The position numbers were made by a program, and so were the translations under genes. The notes below the pieces were generated by a model that made no database searches, was not told the origin of the DNA, and worked only from the letters and a program-made list of their open reading frames with translations. Shown one piece after another: positions 1-46,653 of a stretch of 46,653 bases of DNA. The stretch's first letter is position 1; each line of letters begins with the position of its first letter. The DNA is from Candidatus Thiopontia autotrophica (GTDB lineage: Bacteria; Pseudomonadota; Gammaproteobacteria; GCF-002020875), in NCBI GenBank assembly GCA_014384675.1, contig JACNFK010000028.1, positions 1-46,653 of the forward strand, in the 5' to 3' direction.

Positions 1-85
1 CCATGCGCATTACGGAGCCCTTGCCGAACTGGCGTTCGATCTGGGTAAGGGCTGCCTCTAGTGCTTTTTGTCTGTTCTTGTCCAT
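1..85 (-). CDS. recA: Recombinase RecA, N-terminal start only (partial)
   Basis: The minus strand reads [20 protein letters not shown] followed by GKGSVMRM, the usual RecA N-terminus, and then leaves the window. RecA forms the ATP-dependent filament on single-stranded DNA for recombination and SOS induction. The ATG is at 83-85. The gene follows cinA on the same strand after 49 bp, the common cinA-recA order. I saw no CTG-N10-CAG SOS box in that gap or in the short cinA-mutS gap, so any LexA site must be elsewhere or atypical. Confidence 0.93.
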
Positions 86-134
86 CTGATAAAGCCTGTG
101 AAATAGCGTGAAATTATCCCATAAAAGAGAAGAC

Positions 135-629
135 TCACCTAACCAATTTTATGTTCTGCAACACCTTTTCCAGAGCATAAAGAACGGTCTGTTCACGGAT
201 CTCATTGCGGTTGCCATCAAAAACTACTGACTCCCCATGAAACAGATCATCTCTCCCCTGCCAACCAAACCAGACCAACCCCACAGGTTTGTCATCACTA
301 CCACCGGTTGGTCCAGCAATGCCACTTACTGCCACGGCAACATCTGCACTACTGCGATCCAGAGCCCCTGTAACCATCTCCTGAACCGTCTCTATACTTA
401 CCGCGCCATACTGCTGCAATGTCTGCTCAGACACACCCAACATCTCCATTTTGGACTCATTGGAATAGGTGACAAACCCACGCTCAAACCAGCCACTGCT
501 ACCTGCTGGATCAGTCATTACTTTGGAGATCCACCCGGCAGTACATGATTCTGCAGTAACAAGCATCAAACCATGCTTCAACAGCTCTCTCGATAACTCA
601 TTTACTACATTTTCAATTTCGTACTGCAT
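135..629 (-). CDS. cinA: CinA C-terminal domain protein, nicotinamide-nucleotide amidase (PncC-like)
   Basis: The 164-residue protein is a stand-alone CinA C-terminal domain. This family deamidates nicotinamide mononucleotide to nicotinic acid mononucleotide in pyridine nucleotide salvage. The TAESCTAG block near residue 25 and the GIAGPTGG block near residue 103 are the conserved family motifs. Length matches E. coli PncC (about 165), so the N-terminal MoCF-like domain of full-length CinA is absent. It lies just upstream of recA on the same strand. The 28-bp gap to the divergent mutS start means the two promoters must overlap the coding starts. Confidence 0.93.
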
Positions 630-657
630 TCTGTTTTCCGGTAAACTTTCTCGCTCA

Positions 658-3210
658 ATGAACAGCAGTAATCATACCCCGGTAATGCAGCAATTTCTTC
701 GTATCAAGGCGGAGCATCCTGACTCGCTGCTGTTTTACCGTATGGGAGATTTTTACGAACTCTTCTTTGACGATGCCAAACGGGCAGCTGAACTACTTGA
801 TATCACACTGACTGCACGTGGCAAATCAGCTGGCGAACCTATCCCGATGGCTGGTGTCCCTTACCATGCTGCCGAGCAGTATCTTGCCCGTCTGGTAAAA
901 CTTGGTGAGTCTGTAGCAATCTGTGAACAGGTTGGTGACCCTGCCAAAAGCAAGGGCCCGGTTGAACGCCAGGTGGCTCGAATCATCACTCCAGGCACTC
1001 TTACCGATGAGGCGCTGATGGATGACAATGCCGAGAGTTTGTTGGTATCCATTTACGAAGATGATGGGCGCTATGGTGTAGCAATACTTGCACTGGCAGC
1101 AGGACGTTTTCAGGTTATGGAGATAAATGGTCTACAGTCCCTGTTTGGAGAGCTAGAGCGGATAAAGCCATCAGAGATCCTGTTTCCTGAAAACTCTCAA
1201 CTACGCACACAACTTGATGGACGCAGTGGATTACGCCCTCAGCCTGGGTGGAATTTTGATCCTGAAACAGCACAAAGAGAGCTGGCCAAACAGTTTGGAA
1301 CCAACGATCTATCAGGGTTTGGGTGTAATGATCTAACTATTGGACTAGGTGCTGCGGGGGCACTTTTACAATATGTCCAGCACACACAACGAACCTCACT
1401 ACCACACCTGAACAGTATTCAACTCCTGCAGCAAGAGAAAAATGTCTCTATTGATGCAGCCAGTTACAAAAACCTGGAGATTCTATCCAATCTTGCAGGT
1501 GGCGAGACTCACACCCTTATCGAAACAATGGACCATACCAGCACTGCCATGGGAGGTCGCATGCTGCGGCGCTGGCTGAGTAATCCAATACAGAATAAAA
1601 CTGTTCTTGAACAACGTCTCTTCTCTGTTGAGTCCATTTTCGAACAACGTCTTCACGATACCTTTCAGCCCATATTGCGTGGTATTGGTGATATGGAGAG
1701 AATCCTCTCCCGTATTGCGCTACGAAGTGCCCGCCCCCGTGACCTGGCACGATTAAGGGACTCCCTGACATCACTTCCTGCACTGCAACAGTCCATCAGG
1801 GATGATCAACGCGAAGCACTGGGTAGTCTGGCACAACAAATTTCAACTTTTCCGGAAATTGAACAGCTACTTACAAGTGCAATAATCGATAACCCGCCCA
1901 TGATTATTCGTGATGGTGGAGTTATTGCGACAGGATATGATATCGAACTGGATGAGCTACGCTCTATCCGTAAGAATGCCGGGGAACTACTACAGCAACT
2001 GGAGCAGAGGGAGCGAGAGCGTACCGGAATCACCACCCTCAAGGTTGGTTATAACAGTGTTCATGGTTACTACATCGAGATTGGCAAGGCACAGAATGGA
2101 GAGATTCCAGTGGAGTATGTGCGCCGCCAGACACTTAAAGCAGCTGAACGTTTTATCACTCCAGAGCTTAAGAGCTTCGAGGATAAAGTGCTATCTGCCA
2201 ATGAGCGTGCGTTAGGGCGTGAAAAAGCACTCTACGAGGAGCTCATTGAAAAACTTATCGATATCTTGGTGCCGCTACAGCAATGTAGCTTGGGAATTGC
2301 TGAACTTGATGTATTGACCAACCTTGCCGAACGTGCGGAGAGGCTGGAGTGGGTACGACCACAACTGGTTGATGAGAGTCAACTTGCAATCAAGGAGGGG
2401 CGCCACCCGGTTGTTGAGACTGTTTCCGAAACCCCTTTTATTGCCAATGACCTCTCTCTCGATGACTCCACCAGAATGTTGATAATCACCGGACCCAACA
2501 TGGGCGGCAAAAGTACCTTTATGCGTCAGAATGCGTTGATTGTCCTGTTGGCACATATTGGCAGCTTTGTCCCGGCTACGGCTGCAACCATAGGTATGGT
2601 TGATCGAATCTTCACCAGAATTGGGGCATCTGATGACCTCGCTGGTGGCCGCTCCACCTTTATGGTGGAGATGACAGAGACAGCCAACATCCTCCACAAT
2701 GCCACTTTCCGCAGCCTGGTGTTAATGGACGAGATTGGTCGTGGCACCAGCACTTATGATGGACTTTCCCTGGCTGGGGCATGTGCAGAACATCTGGTTA
2801 AACATCAGGGGTCACTCAGCCTGTTTGCAACCCACTATTTTGAGCTTACGGCAATGGAGAATCAGCTTCCTGCCATAAAAAATGTCCACCTGGATGCAAC
2901 AGAACATGGTGACGGTATTGTTTTTCTTCATGCTGTACGTCCAGGGCCAGCAAATCAGAGCTATGGGTTACAGGTTGCGAGTTTAGCCGGTATACCACAA
3001 CAGGTAATTAAGCAGGCACAGGAGAGGTTGATTGAGCTGGAAGAGGAGCAGGGGTCACAAACCACCGTCGCCAGCTCCTCAACCAGACAGCCACAGATGT
3101 CTCTGTTTAGTAGATCAGCTGTAGAGGAGCTTGTGAGAGATATGGATCCAGACCAGATGACACCAAAGGATGCGCTGGATGCAATCTATCAACTCAAAAA
3201 GAGCCTATAG
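658..3210 (+). CDS. mutS: DNA mismatch repair protein MutS
   Basis: MutS binds mismatched or looped bases and recruits MutL. The start chosen is the ATG at 658, giving 850 residues and the usual N-terminus. A longer in-frame extension to 469 would run through the opposite-strand cinA gene. The mismatch-reading Phe-Tyr-Glu triplet is F32-Y33-E34. Walker A (GPNMGGKST) is near residue 612 and the MDEIGRGTS Walker B/signature region near 690. The C-terminal tail carries a short helical segment typical of tetramerising MutS. The stop overlaps the convergent dsbC stop by 6 bp. MutL is at 28455-30263. Confidence 0.97.
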
Positions 3211-3933
3211 CCCAAGTTTCTCAATCAGTTTTTTTGCCGGCATATAGCCACTAATAACCTCTCCGTCATCCACTACAATATGTGGCGTCCCCTGCAACCC
3301 AAAGCTGGTAGCCAGGCGCATCTGTGACATAACAGGATTTTCACAACTCTTTTTATCCAGCTTCTCGCCAGACTTTGCCGCTGTCAATGCGGCTGCACGA
3401 TCTTCGGAACACCATACTGTTACTGCCTTCTGGTAAGAGGATGAGTTGAATCCTGCACGAGGATAGAGTAGATACCTAAGCTTGATACCGGCATCCATCA
3501 GCTCCTCGCGCTCTTCATGTAGGCGAACACAATAAGGGCAATCAATATCGGTAAAGATGGTCAGTGTGCGCTTGCTCTCTTTAGGGGCATAAACCACCAT
3601 CTCTGACTCATCCAGTCCATTCAGTATCTCTACTCTGGCTGATGCAATACGCTCATCTGTCAGATTGGTACGACTCTCCAGATCCAGCATCTCACCATCA
3701 ATCAGATAACGCCCATCAGCAGAGAGGTAGAGAATTGTAGTGCCGTACCGAGCCTCAAAAAGACCTGAGACAGGGGCAGCACGCACCTCACTGGGGGCTG
3801 TTCCTGGAATAATCTTCTGCAACCGGTCCGTTACCGCATGGGGAATATCTCCAGCTGCCTCAGCCCATGACAGGGTAAAAGAGATGATCGCAAAAAATGC
3901 GGCGGCTATTTTTATATATGTATTGTTTTTCAT
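3205..3933 (-). CDS. dsbC: Periplasmic thiol:disulfide isomerase DsbC-type
   Basis: The 242-residue protein starts with a clear Sec signal peptide (lysine-containing n-region, hydrophobic stretch, then SWAEAAG). A DsbC/DsbG dimerisation domain covers about residues 28-110. The thioredoxin fold follows, with active site CPYC at 132-135 and the cis-proline context QGTPH near 217. It is expected to reshuffle wrong disulfides in the periplasm, kept reduced by DsbD. It follows xerD by 6 bp, matching the known xerD-dsbC order in gammaproteobacteria. CPYC differs from the CGYC of E. coli DsbC, but DsbC-like proteins vary here. Confidence 0.93.
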
Positions 3934-3939
3934 TATTTA

Positions 3940-4830
3940 TTAACCTCTTGGATGATGTTCTTTATGTATATTCTTCAATCTTTCTCTGGCAACATGCGTA
4001 TAAATCTGGGTAGTTGATAGATCACTATGACCCAATAATACCTGAACAGAACGGAGATCGGCTCCATGATTCAGCAAGTGTGTAGCAAAAGCGTGCCTTA
4101 ATGTGTGCGGGGAGAATGGTGTCAAGATACGGGCCTCACGACCATACTTTTTTAGTCTGATCCAAAACGCCTGGCGAGACATCCCCGCCCCCCTGGAGGT
4201 TACAAAAAGCGAATCGGAGGTACGTCCCTGCATAAACACTGGTCTGCCTTCATCCAGAAAACGCTCTATCCAGTAAAGCGCCTCCTCTCCCAAAGGGACT
4301 AGGCGCTCTTTGTTTCCCTTTCCCATAACACGGGCAACCCCCTGTCTCAGATTGAGCGCATCTATTCTTAGCTGTACCAACTCCGAAACCCTGAATCCCC
4401 CACCATACATCAACTCGATCATTGCACGATCCCTCAACCCCAGTGGAGCTGAGACGTCCGGCGTGTCCAGTAGATCCTCAACCTCCTGTTCAGTCAGGGT
4501 AGATGGCAGCGCACGACCAATTTTTGGAGAGTCAATCCGCGCCGTCGGGTCATCTCTTCGTACCCCACTATTTAACAGATAGCGGTAAAAACGTCGCAGG
4601 GAACTTAATACCCTTGCTACGGTGCGCGCATGACGCCCCTTGCCAGCAAGATATGAGAGATAGCCCAGCAATGATTCTCTATCAGCCTCAACAATATCGT
4701 CAACATACTGTTCATCAAGCCAGGTACGGTATTGATTGAGATCACTGCGGTAGGCAGAGATAGTGTTTTGACTCAACCCTTTCTCCATCCATAGAGTATC
4801 AAGAAAATCCTCTATCTTCCCCTTTCCCAA
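3940..4830 (-). CDS. xerD: Tyrosine recombinase XerD
   Basis: XerD acts with XerC at dif to resolve chromosome dimers at the septum. The 296-residue length is normal. An N-terminal SAM-like DNA-binding domain covers about 5-90 and the catalytic domain the rest. The catalytic residues are visible: R147 (GGGFRVSE), K171, H242 and R245 (HTLRH), H268 (LLGHSD) and nucleophile Y277 (IYTHV). Its position upstream of dsbC supports XerD rather than XerC, a lone phage integrase or another family member. Confidence 0.95.
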   Translation of the reverse strand: MGKGKIEDFLDTLWMEKGLSQNTISAYRSDLNQYRTWLDEQYVDDIVEADRESLLGYLSYLAGKGRHARTVARVLSSLRRFYRYLLNSGVRRDDPTARIDSPKIGRALPSTLTEQEVEDLLDTPDVSAPLGLRDRAMIELMYGGGFRVSELVQLRIDALNLRQGVARVMGKGNKERLVPLGEEALYWIERFLDEGRPVFMQGRTSDSLFVTSRGAGMSRQAFWIRLKKYGREARILTPFSPHTLRHAFATHLLNHGADLRSVQVLLGHSDLSTTQIYTHVARERLKNIHKEHHPRG

Positions 4831-4843
4831 CTATTCAGCCTCC

Positions 4844-4885
4844 CAAAACAGAAGAGGGCGGATCATATAATGACCCGCCCTCTTT
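4844..4885 (-). terminator. Rho-independent terminator of the rpsP-rimM-trmD-rplS operon
   Basis: The inverted repeat AGAGGGCGG/CCGCCCTCT forms a 9-bp GC-rich stem around an AT-rich loop. Read on the minus strand it is followed by TCTGTTTTG. It lies 30 bp past the rplS stop and just before xerD. Confidence 0.85.
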
Positions 4886-4914
4886 GCATTCACCCTTTCA
4901 ACAGGAAAAGGTTA

Positions 4915-5259
4915 CTAAATCTTCTCTTTAATACGTGCAGCCTTACCAGTACGCTCACGCATGTAGTACAACTTGGCTTGGCGAACCACACCACGACGCT
5001 TGACAGTGATACTGTCAACCAACGGGCTATAAGTCTGGAACACACGCTCCACGCCCTCACCATACGAGATCTTGCGAACAGTAAACGATGAATTCAATCC
5101 ACGATTTTTCTTGGCAATACAGAGCCCCTCAAAAGCCTGTAGACGTTCACGATCACCCTCCTTTACCTTAACCTGAACAACAACTGTATCTCCAGGATTA
5201 AACTCAGGAATCTCACGACCCATCTGCTCCGCTTCCAACTCTTGAATAATATTACTCAT
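4915..5259 (-). CDS. rplS: 50S ribosomal protein L19
   Basis: L19 sits at the 30S-50S interface of the large subunit. The start chosen is the ATG at 5257-5259 ([13 protein letters not shown]), giving 114 residues, the family length. The extra 26 codons of the open frame upstream do not resemble L19 and include the leader hairpin. The core motifs [16 protein letters not shown] and [14 protein letters not shown] are intact. It is the last gene of rpsP-rimM-trmD-rplS. Confidence 0.97.
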
Positions 5260-5291
5260 CACTCTAATCCATAACTCTCTGTAAACATAAA

Positions 5292-5324
5292 AATAACCCT
5301 TGATCACGCTAACATGCAAGGGCT
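5292..5324 (-). terminator. Terminator-like hairpin in the trmD-rplS gap
   Basis: On the minus strand the stem CCCTTG/CAAGGG, extended by a G-U and an A-U pair, is followed by TTATTTTTATG, 35 bp upstream of the rplS start. It could partly terminate or attenuate transcription into rplS. Its sequence closely resembles the terminator after rplI at 14448-14484, so the two look like copies of one module. Confidence 0.55.
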
Positions 5325-5382
5325 TTGAAGCGGGCAATTATACTGTTTTTCCACAGTTTTTCACCCTATTATTACCAAATAT

Positions 5383-6066
5383 TCACAATATATCTGGCCG
5401 TCGCTTTTTTGTTCTGAGCTCTGCCTGTTCCCTTCTCCACTCAGCAATAGCCTGATGATTTCCACTCAACAAAACCTCTGGTACCGATCTTCCATCCACC
5501 TCCTCCGGACGGCTATAGTGAGGGTGATCCAACAGCGCATCAGAAAATGAATCCTCTGCTGCAGAGTCCGCATGCCCTAACGCTCCAGGCACAAGCCGGA
5601 TCACAGCATCCATCAGCACCATAGCTGGCAACTCTCCCCCACTAACAACATAATCACCAATTGATATCTCCTCATCCACCTCGGACTCAATCAGCCTCTC
5701 ATCGATGCCTTCATAACGTCCTGCCAACAGAAGCATGCCATCTTTTTTGCTCAACTCCTCTATCTTGCCCTGAGTAAGCGGTTTTCCTTGTGGTGAGAGA
5801 TAAATCAGATAAGGAGATATTCCGCTCTCTTTCTGACTATCTCTCGCCTGACAGATAGCCTTTTTCAGTGGCTCATAGAGCATTACCATACCTGGGCCTC
5901 CACCATAGGGACGATCATCCACAGTACGGTGCCGATCCTCTGTAAAATCTCTGGGGTTCCAGTGATGGATATCCACCAACCCACGATCAACAGCTCTCTT
6001 TGTTATCCCCTGCCCGGTAATAGCACTCAACATCTCGGGAAATAGTGTAATGAGATCAAAACGCAC
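5383..6066 (-). CDS. trmD: tRNA (guanine37-N1)-methyltransferase TrmD
   Basis: TrmD methylates G37 of tRNAs with SAM, preventing +1 frameshifts. SPOUT trefoil-knot motifs are visible: [23 protein letters not shown] and [14 protein letters not shown] chose the GTG at 6064-6066: it overlaps the rimM stop as TAGTG, has GGAGG 11 nt upstream, and its [13 protein letters not shown] aligns with the start of known TrmD proteins. The GTG at 6084 would add six residues (233 in total) and cannot be excluded. Translational coupling to rimM is likely. Confidence 0.95.
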
Positions 6067-6581
6067 TAGAAATCCAGCCTCCACTCAACCGTGATCCTTT
6101 TCTCTTCAAGATCAACCTCGGTAACCCATTGGTTAACAAATGGGATCAATACATCTTTATCTTCACCACTTATCACCATCACATCATTGGCTCCCGTCTC
6201 CATCAAATCGGAAACCTCGCCCAACACCCCGTCATCAGAGTTAATCACCTGACATCCAATCAGATCTGACCAGTAGTACTCGTCATCTGTTAATTTTTCC
6301 AATGCATCTCGTCTGACCGATATATCAACACCAATCAGCTCCTCTGCTGCTGTTCTATCATTGAAGCCATCCAGGAGCACAACAACACCTTTACCATGAC
6401 GCTTTCCCTGTTTTACCACAAACTCTCTCTGCTCCCCATTTATGGTTAACAACCACTTGCGGTAACGCAGGATATTCTCTCGAGGAGATGTATAGGAGTA
6501 TATTTTCACCCATCCACGAACGCCAAAAAGCCCACTAACTCTTCCCAGCAACACCAGGGAATCAGTGGACTTCTTATTCAT
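6066..6581 (-). CDS. rimM: 16S rRNA processing protein RimM
   Basis: RimM helps mature the 3' domain of the 30S subunit through binding to S19. The 171-residue protein has the N-terminal RimM barrel with [15 protein letters not shown] and a C-terminal PRC-barrel-like domain with [13 protein letters not shown] and the proline-containing loop IPFVNQWV. It lies between rpsP and trmD in the classic order. Confidence 0.95.
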
Positions 6582-6632
6582 CGGAAGGATGAGTACCCCG
6601 TTCTGCTCGGGTGAGCATCACAGGATGGTTAA

Positions 6633-6887
6633 TCAGGCTGCGGCGGCCTTGCTATTCTCTTTAACAAGACTGGCAACACGATTGGAAAGCTGTGCACCAT
6701 TGGTAATCCAATGATCTACACGGTCCATATCCATCTCCAGGCGCTTCTCGTTACCGGATGCCACAGGATTAAAGTATCCGAGCTTCTCCAGGAAACGTCC
6801 ATCACGACTATTTCTCTTGTCAGTTGCAACAATGCGGTAAAAAGGACGTTTTTTTGCACCACCACGTGCAAGACGAATTACTACCAT
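6633..6887 (-). CDS. rpsP: 30S ribosomal protein S16
   Basis: The start is the ATG at 6885-6887 ([20 protein letters not shown]), giving 84 residues, the S16 length. The 18 extra upstream codons of the open frame are leader sequence. The conserved [19 protein letters not shown] block is present. It is the first gene of the rpsP-rimM-trmD-rplS operon. Confidence 0.97.
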
Positions 6888-6973
6888 TTTTTCTTTCCAG
6901 TTCTCAATATTTAATGGATGAAAAAAACCGACCCCAATCAACCTAATGTGAGTCGGCTCTTAATTAGTCGGGC

Positions 6974-7002
6974 ATTATACTGCATGAAAGCATCGAAGTG
7001 AA
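6974..7002 (-). promoter_or_regulatory. Probable sigma-70 promoter of the rpsP operon
   Basis: The minus strand has a consensus -10 TATAAT (6979-6974) with a weak -35 TTCACT 17 bp upstream (7002-6997). It lies about 87 bp upstream of rpsP, between rpsP and ffh. Confidence 0.6.
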
Positions 7003-7018
7003 GATTTTTGAAGCCATT

Positions 7019-8401
7019 TTAAAATGGCATTTTCCCCCCTGGCATACCCCCTCCGCCAGCCATTCCTCCCATCCCCCGCATCATTCTGGCCATCTTCCCG
7101 CCTTTCATTTTTTTCATCATCTTCTGCATCTGCTTGAACTGCTTCAAAAGACGATTAAGATCCTGCACTGTAGTGCCAGAGCCTTGGGTGATTCTTCTCT
7201 TTCTTGACCCTTTGATCATGTCTGGGCGACGGCGCTCCTTTGGAGTCATGGAGTTGATCATGGCCTCCATACGTAAAAACTCACTATCATTTACCTGGTT
7301 CTTCACTTTATCCGACACATTTGCCATTCCAGGCAACTTATCCATCATCGAGGCAACCCCACCCATCCCCTGCATCTGTTGCAACTGATCTCTGAAATCC
7401 TCCAGATTAAAGCCTTTTCCCTTGCGTACCTTTTTGGCTAGCTTGTCGGCCTTCTTTTTGTCTACCTTACGCTCCAGCTCCTCAATAAGGCTTAAGGTAT
7501 CCCCCATCCCAAGTATTCTGGAGGCGATACGATCAGGATAGAAAGGCTCAAGTGCATCAACCTTCTCACCAACACCAAGAAACTTGATTGGCTTACCAGT
7601 TATCTGACGTACAGAAAGTGCCGCGCCACCACGAGCATCACCATCTGCCTTGGTCAAAACAACACCGGTCAACGGCAATGCTTCATCAAAGGCCTTGGCT
7701 GTATTGGCGGCATCCTGGCCTGTCATGCTATCAACAACAAACAGGGTCTCGACCGGAGTAACTGCAGCATGCAGCTTCCGAATCTCTCCCATCATCTCCT
7801 CATCCACATGGAGACGACCGGCGGTATCAATAATCAAGACATCGACAAACTGTTTTCTGGCCTGAGCTAACGCATTTTTTGCGATATCCACCGGTTTTTG
7901 ATCTGCCGTACTGGGGAAAAATGTTGCTCCAACCTCATCTGCCAACAATCTCAGCTGCTCAATTGCTGCTGGGCGGTAGATATCCGCACTGGCAACCATC
8001 ACCTTTCTGGATTCACGCTCCTGCAGAAAACGGGACAGTTTTGCCACACTGGTTGTTTTACCAGCACCCTGCAGGCCAGCCATAAGAATGACTGCCGGGG
8101 GTTGTGCACGCAGATTAAGCCCCTCGTTGGCATCCCCCATCAATACCACAAGTTCTGATTGAACAATTTTTATCAACGCCTGCCCAGGAGTAAGGCTTGC
8201 AGATACCTCCTGCCCTAGAGCACGCTCCTTGACCCGTTCAATAAACGCCTTCACAACAGTAAGCGCGACATCTGCCTCAAGTAGCGCCATACGAACATCA
8301 CGAAGTGCCTGCCCTATATTATCTTCAGTCAGACGACCCTGGCCCTTCAGAGTCTTGAGAGTTCGGTTAAGGCGATCGGTAAGATTTTCAAACATAGACA
8401 A
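7019..8401 (-). CDS. ffh: Signal recognition particle GTPase Ffh
   Basis: Ffh binds 4.5S RNA and signal sequences to target membrane proteins co-translationally to FtsY. The 460-residue protein has the N domain, the G domain (P-loop GLQGAGKTTS near residue 107, DTAGRL, TKADGDARGG) and the methionine-rich M domain from about 325. The M domain includes SGTTVQDLNRLLKQFKQMQK and ends in a Gly-Met tail. The matching SRP RNA gene is at 39091-39205. Confidence 0.97.
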   Translation of the reverse strand: MSMFENLTDRLNRTLKTLKGQGRLTEDNIGQALRDVRMALLEADVALTVVKAFIERVKERALGQEVSASLTPGQALIKIVQSELVVLMGDANEGLNLRAQPPAVILMAGLQGAGKTTSVAKLSRFLQERESRKVMVASADIYRPAAIEQLRLLADEVGATFFPSTADQKPVDIAKNALAQARKQFVDVLIIDTAGRLHVDEEMMGEIRKLHAAVTPVETLFVVDSMTGQDAANTAKAFDEALPLTGVVLTKADGDARGGAALSVRQITGKPIKFLGVGEKVDALEPFYPDRIASRILGMGDTLSLIEELERKVDKKKADKLAKKVRKGKGFNLEDFRDQLQQMQGMGGVASMMDKLPGMANVSDKVKNQVNDSEFLRMEAMINSMTPKERRRPDMIKGSRKRRITQGSGTTVQDLNRLLKQFKQMQKMMKKMKGGKMARMMRGMGGMAGGGGMPGGKMPF

Positions 8402-8486
8402 ATTATATCTAATTCTACTGACGAAACGGTTTCATTTATGACATCATCAACAAAAAAACCGGGCAGAAGTAATGTAAGGAGTTGAT

Positions 8487-9299
8487 ATGGACTTTGTCAC
8501 CACAGGAATCATCGCAAGTCTACTGTACCTTGTTACAGCAGTTGGGCTGGGACGTATGCTGACTCAGGGAATATCCTGTTTTGACCACCCAAGAAATGGG
8601 CTGAAACTGCTAGGGGTTATTGGTTTTTTGTTCCACACAAATGTTCTGTTCCAACTGGTCGTGGCGCAGTGGGTCAACCTGGGGTTCTTCCATGCACTAT
8701 CAATCACAAGCTGGTTGCTGGTACTTCTGCTTGAAATTACCTGGTTAATTCGCCCTGTAGGAAATCTTGGCATCATTATTTTCCCTATATCAGCCATAAC
8801 AGTTCTGCTACAGATCACCAATCCTGGTGCAGTGATACACACTGCATCAACCGCGCTCGATACACATATTCTACTCTCCATGCTTGCATACAGCCTGTTG
8901 GGTATAGCAGCACTACAGGCGATCCTGCTCGCAGTACAGGAGCATCACCTGCGCAATAAACAGCCAGGCGGATTCATTCGAGCACTACCACCTATGGCTG
9001 ATGTTGAGCACCTGATGTTTCAGCTGATTCGTGCAGGACTGTTAATGCTTACACTGGCTCTCTTGAGTGCTATTCCTCTGGTAGAGGATATGGTGGCACA
9101 ACAACGTGCGCATACTGCTCTGCTATCCATCATCTCCTGGATCATATTTGCCGCACTGTTATGGGGAAGAAAACAGCATGGTTGGCGCGGTCGTACTGCT
9201 GTGCGCTGGACTATTAGCGGATTTGTAATCCTCTTTCTTGCCTACTTTGGTAGCCGCTTTGTTGTCGAAATACTGATAGGTATCCCCTCCAGCGGATGA
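8487..9299 (+). CDS. CcsA/YpjD-family inner membrane protein (cytochrome c assembly fold)
   Basis: The 270-residue protein has about eight hydrophobic segments and the C-terminal pattern of the CytC_asm family (WGRKQHGWRGRTAVRW followed by a last helix). E. coli YpjD, also next to ffh and a CorB-like gene, is the likely orthologue. Family members in cytochrome c maturation handle heme, but the role of YpjD is not established. Divergent from ffh. Its stop overlaps the next start by 4 bp (ATGA), so the two genes are coupled. Confidence 0.85.
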   Translation: MDFVTTGIIASLLYLVTAVGLGRMLTQGISCFDHPRNGLKLLGVIGFLFHTNVLFQLVVAQWVNLGFFHALSITSWLLVLLLEITWLIRPVGNLGIIIFPISAITVLLQITNPGAVIHTASTALDTHILLSMLAYSLLGIAALQAILLAVQEHHLRNKQPGGFIRALPPMADVEHLMFQLIRAGLLMLTLALLSAIPLVEDMVAQQRAHTALLSIISWIIFAALLWGRKQHGWRGRTAVRWTISGFVILFLAYFGSRFVVEILIGIPSSG

Positions 9300-10570
9300 A
9301 TGAAGTCTCCACAGAGATTCTTTCCGGAATTCTCTTCCTATTGATTCTTATATCCGCTTTCTTTTCTGGTTCAGAAACCAGTATGATGGCAATAAACCGA
9401 TACCGCCTGCGCCACCTTTCTCGAATCGGGCATCGTGGTGCACGTTCAGCATCTCAACTTCTGGATCGCCCTGAGCGGTTGATTGGATTGATCCTGCTTG
9501 GCAATAATTTTGTAAATATTCTCGCATCCTCCATAGCCACAATAATCGGTATGCGTATATTTGGTGATGCCGGAATAGCCATTGCTACCGGCATCCTCAC
9601 TTTCGTTATTCTTATTTTTGCCGAGGTTACTCCAAAGACCATTGCTGCCCTTTCACCAGAACGTTTTGCCTATCCCGCATCATTCATACTTACACCACTG
9701 CTGCGTATTCTTTACCCTCTTGTCAGGCTGATAAACATAATCACCAATATTGTGTTACGTATGGTTGGAATAAAGCTCAACTCATCCCAAACTGATCACC
9801 TCTCCAGAGAGGAGTTGCGTACTGTTGTAAAAGAGGCTGGAGGGTTGATTCCAAAAAAACATCAATCCATGCTCACCAGTATCCTTGATCTTGAGGAGGT
9901 CACGGTAGAGGACATAATGGTCCCCCGCAACGAGATTATTGGAATAAATATCGAGGATACGTGGAGCGAGATTCTTACCCAGCTATCCCTTACCCAGCAC
10001 ACACGTCTTCCCGTGTTTAGTGACAACAGCGAACACCTGTTGGGAATTCTCCATATGCGTAATGCTATTCACCTAAGCTCCTCCGAGAAAGAGGGAAAAA
10101 GTGAACTCATCAAGGCACTGCATACACCACTCTTTATACCAGAGGGGACAACACTTAACATCCAGCTTCTTCAGTTCCAGAAGTTCAAAAAAAGAATGGG
10201 GTTGGTCGTTGATGAATATGGTGACATCCAGGGGCTGGTAACCCTTGAGGATCTGCTTGAAGAGATTGTCGGGGAGTTCACCACAGATGTATCCGATACA
10301 ATCTCCGAGATAAAGCCGCAGGAAGATGGATCATATCTGGTTGAAGGCAGTGCCAACCTGAGAGAGTTGGAGAAAAAAATGGGGTGGGATCTGCCTCTGG
10401 ATGGTCCAAAAACAGTTAACGGACTTATCCTGGAACATCTGGAGGATATACCGGAAGCCGGTACCAGCATGATGATAAATGGATACCCGGTAGAGGTTAC
10501 CAATGCATCAGAGAATATTGTTCGTCGGGTACGTATTTTCCCTCTGTTAAGAAAAAACCTTATAGACTAG
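9296..10570 (+). CDS. CorB/YfjD-type CNNM magnesium/cobalt transport family protein
   Basis: The 424-residue protein has an N-terminal DUF21/CNNM transmembrane domain (about 1-175, several helices, EVTPKTIAAL motif), a tandem CBS pair (about 200-330, VEDIMVPRNEIIGI and VDEYGDIQGLVTLEDLLEEIVGE) and a C-terminal CorC_HlyC domain. This layout is that of CorB/YfjD proteins linked to Mg2+/Co2+ homeostasis. Synteny (ffh, ypjD, corB-like) matches E. coli. The 3' end overlaps the convergent radA by 11 bp. Confidence 0.9.
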   Translation: MNEVSTEILSGILFLLILISAFFSGSETSMMAINRYRLRHLSRIGHRGARSASQLLDRPERLIGLILLGNNFVNILASSIATIIGMRIFGDAGIAIATGILTFVILIFAEVTPKTIAALSPERFAYPASFILTPLLRILYPLVRLINIITNIVLRMVGIKLNSSQTDHLSREELRTVVKEAGGLIPKKHQSMLTSILDLEEVTVEDIMVPRNEIIGINIEDTWSEILTQLSLTQHTRLPVFSDNSEHLLGILHMRNAIHLSSSEKEGKSELIKALHTPLFIPEGTTLNIQLLQFQKFKKRMGLVVDEYGDIQGLVTLEDLLEEIVGEFTTDVSDTISEIKPQEDGSYLVEGSANLRELEKKMGWDLPLDGPKTVNGLILEHLEDIPEAGTSMMINGYPVEVTNASENIVRRVRIFPLLRKNLID

Positions 10571-11921
10571 CCAACACCTCTGACAGTCTGCCAACCGCCA
10601 TAACTTCCAACCCTTTAATGGGGGTTCTTGGGCTATTGGCTTGCGGGATTATCGCTCGGGTAAAACCATGCTTGGCCGCCTCTTTAAGCCTCTCCTCTCC
10701 TCCCGGCACAGGACGCACTTCACCAACCAGGCCAACCTCGCCAAAGACAATTGTCCCCTCCGGTAACGGCCTGTTCTGCAGGCTGGATATAATCGACAGC
10801 ACAACAGCAAGATCTGCTGCCGGCTCGGTGACTCTTACTCCGCCAACAACATTTACAAATACATCCTGATCATAGCTGACAACTCCACCATGTCTGTGCA
10901 GTACAGCCAGTAACATTGCCAGACGATTATGCTCAAGACCGATAGAGACCCTTCTGGGGTTGGATAGGTGGCTCTCATCTACCAGCGCCTGCAACTCAAC
11001 CAACAGGGGGCGCGTCCCCTCCATAGTGACCAGTGTCACCGTACCCGCGACCGGAGAGTCATGACGAGAGAGAAAAATGGCAGAGGGGTTTGAAACCTCC
11101 TTCAGCCCGGTCTCTGTCATTGCAAAGACCCCCAGTTCATTTACCGCACCAAAACGGTTTTTAATAGCCCTGATCACCCGGTAACGACTTCCACTCTCCC
11201 CCTCGAAATAGAGAACAGTATCGACCATATGCTCCAGTACTCGTGGGCCTGCCAGGCTACCATCTTTGGTTACATGACCCACAAGAAATATGGATGTCCC
11301 TGTCTGTTTGGCATAACGTACCAGCCTCGCTGTACTCTCTCTCACCTGTGCCACTGATCCTGGTGCAGACGTCAGATCTTCAGTATAGATTGTCTGAATT
11401 GAGTCGATGACCAGTACCTTTGGATGGAGCGACTGGGATACCTCTATAATCTGTTCAGCCTGTGTCTCAGTCAGCAGGTCGAGCTTTGATGGATCCACCC
11501 CCAAGCGTTGCGCCCGCATGGATATCTGTCTGGCTGACTCCTCTCCCGTCACATAGAGAACCGGTATCTCCGTAGCCAGTTTCGCCATAATCTGCAGCAA
11601 CAGGGTAGACTTTCCAATCCCTGGGTCACCTCCAATCAGCACTACAGATCCATGAACCATGCCCCCACCAAGCACCCTGTCCATCTCGGTGATTCCTGTT
11701 GAGCTCAAAGCATCAGTTGCAGTTTCAACCTCAGACAGATTAACTATCTTTGCACGCTCTCCAGCATATCCGGCAAAACGTCCTCCGCTCTCCTTACCGG
11801 ATGAGGAAACCGCCATCTCGGTCAGGCAGTTCCACCCCTTGCAGGTAGCACACTGCCCTGCCCACTTGGGAGAGACATCACCACACTCTGTACAGACAAA
11901 TTCAACTTTGCTCTTTACCAC
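10560..11921 (-). CDS. radA: DNA repair protein RadA
   Basis: RadA drives branch migration of recombination intermediates. The 453-residue protein has an N-terminal C4 zinc finger (CTEC...CATC), a RecA-like ATPase with Walker A GGDPGIGKST near residue 92, the RadA-specific KNRFG motif near 253 and a Lon-like C-terminal domain. The start is a GTG at 11919-11921 just before VKSKVEFVCTEC. It is the last gene of dnaB-alr-radA, 3 bp after alr. Confidence 0.95.
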   Translation of the reverse strand: MVKSKVEFVCTECGDVSPKWAGQCATCKGWNCLTEMAVSSSGKESGGRFAGYAGERAKIVNLSEVETATDALSSTGITEMDRVLGGGMVHGSVVLIGGDPGIGKSTLLLQIMAKLATEIPVLYVTGEESARQISMRAQRLGVDPSKLDLLTETQAEQIIEVSQSLHPKVLVIDSIQTIYTEDLTSAPGSVAQVRESTARLVRYAKQTGTSIFLVGHVTKDGSLAGPRVLEHMVDTVLYFEGESGSRYRVIRAIKNRFGAVNELGVFAMTETGLKEVSNPSAIFLSRHDSPVAGTVTLVTMEGTRPLLVELQALVDESHLSNPRRVSIGLEHNRLAMLLAVLHRHGGVVSYDQDVFVNVVGGVRVTEPAADLAVVLSIISSLQNRPLPEGTIVFGEVGLVGEVRPVPGGEERLKEAAKHGFTRAIIPQANSPRTPIKGLEVMAVGRLSEVLASL

Positions 11922-11924
11922 AGA

Positions 11925-13001
11925 CTATCCCTCCTCTCGTCTGACCCTTGAGGTTAACTGACAAAGCAACTCATAAGAGATGGTGTCTGCCTTATCTGCA
12001 ATCTCCTCTATCGGCAATCCATCTCCCCACAATATTGCCCGATCACCAACCATCGCATCTGGCACCTCTGTCAGATCTACAGTTATCATATCCATGGATA
12101 CTCTACCCACAAGAGGGACCCTCTGATCCCTGATCAACACTGGAGTACCCGTGGGCAGAGAACGGGGATAGCCATGACCATAGCCAATGGCAACCACCCC
12201 AATACTCATATCTTCCGGCGCACACCAGGTGGAGCCATAACCAACACAATCTCCCCTCTGCAACTTTTTGACAGCAATCAGCGGGGCCTTTAGTGTCATG
12301 ACCGGCTTCAGACCAATAGAGTCTGCACTCTGTTGAGAAAATGGCGAGCCTCCATACAACATGATTCCCGGACGCACAAAGTCATAATGGGTGCTGTTGT
12401 CAGAGAGCAGGGCTGCAGAATTTGCCATGCTACGCCTGATATCAAGCTGTTGGCCTGATGTCTCGAACAACTCTTGTTGCTGCTGATTCATCTTATGATC
12501 TGGCTTATCGGCATTGGCAAAATGGGAGATCAGAACCAATTGATCAACACATGAACTCTCTTCCATAAGTGGTAACAACTGATCCACCCGCTGCGGATAA
12601 AACCCAAGACGGTGCATTCCGCTATCCACCTTTAACCACACCACCAATGAGCGCTTCAGGTGTGTGGATTTCAGCAGACTCCACTGCTCTTTCGAATGCA
12701 CTACCGTCTGCAAATCAAGCTGAGAGGCAGCATGCAGCTCCTCCTCCCCTTCAAACCCCTCAAGCAACAGGATAGGCTTCTGAACTCCGGCACTCCTCAG
12801 CTGAACCGCCTCATCCAGGCACCCAACAGCAAACATGTCTGCCTGATATAGAGCATGAGCAACCGTTAACAATCCATGTCCATATCCATTAGCCTTGATT
12901 ACAGCAACAACCTGGGTCTGGTCTGAAACTCTATCTCTTGCCTGTTGCAGATTATGTCGAAGCGCCTCCAGATTAATGGTGGCGGTAACCTGACGACTCA
13001 T
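11925..13001 (-). CDS. alr: Alanine racemase
   Basis: This PLP enzyme makes D-alanine for peptidoglycan. The 358-residue protein has the PLP lysine K36 in AVIKANGYGHG and the catalytic tyrosine context VGYGSTW in the C-terminal barrel domain. The substrate-binding region VSMDMITVDLT is present. The start overlaps the dnaB stop by 4 bp (ATGA), so it is probably translated with dnaB. Confidence 0.95.
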   Translation of the reverse strand: MSRQVTATINLEALRHNLQQARDRVSDQTQVVAVIKANGYGHGLLTVAHALYQADMFAVGCLDEAVQLRSAGVQKPILLLEGFEGEEELHAASQLDLQTVVHSKEQWSLLKSTHLKRSLVVWLKVDSGMHRLGFYPQRVDQLLPLMEESSCVDQLVLISHFANADKPDHKMNQQQQELFETSGQQLDIRRSMANSAALLSDNSTHYDFVRPGIMLYGGSPFSQQSADSIGLKPVMTLKAPLIAVKKLQRGDCVGYGSTWCAPEDMSIGVVAIGYGHGYPRSLPTGTPVLIRDQRVPLVGRVSMDMITVDLTEVPDAMVGDRAILWGDGLPIEEIADKADTISYELLCQLTSRVRREEG

Positions 13002-14380
13002 TCGTGTGCGCCGGGATGGCTGGCCATGTAGGTAGGGGCAAGATTGTCGAAACGGGTATATTCCCCATGGAATGCAACTTTCACTGTGCCAATAGATCCA
13101 TGACGCTGTTTGCCCAGAATAATCTCTGCAGTCCCTCGATCCGGACTCTCCTCGTTGTATACCTCATCACGGTATATAAAGACGATAATATCTGCGTCCT
13201 GCTCGATAGAACCAGATTCACGAAGATCAGACATTACCGGACGACGGTTGGGACGTGACTCCAGTGAACGATTGAGCTGTGACAGCGCAATCACCGGGAT
13301 ATTCATCTCCTTTGCCATCGCCTTGAGAGAGCGGGATATTTCTGCAATCTCGGTTGCCCTGTTTTCCGAAGACGCCTTGCCAGAGCCCTGCATCAACTGC
13401 AGGTAGTCAATCACTACCAGATCAAGGCCATGGTTGCTGCGAGCAATTCTACGCACCCTGGAGCGCAACTCTGTAGATGTGAGAGCCGGAGTATCATCAA
13501 TAAAAATATTGCTGTCTTTCAGTTGATCAACAGCCTTTATCACATACTGCCAGTCATCATCATCCAGTTGTCCGGTACGAATCTTGTTTGCATTTACTCG
13601 TCCCAAAGAAGAGATAAGCCTGGTAGCCAACTGCTCACCGGACATCTCCATACTGAAAACTGCTACCGATGCCCCCCCTTTTACTGCAGCATTTTCTGCA
13701 ATATTCATTGCAAACGAGGTCTTACCCATTGCGGGGCGCCCTGCCACAATAATAAGATCAGATTTCTGCAGACCTGTTGTAATTCGATCAAAGTCAGAGA
13801 AGCCTGTAGCAATACCGGTAACCGCACCGCTCTTTGAGTTGTAAAGCTTGTCGATACGATCAACTGCACGTGTAAGCAGGGTCTGCATATCCTCAAACCC
13901 TTTCTGATTGCGACTCCCCTGTTCTGCAATCTGGAATATTGACTGCTCGGCCTGATCCAGAATTTCTGAGACCTTGCGTCCGTCAGTATTGAATGCAGAC
14001 TCCGCAATCTTGTTGGATGCTGTGACCAAACGGCGCAGAATCGAACGCTCTCTTACTATATCTGCATAGTGACGAATATTTGCTGCACTTGGGGTATTTT
14101 TTGCCAGTGTCCCAAGATATGCCAATCCACCTGCATTCTCAGCCTCATTCCTGCTCTCCAGCCACTCTGTCAATGTAATGACATCAAATGGCTTGTTGTC
14201 CTCTGCAAGACTGGAAATAGAGCGGAAGATCAGACGATGATCCTTGCGATAAAAATCCTCCTCCACCACTCTGTCAGAGACAATATCCCAGCTATTGTTA
14301 TCCAGCATCAATCCGCCAAGCACAGATTGCTCAGACTCAATATGTTGCGGGGGAACAGTTAGTGATGAAGAATCAGACAT
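12998..14380 (-). CDS. dnaB: Replicative DNA helicase DnaB
   Basis: DnaB is the hexameric 5'-3' helicase of the replication fork. The 460-residue protein has the N-terminal collar domain (PPQHIESEQSVLGGLML), a linker helix and the RecA-like domain with Walker A GRPAMGKTS near residue 210 and Walker B VVIDYLQLM. No intein interrupts the motifs. It lies between rplI and alr as in many gammaproteobacteria. Confidence 0.97.
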   Translation of the reverse strand: MSDSSSLTVPPQHIESEQSVLGGLMLDNNSWDIVSDRVVEEDFYRKDHRLIFRSISSLAEDNKPFDVITLTEWLESRNEAENAGGLAYLGTLAKNTPSAANIRHYADIVRERSILRRLVTASNKIAESAFNTDGRKVSEILDQAEQSIFQIAEQGSRNQKGFEDMQTLLTRAVDRIDKLYNSKSGAVTGIATGFSDFDRITTGLQKSDLIIVAGRPAMGKTSFAMNIAENAAVKGGASVAVFSMEMSGEQLATRLISSLGRVNANKIRTGQLDDDDWQYVIKAVDQLKDSNIFIDDTPALTSTELRSRVRRIARSNHGLDLVVIDYLQLMQGSGKASSENRATEIAEISRSLKAMAKEMNIPVIALSQLNRSLESRPNRRPVMSDLRESGSIEQDADIIVFIYRDEVYNEESPDRGTAEIILGKQRHGSIGTVKVAFHGEYTRFDNLAPTYMASHPGAHE

Positions 14381-14447
14381 GGCTGGTTAGGATAATCCAG
14401 AACTGAAAACAATTCGACCATTAAACGGACAAAATATGAATACCAGA

Positions 14448-14484
14448 CAAAAAAATAGCCCTCACACAAACGTGCAAGGGCTAT
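14448..14484 (-). terminator. Rho-independent terminator after rplI
   Basis: On the minus strand a perfect 8-bp stem ATAGCCCT/AGGGCTAT is followed by seven T residues, 50 bp past the rplI stop and before dnaB. It should end most rpsF-rpsR-DUF2232-rplI transcripts. Confidence 0.88.
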
Positions 14485-14533
14485 CTTGATTCAATAGCCG
14501 CACAACAACGTGCAACCTGTTGAAGACAAAGAA

Positions 14534-14983
14534 TTACTCTTCAGCAACAATAACCACGACTACATCACAGCTAACATCTGTATGCAGCTGAATTGTAACC
14601 TCATGATCACCCAGCTCACGCAGTGGGCCGTCAGGGAGACGAACTTCGCTCTTCAACACCTCAACTCCAGCATCGGTGATGGCTTTTGAAATCTCGGCTC
14701 CAGTTACAGAGCCAAATAGCTTTCCTTCCTCACCAGCCTGATGAGCAATCTCCAATTTAACCGTAGCAATCTGGTCAGCACGAGCCTGTGCCGCAGCCAG
14801 TGTCTCGGCAGCAAGACTCTCCAGCTCTGCACGACGCTCTTCAAACTCTTTCAGGTTTTCCGGGGTTGCCGACTTTGCCTTCCCTTGAGGGAGAAGAAAA
14901 TTACGAGCATATCCAGGTTTGACTGAGACCTTGTCCCCGAGATCACCCAGGTTAGCCACTTTTTCAAGCAGGATCACATCCAT
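14534..14983 (-). CDS. rplI: 50S ribosomal protein L9
   Basis: The 149-residue protein begins [19 protein letters not shown] and has the conserved [14 protein letters not shown] block, the long connecting helix (about 41-75) and the C-terminal rRNA-binding domain. Length equals E. coli L9. It is the last gene of the rpsF operon and is followed by a strong terminator. Confidence 0.97.
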
Positions 14984-15067
14984 TTAAGTTTCCTTTTTAT
15001 ATCTACAGACTCTCTTTGAAAATGGCAGAGAATCACGCCATAAAATAAAATTTTCAACAGCCACCTA

Positions 15068-15958
15068 CTACGCTGCAAACTGTTTACGATAATTAACCCA
15101 TGTATCGGTTACACCAACCATCGTCACAACAAATCCCAGCGGGGTAAACAGTGTTAACAGATAGAGTGCTGTAATCCACCCCTTCCGTTTTGTCCTCATC
15201 TCCAGCAATGCATGAGCTACTGCAAGCCCTTGCACCATAAATAGGGTCATCCAGATCTGCATAAGATCCGGCACAATACTTGGAACTGCATCACCCATCA
15301 ACATCCCGGGCAACATTACTGCCAACCCAAGAAGCACAGAATTCTTTCCCAGCTGTAGCGCCAGAAACTCCTGCTTCAAACCACCAGGATTGTATAGCAT
15401 CGCCTGCCAACCACGCGCAATCAACAGCATTGCAGTCAATCCCAGGAAAAATCCAGCAGCCAAAACTCCCGTCAATACCTCTGCCAGCTGTGGTTTTAAA
15501 AGTATCTCGACATCAGGGGCAACGGCTCTCTCCCCAGTGGCCTCAAAAAGATTCTGTACTGTCTCCTGCCACCATATCGCAGGATTTCCATCCACAAACA
15601 TATAAAATAGAAACAGAACAACCACCCCAAACAGAGCCGCAATCTGAAAAACAATCTTCAGAGAATTGGTGCCCTTCAAAACAGCAGCCAGAACCCAGAC
15701 AGGCAACCAGAACAGCGCCAATACACCAACTGTCACTGCATTATCGCCATTCAGGCTATTTACAGCCATGGCCAGGACTAAACCTCCAGCCAGCGTCAAC
15801 AGACCTTCGACTGCTCCTTGACGCAGGGTTACCAGACCAACTACTGCCCCGGTAAGATATCCAATTGGTGGCAACAATAGAGTTACAAAAGCCAGCATTG
15901 CAATCGTCCCCATCGCATGGAGACGACTACGCAGTACAAATTCAGCAAGTGCTCGCAT
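15068..15958 (-). CDS. DUF2232 family integral membrane protein
   Basis: The 296-residue, strongly hydrophobic protein has about eight predicted membrane segments and matches the DUF2232 (YybS-like) family in outline. In Pseudomonas and relatives a gene of this family lies between rpsR and rplI, as here. Function is unknown. The gap to rpsR is 160 bp and holds an inverted repeat (15992-16113). Family assignment is from context plus hydrophobic pattern. Confidence 0.8.
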   Translation of the reverse strand: MRALAEFVLRSRLHAMGTIAMLAFVTLLLPPIGYLTGAVVGLVTLRQGAVEGLLTLAGGLVLAMAVNSLNGDNAVTVGVLALFWLPVWVLAAVLKGTNSLKIVFQIAALFGVVVLFLFYMFVDGNPAIWWQETVQNLFEATGERAVAPDVEILLKPQLAEVLTGVLAAGFFLGLTAMLLIARGWQAMLYNPGGLKQEFLALQLGKNSVLLGLAVMLPGMLMGDAVPSIVPDLMQIWMTLFMVQGLAVAHALLEMRTKRKGWITALYLLTLFTPLGFVVTMVGVTDTWVNYRKQFAA

Positions 15959-15991
15959 AGCTTAAATGCGTTTACCCTAACAGTGATTATT

Positions 15992-16113
15992 CAGGTTGCC
16001 CCTGTACGTATTCAAGACAAGGCCAAAAACGTCAATTTACAAGTGCACCCAAGGGCATCAAGATAAATGATCATTTTTTAACACTGTCATGGAGGCGTAC
16101 AGTGGGTTACCTG
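15992..16113. repeat. Imperfect inverted repeat filling the rpsR-DUF2232 gap
   Basis: The left arm at 15992-16008 and the right arm at 16096-16113 pair at 15 of 17 positions with one bulge. Both contain CTGTACG or its complement. The 122-bp unit ends 5 bp from the rpsR stop. It may be a small MITE-like insertion or a long-range RNA hairpin. A 12-bp palindrome AAATGATCATTT lies inside. Confidence 0.5.
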
Positions 16114-16118
16114 TATGA

Positions 16119-16349
16119 TCAGCGGTCGTGGGCGTCCGAGTATGGTAACAACGCCAAAAAACGGGCGCGCTTAATCTCTGTTGCCAGCTGACGCTGATAA
16201 CGTGACTTTGTTCCAGTAATTCTTGATGGGATGATAGCTCCGGTCTCGGAGATAAAGTCCTTCAAAAGTTCAACATCCTTATAGTCGATTGCTGGTGCAT
16301 CTTTCATGCTGAATCGACAAAATTTTCTTCTACGAAAATAGCGTGCCAT
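16119..16349 (-). CDS. rpsR: 30S ribosomal protein S18
   Basis: The 76-residue protein has the S18 signature: [42 protein letters not shown] compressed into the usual central block, then [26 protein letters not shown]18 pairs with S6 in the 30S platform. It follows rpsF by 41 bp. Confidence 0.97.
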
Positions 16350-16390
16350 TTTTAATCTCGCTTATAAATATTTATGGTTAATCAGAACGA

Positions 16391-16855
16391 CTAGGCCTCA
16401 GTGGCCTCAGTCTCTGCTGGTGCGTCGGCCTCTGAAGATTTCTCTGCTGTAGCAGCAGGAGCATCTGTAGATGCTGCTCTATCATCACGGCGTTCTCTGC
16501 GTGAATCATCCCTATCCTTGCGGCTGGACTCCTTCTCTTTCGCAGTCATCATTGCAGATTGACCCTCAGGAACACCCTTCATGGAAAGCACCTGGCTACG
16601 GATCACAGCATCATTGAACTTGAATAGCCCGGATAGTTCGTTCAATGCAGCAATTGTGCACTCGACGTTCATCAGCACGTAGTGGGCCTTGTGAATCTTG
16701 TTGATAGAGTATGCCAACTGACGGCGTCCCCAATCCTCAAGACGATGGATCTTGCCACCATCACCCTCAATTACAGAGCGATAGCGTTCTACCATCGTCT
16801 CCACCTGATCACTCTGGTCTGGGTGGACCATAAATACGATTTCGTAATGTTTCAT
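16391..16855 (-). CDS. rpsF: 30S ribosomal protein S6
   Basis: The N-terminal 100 residues are S6 ([39 protein letters not shown]). The remaining part is an extended low-complexity tail of Arg/Asp then Ala/Glu repeats, giving 154 residues against about 131-135 in E. coli. An acidic S6 tail is normal and in E. coli receives glutamates through RimK. This one is longer and starts with a charged [15 protein letters not shown] section. First gene of its operon. Confidence 0.96.
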
Positions 16856-16874
16856 TTTTCAATGTCCCCTTATG

Positions 16875-16910
16875 GATAAAAAAGCCTGATATGAGATCGT
16901 TGACTCATAT
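16875..16910 (-). promoter_or_regulatory. Hairpin with U-run in the rpsF leader
   Basis: In the minus-strand leader a perfect 7-bp stem ATATGAG/CTCATAT (16910-16889) is followed by CAGGCTTTTTTATCC. It lies between the promoter at 16963-16991 and the rpsF start. S6-S18 is known to bind and repress its own leader in several bacteria, so this could be an autoregulatory or attenuating element. I have not matched it to that RNA family. Confidence 0.45.
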
Positions 16911-16962
16911 GCAAGCAAGGAGGAATCACCAAAAGCATGGCTCCTGACGATTCGGAGCGCGC

Positions 16963-16991
16963 ATTATACTGATACAACGGATGATAATCAA
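16963..16991 (-). promoter_or_regulatory. Sigma-70 promoter of the rpsF operon
   Basis: On the minus strand, TTGATT (16991-16986) is separated by exactly 17 bp from a perfect TATAAT (16968-16963), about 108 bp upstream of rpsF. The -35 overlaps the rlmB stop codon. Confidence 0.8.
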
Positions 16992-17740
16992 CGTGATAAC
17001 ATGCGTTGGCGCACCGCCTCAAAAAGGGCAACTCCAGAGGCAACAGAGACATTCAGGCTGCTTACCTCACCAGCCATCGGTATCTTTACCAGTTGACTAC
17101 AATTCTCTTTGGTTAGACGCCTCATGCCTCCCCCCTCAGCACCCATAACCAGCACCAACGGGCCACCAAGATCAGCCTCATACAGAGAATCGGTAGCCTC
17201 ACCTGTAGCTCCAACAATCCACAATCCTCTATCTGCCAGACTCTTCAATAGGCGAGAGAGATTTGTAACCATCACAAAAGGGAGAGATTCTACTGCACCA
17301 GATGCAACCTTGCGTACAACCGGGGTAATACCAACCGAGCGATCCTTGGGAACTACAACAGCATGAACTCCTGCAGCTTCGGCACTTCTCAGACATGCGC
17401 CCAGATTGTGAGGGTCGGTCACCCCATCAAGCATTAACAGAAATGGCGGCTCTGAGAGATTATCCAGCATCTCCTCCAACCAATTATCGTCATATATTTT
17501 CTGCTCTGTTTTTACTGCAACCTCAACCACCACACCCTGATGTACACCACCCTGAGCCAGTCTGTCCATCTCTCTTTTTGAAACTTTGCGTACAGATATT
17601 CCCTGACGTTTTGCCTGCTGCACCAGATCTTGAAGACGCCTGTCATGACGCCTCTCGTCCACCAACAACTGGTCACCCTTCCGCGCCTGCCCTGACTTTA
17701 GCCAACCACGAACTGCATGGATACCGAAGATCTGCTCCAT
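16988..17740 (-). CDS. rlmB: 23S rRNA (guanosine2251-2'-O)-methyltransferase RlmB
   Basis: The start chosen is the ATG at 17738-17740 (MEQIFGIHAVRGWLKSG), giving 250 residues, close to E. coli RlmB (243). The longer open frame upstream runs through a repeat element and looks non-coding. SpoU motifs are present: GVTDPHNLGACLRSAEAAG, VMGAEGGGMRRL and IPMAGEVSSLNVSVASGVAL. The N-terminal substrate-binding domain covers about 1-75. A repeat element ends 2 bp upstream of this ATG and provides the likely AGAGG ribosome site. Confidence 0.95.
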   Translation of the reverse strand: MEQIFGIHAVRGWLKSGQARKGDQLLVDERRHDRRLQDLVQQAKRQGISVRKVSKREMDRLAQGGVHQGVVVEVAVKTEQKIYDDNWLEEMLDNLSEPPFLLMLDGVTDPHNLGACLRSAEAAGVHAVVVPKDRSVGITPVVRKVASGAVESLPFVMVTNLSRLLKSLADRGLWIVGATGEATDSLYEADLGGPLVLVMGAEGGGMRRLTKENCSQLVKIPMAGEVSSLNVSVASGVALFEAVRQRMLSR

Positions 17741-17742
17741 TA

Positions 17743-17899
17743 TTAAGTAACCTCTGAAAAAGATTAATGGGATGGGGGTTTGGGGGAATGGCTCTACAGG
17801 TGTTATTGTAACATACTGAACCATAACCCTTCCCTCATAGGATAACTTGTGAGGGAGATCTGATTGGGTCACGAAGTGACTTAATCAGAGGTTCCTTAA
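17743..17899. mobile_element. MITE-like element of 157 bp between rnr and rlmB
   Basis: The ends TTAAGTAACCTCTGA (17743-17757) and TCAGAGGTTCCTTAA (17885-17899) are inverted repeats matching at 14 of 15 positions. Internal hairpins CCCTCA/TGAGGG and GTCAC-GAA-GTGAC lie near the right end. There is no coding capacity. The right end holds the rnr stop codon and the left end the likely rlmB ribosome-binding site. Whether it is a transposon derivative or another kind of repeat needs copies elsewhere in the genome. Confidence 0.6.
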
Positions 17900-20295
17900 T
17901 GCCTTTCTGATGAACCCTTTGATGTACGTCTGGGTCTGCGCTTGACCGATTTTTTCTTTACGACCTTTCTCCCTCTGTTATCTCTTTTGGCACTTTTCTT
18001 CTTCGATACTTTTTTCTTTGAGGCTTTTCTGGCTGGACTCTTTCTCTCCTGCTTGCCTCTTTTACCCTTTTCCTTGTTGCTCTTTCTAGAGTTAGCACGT
18101 CGACCTTTCGTCTTTTTTGTGCTGCTACTCTTTTCCAGATGGAGAAAATCAATCTTGCGCTCATCCAGATCAACACGTGCAACCTGCACCCTGATGGTAT
18201 CTCCCAAACGGAACTGACGACCGCCCTGTTCTCCAGTTAACTGATGACGTACCGGATCAAAATGGTAGTAATCATTCTGCAATGCAGTAATGTGAACAAG
18301 ACCATCAACAAAAATATCATCCAGGGTAACAAATAGACCAAAACCGGTAACTCCACTTACAACCCCGCTGAACTCCTCGCCAACATGGTCCATCATGTAT
18401 TCACACTTGAGCCAATCAGTAGCGTCACGTGTTGCGTCATCAGCACGTCGCTCGGTTGTTGAACACTGCTCTCCCAACCTGACCATATCTTCCTTGTCAT
18501 ATCTGAAACTGCCAGCACCCTTCTTCATGGCAGATCTGATCATCCCTGTACCCAGCAGATGTCCAATGGCTCTATGCACCAACAGATCAGGATAGCGTCT
18601 GATAGGAGATGTGAAATGTGCATAGTTCTCATGCGCCAGGCCAAAGTGGCCAACACTCTCGGGAGAGTAGACTGCACGACTAAGGCTTCTCAGTAGAACT
18701 GTCTGAATCAGATTGAACTCTGGGCGGTTACGTGCCAAGTCCAGCACCCGGGCATAATCTCCGGGTTGTGGACGGTCACCGCCAGCCAGGGTCAGTCCAA
18801 ACTCTCGTAGAAACAGACGGACCTCATCCAGTCTCTCGGATCCTGGTTGCTCATGAACACGATAAAGAGCCGGAATCTTGTTGCGCTTCAGATAACGTGC
18901 TGCACATACATTGGCAGCAATCATGAACTCCTCAATCATCTTGTGTGCATCATTACGAATGGTAGGCACAATACGGTCGATCTTCTTGCCCTCACCAAAC
19001 TTTATCTGCGTCTCCACTGTATCAAAATCGATAGCACCACGAATCGTACGTGCATCTCTCAGTACGTGGTACAGAGCATGTAACTCCTGCAGTTCTGGCA
19101 GATATTTTTTATAGACTGGTGGCAACGAATCAACTTTTCCATCCAGGGCGTCTCCCACCTGGTTATAGATCATTCGTGCTGCCGAACGCATTACACCCTG
19201 GTGAAAACGTGAACTTGTTACCTTGCCTGACTCGTTAATCTGCATCTCGCAGACCATACAGAGACGATCAACATCCGGGTTAAGTGAGCAGAGCCCATTT
19301 GATAGCGACTCTGGCAACATCGGAACCACATGACCAGGAAAATAGACTGAATTGCCTCTAACAATAGCCTCCCGATCAAGCGCACTCTCTGGCTCCACAT
19401 AATGGGATACATCGGCAATGGCAACCAACAGACGCCACCCTTTTGGGGTGCGACTGCAGTAGACAGCATCATCAAAATCACGAGCATCCTCGCCATCAAT
19501 GGTGACCAAAGGGGTGTTGCGAAAATCCTTTCTTCCCTTCTTTGCCTTCTCCGGAACCTCAGCCGCAATTGATGCAGCCTGTCGCTCTACTGCATCGGGC
19601 CATAGATGAGGAATCTCGAATGCTCGAATCGCAATATCAATCTCCATGCCGGGAGCCATATGGTCACCCAGAACCTCGGCCACCCTGCCAATGGGGCCAC
19701 TACGCCTTGATGGTTGCTCAATCAGCTCGACCAGAACAATCTGGTCACTCTTTGCTCCAGCCTGCTGTTCAGAAGGGATCAGAATATCGTGAGTGATATG
19801 CTTGTTACTTGGCACTACCGTTCCGACACCACGCTCAAGAAAGAAGCGCCCAACCACCTGCCGGGTTCCACGTTCCAGTATTTCGGTAACCTGGCCTTCA
19901 CGTTTTCCGCGTCTGTTTACTCCAACTATGGATACCAGCAGGCGATCACCATGCATAACCGAACGCATCTGTTTGGCATGCAGAAATACATCCTCGCCGC
20001 CCTCATCAGGGATAAGAAAACCGAAACCATCCGGATGTCCCTGTACCCGTCCACGTACCAGATCCATACGCTCAACCAGACCGTATCCACCACGCCTGTT
20101 CTTTGCAATCTGCCCATCTCGTGACATCGCAATCAGACGGCGACGCAACCCCTCCTGACGCTCTTCATCCTCATAGCCAAACTGATCAATCAGCTGCTTC
20201 AATGATTGAGGTGCATGATTCTGCTTTAGTACCTCTATTATCTCCTGCCTTTCAGCTACAGGAACCGTATAAAAATTTTTATTCTCTTCTTTCAA
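17896..20295 (-). CDS. rnr: Ribonuclease R
   Basis: RNase R is a processive 3'-5' exonuclease for structured RNA. The 799-residue protein has an N-terminal winged-helix part, cold-shock domains, the RNB catalytic domain with DGEDARDFDDAVYC near residue 270, an S1 domain (VGEEFSGVVSGVTGFGLFVTL, about 640-720) and a Lys/Arg-rich tail of about 75 residues. Such tails are usual in RNase R and bind RNA. It heads rnr-rlmB. The last codons overlap a repeat element. Confidence 0.96.
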   Translation of the reverse strand: MKEENKNFYTVPVAERQEIIEVLKQNHAPQSLKQLIDQFGYEDEERQEGLRRRLIAMSRDGQIAKNRRGGYGLVERMDLVRGRVQGHPDGFGFLIPDEGGEDVFLHAKQMRSVMHGDRLLVSIVGVNRRGKREGQVTEILERGTRQVVGRFFLERGVGTVVPSNKHITHDILIPSEQQAGAKSDQIVLVELIEQPSRRSGPIGRVAEVLGDHMAPGMEIDIAIRAFEIPHLWPDAVERQAASIAAEVPEKAKKGRKDFRNTPLVTIDGEDARDFDDAVYCSRTPKGWRLLVAIADVSHYVEPESALDREAIVRGNSVYFPGHVVPMLPESLSNGLCSLNPDVDRLCMVCEMQINESGKVTSSRFHQGVMRSAARMIYNQVGDALDGKVDSLPPVYKKYLPELQELHALYHVLRDARTIRGAIDFDTVETQIKFGEGKKIDRIVPTIRNDAHKMIEEFMIAANVCAARYLKRNKIPALYRVHEQPGSERLDEVRLFLREFGLTLAGGDRPQPGDYARVLDLARNRPEFNLIQTVLLRSLSRAVYSPESVGHFGLAHENYAHFTSPIRRYPDLLVHRAIGHLLGTGMIRSAMKKGAGSFRYDKEDMVRLGEQCSTTERRADDATRDATDWLKCEYMMDHVGEEFSGVVSGVTGFGLFVTLDDIFVDGLVHITALQNDYYHFDPVRHQLTGEQGGRQFRLGDTIRVQVARVDLDERKIDFLHLEKSSSTKKTKGRRANSRKSNKEKGKRGKQERKSPARKASKKKVSKKKSAKRDNRGRKVVKKKSVKRRPRRTSKGSSERH

Positions 20296-20314
20296 TGATT
20301 CTTTACCTTGATAA

Positions 20315-20343
20315 TTGACACCAGCCCGATGGGCCGGTAAAGT
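20315..20343 (+). promoter_or_regulatory. Sigma-70 promoter of tRNA-Leu
   Basis: TTGACA (20315-20320), 17 bp, then TAAAGT (20338-20343), with the tRNA starting 19 bp after the -10. The GC-rich segment GTGCGCGCTC after the -10 resembles a stringent discriminator, as is usual for stable RNA promoters. Confidence 0.85.
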
Positions 20344-20362
20344 GCGCGCTCATTCACACCCT

Positions 20363-20449
20363 GCCTGGGTGGCGGAATTGGTAGACGCGCTAGCTTCAGG
20401 TGCTAGTGGGGGCAACCCCGTGGAGGTTCAAGTCCTCTCCCAGGCACCA
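20363..20449 (+). tRNA. tRNA-Leu (anticodon CAG)
   Basis: An 87-nt class II tRNA with acceptor GCCTGGG/CCCAGGC, D-arm GGAATTGGTAGACG, anticodon stem CTAGC/GCTAG with CAG at 20397-20399, a variable arm (GTGGGGGCAACCCCGT), the T-loop TTCAAGT and an encoded CCA end. It lies between rnr (divergent) and the lipoprotein gene. Confidence 0.97.
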
Positions 20450-20491
20450 TATTTTTCTCCATTTATATTCAATGTGCGGTATCTTACGCCC

Positions 20492-20959
20492 ATGATACGT
20501 ATACTGTTAACACTTTTTACTATTCTCTCACTGACCGGATGCAGTGATAATCCACCACCAAAACTTGCTCCCGAGCTTGAGGGGACACTGGTCAGCTCCG
20601 CAGCACCGGTGGCCATGGAAAATCTGCAAGGGCAACAGATCTACCTATATTTCTTCCCCATGGGTTGCGAAGAGTGCTGGGTAACCATTGAGAAGATGGA
20701 CAAACTCCGAGACCAGCTCAATCTGATTGGTATCGTCATGTACGAAGAGATTGATAATTACTGGTACGATGTTTACGAGCTAAGTCGACGACACTTCATT
20801 AATCTGCTGCCACTTTATGCCGACCATGATGAAAATATAGCCTATGACTACAATGTTGAGCAATTTCCAGCATGGATAACCGTCAACAAGAGTGGAGACA
20901 TTAGCAAATCTGCCTCAACACCCCCATCGGAGGTGTTGGAACATATGGAAAAACTATAG
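20492..20959 (+). CDS. Thioredoxin-fold lipoprotein
   Basis: The start is the ATG at 20492, giving 155 residues. Translation of the upstream frame would run through the tRNA-Leu gene. The N-terminus is a lipoprotein signal with lipobox LTGC (cysteine at about residue 17). A thioredoxin-like core follows, with a CEEC redox motif (FFPMGCEECW) near residue 63 and a TlpA-like pattern up to QFPAWITVNKSG near 130. It is likely membrane-anchored in the periplasm and involved in thiol chemistry. Specific function unknown. Probably co-transcribed with tRNA-Leu. Convergent with purA, 1 bp apart. Confidence 0.8.
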   Translation: MIRILLTLFTILSLTGCSDNPPPKLAPELEGTLVSSAAPVAMENLQGQQIYLYFFPMGCEECWVTIEKMDKLRDQLNLIGIVMYEEIDNYWYDVYELSRRHFINLLPLYADHDENIAYDYNVEQFPAWITVNKSGDISKSASTPPSEVLEHMEKL

Positions 20960-20960
20960 A

Positions 20961-22283
<1,323 letters not shown>

Positions 22284-22309
22284 CTAACTGTTTTATAGAT
22301 CACATCACT

Positions 22310-23485
22310 CTATTTGGTTGGCTCTACGGTCCAGCCACCATCATTCAACACCAACTGACGATCACATCCCATATCACCAGCGGTCTCATTCTGTCCGGGT
22401 AGCTCGACAATTACCCGCTCACCAGAGCGTCTTAAATTATCTATCTCGACAGAAAGCGCACCATCCTCACTGTGCGGTGCAAAAATTGCTGGGAGAGGAT
22501 AATTCCGATCACCACCTGATGCAACGAGATTCTTGATGTCTGCACTAAAACCGGTTGCCGGACGAGCTCGCCCAAAAACCGCACCAACATTGTCATAGCG
22601 TCCACCCTGAGCAACAGCCTCACCTTTTCCTGGGGCATAGGCTGCAAATACAACTCCAGTGTGATAATCGTAACCACGCAGTTCTGCCAGATCAAAATGC
22701 ATTTCAACATTCCACTGCTGTCTGGAGGCAGTCTCTGCAATAAGCTCCAGGGTACTGATTGCCTGGTGAGCAGATGGATCAAGCAATGTTTTTGCCTCTT
22801 CCAACACCTCAACTCCACCATTAAGATCTTTCAGTGCCAGTAGCTGAGACCTTAGCCCCTCATCCTTCACGCCACCAACAACAGCTTCAACCTCAACAGA
22901 TGCCTTGCGCTGCAATGCATCAAACAGCATAAACTCATCCTGCGCCGACAAATCTGCCCGCTCAACCAGACTGCGGTAGATTCCAACATGGCCAAGATCC
23001 AGCACCAGTGACTCTTGTCCCGCAAGGTCAAGCATCTCCAGCATCAGACGAATCACCTCCAGGTCACTCTCAATTCCTGCATGGCCATAAAGTTCTGCCC
23101 CTACCTGAATAGGGCTTCTGGTTGCGCCTGAAATCTCGGGACGAGTATGTAGCACAGACCCCAGATAACAGAGACGGACCGGCCCTTCACGATTCAAGCG
23201 GTGGGCATCAATACGTGCAACCTGTGGGGTCATGTCCGCACGAACCCCCATCATTCTGCCGGTCAATTGGTCGGTAAGTTTGAATGTCTGTAGATCAAGA
23301 TCATTTCCAGTTCCCGTCAACAGAGACTCCAGATACTCGATCAGAGGAGGAATTACAGTCTCATAGCCCCAGCCATGAAAAAGATCAAGTACCTTGCGAC
23401 GCAGCGACTCAATCTCCACTACCTCAGCTGGTAGCAGCTCTTCAATACCGTCAGGCAATCTCCAATTTTCCAACGACTGCATCAA
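22310..23485 (-). CDS. hisZ: ATP phosphoribosyltransferase regulatory subunit HisZ
   Basis: HisZ is a histidyl-tRNA synthetase paralogue that activates short-form HisG. The 391-residue protein has class II-like motifs (LPDGIEELLPAEV, RADMTPQVARIDAHR, GGRYDNVGAVFGRARPATGFS) but lacks an anticodon-binding domain and is shorter than HisS. Its place between a DUF2065 gene and purA matches Pseudomonas. It implies a short HisG elsewhere in the genome. Confidence 0.92.
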   Translation of the reverse strand: MMQSLENWRLPDGIEELLPAEVVEIESLRRKVLDLFHGWGYETVIPPLIEYLESLLTGTGNDLDLQTFKLTDQLTGRMMGVRADMTPQVARIDAHRLNREGPVRLCYLGSVLHTRPEISGATRSPIQVGAELYGHAGIESDLEVIRLMLEMLDLAGQESLVLDLGHVGIYRSLVERADLSAQDEFMLFDALQRKASVEVEAVVGGVKDEGLRSQLLALKDLNGGVEVLEEAKTLLDPSAHQAISTLELIAETASRQQWNVEMHFDLAELRGYDYHTGVVFAAYAPGKGEAVAQGGRYDNVGAVFGRARPATGFSADIKNLVASGGDRNYPLPAIFAPHSEDGALSVEIDNLRRSGERVIVELPGQNETAGDMGCDRQLVLNDGGWTVEPTK

Positions 23486-23502
23486 TCTTCCTCTCTATGC
23501 GT

Positions 23503-23697
23503 TCACACCACTCTGACAAGATAAAGCAGCCCTGCGCCAGCCACCATACTAATCAATCCCATCTTTCTCAACTGACCACTCTCCATGCCGGCAAGCCGTC
23601 CCATGGTATCCCTCCAGCCATCAGGGTTCAGTGCTGGCAACAACCCCTCAATCACCAGCACAAGGGCCAAAGCGGCCAACAGATCAGACCAGACCAT
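23503..23697 (-). CDS. DUF2065 (YjeT-like) small membrane protein
   Basis: The 64-residue protein has two hydrophobic helices (about 4-22 and 43-61) around an amphipathic loop (NPDGWRDTMGRLAGME), the DUF2065 pattern. Between hflC and hisZ/purA, as yjeT is in E. coli. Function unknown. Confidence 0.85.
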   Translation of the reverse strand: MVWSDLLAALALVLVIEGLLPALNPDGWRDTMGRLAGMESGQLRKMGLISMVAGAGLLYLVRVV

Positions 23698-23703
23698 TAT
23701 TGG

Positions 23704-24570
23704 CTACTTGGTCACCTTGCCGTTAAAATACTGGAAGAACTCACTATCCGGTTCAAGAACCAGCAGATCACCCTGACTGCTGAAAGTTTTCTCGTACGCC
23801 CCTAAACTACGATAGAAGGCGTAGAACTCTGGATCCTTGTTATAGGCAGTGGCATAAATTTCCGTTGCCTTGGCATCTCCCTCACCTCGCATCTTCTCTG
23901 CCTTCTGGTTGGCCTCGGCAATAATCACCGTGCGCTGCCGATCAGCCTCTGCACGAATTCGCTCGGCAGCCTCTGAACCTTCGGAACGGAACTCCTTGGC
24001 AATTCGATCACGCTCTGCCTCCATGCGTCTGAATACAGAGTTGCTCACCTCCTGTGGCAGGTCAACACGCTTGATTCTGACATCAACCACCTCAATCCCG
24101 AAGGCTTTGGCCTGAATCCCAGCACTTGCAGTAATGGCTGCCATGATCTCGTCACGCTCACCACTGATAACCTCCTGAACTGAACGTTTACCAAACTCCC
24201 CACGCAGACCATCCTTGACTACCTGGGAGAGGCGCTGGTTTGCAACCCAGAAATCACCGCCAACTGACTTGAAAAAGGTCTCAACATCCACAATGCGCCA
24301 TTTCACGAATGAGTCAACCTGCACGTTCTTCTTCTCGGCCGTGAGATAACGTTCTGGATCTGCATCCAGGGTCTGAATACGTTTATCAAACTTGCGTATA
24401 TTATTGACGATAGGGATCTGAAAATGGATGCCCGGCTTGTAATCCGTCTCTGCAATTTCGCCCAGTCTGAATTTGATGACCAACTCACGCTCATCAACTA
24501 TAAATGCTGACATCGAAAAAGTAATCAGTGCGACAACCACTACTCCTAAAACTATCTTGATTCCATTCAT
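23704..24570 (-). CDS. hflC: FtsH protease modulator HflC
   Basis: HflC with HflK forms a large inner-membrane cage around FtsH and limits its proteolysis. The 288-residue protein has an N-terminal membrane anchor (about 5-25), an SPFH/band-7 domain (VDERELVIKFRLGEI onward) and a long Ala/Glu-rich coiled coil (RMEAERDRIAKEFRSEGSEA). It follows hflK by 2 bp. Confidence 0.95.
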   Translation of the reverse strand: MNGIKIVLGVVVVALITFSMSAFIVDERELVIKFRLGEIAETDYKPGIHFQIPIVNNIRKFDKRIQTLDADPERYLTAEKKNVQVDSFVKWRIVDVETFFKSVGGDFWVANQRLSQVVKDGLRGEFGKRSVQEVISGERDEIMAAITASAGIQAKAFGIEVVDVRIKRVDLPQEVSNSVFRRMEAERDRIAKEFRSEGSEAAERIRAEADRQRTVIIAEANQKAEKMRGEGDAKATEIYATAYNKDPEFYAFYRSLGAYEKTFSSQGDLLVLEPDSEFFQYFNGKVTK

Positions 24571-24572
24571 GA

Positions 24573-25841
24573 TTATCGTCCTCTACTACGCTGGTCAGGG
24601 CGTGAAGGTGAGCCGCCACTATCACGGGTTGTGCGAACCTTGTTTACCACAGATCCTGCCGGGGATGAGGTTCGTGTCGTAGTGCCACGTTGCACCATCT
24701 TGTCCAGTGGCAGATACAGCAGACTATTACCACTATCCACATCGATCATCACCTTGCTGGAGCGAGATAGAACAGTCTCCATTGAGTCTATATAGAGCCT
24801 TTTGCGTGTTACCTCAGGAGCCTTCTCATATTCGGCAAGAACCTGATTAAAACGAGAAGCCTCACCATCCGCCCTCACTATGACCTGTTCACGATAGGCC
24901 TCTGCCTCAGCCACAATTCGTGCTGATGCACCACGTGCCCTGGGAATAATGTCATTACTGTATGCCTCAGATTCATTGATCAGACGCTGTTTATCCTCAC
25001 GTGCCTTGACCACATCTGCAAATGATCCCTGTACCTGGTCGGGTGGCTGAGCATCCTGCATATTCACGGTGGTGACATCCAGACCGGTATTATAACGATC
25101 GGTAATAATCTGAATCAGATCACGTGCGCGAGAGGCGATATCTGCTCGTCCTTCGGTCAAGACATAATCCATATTGCTCTTGCCGATAACATCACGCACA
25201 GCACTCTCTGTGGCCTGGCGCAGGGTCAGGTCAGGATTTAGAACACTGAACAGGTAGTTCTTGGCATCCTTTACCCGGTACTGGACTGCGAACTTGATAT
25301 CGATAATATTCTCATCCTTGGTCAGCATCAGAGATTCACGTGGAACCGAACCGACTGACTGAGTACCGCCTCGAGAGCGATACCCAATCTCGATATTACG
25401 AATCTCCTCGACATTAACCTTCTCAACGCTGGCAATTGGGTATGGTGGAACCCAGTGTGGTCCAGGCATCGTACTGGTGAAATATTTTCCAAAGTAGAGT
25501 TCAACCCCACGTTCTGCCGGATCAACAATATAGATACCGGACAGCATCCAGACTGCCACCAATAGACCAACTATGGTTCCTGCCCCTATCATGCCGCCGC
25601 CACCACTCTTGCCGGAAGGTGAGGTACTGCCGCCTCCGCCTGAACCCTTGCCTCCAAAAATCTGGGAGATTGATCCCTGCAGCTTCTTTATCACCTCATC
25701 GAGGTCGGGTGGTTGCTGGCTATTCTTGCCGCCCCCCCATGGGTCACTGTTCCCTGGCCGTTTACGACCGGAATCATCGTCCCATCCCATCTCTGTTTTT
25801 CCTGCTGTTACAGATTGACTCTGTATCACTTTATCTTTCAT
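24573..25841 (-). CDS. hflK: FtsH protease modulator HflK
   Basis: The 422-residue protein has a Gly/Pro-rich cytoplasmic N-terminus (about 1-95, including GGGGSTSPSGKSGGGG), one membrane segment (about 95-115), the SPFH domain (VDPAERGVELYFGKYF) and a coiled coil with EDKQRLINESEAYSNDIIP. This is HflK rather than HflC by its long N-terminal extension and gene order hflX-hflK-hflC. Confidence 0.95.
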   Translation of the reverse strand: MKDKVIQSQSVTAGKTEMGWDDDSGRKRPGNSDPWGGGKNSQQPPDLDEVIKKLQGSISQIFGGKGSGGGGSTSPSGKSGGGGMIGAGTIVGLLVAVWMLSGIYIVDPAERGVELYFGKYFTSTMPGPHWVPPYPIASVEKVNVEEIRNIEIGYRSRGGTQSVGSVPRESLMLTKDENIIDIKFAVQYRVKDAKNYLFSVLNPDLTLRQATESAVRDVIGKSNMDYVLTEGRADIASRARDLIQIITDRYNTGLDVTTVNMQDAQPPDQVQGSFADVVKAREDKQRLINESEAYSNDIIPRARGASARIVAEAEAYREQVIVRADGEASRFNQVLAEYEKAPEVTRKRLYIDSMETVLSRSSKVMIDVDSGNSLLYLPLDKMVQRGTTTRTSSPAGSVVNKVRTTRDSGGSPSRPDQRSRGR

Positions 25842-25913
25842 GTAATGTCCTTATATAACCGCAGGAATTTATTTCCTGCTCTGCTTCCCTGGTAGTGTTT
25901 TCTGAATTTACTA

Positions 25914-27197
25914 TTATCGACTATTACTAACTCTCTCAAGAAGCTGTAGATGATCCAGTGTTTTGCGCGGGAGTTCAACCTCCATCTTCCATCCACCGTC
26001 ATCAAGAAATGATTCCGCAACAACACCACCCTCCTGATGCAGATTTGCGTGCAGTTTTCCTTCATGAGAATCGAGCATAACAGTACCGCAAATCGACTCT
26101 CCACAGAAGCGTTCGGTAAGAATATCCAGCAACAGATCAACCCCCTCACCGCTCTTGGCAGATATCCAGACACGAGTCACCTCACCATCTGCATTACGAT
26201 CAACCCGAGGTCCCAGTGAGTCGGCAAGGTCAATTTTATTGTAGACCTCAATTTGCGGCACCTGGTCTGCCCCTATCTGTGAAAGCACCTCATTAACCTG
26301 TCCAATATGGTCTTGAGAGTCCTCATGGACTGCATCAATAACATGAAGCAGCAGATCGGCCTCACAGGTTTCAACCAGAGTAGAACGAAATGCCTTGACC
26401 AGATCATGTGGCAGATCCCTGATAAACCCTACCGTATCTGCAAACACCACCTTTATTCCACCAGGAAGCTTGATGCTGCGCAGAGTTGGATCAAGTGTTG
26501 CGAACAGCTGATCCGCAACGTATATATTCTCGTCGGTAAGGTAGTTAAAAAGTGTTGATTTGCCGGCATTGGTATAACCGACCAGGGATATAGTGGGAAC
26601 TGTTGCTCGCTGTCTGGAGCGACGCCCCAGTGAACGGGTGGCATCTACCTTCTCCAGCCGTTTGGTAATCTGTTTGATGCGCTGGGCAATCATGCGACGG
26701 TCACTCTCCAGCTGGGTCTCGCCAGGGCCGCGCAGACCAATACCACCCTTCTGCCTCTCCAGATGAGTCCATCCTCTAATCAACCTGGTTGAGAGGTGGC
26801 GCAGTTGAGCCAGCTCAACCTGCAACTTGCCCTCATGAGAACGGGCACGCTGAGCGAAAATATCCAGAATAAGTGTTGTACGATCCAGTACACGACACTG
26901 AAACAGCTCTTCCAGATTACGCTCTTGGGCTGGAGCCAGTGCATGGTTGAATATAACCATATCCACATCTTCAGCAGCCACAATCCCCTTTATCTCCTCC
27001 GCCTTGCCACTGCCGATAAAATATTTGGAATCAATGGAATTTCGCTTTACTACAATTGTATGGATAATCTCAGCACCAGCAGAATCGGCAAGAAGCTCAA
27101 ACTCCTCGACAATCTCATACGGATTTATTTCATGCAGATCAAGATGAACCAACAGGGCACGATCACCACCCTGATGGCGTTCAAAAAACTGGGCCAA
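25914..27197 (-). CDS. hflX: Ribosome-associated GTPase HflX
   Basis: HflX splits stalled ribosomes after heat stress. The 427-residue protein has the HflX-specific N-terminal domain, then GGIGLRGPGETQLE, G1 GYTNAGKST near residue 207, ADTVGFIRDLPHDLV and NKIDL. The start is a TTG at 27195-27197, whose product (MAQFFERHQGGDRALLVHLD) aligns with the HflX start. No strong ribosome site precedes it, suggesting coupling to hfq 15 bp upstream. Confidence 0.94.
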   Translation of the reverse strand: MAQFFERHQGGDRALLVHLDLHEINPYEIVEEFELLADSAGAEIIHTIVVKRNSIDSKYFIGSGKAEEIKGIVAAEDVDMVIFNHALAPAQERNLEELFQCRVLDRTTLILDIFAQRARSHEGKLQVELAQLRHLSTRLIRGWTHLERQKGGIGLRGPGETQLESDRRMIAQRIKQITKRLEKVDATRSLGRRSRQRATVPTISLVGYTNAGKSTLFNYLTDENIYVADQLFATLDPTLRSIKLPGGIKVVFADTVGFIRDLPHDLVKAFRSTLVETCEADLLLHVIDAVHEDSQDHIGQVNEVLSQIGADQVPQIEVYNKIDLADSLGPRVDRNADGEVTRVWISAKSGEGVDLLLDILTERFCGESICGTVMLDSHEGKLHANLHQEGGVVAESFLDDGGWKMEVELPRKTLDHLQLLERVSNSR

Positions 27198-27211
27198 ACG
27201 TTATAAGGAGA

Positions 27212-27445
27212 TTACTCTTCTTCCTCGTAATCAATGGTTACTGGTCTGGAAGGGACAATTGTAGAAACAGCATGCTTGTAAACCATCTGACTCACGGCAC
27301 TCTTGAGCAGTATGACAAACTGATCAAAGGAGTCAATATGTCCCTGTAGCTTGATTCCATTAACCAGAAAAATGGATACGGGTATCTTCTCCTTGCGAAG
27401 TGCATTAAGGAATGGTTCCTGTAACTGTTTGGCTTTCGTGCTCAT
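27212..27445 (-). CDS. hfq: RNA chaperone Hfq
   Basis: Hfq is the hexameric Sm-like chaperone for small RNAs. The start chosen is the ATG at 27443-27445 ([20 protein letters not shown]), giving 77 residues. Sm1 ([19 protein letters not shown]) and the Sm2 [10 protein letters not shown] motif are intact. The C-terminal tail is short and acidic (DYEEEE), unlike the long tail of E. coli Hfq but like Pseudomonas Hfq in length. Confidence 0.96.
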
Positions 27446-27514
27446 TTTCCACACCTTTCTTATTGTTTTTATAATTCGGCTATTCAGTGTACCAAAAATT
27501 AGCGGGAATAAAAA

Positions 27515-28489
27515 TCACCTATTGCGGACATTATTGAATATGTACTCAGCCATTCCGTTACCTTCAGGCTCCATCCACTTGATATCTGTTGGCCAGTTAC
27601 GTAGCCATGTAAGCTGGCGCTTCGCAAGCTGTCTTGTTGCAACCACCGCCCTATAGAGCATCTCCTCCCTATCCATAACCCCATCAAGATACTCCCACAC
27701 CTGCCTATACCCAACTGAGCGCATGGACGGAGTATCCAGAGAGAGATCTCTACGTCTTTTCAATCTCTCGACCTCTTCGATAAACCCTGACTCCATCATG
27801 ATGGATAGACGTTGCTCAATTCTCTTGTGCAGAAGTGAACGATCGTCAGGAGATATCGCAACCATCAACAGTGCATCCGGGTTTAACCCCTCCCTTTTTT
27901 TCTGTTGCTGCAGTTCACTCATGGGTACTCCGCTTATCCGGTAAACCTCAAGAGCACGGATAATGCGCTGCGGATCATTTCTGTTTATGCGCGCAGCTGC
28001 AACTGTATCAATATCAGAAAGCTGTTTATATATCCTCTCTATCCCTTTGTCTTTGATATCTTTTTCTATTTCCAGACGCACCGAGCGATCAGATTCTGGT
28101 AGAACAGAGAGGCCAAATTGAAGGGCCCGAAAATAGAGCATGGTGCCGCCCACCAACAGAGGAATATTGCCGTTTGCCCTGATCTCCTCAATCTCTTGCA
28201 GGGCATCATCCCTGAAACGGGCTGCCGAATATGGCTCGGCTGGGTCTACGATATCAATCAGACGGTGTGGTGCACGCCTCAATGTCTCGCTGCCCGGCTT
28301 GGCAGTACCGATATCCATCCCCCTGTAGACCAGAGCAGAATCAACGCTAATTATCTCAAATGGGTAATTCTCCACCAACTCAACAGCAAGATCCGTTTTA
28401 CCGGCAGCCGTTGGCCCGGTCAGAAAAACCAGCGGCTCAGCTGAAGAACCTGCACTACTGCCCACGGAGAAAGAGCCCATCCAGCTCAT
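27515..28489 (-). CDS. miaA: tRNA dimethylallyltransferase MiaA
   Basis: MiaA adds the isopentenyl group to A37 of tRNAs reading UNN codons. The 324-residue protein has P-loop GPTAAGKTDLA, SVDSALVYRGMDIGTAKP, VGGTMLYFRAL and RQLAKRQLTWLRN. The ATG at 28489 overlaps mutL by 35 bp. A second ATG at 28480 is equally possible and would shorten it by three residues. Confidence 0.95.
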   Translation of the reverse strand: MSWMGSFSVGSSAGSSAEPLVFLTGPTAAGKTDLAVELVENYPFEIISVDSALVYRGMDIGTAKPGSETLRRAPHRLIDIVDPAEPYSAARFRDDALQEIEEIRANGNIPLLVGGTMLYFRALQFGLSVLPESDRSVRLEIEKDIKDKGIERIYKQLSDIDTVAAARINRNDPQRIIRALEVYRISGVPMSELQQQKKREGLNPDALLMVAISPDDRSLLHKRIEQRLSIMMESGFIEEVERLKRRRDLSLDTPSMRSVGYRQVWEYLDGVMDREEMLYRAVVATRQLAKRQLTWLRNWPTDIKWMEPEGNGMAEYIFNNVRNR

Positions 28490-30263
28490 CCAGTGTCAAC
28501 TGCCCCCAGGTTGGGCGACCATGGTTGCATTGACCACCTCTTTCAGTCTGCTCCATATCCCTCAACAAGGCATCCATCTCCGGTATCGTCAACTGCCTCC
28601 CTGCACGCACAGAGCCATGACAGGCTATAGTGGCCAACACCTCGTTTATTCTCTCCTCCACCATCGCACTGCTCTCATGCTCAACCATGTCGGCCAGCAG
28701 GTCTCTTGCCAACTGCTTCACATCAACATCTGCCAACAACAGCGGAACCTCTCTGACTGCCATTGATAGCGGACCACTCAACTCAACCTCCAATCCTAGC
28801 TTTCTGAATAGCGGCTGCTGCCGCTCTACAATCTCCACCTCCCTCTCACTTATCGAGACAGTTACCGGAACCAACAAACGCTGGGTGCGAATACCGGCAT
28901 CAGCAATAGCCTGCTTGAGTCGCTCATAGGTAATACGTTCGTGGGCCGCATGCATATCGACAATAATCAAGCCATCACTGTTTTCCGCAAGAATGTAGAT
29001 GCCATGAATCTGGGCTACAGCATGGCCAAGCGGATATTCACCAGATCTCTCATCCACCGGATAGTCTGGCGCTTGACGTTCCCCAACTACAGAAGAACCG
29101 GCTGCCCCAAACTGCAGACCAAGAGAGCTGCTTTTCGGCTGCGCAATCTCGGCCCAACGGTCAGACTGCTCTACCGCAGATCGCTGTTGCAGCTCTCCAG
29201 TCTCCCGATCTACCACCTCTCCAACACCATTAGCCCCAGCCGATGCTGGGTGGCCTGGGCGGTCTGCAGCCAGCGCATCCCGCACACTCTTGAAAAGAAA
29301 ACCGTGAACCTGTCGACTCTCTCTGAACCGTACCTCATGTTTGGTTGGGTGAACATTGACATCCACCATCTCGGGATCCATCTCTAAAAACAGAAGATAG
29401 GCCGGATGGCGGCCATGAAACAGGACATCCTGGTAGGCCTGACGAACTGCGTGAACAACCACACGATCCTTGATCATTCTCCCATTCACAAAAAAGAACT
29501 GCTGATCAGGCTGACTGCGGGAGGCGGCCGGCTGCGCGACCCACCCCTTGATCGCCATTCCTGAAACCTCACTCTCAAGGTAGAGCGCATGATTAACAAA
29601 GTCACCACCCAGGACAGCTTGAATTCTACGTTCCCACTCATCCTGGCCGCCGCCAGATGGATACTCCCGCACCACTCGCCCATTGTGCTTCAGTACCAGC
29701 ATAATCTCTGGGTGAGCCAGCACCATGCGCCTCACCACATCCTCCATGTGGCGGAACTCCGTCTTCTCGGTACGCATGAATTTCCTGCGCGCCGGGGTAT
29801 TAAAGAATAGATCCCTCACCTCTACTGTGGTTCCCTCTGGATGTGGGTCGGGTTGCGGGGACTGCAACTCCAGGCCGCCATCAGATGACACTCTCCACCC
29901 CTGAGAATCTTCTACAGAATGGGAGATCAGCTGCAGACGAGAAACTGATGCAATGCTCGGTAGTGCCTCTCCCCGAAACCCTAATGTAGTAATTCGTCCA
30001 AGATCATCCACACTTCCGATCTTGCTGGTTGCATGGCGATCAAGCGCCAGCGCAAGATCTTCCTGGACAATGCCTCTGCCGTTATCCCTGACTCTGATCA
30101 GTCTCTGCCCTCCCTCCTCAACATCAATCCAGATACGAGTTGCCTCCGCATCAATGCTATTCTCCAGCAACTCTTTCAACACTGAAGCGGGGCGCTCAAC
30201 CACCTCACCAGCTGCTATCTGGTTAGAGAGCTGGGTAGAGAGTTTTTTTATTCTTGCTGTCAT
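28455..30263 (-). CDS. mutL: DNA mismatch repair protein MutL (with endonuclease motif)
   Basis: MutL links MutS recognition to strand incision. The GHKL ATPase motifs are present: NQIAAGEVVERPASVLKEL, DNGRGI and GFRGEALPSI. The C-terminal domain contains DMHAAHERITYE near residue 445, fitting the endonuclease pattern DxHA(X)2E(X)4E, and CNHGRPT near the end. MutL proteins with this motif nick DNA themselves and occur where mutH is absent. I chose the ATG at 30261-30263 (602 residues). A GTG at 30266 adds one residue. It follows amiC by 2 bp. Confidence 0.95.
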   Translation of the reverse strand: MTARIKKLSTQLSNQIAAGEVVERPASVLKELLENSIDAEATRIWIDVEEGGQRLIRVRDNGRGIVQEDLALALDRHATSKIGSVDDLGRITTLGFRGEALPSIASVSRLQLISHSVEDSQGWRVSSDGGLELQSPQPDPHPEGTTVEVRDLFFNTPARRKFMRTEKTEFRHMEDVVRRMVLAHPEIMLVLKHNGRVVREYPSGGGQDEWERRIQAVLGGDFVNHALYLESEVSGMAIKGWVAQPAASRSQPDQQFFFVNGRMIKDRVVVHAVRQAYQDVLFHGRHPAYLLFLEMDPEMVDVNVHPTKHEVRFRESRQVHGFLFKSVRDALAADRPGHPASAGANGVGEVVDRETGELQQRSAVEQSDRWAEIAQPKSSSLGLQFGAAGSSVVGERQAPDYPVDERSGEYPLGHAVAQIHGIYILAENSDGLIIVDMHAAHERITYERLKQAIADAGIRTQRLLVPVTVSISEREVEIVERQQPLFRKLGLEVELSGPLSMAVREVPLLLADVDVKQLARDLLADMVEHESSAMVEERINEVLATIACHGSVRAGRQLTIPEMDALLRDMEQTERGGQCNHGRPTWGQLTLDELDGLFLRGQ

Positions 30264-30265
30264 CA

Positions 30266-31591
30266 CTACTGAATTCTTATCTTCTGACCAATCCTTAACA
30301 TATCACTCAACCCGGGATTAAGCTTGCGTATATTACTCAGGGAGATCCCGCTCTTCTTTGAGATCGAACTAAGCGTGTCCCCCCTCTTTACCCGGTACTC
30401 TCTCCCCTTTATTGATGCATTTGTCCTGACAGATTTACCGCCCCCAAGTGACGGATATTTTGCGGCAAACTGACGTACCGCCTTCATCATCGCATTAGCC
30501 AGCTTCTGCTGATGCGCAGATGTGCGTAACAATCTCTCCTCTCTGGGGTTGGTGATAAAGCCGGTCTCCACCAACATTGACGGAAAATCAGGCGCCTTCA
30601 ATACAGCAAAGCTGGCTCTGTGCACTCTGTTGCCATGAAGATCACCAATCTTCTTCAGCTCCTGGAGAATAATCCCTGCAAGATCAACACTGATTTTCTG
30701 GTTGGCACCTCGCTCCATATCCCTAAGTGCATATGCCAGACCACGTGACTCACGCTTCCTGTCCACCCCACCTATCCGGTCAGACCTGTTCTCACGTCGT
30801 GCCATCCACCTCGCCATCTCCGATGATGCACGCTTGTCCGAAAGCACGAAAACCGATGCCCCGTGTGCCGATTTTTTCTTGAAACCATCAGCATGGATCG
30901 ATATCAACAGATCCGCGCCACTTTTTCTCGCCTTGCGGATACGCCCCCCCAGGCTTACGTAATAGTCTCCCTTGCGAATCATAACCGCACGCATCCCGCT
31001 CTCTTTACTGATCAACTTCTCCAGGCGGCGAGCGACACTCAATACGATTCTCTTCTCCTTTGTCCCCTTGTGACCGACCGCACCGGGATCCTCCCCGCCA
31101 TGGCCGGCATCAATTGCAATCGTCAGCCTCTTTCTACTCCCCGATTTCTGTTGGCGATCCGGTTTGGCAACCCCCACCTTGCTCTCCAGATTATGGAGGT
31201 CAAGCACCAGACGGTGACCATAACTCTCATTTGGGGGTAAAACAAACGATCGTGCCTCAACCCCCCTGAGGAGCACAAACTCGACAACAAACTGATTCCC
31301 CCCCTGTGCCGACCAGGTCTTAACTGACTTGAGCCTTGGATCCTCCTTCACGACTGCATCCAGAGAGAGCACAGGCTGAGCTCTCTTCAGCTTGAGAATA
31401 ACCTTTCCCGGATTCCCGCTCTTGGAGAGCTTGTACTCAACCTCACTATCAAGATCCAACACAATCCTGGTATGGTCTGGCGCAGGCCAGAGGCGGATCC
31501 CAAAAATTGATGTTATATCACCAGCCTTGGAAGGAAGAGCATGCAGCAGTGGTAGAGCACCTGCAATCTGCAGAAAACCGCGTCTGTCCAT
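30266..31591 (-). CDS. amiC: N-acetylmuramoyl-L-alanine amidase AmiC type (AMIN, Amidase_3, LysM)
   Basis: The 441-residue protein cuts the amide between MurNAc and L-Ala of peptidoglycan during septum splitting. It begins with a twin-arginine signal (DRRGFLQIAGA). An AMIN domain covers about 30-130. The Amidase_3 domain from about 170 has zinc-site motifs AIDAGHGGEDPGAVG, LISIHADGF and VETGFITNPREE. A C-terminal LysM domain (about 397-440) binds peptidoglycan. It overlaps tsaE by 1 bp (TAATG). The tsaE-amidase-mutL order is typical. AmiB is an equally fair name. Confidence 0.93.
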   Translation of the reverse strand: MDRRGFLQIAGALPLLHALPSKAGDITSIFGIRLWPAPDHTRIVLDLDSEVEYKLSKSGNPGKVILKLKRAQPVLSLDAVVKEDPRLKSVKTWSAQGGNQFVVEFVLLRGVEARSFVLPPNESYGHRLVLDLHNLESKVGVAKPDRQQKSGSRKRLTIAIDAGHGGEDPGAVGHKGTKEKRIVLSVARRLEKLISKESGMRAVMIRKGDYYVSLGGRIRKARKSGADLLISIHADGFKKKSAHGASVFVLSDKRASSEMARWMARRENRSDRIGGVDRKRESRGLAYALRDMERGANQKISVDLAGIILQELKKIGDLHGNRVHRASFAVLKAPDFPSMLVETGFITNPREERLLRTSAHQQKLANAMMKAVRQFAAKYPSLGGGKSVRTNASIKGREYRVKRGDTLSSISKKSGISLSNIRKLNPGLSDMLRIGQKIRIQ

Positions 31592-32052
31592 TATCTCTCT
31601 ACCATCCGCTTAAACTGTTCCCTGACCGCATCTAGCAGCTTTTGGTCACCCTCACAAAGAGCTCTTCTGCCATCACCAGACTCCTCCAGTGAGATGGAAA
31701 AGTCTGGATCGGGCAGAATATCCACCCCACGATCCGGCCACTCAACAAGCAGAATGGAGTCCTCCAGATAATCCCTTATCCCCATAAACTCCAGCTCCTC
31801 AGAATCACAGAGACGATAGAGATCAAAATGGTAGACCCTGGATCCTGCCAACTTGTATGGCTCTACAAGCGTATAGGTTGGACTCTTCACATTCCCCCGG
31901 TGTCCCAGCTCCCTGATAAAGCCACGAGAGAAAGTTGTCTTGCCCATTCCCAGATCCCCTTGCAGAAACAGCAATGCAGGCGGCTTGATCAGCGTAGCAA
32001 AGGCCGCACCAAACTGCTCCATCTGTTGTTCATCTGCAATTTCAAGAATCAT
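31591..32052 (-). CDS. tsaE: tRNA threonylcarbamoyladenosine biosynthesis ATPase TsaE
   Basis: TsaE works with TsaB and TsaD to make t6A37 in ANN-reading tRNAs. The 153-residue protein has Walker A GDLGMGKTTFSRG near residue 34, the KSPTYTLVEPY motif near 56 and HFDLYRL. First gene of the amiC-mutL-miaA run. The MITE-like element at 32068-32233 lies directly upstream, in its promoter region. Confidence 0.95.
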   Translation of the reverse strand: MILEIADEQQMEQFGAAFATLIKPPALLFLQGDLGMGKTTFSRGFIRELGHRGNVKSPTYTLVEPYKLAGSRVYHFDLYRLCDSEELEFMGIRDYLEDSILLVEWPDRGVDILPDPDFSISLEESGDGRRALCEGDQKLLDAVREQFKRMVER

Positions 32053-32067
32053 CGCAACGCATTATAC

Positions 32068-32233
32068 TACCTAAATCCTGCAAGTGATCGTGCCTGATAT
32101 GTGCAATAGATTGATTCGTAGAGCGAATTTTCGACCGCTCGGTATACTTATTGATATACTCAAGGGAGAAAATATCGCTATACGGATCAAGGGATTGTGC
32201 AGAGTAGGCGCGAGCACTTGCAGGATTTAGGTA
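32068..32233. mobile_element. MITE-like element of 166 bp with perfect 19-bp terminal inverted repeats
   Basis: The ends TACCTAAATCCTGCAAGTG (32068-32086) and CACTTGCAGGATTTAGGTA (32215-32233) are perfect inverted repeats. Similarity continues inward imperfectly for about 24 more bases on each side. No coding capacity. If the outer TA on each side is a target duplication, the ends begin CCTAAATCC, which would fit a TA-targeting transposase such as the IS630/mariner group. It separates the divergent tsaE and queG genes and makes up nearly all of their intergenic region. Confidence 0.72.
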
Positions 32234-32243
32234 CTAAGTAAGC

Positions 32244-33323
32244 ATGAATCCCAATCAACTAAAAAACGAAATTCGACAGTGGGCGACCGAACTCGGTTTT
32301 CAGGGATTTGGGGTAACCCATCGTGATCTTCGTACTCATGAACAGGCTCTGCAGCAGTGGACAGCACAAGGGTTCCATGGCGAAATGGAGTACATGGTGC
32401 GTCATGGCAGTAAACGTAGCCATCCGGAAGAGCTGATTCCCGGCACCCTCTCCCTGCTCTCCTTTCGCATGAACTACCTGCCACCAGATGCTGCCGACTC
32501 ATGGGAGATCATAAATCGATGCAGCCTGGGCTTTATCTCCCGCTATGCACTTGGCCGTGACTACCACAAGGTGATGCGTAATCATCTGGCGAAACTGGCG
32601 CAAAGAATCGGCGAGGCCATTGGACCATTTGGGCATCGGGTATTCGTTGACAGCGCTCCCGTTCTGGAGAGAGGGATCGCAGAAAACAGTGGTATCGGGT
32701 GGATAGGCAAACACACCAACCTCATCCACGAAAAAAGTGGCTCATGGTTTTTTCTTGGAGAGATCTATACCGACCTCGAGCTGGAACCTGACAGCAGCGC
32801 CACCAACCACTGCGGTGACTGCAGCAAATGCATCACCATCTGCCCGACTCAGGCCATTATTGCCCCCTACCAGCTGGATGCACGTCGCTGTATCTCCTAC
32901 CTTACAATCGAGCTCAAGGGTTCAATACCGGTAGAGTTTCGCAAGGCTATCGGGAACAGAATATATGGCTGTGACGACTGTCAACTTATCTGCCCATGGA
33001 ACCGCTTCGCACTGCCCAGCAGTGAGCCGGACTTCAAGATCCGCCACAGCCTTGATGCACCAGAACTGCTTGAGCTGTTCAGCTGGAGCGAAGAGAGATT
33101 TCTCGGCAAGATGGAGGGGTCACCAATCCGCCGTATAGGGCACGAACAGTGGTTGCGCAATATTGCAGTTGCCCTCGGGAATTGCGAGATGCATAAAGGG
33201 GGGAATGCAGGGATAACTATGGCGCTAAGAGATAAACTTGAGCACCCATCAGAGATAGTGAGAGAGCATGTTACCTGGGCGCTTGAACAACAGAGCGCTC
33301 AGACACCAGAGATAAAATTCTGA
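32244..33323 (+). CDS. queG: Epoxyqueuosine reductase QueG
   Basis: QueG is the cobalamin-dependent enzyme for the last step of queuosine synthesis on tRNA. The 359-residue protein has the substrate/cobalamin region ([20 protein letters not shown]), two 4Fe-4S clusters ([12 protein letters not shown] with [11 protein letters not shown]) and a C-terminal HEAT-like part. The start lies 10 bp from the MITE-like element. The 3' end overlaps the convergent orn by 25 bp. Confidence 0.95.
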
Positions 33324-33838
33324 CGATAAAACTTCATCTCCTCAATCGACTCCTGAATATCAGCCAGTGCCGTGTGTGCTCCACTCTTTGTAAACTGATC
33401 CAGCAACTCTGGTCTCCAGCGCTGAGCCAACTCCTTCAACGTGCTGACATCAAGATTACGGTAGTGAAAATACCCCATCAACTCCGGCATCTCTCTTGCC
33501 ATAAAACGGCGATCCTGGCAGATACTGTTACCGCACATCGGTGACTTCCCCTCAACCGTATATTTGCGTACAAACTCCAGAGTCTTGAGCTCGGCCTCTC
33601 TCATCGAGACCCCCTCCCCGCGAATTCTGCGAATCAATCCAGACTCACCATGAGTTCTGGTATTCCACTCGTCCATCCCTGCAATTGTCTCTTCTGTCTG
33701 GGTAATGGCAAATACCGGCCCCTCAGCCAGCACCTCCAGATTCTTGTCCGTTACGATAGTGGCGATCTCGATGATAGTGTCACTCTCCGGCAACAGTCCC
33801 GTCATCTCCAAATCAACCCAGATTAGATTCTCTTCCAT
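33299..33838 (-). CDS. orn: Oligoribonuclease
   Basis: Orn degrades di- and short oligoribonucleotides, including pGpG. The 179-residue protein is a DEDDh exonuclease: D and E in [10 protein letters not shown], the middle aspartate region and the C-terminal [18 protein letters not shown]. Length matches the family. It lies convergent to queG and divergent from the M48 protease gene, with rsgA two genes further on, matching the orn-rsgA link seen in other gammaproteobacteria. Confidence 0.96.
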
Positions 33839-33902
33839 ATTCCTTACTCACGCTTTCCTCTTTATAATATCCCGATTGTATCAAACAGACCAAGGAACCA
33901 AT

Positions 33903-35153
33903 TTGGAAACCGCACAACTTTTTACCGCCCTGTTTCTGCTCATGGTTGCAGTTCATCTGCTTATTGAGTGGTGGCTCTCAAGCAGACAGATTGCATCAGT
34001 ACAGAAAAACCGTAGCGCTGTACCATCCCACTTTACAGACACCCTGACCCTTGAAGAGCATCATAAGGCGGCTGACTACACTACAGCCAAACAGAAGCTG
34101 GGGCAGATTGAACAGATCTATGGAACCATACTGCTAATTGGGTGGACGGTTGGTGGTGGCCTGGAGTGGCTTGACCAGAGCTGGCACGGATTCGAGATGG
34201 AGCTACTCTATCTTGGCATTGGTGTCATTCTCTCATTCTCCATAATCAGCAGCATCCTGGGAATGCCATTCTCCATCTACAACACATTCTACCTGGAGGC
34301 TGGCTTCGGCTTTAATCGCACCACGGTATCAACCTACATAACCGACATCATCAAGCAACTGATACTCTCCCTGCTGATTGGTGTCCCCCTGCTGATGCTT
34401 ATTCTGTGGTTAATGAGTGCGGCAGACCCACTCTGGTGGCTCAAGGTATGGGCTGTCTGGATGGGGTTCACCCTGCTTATGATCTGGGCCTGGCCAACAT
34501 TTCTTGCCCCCATCTTCAATAAATTCACCCCCCTGGAAAATGAAGAGCTGACAGAGAAGATCGAAAACCTGCTGCAGACAGCTGGTTTTGATTGTGATGG
34601 TATCTTTGTAATGGATGGCTCCAAACGCTCCGGACATGGCAATGCCTACTTCACCGGACTCGGCAAAAAGAGAAGGATCGTCTTCTTCGACACCCTGCTG
34701 GAGACCCTCAGTCATGCAGAGATTCTGGCTGTACTTGCCCACGAGCTCGGCCACTTCAAAAACGGTCATATCAAAAAACGGCTGATACTGACTGCCGCCC
34801 TCTCGCTTGTTGCCCTCGCAATCCTGGGGTGGCTAATTGAACAGACCTGGTTCTACCAGGGGCTGGGGATGAGCACCAAATCGAGCCATGCTGCTCTGAT
34901 GCTCTTTATGATGGCATCACCTGCATTCTCTTTCTGGATCTCTCCAATAATGGCAGCCTATTCCAGAAAGCATGAGTTTGAGGCTGACGATTTTGCTGCC
35001 GAACATGCCGACGCCAGCGCCCTGACCAGCGCACTTGTCGCCCTCTACAGAGAGAATGCAGCAACAGTCACTCCTGATCACCTCTATTCGGCCTACCATG
35101 ACTCACACCCTCCGGCACCGGTAAGAATCTCGCACCTTGAAAAGAGTGGTTAG
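33903..35153 (+). CDS. M48 family membrane metalloprotease (Ste24/CAAX prenyl protease 1-like)
   Basis: I chose the TTG at 33903-33905, preceded by AAGGAA 7 bp upstream, giving 416 residues, the family length. The longer open frame overlaps orn antisense. The N-terminal M48_N part has several membrane helices. The zinc site is HELGH (AVLAHELGHFKNGH) near residue 281 with the third ligand in HEFEADDFAAEHA near 358. A membrane protein quality-control role is likely, since bacteria lack CAAX substrates. In Pseudomonas a similar gene lies beside orn and rsgA. Confidence 0.9.
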   Translation: METAQLFTALFLLMVAVHLLIEWWLSSRQIASVQKNRSAVPSHFTDTLTLEEHHKAADYTTAKQKLGQIEQIYGTILLIGWTVGGGLEWLDQSWHGFEMELLYLGIGVILSFSIISSILGMPFSIYNTFYLEAGFGFNRTTVSTYITDIIKQLILSLLIGVPLLMLILWLMSAADPLWWLKVWAVWMGFTLLMIWAWPTFLAPIFNKFTPLENEELTEKIENLLQTAGFDCDGIFVMDGSKRSGHGNAYFTGLGKKRRIVFFDTLLETLSHAEILAVLAHELGHFKNGHIKKRLILTAALSLVALAILGWLIEQTWFYQGLGMSTKSSHAALMLFMMASPAFSFWISPIMAAYSRKHEFEADDFAAEHADASALTSALVALYRENAATVTPDHLYSAYHDSHPPAPVRISHLEKSG

Positions 35154-35207
35154 AAGGTTAGAATAGCCACATAATTAAATAACTACAAAATGGATGGAAA
35201 TCTGAAA

Positions 35208-35495
35208 ATGGCAAAAACAACACAACTAATATCGGCCCTTCTATTTACCCTGTTACTTCCAACAGCAGGAGTAGCCGACACAGAAAATGGGCAGGAGCTG
35301 CATGATGCCGAATGTCTACGCTGCCATGGCACCGAGCCATACATGAAAGAGGATACAAAACTCAAAACCATATTCGACCTGAAACGTCAGGTCAGCATGT
35401 GCATCACCATGACCGGGGCTGGTGCAGACTGGTTCCCCGAGGATCAGGATGATGTTGTCGAATACATGAATAAGGCCTTCTATCACGTCAAGTAG
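35208..35495 (+). CDS. Small single-heme cytochrome c
   Basis: The protein of about 95 residues has a signal peptide (MAKTTQLISALLFTLLLP, cleavage near VADTE) and one heme-binding CLRCH motif. A likely axial methionine is in QVSMCITMTG. No other domain is seen, so it is a periplasmic class I-like cytochrome. I took the ATG at 35208. The ATG at 35190 adds six residues. It sits between the M48 protease gene and rsgA on the same strand. Redox partner unknown. Confidence 0.85.
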   Translation: MAKTTQLISALLFTLLLPTAGVADTENGQELHDAECLRCHGTEPYMKEDTKLKTIFDLKRQVSMCITMTGAGADWFPEDQDDVVEYMNKAFYHVK

Positions 35496-35496
35496 G

Positions 35497-36387
35497 ATGT
35501 CCAGCCCCGGGCAGATCATCACCCGCCAGGGGGATCGCCTGATTGTTGCCACCTCACTCAGCAACACCCATCCCAATACTGTCCGCTGTGCCCAGCGCAA
35601 AAAACTGCCTCCGCTGGCAATCGGAGACTGGGTAACCTGGGAACCTACAGGAGACAATGAAGGGGTAATCACCACTCTCGAAGAGCGCAAAAGCCTGCTC
35701 GCCCGTCCAGACCCCTTCAACCAGCGCAAAAAGCCGATAGCGGCAAATGTCGAGCAGATAGTTATTGTCACTGCGCCTGAGCCAGGCGTTGATCTCCTGC
35801 AGATTGACCAGATTATGGTTGCAGCCGAAGCAACCAGCATCGCCTCCATTATCGTGATAAACAAATCTGACCTGCTTACAGCAGAGAGCCGAGACAAGAT
35901 GGATGAGAAACTACATCACTACAGAAACCTTGATACTCAGATACTCTGGACCAGCACAAAAACCAGTAACGGTATTGAGCCGCTACAACAGCAGCTGACT
36001 GACAAAAGCAGCGTTCTGGTAGGGCCTTCAGGGGCCGGCAAGTCATCGATCATCAAACAGCTGCTTCCCGACCATGAGATTGCCATCGGTGCACTCTCGG
36101 CAGGTATAAGCAAGGGTAAACACACCACCAGTGTATCCACCCTCTATCAACTAAATGGTGGAGGTAGCCTTATCGACTCCCCCGGAATAAGGGAGTTCGG
36201 AATCTGGGATCTAGACGAAGAGACAATCCGCAACGGCTTCAGAGAGTTTGATGAGTACGCAGGCAGATGCCGTTTCAGCAACTGTCGTCATCTGAACGAA
36301 CCCGGGTGCGCAATTAGCGAGGCAGTCACCGCAGGGGAACTCTCTGCGGGAAGAGTGGAAAACTACCGCCAGCTAATAAGCAAGTAA
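35497..36387 (+). CDS. rsgA: Small ribosomal subunit biogenesis GTPase RsgA
   Basis: RsgA checks late 30S assembly. The 296-residue protein has an N-terminal OB fold (about 5-70), a circularly permuted GTPase domain (NKSDLL before P-loop GPSGAGKSS, then DSPGIREFG) and a zinc-binding tail CRFSNCRHLNEPGC. The ATG lies 1 bp after the cytochrome c stop, so the genes are probably co-transcribed. Confidence 0.95.
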   Translation: MSSPGQIITRQGDRLIVATSLSNTHPNTVRCAQRKKLPPLAIGDWVTWEPTGDNEGVITTLEERKSLLARPDPFNQRKKPIAANVEQIVIVTAPEPGVDLLQIDQIMVAAEATSIASIIVINKSDLLTAESRDKMDEKLHHYRNLDTQILWTSTKTSNGIEPLQQQLTDKSSVLVGPSGAGKSSIIKQLLPDHEIAIGALSAGISKGKHTTSVSTLYQLNGGGSLIDSPGIREFGIWDLDEETIRNGFREFDEYAGRCRFSNCRHLNEPGCAISEAVTAGELSAGRVENYRQLISK

Positions 36388-36432
36388 CAGTGGTTCAAGT
36401 AATCGCAATCTTGCACAGGCGGCCGTCTGACA

Positions 36433-37020
36433 TCAATATTCCTGGCGTCCTGTCATAGCGTGACCAAGGGTGCCGCTATCAACATACTCAAGTTCGCCAC
36501 CAAGCGGGACCCCATGTGCAATACGGGTTGAACGGATACCCTTGGCCCGAGCCATCTCGCTTATAAAGTGAGCTGTCGCCTCCCCCTCAACTGTTGTATT
36601 GGTTGCCAGAACAACCTCCCTGACATCACCGGAGGCAAGACGCCTGTCCAGAATATCCAGACCCAACTCATCCGGCCCAATCCCGTCCAGTGGAGAGAGA
36701 TGCCCCATCAATACAAAGTAACGACCACGATAACTGGCGCTCTGCTCCAGAGCCAACACATCCATCGGACTCTCCACGATGCAGATTAATGAGTCGTCAC
36801 GTCTGCGATCAGAGCATTGAGGACAGATATCCTCCTCGCTCAATGTACGGCAACTTTGGCAGCGTCCTACGCGCTCAACCGCCTCCGAGATGGCGTGTGC
36901 AATCCTGCGACCCCCGTCACGATCACGCTCCAGCAGATGGTACGCCATCCGCTGTGCAGACTTTGGGCCGACCCCAGGCAGGCAGCGCAGTGAATCGATC
37001 AGTTCATCAATCAGAGACAT
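36433..37020 (-). CDS. recR: Recombination protein RecR
   Basis: RecR with RecO and RecF loads RecA at gaps. The 195-residue protein has the helix-hairpin-helix ([19 protein letters not shown]), a C4 zinc finger (CQSC...CPQC) near residues 57-70, and a Toprim domain ([14 protein letters not shown]). Last gene of the SRP RNA-dnaX-ybaB-recR group. Confidence 0.96.
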
Positions 37021-37047
37021 AAAACAGGATAGATAAAACGGTTTGAA

Positions 37048-37371
37048 TCAGAACGGCAGCTTCATTCCTGCAGGCAGATTCATTCCGGCAGTCATTCCGG
37101 ACATCATGTCACGGCTGTTATCCTCAACCTTGTGGACAGCATCATTTACCGCAGCAGCCACCAGATCCTCCAACATATCCTTATCATCCCCAACCAGAGA
37201 GTCATCAATTACCACGCGACGCACCTCATGGCTACCAGTCATTGTGACCTTTACCAGACCACCGCCAGACTGCCCCTCTACCTCTTTGGATGCCAACTCT
37301 TCCTGAGCCTTCTGCATATCTTCCTGCATTTTCTGGGCCTGCTTCATCAGACCACCAAGACCACCTTTCAT
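37048..37371 (-). CDS. ybaB: YbaB/EbfC family nucleoid-associated protein
   Basis: The 107-residue protein has the family pattern: a helical N-terminus ([20 protein letters not shown]), a short beta part [21 protein letters not shown] and a C-terminal helix. Proteins of this family bind DNA as dimers. It lies between dnaX and recR, the conserved bacterial order. Confidence 0.94.
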
Positions 37372-37428
37372 TCTATACTCCGCACATTTTACAATAAGTT
37401 AAATAGACAACATAAACCAAAACATAAA

Positions 37429-39066
37429 CTAATTTGTGACAGGCCTGATTGAATCTTTCACAACCGATCCATTAAATACCGACTGCAGAGACTGAAAATC
37501 CTCATCCTGAATGATCACCTCTTCCGCCCTGGAACGGGCAACCTCCTCCCTCTGCTCTGCGCGCAGGGCCGGCGTATCAGCCAGATCACCCTTGCTTACA
37601 ACAATAGATAAGCTGATATCACTCTTCATATAGGCAGACAGTGCAGCCCCTATCTGCTCCTCTCTCTCCCTATTCAGAAACATCTCGCTTCTCTTCGGGA
37701 TCTCAATCACAACCTTGTCCCCCACCTGCTCTCTGAACAGACTGTTTCTGACTAACTGACCTGCCGCCCCCTTTACCCCAATCTCCTTTACAACCTGCTC
37801 CCATCCATCAGTGGAGAGAGTCGCCGTTGAAGGGGTATCGGCAATTGTAGTTGGAGTTGTAGCTGGTGCAGCCGCTTTGACTGCATCTGAGCCCGTGGTT
37901 GCACTCTTGACTGAACTCCCGCCTGAACTCCTGGCCACACTGTTCTGTGATTTTACGTCACCACCCCCCCCGGTTGCCCCTGTTACTGGACGAAACGCCA
38001 GCATCCGCAGCAGCACCATCTCCAGGCCGCTACGGGGGTTGGCTGCCATTGGCATATCCTTGCGCCCGGTCAGAGCAATCTGATAAAAGAGCTGTAGATC
38101 CTCAGGTGAAATTCTCTGAGCCAACTCCACCCACTCAGCATCAACACCACGGTCCGTGGCCACACTTGGCACCATCTGTATCAGTGCCATCTGGTGCAGC
38201 TGTGCAATCAGCTCCACAAGCACAGCAGTAAAATCAACTGCCTGTTCCGCCAGCTCCTCTACCTGCTGCAGCAACACCTCTCCATTACTGTCAGAGAGAG
38301 CTCCGACAATCCGCAACAGCTGACGGTGCTCAATGGTGCCCAGCATTGTGGCCACTTCGGCCTCACGCAGAGTGCCACCACCAAAGGCAATTGCCTGGTC
38401 AACTAGGCTCAGGGCATCACGCATACTCCCTTCGGCCGCCCTGGCAATTGGTGCCAGCGCAGCACCCTCCATCGCTACACTCTCCTTCTCCATCAAATCC
38501 ACCAGATAGGTCTCAATCCTCTCCTCGGAGATACGCTTGAGATTAAACTGCAGACAGCGCGAACGGATAGTAACCGGCAGCTTCTGCGGATCAGTCGTCG
38601 CCAACAGGAACTTGACGTGTGGTGGCGGCTCCTCCAGCGTCTTCAACAGAGCGTTGAAACTGTGGTTAGAGAACATATGCACCTCATCAATCAGATAGAC
38701 CTTATAGCGCCCCTTGGTCGGCATATACTGAACGTTATCCAGTAATTCACGAGTCTCGTCCACCTTGGTACGAGATGCCGCATCAACCTCGATCAGATCA
38801 ACAAAGCGCCCCTCATCAATCTCACGACAGGCATTGCACTCACCACACGGCGTTGAGGTAACCCCATTGGTTTCGCAGTTAAGTGATTTTGCAAAGATCC
38901 TGGCAATGGTCGTCTTGCCCACACCACGGGTACCGGTAAAGAGGTAGGCGTGATGCAGCTGGTCACGATCCAGCGCATTGACAAGAGCCTGCAACACATG
39001 CTCCTGTCCCACCATCTCGCTAAAGTTGCGGGGACGCCATTTACGCGCAAGTACCTGATAAGACAT
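37429..39066 (-). CDS. dnaX: DNA polymerase III subunits tau (and possibly gamma)
   Basis: DnaX is the clamp-loader ATPase. Domain I has Walker A GTRGVGKTTIAR near residue 45, a zinc module (CGECNAC) and VDEVHMFSNHSFNALLKTLEEPP-like box, domains II-III reach about residue 362 (LLRMLAFRP), then a low-complexity linker and domain V. Total length is 545, against 643 for E. coli tau. No A6G slippery heptamer is present. Instead eight G occur at the domain III/linker boundary and could produce gamma (see the separate entry). Upstream is the SRP RNA gene, as in Bacillus. Confidence 0.95.
   Translation of the reverse strand: MSYQVLARKWRPRNFSEMVGQEHVLQALVNALDRDQLHHAYLFTGTRGVGKTTIARIFAKSLNCETNGVTSTPCGECNACREIDEGRFVDLIEVDAASRTKVDETRELLDNVQYMPTKGRYKVYLIDEVHMFSNHSFNALLKTLEEPPPHVKFLLATTDPQKLPVTIRSRCLQFNLKRISEERIETYLVDLMEKESVAMEGAALAPIARAAEGSMRDALSLVDQAIAFGGGTLREAEVATMLGTIEHRQLLRIVGALSDSNGEVLLQQVEELAEQAVDFTAVLVELIAQLHQMALIQMVPSVATDRGVDAEWVELAQRISPEDLQLFYQIALTGRKDMPMAANPRSGLEMVLLRMLAFRPVTGATGGGGDVKSQNSVARSSGGSSVKSATTGSDAVKAAAPATTPTTIADTPSTATLSTDGWEQVVKEIGVKGAAGQLVRNSLFREQVGDKVVIEIPKRSEMFLNREREEQIGAALSAYMKSDISLSIVVSKGDLADTPALRAEQREEVARSRAEEVIIQDEDFQSLQSVFNGSVVKDSIRPVTN
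37959..37980 (-). other. Candidate slippage site (run of eight G) in dnaX
   Basis: On the coding strand ACC is followed by eight G (37971-37964) and then TGGTGACG. In frame this reads T365-G-G-G-G-D. A -1 slip gives G-G-G-W and then a TGA stop, a product of about 369 residues ending right after domain III. AGGGG lies 5 nt upstream of the run. E. coli makes gamma by a -1 shift followed by one codon and a stop, so the layout is analogous. Slippage itself is inferred. Confidence 0.55.
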
Positions 39067-39090
39067 TTAATATATATTCAAAAATAAAAA

Positions 39091-39205
39091 GGCGGCCTTC
39101 CGCACCAGCCACACCTCGGCACATAAATCCGCTGCTGCCGCTGCTCCCTTCCGGGCCTGACGGGGTTCACAACATATTATTGCGAGGGGACCAATGCGGT
39201 CGACC
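39091..39205 (-). ncRNA. ffs: 4.5S signal recognition particle RNA
   Basis: The minus strand contains the SRP Alu-less core: GTCAGGCCCGGAAGGGAGCA, the GGAA apical loop and Ffh-binding symmetric internal loop. The ends can pair (GGTC-CCGCA near 39205 with TGCGG-GGCC near 39091), and the 3' end is followed by TTTTTATTTTTG as a terminator. A TATGAT -10 lies just upstream on the minus strand. Exact ends are estimates. dnaX begins 25 bp downstream. Confidence 0.93.
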
Positions 39206-39258
39206 ATTAACTGAACCGCATAATCATAACAAATATGGGAAGCCTGGAAACCACTGAA

Positions 39259-39522
39259 TTAGTTGTCTGCTGCCCATCTCAGCTTCTGCTGTCGAGACAA
39301 CTGCTTCAGCGCAGCCTCCGCCACTGATGCCTCGCTACGTCCGGAAAAGCTCTTCTGTCCCAAAATCCGGACAGGTCTGTTTATTCTGGTGAATTTCGCC
39401 CCCTTTCCAGACTGGTGTTGCAGAAAACGGCGCTCCACATCGGTAGAGATGCCCGCATACAGATAGCCATTCTCGCACTCCAGCAGGTAAAGAGACCACT
39501 CACTATCCATTTTAGTACTCAT
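39259..39522 (-). CDS. GIY-YIG nuclease superfamily protein (YhbQ-like)
   Basis: The 87-residue protein is a single GIY-YIG domain: LYLLECENGYLYAGIS replaces GIY...YIG, R31 and R32 lie in VERRFLQHQSG and the conserved glutamate is in SEASVAEAALKQLSRQQK. This matches the YhbQ/UPF0213 group. Whether it is an active nuclease is unknown. It lies alone upstream of the SRP RNA. Confidence 0.9.
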   Translation of the reverse strand: MSTKMDSEWSLYLLECENGYLYAGISTDVERRFLQHQSGKGAKFTRINRPVRILGQKSFSGRSEASVAEAALKQLSRQQKLRWAADN

Positions 39523-39892
39523 ATCTATCTGTGGATATTAGTAAAACCTGATTATTGATTTCAAGCAAAAAAGGGCTGTTTTACGACAAATCAAGAAGTT
39601 AGAAAAAGGTTGAGCTTTCTTATCAGTTAATTGTATGCATCATAGCAAAACAGTCGGTTACGAACACTTTATAAATTACTTTCTTGATCTGTTTTGTAAT
39701 CCGATGGATCTTTGAAGAGAAACCGGCTTCTCCACACAATCTGTGGATAAAGTTGTAGATAACCATAATTTTAGAGAGATCTGCCAGACTATTTTCAGAG
39801 AGAAGCGAATTGCCTATTTTTTAAGCACGTAAAATAGCGTCTATTTATAACCTCTTTTTTGCACGTTGATAGCCCCCCAAACCCCCATAACT
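39523..39892. other. AT-rich 370-bp intergenic region with DnaA-box-like sites
   Basis: No gene is seen. A perfect DnaA box TGTGGATAA lies at 39742-39750, a one-mismatch copy TGTAGATAA at 39754-39762 in the same orientation 12 bp on, and TGTGGATAT at 39530-39538. A hairpin CTATTTT/AAAATAG (39814-39837) lies near the sortase end. It may regulate neighbours through DnaA or titrate DnaA. Chance occurrence in AT-rich DNA remains possible. Confidence 0.4.
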
Positions 39893-40471
39893 CTACATAA
39901 CCATCTCCGCCCTTACCACATAACGCAATGGGCCTCCGGAAGAGAGCGCATTAAATGGGTAGCAGGTCACCAGCAAAAGCTGACTGATCCTGTCATCACT
40001 AAATATCTGGCCATCTCTGGAATCAACCACATCCAGCGCTACCACTCGATAGAGATCGCCCCTCCCCCTGCTGTTGATCAGGGTTATCTCATCCCCGACA
40101 TCAACCCGTTCCAGCACCCTGAAATGGGTGTCCCGGTGGGCACTTATCATCATCACCCCACTCTCGCCCGGAGCAGCACTCTGAATATTCCAGCCCGGGG
40201 CAAAAGCGAGGGAAGAGCCGCTATCCCCTCGCAACACAATGTAATCCTCATCCTGCCCGGAAAAGAGAAGACGGGCCACCGGCCAGTGGTCGGCCCACGG
40301 CCAGGGCTTGAATGGCTTGCCTGATACAACCGTCTGACTCCAGGCAAACTCCAGCAAGCCCTGTGCCACAACCGCCTTGGCCTGAATCCAGAGACCACTC
40401 CCAAACAGCGCCCCGCCAACAGCAAGTGAGAGAAGCGCCACAACAGTACGAGCCCGCATCTGCATCCCCAC
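39893..40471 (-). CDS. Class GN sortase
   Basis: The 192-residue membrane-anchored transpeptidase has an N-terminal hydrophobic segment (about 8-30), catalytic histidine in MMISAHRDTHF, cysteine in LLLVTCYPFNA and the arginine in GGPLRYVVRAE. This is the class GN (marine proteobacterial) sortase pattern. The GTG at 40471 overlaps the stop of the upstream target gene as TAGTG. An ATG at 40465 would remove two residues. It is dedicated to the neighbouring VIT-VWA protein. Confidence 0.92.
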   Translation of the reverse strand: MGMQMRARTVVALLSLAVGGALFGSGLWIQAKAVVAQGLLEFAWSQTVVSGKPFKPWPWADHWPVARLLFSGQDEDYIVLRGDSGSSLAFAPGWNIQSAAPGESGVMMISAHRDTHFRVLERVDVGDEITLINSRGRGDLYRVVALDVVDSRDGQIFSDDRISQLLLVTCYPFNALSSGGPLRYVVRAEMVM

Positions 40472-42525
40472 TACGCCACAGATCTTCTGCGCAACAGCAA
40501 CAGAGAGAGTAGCAACAGCACTGCCCCACCCATCATCTGAAGCTCCGAGCTGGTGGCGGTTTTTGCCAGTCTCAGCGGTGAGAGGCTATGTTTCATCCTC
40601 ACCTCATGCTGCTCAATCTCGCGCAACTTGTCTGCAGGGGTCATGTCAACTGCCACCAGACTGGTGTACTTGCTAACCAGGTGGTAACGGTGGGCTAGCT
40701 GAATAATTGCATTGCGCACATCCGCCTCATCCGCGCCCTCCACCCTCCTGTCCATCCACGACTCAATCATCCCTCTGCCAAACAGCACCCCCAGACCAGA
40801 CTGCTCAGCACCTCCCGCAAGGGTGACCTCACTGCTCCACTCCATGCCACCCAGAGTTCCGCTCACAACTGCCTTTGTTGGTATCTGTCTCATCTTCATC
40901 GAGATCACCACCGGCTCGCCCCGATAGAGATCCGGCACCCTCTCCGGCAGCATCTGCACCACCTCGCCCTCCACCCCCTCCAGCCTTACCTCAATATTGG
41001 TCAGTACCGCCTGCTCCATTTTGGTAAACAGAGCGTTCATCTTCTCTGCCACTTCGCCATTATCACCAATATAGGTAAAGGTGCCGCGCCCAAAACTGGC
41101 AGACTTGCGCATAAAGTAGCTGTTTGGCGCACTGCCGATACCCACAGTAAAGAGGCGTCTATCCCCAAGGTGATTGTTTATGTAACGGAACAGCTCCTCC
41201 TCATTACCCACCGCACCATCGGTAATAAAGACTACCTGAGCGAGATGACCGCTACCGCTCTCACCCTTTGAGCGCTGCCCAAGGGCAAGCCTTAGCGCCT
41301 TCATCATCTCGGTGCCGCCATCTGCATCAAGACGGGAGACAAAGAGGTCGGCCACCCTGAGCGCCTCCGGTGTTGCCCTCCACGGGACATCAAAAAGCCT
41401 GTCTGCCTCACTATTGAACTCCACAATATTAAAGGTGTCATCCGGGTTAAGCCTGGCCAGTGCCTTCCTCAGCGCATCCTTCGCCTGCTCGATCGACTCA
41501 CCAGACATTGAGCCCGAGGTATCGATCACATAGGTCAGCTCTCGGGGTGGAGCCTTGACCAGGGCACTATCGAGTGGCGGCATCACCATCAACAGCCCGT
41601 GCTGCTCTGTCCCATTACCCTGTTCAGTAAAGAATGCGGCCCGTGGGGCACTGCCAATCCTCGGCCTCCAGTAGAGGACAAAATCATGATCTATGGCATG
41701 ATCTGCGCTATCCAGGGTAACCCTTCTTTTACCCTCTCCAGCGCTGCCTGACGGGATCTCCTTCACCACCTGGTGGTAGCGACTGACCATCTCGTCCAGA
41801 GGAAAACCGGCATTCAGGTTTACCGTCAACGACACTGGAGGGTTATCACTCTTCGAGCGCCCACCGGCATCATTACCATCCACATTGGCAACCGGCATAA
41901 CCCCCCATCCACTATTCAGTTGCAACAATTCGACCAACTCACCCCTCTTGCTCTCATCCTGCAGATTGTCCGGTGGCAGATAACGGGGAGTGACAGCCAT
42001 TGGATAACGAACTGAGAACTTCCCATCCACCCAACTCAACAGCTCCTGATACTCAATCTCTATCTCAACCGAGCCATGGGGGGCAATATTGGCGACAGAA
42101 GTGGTAAACAGGTCCGCTCTGACCTGCTCTACCAGTGATGCCCTCTTGCCTGCACTCTTGGCTTTTTGGTATATCTTTCTGGCCAGCTGCTTCTCCTGAA
42201 TTATCCCCTCAATAATCCTCTCACCAACTATCATCCTCATGTGATCAACTGCTGCGGTCTCCGGTAGCGGGAAGGCATACACCCCCTCCACCCAGCCATC
42301 ACCAGGGTTACTGAATTTCTGTCTCACCCTGGTTCGGGCAACCGGCCCTGCAACATCTATAACCACATCTGTCGAGATGATTGTTGCAACCTCATACTCA
42401 TTTGGGCGATCCGTCTTCAGCAACAACTCGCCACTCTTTACATCATTCATCCTCACCAGCTCTGCCGCACCCGCGACACCTGACAGAACCATCCACAAAA
42501 CCGACAACAGAAACACCCTTCTCAT
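40471..42525 (-). CDS. VIT and VWA domain sortase target protein
   Basis: The start is the ATG at 42523-42525 (MRRVFLLSVLWMVLSGVAGA signal peptide), giving 684 residues. A VIT domain (about 25-150), a VWA domain from about 310 with the MIDAS start YVIDTSGSMSGES, and a C-terminal sorting region follow: LAKTATSS, a hydrophobic helix and RRR. The LxxTAT motif resembles the site used by class GN sortases, with alanine replacing the usual proline. It is likely anchored by the adjacent sortase. Marine gammaproteobacterial families of this type are known, but their role is not established. Confidence 0.92.
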   Translation of the reverse strand: MRRVFLLSVLWMVLSGVAGAAELVRMNDVKSGELLLKTDRPNEYEVATIISTDVVIDVAGPVARTRVRQKFSNPGDGWVEGVYAFPLPETAAVDHMRMIVGERIIEGIIQEKQLARKIYQKAKSAGKRASLVEQVRADLFTTSVANIAPHGSVEIEIEYQELLSWVDGKFSVRYPMAVTPRYLPPDNLQDESKRGELVELLQLNSGWGVMPVANVDGNDAGGRSKSDNPPVSLTVNLNAGFPLDEMVSRYHQVVKEIPSGSAGEGKRRVTLDSADHAIDHDFVLYWRPRIGSAPRAAFFTEQGNGTEQHGLLMVMPPLDSALVKAPPRELTYVIDTSGSMSGESIEQAKDALRKALARLNPDDTFNIVEFNSEADRLFDVPWRATPEALRVADLFVSRLDADGGTEMMKALRLALGQRSKGESGSGHLAQVVFITDGAVGNEEELFRYINNHLGDRRLFTVGIGSAPNSYFMRKSASFGRGTFTYIGDNGEVAEKMNALFTKMEQAVLTNIEVRLEGVEGEVVQMLPERVPDLYRGEPVVISMKMRQIPTKAVVSGTLGGMEWSSEVTLAGGAEQSGLGVLFGRGMIESWMDRRVEGADEADVRNAIIQLAHRYHLVSKYTSLVAVDMTPADKLREIEQHEVRMKHSLSPLRLAKTATSSELQMMGGAVLLLLSLLLLRRRSVA

Positions 42526-42544
42526 AACACCACCCCAAGCAGTC

Positions 42545-42577
42545 AAATAAAAAGGCCCTCCCCAACCAAGGGAGGGC
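42545..42577 (-). terminator. Strong terminator hairpin just upstream of the VIT-VWA gene
   Basis: On the minus strand a perfect 8-bp stem GCCCTCCC/GGGAGGGC (42577-42555) is followed by CTTTTTATTTGAC, and the VIT-VWA start is only about 25 bp further on. It can end transcripts that begin between 42580 and 42790, so either a short RNA or an attenuated leader for the target gene is suggested. Confidence 0.75.
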
Positions 42578-42587
42578 AACAGGAGGA

Positions 42588-42694
42588 GTCACCAAGTGGT
42601 GACCAACGAAGAGTCCCCATTGAAGCAGACAAAAGTGACGAAACCGTGCGCTAAAAGTGGTGATGTAGTGACCAACTAATGTCGGAAAAATGCG
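42588..42694. promoter_or_regulatory. Palindrome and repeated motifs between sortase target and pdsR
   Basis: GTCACCAAGTGGTGAC (42588-42603) is a perfect palindrome, and AGTGGTGATG/AGTGACCAAC repeat near 42656-42675. AAAAGTGACGAAACCGTGCG (42631-42650) matches 17 of 20 bases of a site at 43817-43836, and a related site ATGTCGGAAAAATGCG lies at 42679-42694. These may be operators for the response regulator encoded next door. They sit in the 268-bp divergent region, which holds no gene. Confidence 0.45.
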
Positions 42695-42793
42695 CAACAA
42701 ATGACAAACCTCTGCGTTATGCAATTAACGACACATAGCGTCGCAACATACCAATAGTATTGAGTCAGGCAAACAGATAGAGGGAGAAGAGAG

Positions 42794-43486
42794 ATGAGCT
42801 ATCACATAGCAATCGTAGAAGATGACCGGGACATACTGGACAACTATGCAGACGTATTGGCAGACAAGGGATACCGGGTCTCCCCTTTCACCAACGCAGA
42901 AGACGCCTGGAATGCATTCAACCAGGAGACCCCGGACCTTGCCATTCTCGACATCCAGCTCAAGAACCAGCCCGATGGCGGCTTTGATCTCCACCGCAAG
43001 ATAAACACCCTCTTTCCGGAAAAACCGACCCTCTTCATATCCGGTAGAGATAGCGAAATGGACAAGATAACCGGACTAAAACTCGGCGCCTGGGACTTTA
43101 TGAGCAAACCGGTTGGCCTCGACTACCTTACCGAGAGAGTGCGCTCCTTGATCCAGATTAGCGAAAGCAGAACCAACAACACAGTAGAGGTAATCCCCTA
43201 CTCACAGATCGGCCTGCGGATAAGTGAAGAGCAGATGACAGTACACTGGTTTGGCAACAGAGTAGATCTCACCCTCACAGAGTTCTACATCCTCAACCTG
43301 CTGGCTTCACAACGGGGGCGGGTACGCAGCTACGATGAGCTAAAGGGGATAACCCGTCAACGCTACGTAGAGGCCAACACAGTTACCGGCCACATCAGAC
43401 GGATCAGAAGAAAATTCCAGAAAATCGACCTCAAATTCAAGGGGATCAAGAATGTCCATGGAGTTGGGTATCGGTGGCAGGGGTAA
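42794..43486 (+). CDS. pdsR: Sortase-system response regulator, PdsR-like (OmpR family)
   Basis: The 230-residue protein has a receiver domain with E9-D10-D11, phosphorylation site D53 (AILDIQL), S83 (FISG) and K105 (SKPVG), then an OmpR-type winged helix (about 130-228, VDLTLTEFYILNLLA and TVTGHIRRIRRKFQ). A regulator of this type accompanies the class GN sortase in the proteobacterial dedicated sortase system. The usual histidine kinase is not next to it, so it is an orphan here. Divergent from the target gene, it probably controls it. Confidence 0.85.
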   Translation: MSYHIAIVEDDRDILDNYADVLADKGYRVSPFTNAEDAWNAFNQETPDLAILDIQLKNQPDGGFDLHRKINTLFPEKPTLFISGRDSEMDKITGLKLGAWDFMSKPVGLDYLTERVRSLIQISESRTNNTVEVIPYSQIGLRISEEQMTVHWFGNRVDLTLTEFYILNLLASQRGRVRSYDELKGITRQRYVEANTVTGHIRRIRRKFQKIDLKFKGIKNVHGVGYRWQG

Positions 43487-43520
43487 CTCTCCAGCGGAGC
43501 ACGCTGATACCTAAATACAG

Positions 43521-43757
43521 TCAGGAATAACGCTCCAGATCACTGCCGATATCAGTATCAATTACCACTAGCCTTACACTCCTGCTGATGCCGCCGGCTA
43601 TCAGATTACGGATAGCATTGCGCCCACCGCCACCAACACCCATTACCGTAATCCTCGCACCAGAAGGCCTCATCACCATCTTCATCGCCTTGCTGAGCAG
43701 ATTCTCAGACCTGCACCCGCCATCCACCTGTGAAATATCTGTAAGTAAACTAGCCAT
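43521..43757 (-). pseudogene. FtsZ/tubulin-like N-terminal fragment
   Basis: The 78-residue ORF contains RITVMGVGGGGRNAIRNLIA (about 35-54), the T1 glycine-rich loop of FtsZ, and RLVVIDTD before a stop. It therefore covers only the first beta-alpha-beta unit; the T4 GGGTGTG loop and T7 are missing. No continuation is seen in other frames up to pdsR. It may be a decayed paralogue or a short protein derived from one. It resembles the start of the FtsZ-like domain at 44319-45290 (both have VxGVG...NxxxNx...VIDTD). Confidence 0.6.
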
Positions 43758-43816
43758 ACCCTAGACAACCAATAATAGAGAAACGAAGCGACACTGTCTG
43801 TCGCCAATAATGCGGT

Positions 43817-43836
43817 AAAAGTGTCGAAAAAGTGCG
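43817..43836 (+). promoter_or_regulatory. Repeated motif matching the pdsR upstream region
   Basis: AAAAGTGTCGAAAAAGTGCG differs at three of 20 positions from 42631-42650. It lies 60 bp upstream of the FtsZ-like fragment. A short inverted repeat GCGACA/TGTCGC (43788-43804 region) is close by. A shared regulator binding site is possible. Confidence 0.4.
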
Positions 43837-43865
43837 AATGTGTAAAAAACAGCATGTTTACGAAA

Positions 43866-43911
43866 AGTAGACACAAAGTAGACACACGCCCGGAAGGAAA
43901 AAGTAGACACA
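43866..43911. repeat. Left direct-repeat cluster of the integration scar
   Basis: Two tandem AGTAGACACA units occur at 43866-43886 (21 bp in all) and a third at 43902-43911. Between them lies CGCCCGGAAGGA (43887-43898), a second 12-bp copy of the tRNA-Arg end seen at 43982-43993. The 21-bp pair recurs exactly 240 bp downstream. Such arrays resemble integrase arm-type sites, an inference. Confidence 0.6.
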
Positions 43912-43939
43912 AAAAAAGGAGCCTCAAAAAGACTCCTTT
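43911..43939 (-). terminator. Terminator behind the tRNA-Arg end
   Basis: On the minus strand the stem AAAGGAG/CTCCTTT is followed by a run of T residues. It lies 38 bp past the tRNA-Arg CCA end on the same strand, as expected for a native tRNA terminator. Confidence 0.7.
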
Positions 43940-43976
43940 CATTAATAGGTTACAACGCACTTGCAGCCTTGGTATT

Positions 43977-44000
43977 TGGCGCGCCCGGAAGGATTCGAAT
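43977..44000 (-). other. 3' end of a tRNA-Arg gene, probable att core
   Basis: The minus strand carries the last 24 nt of a tRNA: T-loop TTCGAAT, CCTTC, the acceptor strand CGGGCGC and GCCA. It matches the 3' end of tRNA-Arg genes whose acceptor starts GCGCCCG. The 5' part, including the matching GAAGG strand and anticodon arm, is absent to the right. This is what integration into a tRNA gene leaves at the far end of an island. It is not a functional tRNA. Confidence 0.7.
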
Positions 44001-44105
44001 CTGCAAAAACGGTATGTAACCAATTGATATTATTGTTGTTTTTAGTGAATCCATCCGAACAAATCCAATCATTCACAACAATATACATCAATAACTTACA
44101 AACTG

Positions 44106-44126
44106 AGTAGACACAAAGTAGACACA
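44106..44126. repeat. Right direct-repeat copy of the integration scar
   Basis: The 21-bp sequence is identical to 43866-43886, in the same orientation, 240 bp apart, and consists of two AGTAGACACA units. The tRNA-Arg end at 43977-44000 lies midway. Confidence 0.7.
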
Positions 44127-44171
44127 ACCTAAGCGCGCTGGCTTGCGGCTATTATACCTTAACCTTCAATC

Positions 44172-44203
44172 AACCACCCTCAGTAACGGGGGTGGTTTTC
44201 TTG
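44172..44203 (+). terminator. Rho-independent terminator on the plus strand without an upstream gene
   Basis: The stem AACCACCC/GGGTGGTT is followed by TTCTTGT on the plus strand. No gene ends before it on this strand. It could end an unseen small RNA starting in 44000-44160. The 43758-44318 stretch has otherwise only the integration scar described here. Confidence 0.6.
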
Positions 44204-44318
44204 TAATTACTGTCAACAGTGGTGTACGGTTACCATGCTCCGTAGTAGCTTTATCTAAACTAGCTGTTGGGGCAGGTCTGTTTAGCGTTGTGCAACAATC
44301 TGTAATACTTGCTGTTTC

Positions 44319-45290
44319 ATGGCTGGATCAAGCATAATGACTAGAATGAATAACGATGCCGCGTTAAGTGTTCACGCCAAGCAGGTCTTCTATTCTGGAA
44401 TGATGCTTGGCTTCTTCTATGTGGGTTTGATCACACTGCACCAGGCTTTCATTGCGGCCTTTGTCATCTCTATAGTGCTTCAAACTACTCACACTGAGAG
44501 GCGGACTCTGCCGCGATCTAAGGTAGTAAAGCGTGACAATGTTGTAGTTAAGGAGGGGGCGCTGCCTAAGAACTCCGCTGCTCAGCCAATGACTGCAAAG
44601 AGTAGGCCTGTACCTAAGTGTCCTCAGCCGTTCAGATTGACTAATGAACAATCAGTGATGTTGGCTGAAATAAAACCAAGAGAGCGTAAGAAGGTCACTA
44701 GGATCAATGCGGAGTTCTATCGCCCTGAGATCTCTCTGCAAAGGTTTGCTCCATCCAGCGATACAGCAGTTGTTGGAGTAGGGTGTGCTGGCATCAATAC
44801 TGTAGATTTTCTGGTTCAGTCAGGTGTCAGAAGTGCTGATACGATTGTGATCGATACTGACCTGCAGACTCTGCACAGGTCTAAGGCTGATTGTGCTCTG
44901 TTTATTGGTGACCAGAAGGATCAAGTTGAGTCTTTAGTTCAGCAGTCACTAGATCAGATCCAGTCAGCCTATCAGCAAGCGGATACTCTCATTGTGCTTA
45001 CCGGTATGGGGGGTAAGACAGGGACTGTTGTTGCTCCGCTATTAGCTAAAACAGCCAAAGAGCGGGGCAAAGTTGTTCACCTGTTTGCTATAGAGCCGTT
45101 TGCTATTGAGGGGCAAGCTAAAACAGATCTCTCTACTGGGGTGCTGGATAGCCTGAGAGGTAATCTGGACTCTGTTGAGTCTCTCTCAAATGAGGATCTT
45201 CTGAGCTCATTTTCTGGTAATCAAAAGTTGGTTGATGCCTTTGCGGAAGTTAATGAGGTGTTGGCTGAATTAATGAAGCGGGCTGCATAA
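44319..45290 (+). CDS. Membrane-anchored FtsZ/tubulin-like GTP-binding protein lacking the T7 region
   Basis: The 323-residue protein has a hydrophobic N-terminal stretch at about 24-54 (one or two membrane helices), a basic, Pro-rich linker (about 55-145) and an FtsZ-type Rossmann domain: T1 VVGVGCAGINTVDFL (151-165), VIDTDLQTL (177-185), the tubulin signature as GMGGKTGTVVAP (229-240) and AIEPFAIEG (257-265). The ORF ends at VLAELMKRAA, where FtsZ would enter helix H7 and the T7 loop, so the catalytic aspartate is absent. GTP binding is plausible; hydrolysis by the usual polymer interface is not. The ATG at 44337, overlapping a TAA, is an alternative start. Confidence 0.75.
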   Translation: MAGSSIMTRMNNDAALSVHAKQVFYSGMMLGFFYVGLITLHQAFIAAFVISIVLQTTHTERRTLPRSKVVKRDNVVVKEGALPKNSAAQPMTAKSRPVPKCPQPFRLTNEQSVMLAEIKPRERKKVTRINAEFYRPEISLQRFAPSSDTAVVGVGCAGINTVDFLVQSGVRSADTIVIDTDLQTLHRSKADCALFIGDQKDQVESLVQQSLDQIQSAYQQADTLIVLTGMGGKTGTVVAPLLAKTAKERGKVVHLFAIEPFAIEGQAKTDLSTGVLDSLRGNLDSVESLSNEDLLSSFSGNQKLVDAFAEVNEVLAELMKRAA

Positions 45291-45341
45291 GCTGAAGTGC
45301 CCGTAACCAAATGATCCTACAGGGAGCGGGTGGATAGATAG

Positions 45342-45899
45342 TTGCCCACCAAGAATAAAGTCGCTACGAAATACTACGTCTTCTTCGGGAAGATCGATCG
45401 ATATGACGTGCTATTCAGCTCAAATATAAATCACGACATTGATAACCGTCATCAACAACACGATGAGATGGAGGTCTTCCACTACCTTAGAGTCATCAAA
45501 CTCCAAGGTACGTGCATTGAGTCCGATGAACGAGACGGAGATCGACTTTACATCACCCTCTACGGGGAAGACCGCGGCAGTAACAGCGTTGGCAGCACTC
45601 TAGCCGACCACAAAGTCCTAGATAAAGACGGCATCCAGAAGTGGCGGAAGATAAGAGGTGAGAGTTTTCCCGTCTACGACCCACCAGATCATATTGGGCA
45701 TATTGATAAAGTGCGCGGGGAAAATGCCTGGAACATTTACCTTTGGTTACCTGACTCCCAGTTCGACCGCATAGCAGCCCTACTCTACTCAGGTAGACAG
45801 ACTTACGCACACCTGAATGAGCTACAAAAAGGTCGTCACAAGTTCCTTCGCTGGATCGAGCTATCCACTGAACATCCCGCCGGGGATGAAGTTGAGTGA
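45342..45899 (+). CDS. Hypothetical protein, 185 residues
   Basis: The open frame begins at a TTG with GGGAG upstream and encodes a soluble, acidic and aromatic-rich protein (TKYYVFFGKIDRYDVLF, LRVIKLQGTCIESDERDG, WNIYLWLPDSQFDRIAALL). I recognise no domain, signal peptide or membrane helix. It follows the FtsZ-like gene by 51 bp on the same strand and may share its transcript. The unusual start and lack of relatives keep confidence moderate. Downstream to 46075 nothing convincing is seen. Confidence 0.6.
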   Translation: MPTKNKVATKYYVFFGKIDRYDVLFSSNINHDIDNRHQQHDEMEVFHYLRVIKLQGTCIESDERDGDRLYITLYGEDRGSNSVGSTLADHKVLDKDGIQKWRKIRGESFPVYDPPDHIGHIDKVRGENAWNIYLWLPDSQFDRIAALLYSGRQTYAHLNELQKGRHKFLRWIELSTEHPAGDEVE

Positions 45900-46075
45900 A
45901 CCAGCACCACATCAGCACCCAACAGCTCAGACAATTTCTCCTTGGTTATCTCCATCTTCTCCTGTATGACGCTGGTTTGGGGTGACAAACCGTCTTTCAC
46001 TGTGGCGGTTATGGTTGTTGTAGCAGACAACACCACACTCTTTACTGATGGCTGTTACAACTAGTTGGCTCTCCC

Positions 46076-46531
46076 TCAGCGAGAGAGTCGTTGCGCCTCT
46101 TCAATTTGGAAATCAGTCATCTCGAGGCTTATGAGATCCCTAATTTTTGTAGCGTCTTTATCACCAGATGCGACGGCAAGATTCAACCACATATAGGCAA
46201 ACACATAATCCTCGGGGACCCCCTCGCCCTTGGCGTACATCACCCCAAGGTTGAACTGCGCTTTCGCAAACCCCTGTCTAGCCGCCATGCGAAACCAGCG
46301 CGCAGCCTCTTGGTCATCCTCAGGAACCCCTCTGCCATTGTCGTACATCACTCCAAGGTTGAACTGCGCACCTGCGTCCCCCTGTTCAGCCAGTGGGCGC
46401 CACTCTGCCAGTGCGGTTTCGGAGTCACCTTGTTTAGCCGCTTGTAACCCCTCCTGAAAACCGGATACAGCAGCAAAACTACTCATCAGTAGCCAGAATC
46501 CAGTCGCCCCTCTACAGTAAACTGATCTCAT
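46076..46531 (-). CDS. Sel1-like repeat protein, secreted
   Basis: The 151-residue protein has an N-terminal signal-like segment (GATGFWLLMSSFAAVSG), then two clear Sel1 repeats with AQFNLGVMYDNGRGVPEDDQ and AQFNLGVMYAKGEGVPEDYV (about 56-128) and a partial third unit. Such repeats form alpha-solenoid protein interaction surfaces, here probably in the periplasm. Specific partner unknown. Short family member. Confidence 0.9.
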   Translation of the reverse strand: MRSVYCRGATGFWLLMSSFAAVSGFQEGLQAAKQGDSETALAEWRPLAEQGDAGAQFNLGVMYDNGRGVPEDDQEAARWFRMAARQGFAKAQFNLGVMYAKGEGVPEDYVFAYMWLNLAVASGDKDATKIRDLISLEMTDFQIEEAQRLSR

Positions 46532-46577
46532 TTTCCCTCTCCCCGCTTCCCAAACGCCACCATCTATTCATCTTCCA

Positions 46578-46653
46578 TCACCCCCCAACAGCTTTCACGT
46601 TCTCCGCCAACAGGCGCAACACAAAATGGTACGCAATCATCCCTATCAATAAA
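46578..46653 (-). CDS. C-terminal end of an unknown gene (partial)
   Basis: The minus strand from the window edge stays open for 24 codons (LLIGMIAYHFVLRLLAENVK and AVGG) and stops at a TGA at 46580-46578. The sequence looks like a hydrophobic C-terminal helix. Too short to identify, and it may not be a gene. Confidence 0.3.
   Translation of the reverse strand, partial: LLIGMIAYHFVLRLLAENVKAVGG

Follow-up and report, generated by a model that had tools for sequence, protein, structure and literature searches.

A predicted membrane-anchored half of FtsZ, devoid of T3 and T7, in Candidatus Thiopontia autotrophica and its possible role at division filaments

In a growing FtsZ filament, a subunit meets its neighbour through unlike faces, the N-terminal one bearing the nucleotide and the C-terminal one bearing T7. 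The known natural antagonists of FtsZ (SulA, MciZ and MinC) are unrelated to FtsZ. SulA, MciZ and probably MinC block the C-terminal face, which is the common target of negative modulators of FtsZ (PMC11938149). As for divergent FtsZ-like proteins, elements T6 to H7 are not identifiable in family FtsZl1, of which the crenarchaeal protein SSO1376 from Sulfolobus carries N-terminal transmembrane helices and is disrupted by a transposon (PMC2875224). Family FtsZl2, of the PFL_1302 type, kept T7 and displays a C-terminal region of ~300 amino acids (PMC2875224).

The window considered here is the whole of contig JACNFK010000028.1 (46,653 nt; assembly GCA_014384675.1) from Candidatus Thiopontia autotrophica, a marine bacterium whose 1.58 Mb genome (G000, where this contig is C28) is 98.6 % complete. 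It was compared with five other species of the genus (G001 to G005), of which G002 is represented by a genome 84 % complete and G005 by a MAG from Saanich Inlet. A complete ORF, located exactly at positions 44319-45290 of the forward strand, encodes a protein of 323 amino acids, here called half-FtsZ. Its residues 149-318 matched positions 20-198 of the 353 composing the ftsZ model TIGR00065 (E = 1.7e-29), and residues 150-296 matched Pfam Tubulin (PF00091; E = 5.5e-19; 69.6 bits versus a gathering cut-off of 33). The TIGR00065 score was below the equivalog cut-off (103.3 versus 295.2 bits) and the nearest solved structures were all FtsZ. Judged by these profile matches, half-FtsZ belongs to the FtsZ/tubulin superfamily as an offshoot of FtsZ proper, and is not an FtsZ orthologue. 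The odds of a stop-free frame of 323 codons at this base composition are about 1e-8.

A membrane segment was predicted at approximately residues 22-55 (44382-44483), forming one long or two short helices; hydropathy peaked at residues 35-53 (Kyte-Doolittle mean of 2.14 per 19 residues), and a long N-terminal helix was modelled from residue 4 to 61. The following linker (residues 56-147; 44484-44759) is basic, with 20 K+R versus 9 D+E over 93 residues, and appears disordered, pLDDT being below 50 over residues 59-144. The remainder (residues 148-323; 44760-45287) corresponds to the N-terminal, nucleotide-binding domain of FtsZ. T1 reads GVGCAGIN (44775-44798) and aligned with GVGGAGGN of the organism's own FtsZ; it is followed by DTDLQTL at the T2/T3 start, by the tubulin/FtsZ signature GMGGKTGT in T4 (45003-45026), where K replaces G, by SNEDLL in T6 and by LVDAFAEVNEVLAELMKRAA in H7, after which the protein ends. 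The T4 signature, the Asn of T6 and the Phe of H7 were kept, while the Asp of H7 in FtsZ (EADNVL) is replaced by Asn (EVNEVL). Half-FtsZ thus resembles FtsZ in its Rossmann N-domain and in the motifs from T1 to the start of H7, and differs from it by the absence of T3, T7 (NxDxxD), the C-terminal domain and the tail, and by the added membrane segment and linker. The initial annotation had proposed the membrane segment, the basic linker and a T7-less FtsZ-superfamily domain displaying T1, DTD and the K-for-G signature, all of which were recovered here, the domain through profile matches and the lack of any downstream remnant of the missing part. The loss of T3 is additional to the features it listed: in the alignment with own FtsZ, the phosphate loop (GxGAGxxP, ~10 residues; GRGAGAKP in own FtsZ) was deleted at 44910-44927.

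An AlphaFold model (pTM 0.53) was built from an alignment of half-FtsZ with 33 FtsZ sequences taken from viral contigs. It displayed a confident core at residues 146-323, with pLDDT mostly between 70 and 90, which superposed on FtsZ residues 11-198 with Z values of 21-23 and an rmsd of ~2.2-2.6 Å over ~178 residues (Foldseek, VIA-align 2). The FtsZ Rossmann domain was present in this model. Since FtsZ sequences made up the alignment, this agreement checks consistency but does not prove the fold independently; the sequence match is by itself decisive. The superposition ended at residue 198 of S. aureus FtsZ, which lies in H7 before T7, and half-FtsZ therefore stops inside this helix. The last modelled helix (residues 304-322) covers the first part of H7 (45228-45287), just before the position of T7; the initial annotation, which placed the protein end just after H6, was mistaken, as ~19 residues of H7 are included.

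Kinship to FtsZl1 or FtsZl2, also suggested initially, found no support. Half-FtsZ lacks the extended coiled coil and the C-terminal helical domain that follow the FtsZ domain in FtsZl1 (Tubulin_2, PF13809); membership was rejected, since no Tubulin_2 was encountered among Pfam matches to E = 10 and the protein ends with its FtsZ half-domain. SSO1376 is the closest published parallel in architecture, with transmembrane helices on an FtsZ-like protein. Half-FtsZ and FtsZl2 are alike in being proteobacterial FtsZ-like proteins, but membership was again rejected in view of the missing T7 and ~300-residue C-terminal region. Unlike CetZ, half-FtsZ has no C-terminal domain. A weak partial match to PhuZ (residues 148-281; PHROG 4733, E = 2.9e-9) stopped before T6/H7; in contrast to PhuZ and TubZ, half-FtsZ lacks T7 and is not a full-length phage or plasmid tubulin, and its match to FtsZ was much stronger. 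Single-sequence scans of genome contigs and viral contigs, which are of low sensitivity as their patterns derive from one sequence, found no relative. PADLOC, and Rfam on positions 43400-46653, gave no match. In IMG/VR, FtsZ proteins are encoded by 75 contigs labelled viral (L087 to L161); the majority approach full length, with ~50 % identity to FtsZ of G000. Either phages carry these genes or host DNA was misassigned.

One further tubulin-family gene was found in the G000 genome, on contig C29; it encodes an FtsZ of 382 amino acids with an intact T7 (NVDFADV, INVDFADVKTVMSEMG). Half-FtsZ is 31 % identical to this protein, whereas FtsZ of two congeners displayed 88 and 78 % identity to it, which indicates that half-FtsZ is an old or fast-evolving paralogue and not a fresh truncation. 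Ordinary FtsZ was found in five of the six genomes of the genus, none being seen in the 84 % complete G002. The five congeners were searched for an intact, T7-containing orthologue, which would have made half-FtsZ a merely truncated copy; nothing beyond ordinary FtsZ was retrieved. Downstream of half-FtsZ, the three forward frames contained no remnant of T7 or of the C-terminal domain up to position 46100. A frameshifted or truncated FtsZ was rejected on the grounds of this missing remnant and of the intact FtsZ elsewhere in the genome. As the 323 codons remained open despite strong divergence, the gene has most likely been under selection.

A second FtsZ-like protein was encountered in G005 (L023:5182-6246). 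It is 354 amino acids long and displays two N-terminal hydrophobic helices, a linker and a domain lacking both T3 and T7; the glycine-rich T4 signature is also lost. It is 28 % identical to half-FtsZ over 163 residues and grouped with it at 99 % ultrafast bootstrap, on very long branches. The membrane-anchored form is thus present in two of the six species. A profile made of both proteins was applied to 369 gammaproteobacterial genomes; apart from these two, every listed match was a full-length FtsZ frame. The initial annotation had raised the possibility of a distinct group; such a group exists, but it is tiny: the genus has a single other protein with this architecture, and no further one appeared among the matches listed from the 369 genomes.

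The G005 gene is flanked by an AAA/VWA-type gene pair on one side and, on the other, by a conserved gene that precedes yaaA (names at this slot, such as VWA and yaaA, were read from sequence, the AAA assignment was computed). G002 displayed at the same slot (L075:1012-1641) a two-helix protein of 209 amino acids without FtsZ domain, related to the G005 protein by its helices (43 % identity over 56 residues) and its C-terminal tail (40 % over 104 residues). The slot was empty in G000 and G003, and in G001 another gene directly followed the VWA gene. The membrane scaffold at this slot thus occurs with and without an FtsZ domain; within the genus, the half-domain was therefore either acquired by this scaffold or lost from it. 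G002 also encodes a third kind of T7-less half-FtsZ (L039:658-1413, reverse strand), apparently soluble, of 251 amino acids (TIGR00065 E = 1.1e-13).

On the strand opposite to half-FtsZ and 560 bp away from it, a gene at 43521-43757 encodes a protein of 78 amino acids (mini-FtsZ) composed only of β1-T1-H1-β2-DTD of FtsZ (TIGR00065 E = 3.2e-6). It was found in four of the six species, namely in G000 and, at 69, 52 and 48 % identity, in G004 (L037:2346-2582), G002 (L039:1343-1591) and G005 (L038:2244-2549), and was restricted to this genus in a scan of 84,980 species. All copies stop shortly past the DTDxGxDxxRY motif. Comparison of G000 with G004 gave a dN of 0.19 and a dS of 1.35, a ratio of ~0.14 pointing to purifying selection; the neighbouring response regulator displayed 0.08 and 1.40. 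By its conservation, mini-FtsZ is a real gene, its fold being supported by sequence alone as the AlphaFold model was poor (mean pLDDT 53). Neighbouring genes encode a response regulator, a VIT/VWA protein and a sortase in G000 and G004, and a WYL-type regulator (label read from sequence) in G002 and G005; the G002 copy overlaps the start of the gene for the soluble half-FtsZ. The cluster of sortase, VIT/VWA (inter-alpha-trypsin-like) protein and response regulator, located at 39893-43486 of the window and at L037:2753-6320, adjoins mini-FtsZ in two species. Mini-FtsZ is possibly more surprising than half-FtsZ, and it poses the question of what one lone β-α-β unit of FtsZ can do.

These relatives bear on a re-use of the Rossmann domain in which half-FtsZ would have no action on FtsZ. 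As a small module carried by a membrane protein, and perhaps jointly with mini-FtsZ, the domain would instead bind either a nucleotide or a protein. The occurrence of one scaffold with and without the FtsZ domain at a single slot, the loss of T4 in G005, the retention of mini-FtsZ in four of the six species with adjacency to a half-FtsZ in two, and the lack of obvious division genes nearby all agree with such a module. The features that half-FtsZ itself kept (T4 signature, T6 Asn, H7 Phe) and its best matches, which are FtsZ, speak for a closer tie to FtsZ, and we regard re-use as rather unlikely.

In the region between mini-FtsZ and half-FtsZ (43855-44137), AGTAGACACA repeats are clustered at 43855-43911 and again at 44095-44137, on either side of a core at ~43977-44004 that resembles a tRNA 3' end. 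The attP site of a tyrosine-integrase element has this layout, with repeats flanking a tRNA-type core. The repeats were unique in the G000 genome, while the core matched three other places in it; ARAGORN detected no intact tRNA in the region. The initial annotation had placed half-FtsZ beside an integration scar: an attP-like arrangement does adjoin the gene, but nothing ties half-FtsZ to a mobile element. Downstream, at 45342-45899 of the forward strand, follows an orphan ORF of 185 amino acids assigned to no family and found in none of the five congeners.

Both features could fit an FtsZ paralogue that a rearrangement close to the scar cut short and that is now decaying without function, as could the missing T3, T7 and C-terminal domain and the 31 % identity to own FtsZ. 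Such decay is hard to reconcile with an intact frame of 323 codons that kept strong FtsZ similarity despite its divergence and whose lost half left no trace in any forward frame downstream; G005, moreover, displays the same loss of T3 and T7 at a place without this scar. Decay is accordingly considered improbable. Half-FtsZ might also belong to the cargo with which a mobile element, inserted at the tRNA-like site, disturbs the division of its host; the attP-like repeats lie 180-460 bp upstream of the gene and the orphan ORF is absent from the congeners. Neither an integrase nor a phage gene was found near the scar, GC content and codon positions of half-FtsZ are native-like, and the G005 copy occupies a chromosomal neighbourhood; tblastn against phages and plasmids returned, among the matches listed, FtsZ-type proteins only, at no more than 35 % identity. 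Cargo is therefore held to be very unlikely.

Our preferred reading, at a probability of roughly 0.4, is that half-FtsZ may be a lineage-specific, membrane-tethered paralogue of the FtsZ N-domain that would cap FtsZ filaments, sequester them as a decoy or tether them locally. The N-terminal hydrophobic segment and the flexible basic linker would tether it to the inner membrane, with the FtsZ half-domain on the cytoplasmic side. Possessing only the N-terminal polymerisation face, and neither T7 nor C-terminal domain, it could not extend a filament. Where a true FtsZ subunit exposes its C-terminal (T7) face, half-FtsZ might instead bind there and, on its anatomy, would thereby cap, sequester or tether FtsZ filaments at the membrane. 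Half-FtsZ may bind nucleotide; GTP hydrolysis at its site is doubtful since T3 is lost and residues of T4 and H7 are changed. With T3 lost, Asn in H7 and K in T4, the protein may even be unable to bind nucleotide, and its polymerisation face may be changed. As the G005 protein has no T4, a binding function need not be common to both.

The partial FtsZ proteins of this genus more likely regulate the division filament, or act on it as decoys, than represent broken genes. That the genus built a whole set of them (membrane-anchored half, soluble half and mini-FtsZ) as dedicated FtsZ regulators, decoys at filament ends that descend from the filament protein, is a more speculative proposal, which we consider possible but doubtful. 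Half-FtsZ would share with SulA, MciZ and MinC its proposed target, the C-terminal polymerisation face of FtsZ, and would differ from them in that the binder is itself half of an FtsZ. If true, half-FtsZ would be an end-capping decoy made from the polymer protein itself, which would offer a simple evolutionary route to filament regulators.
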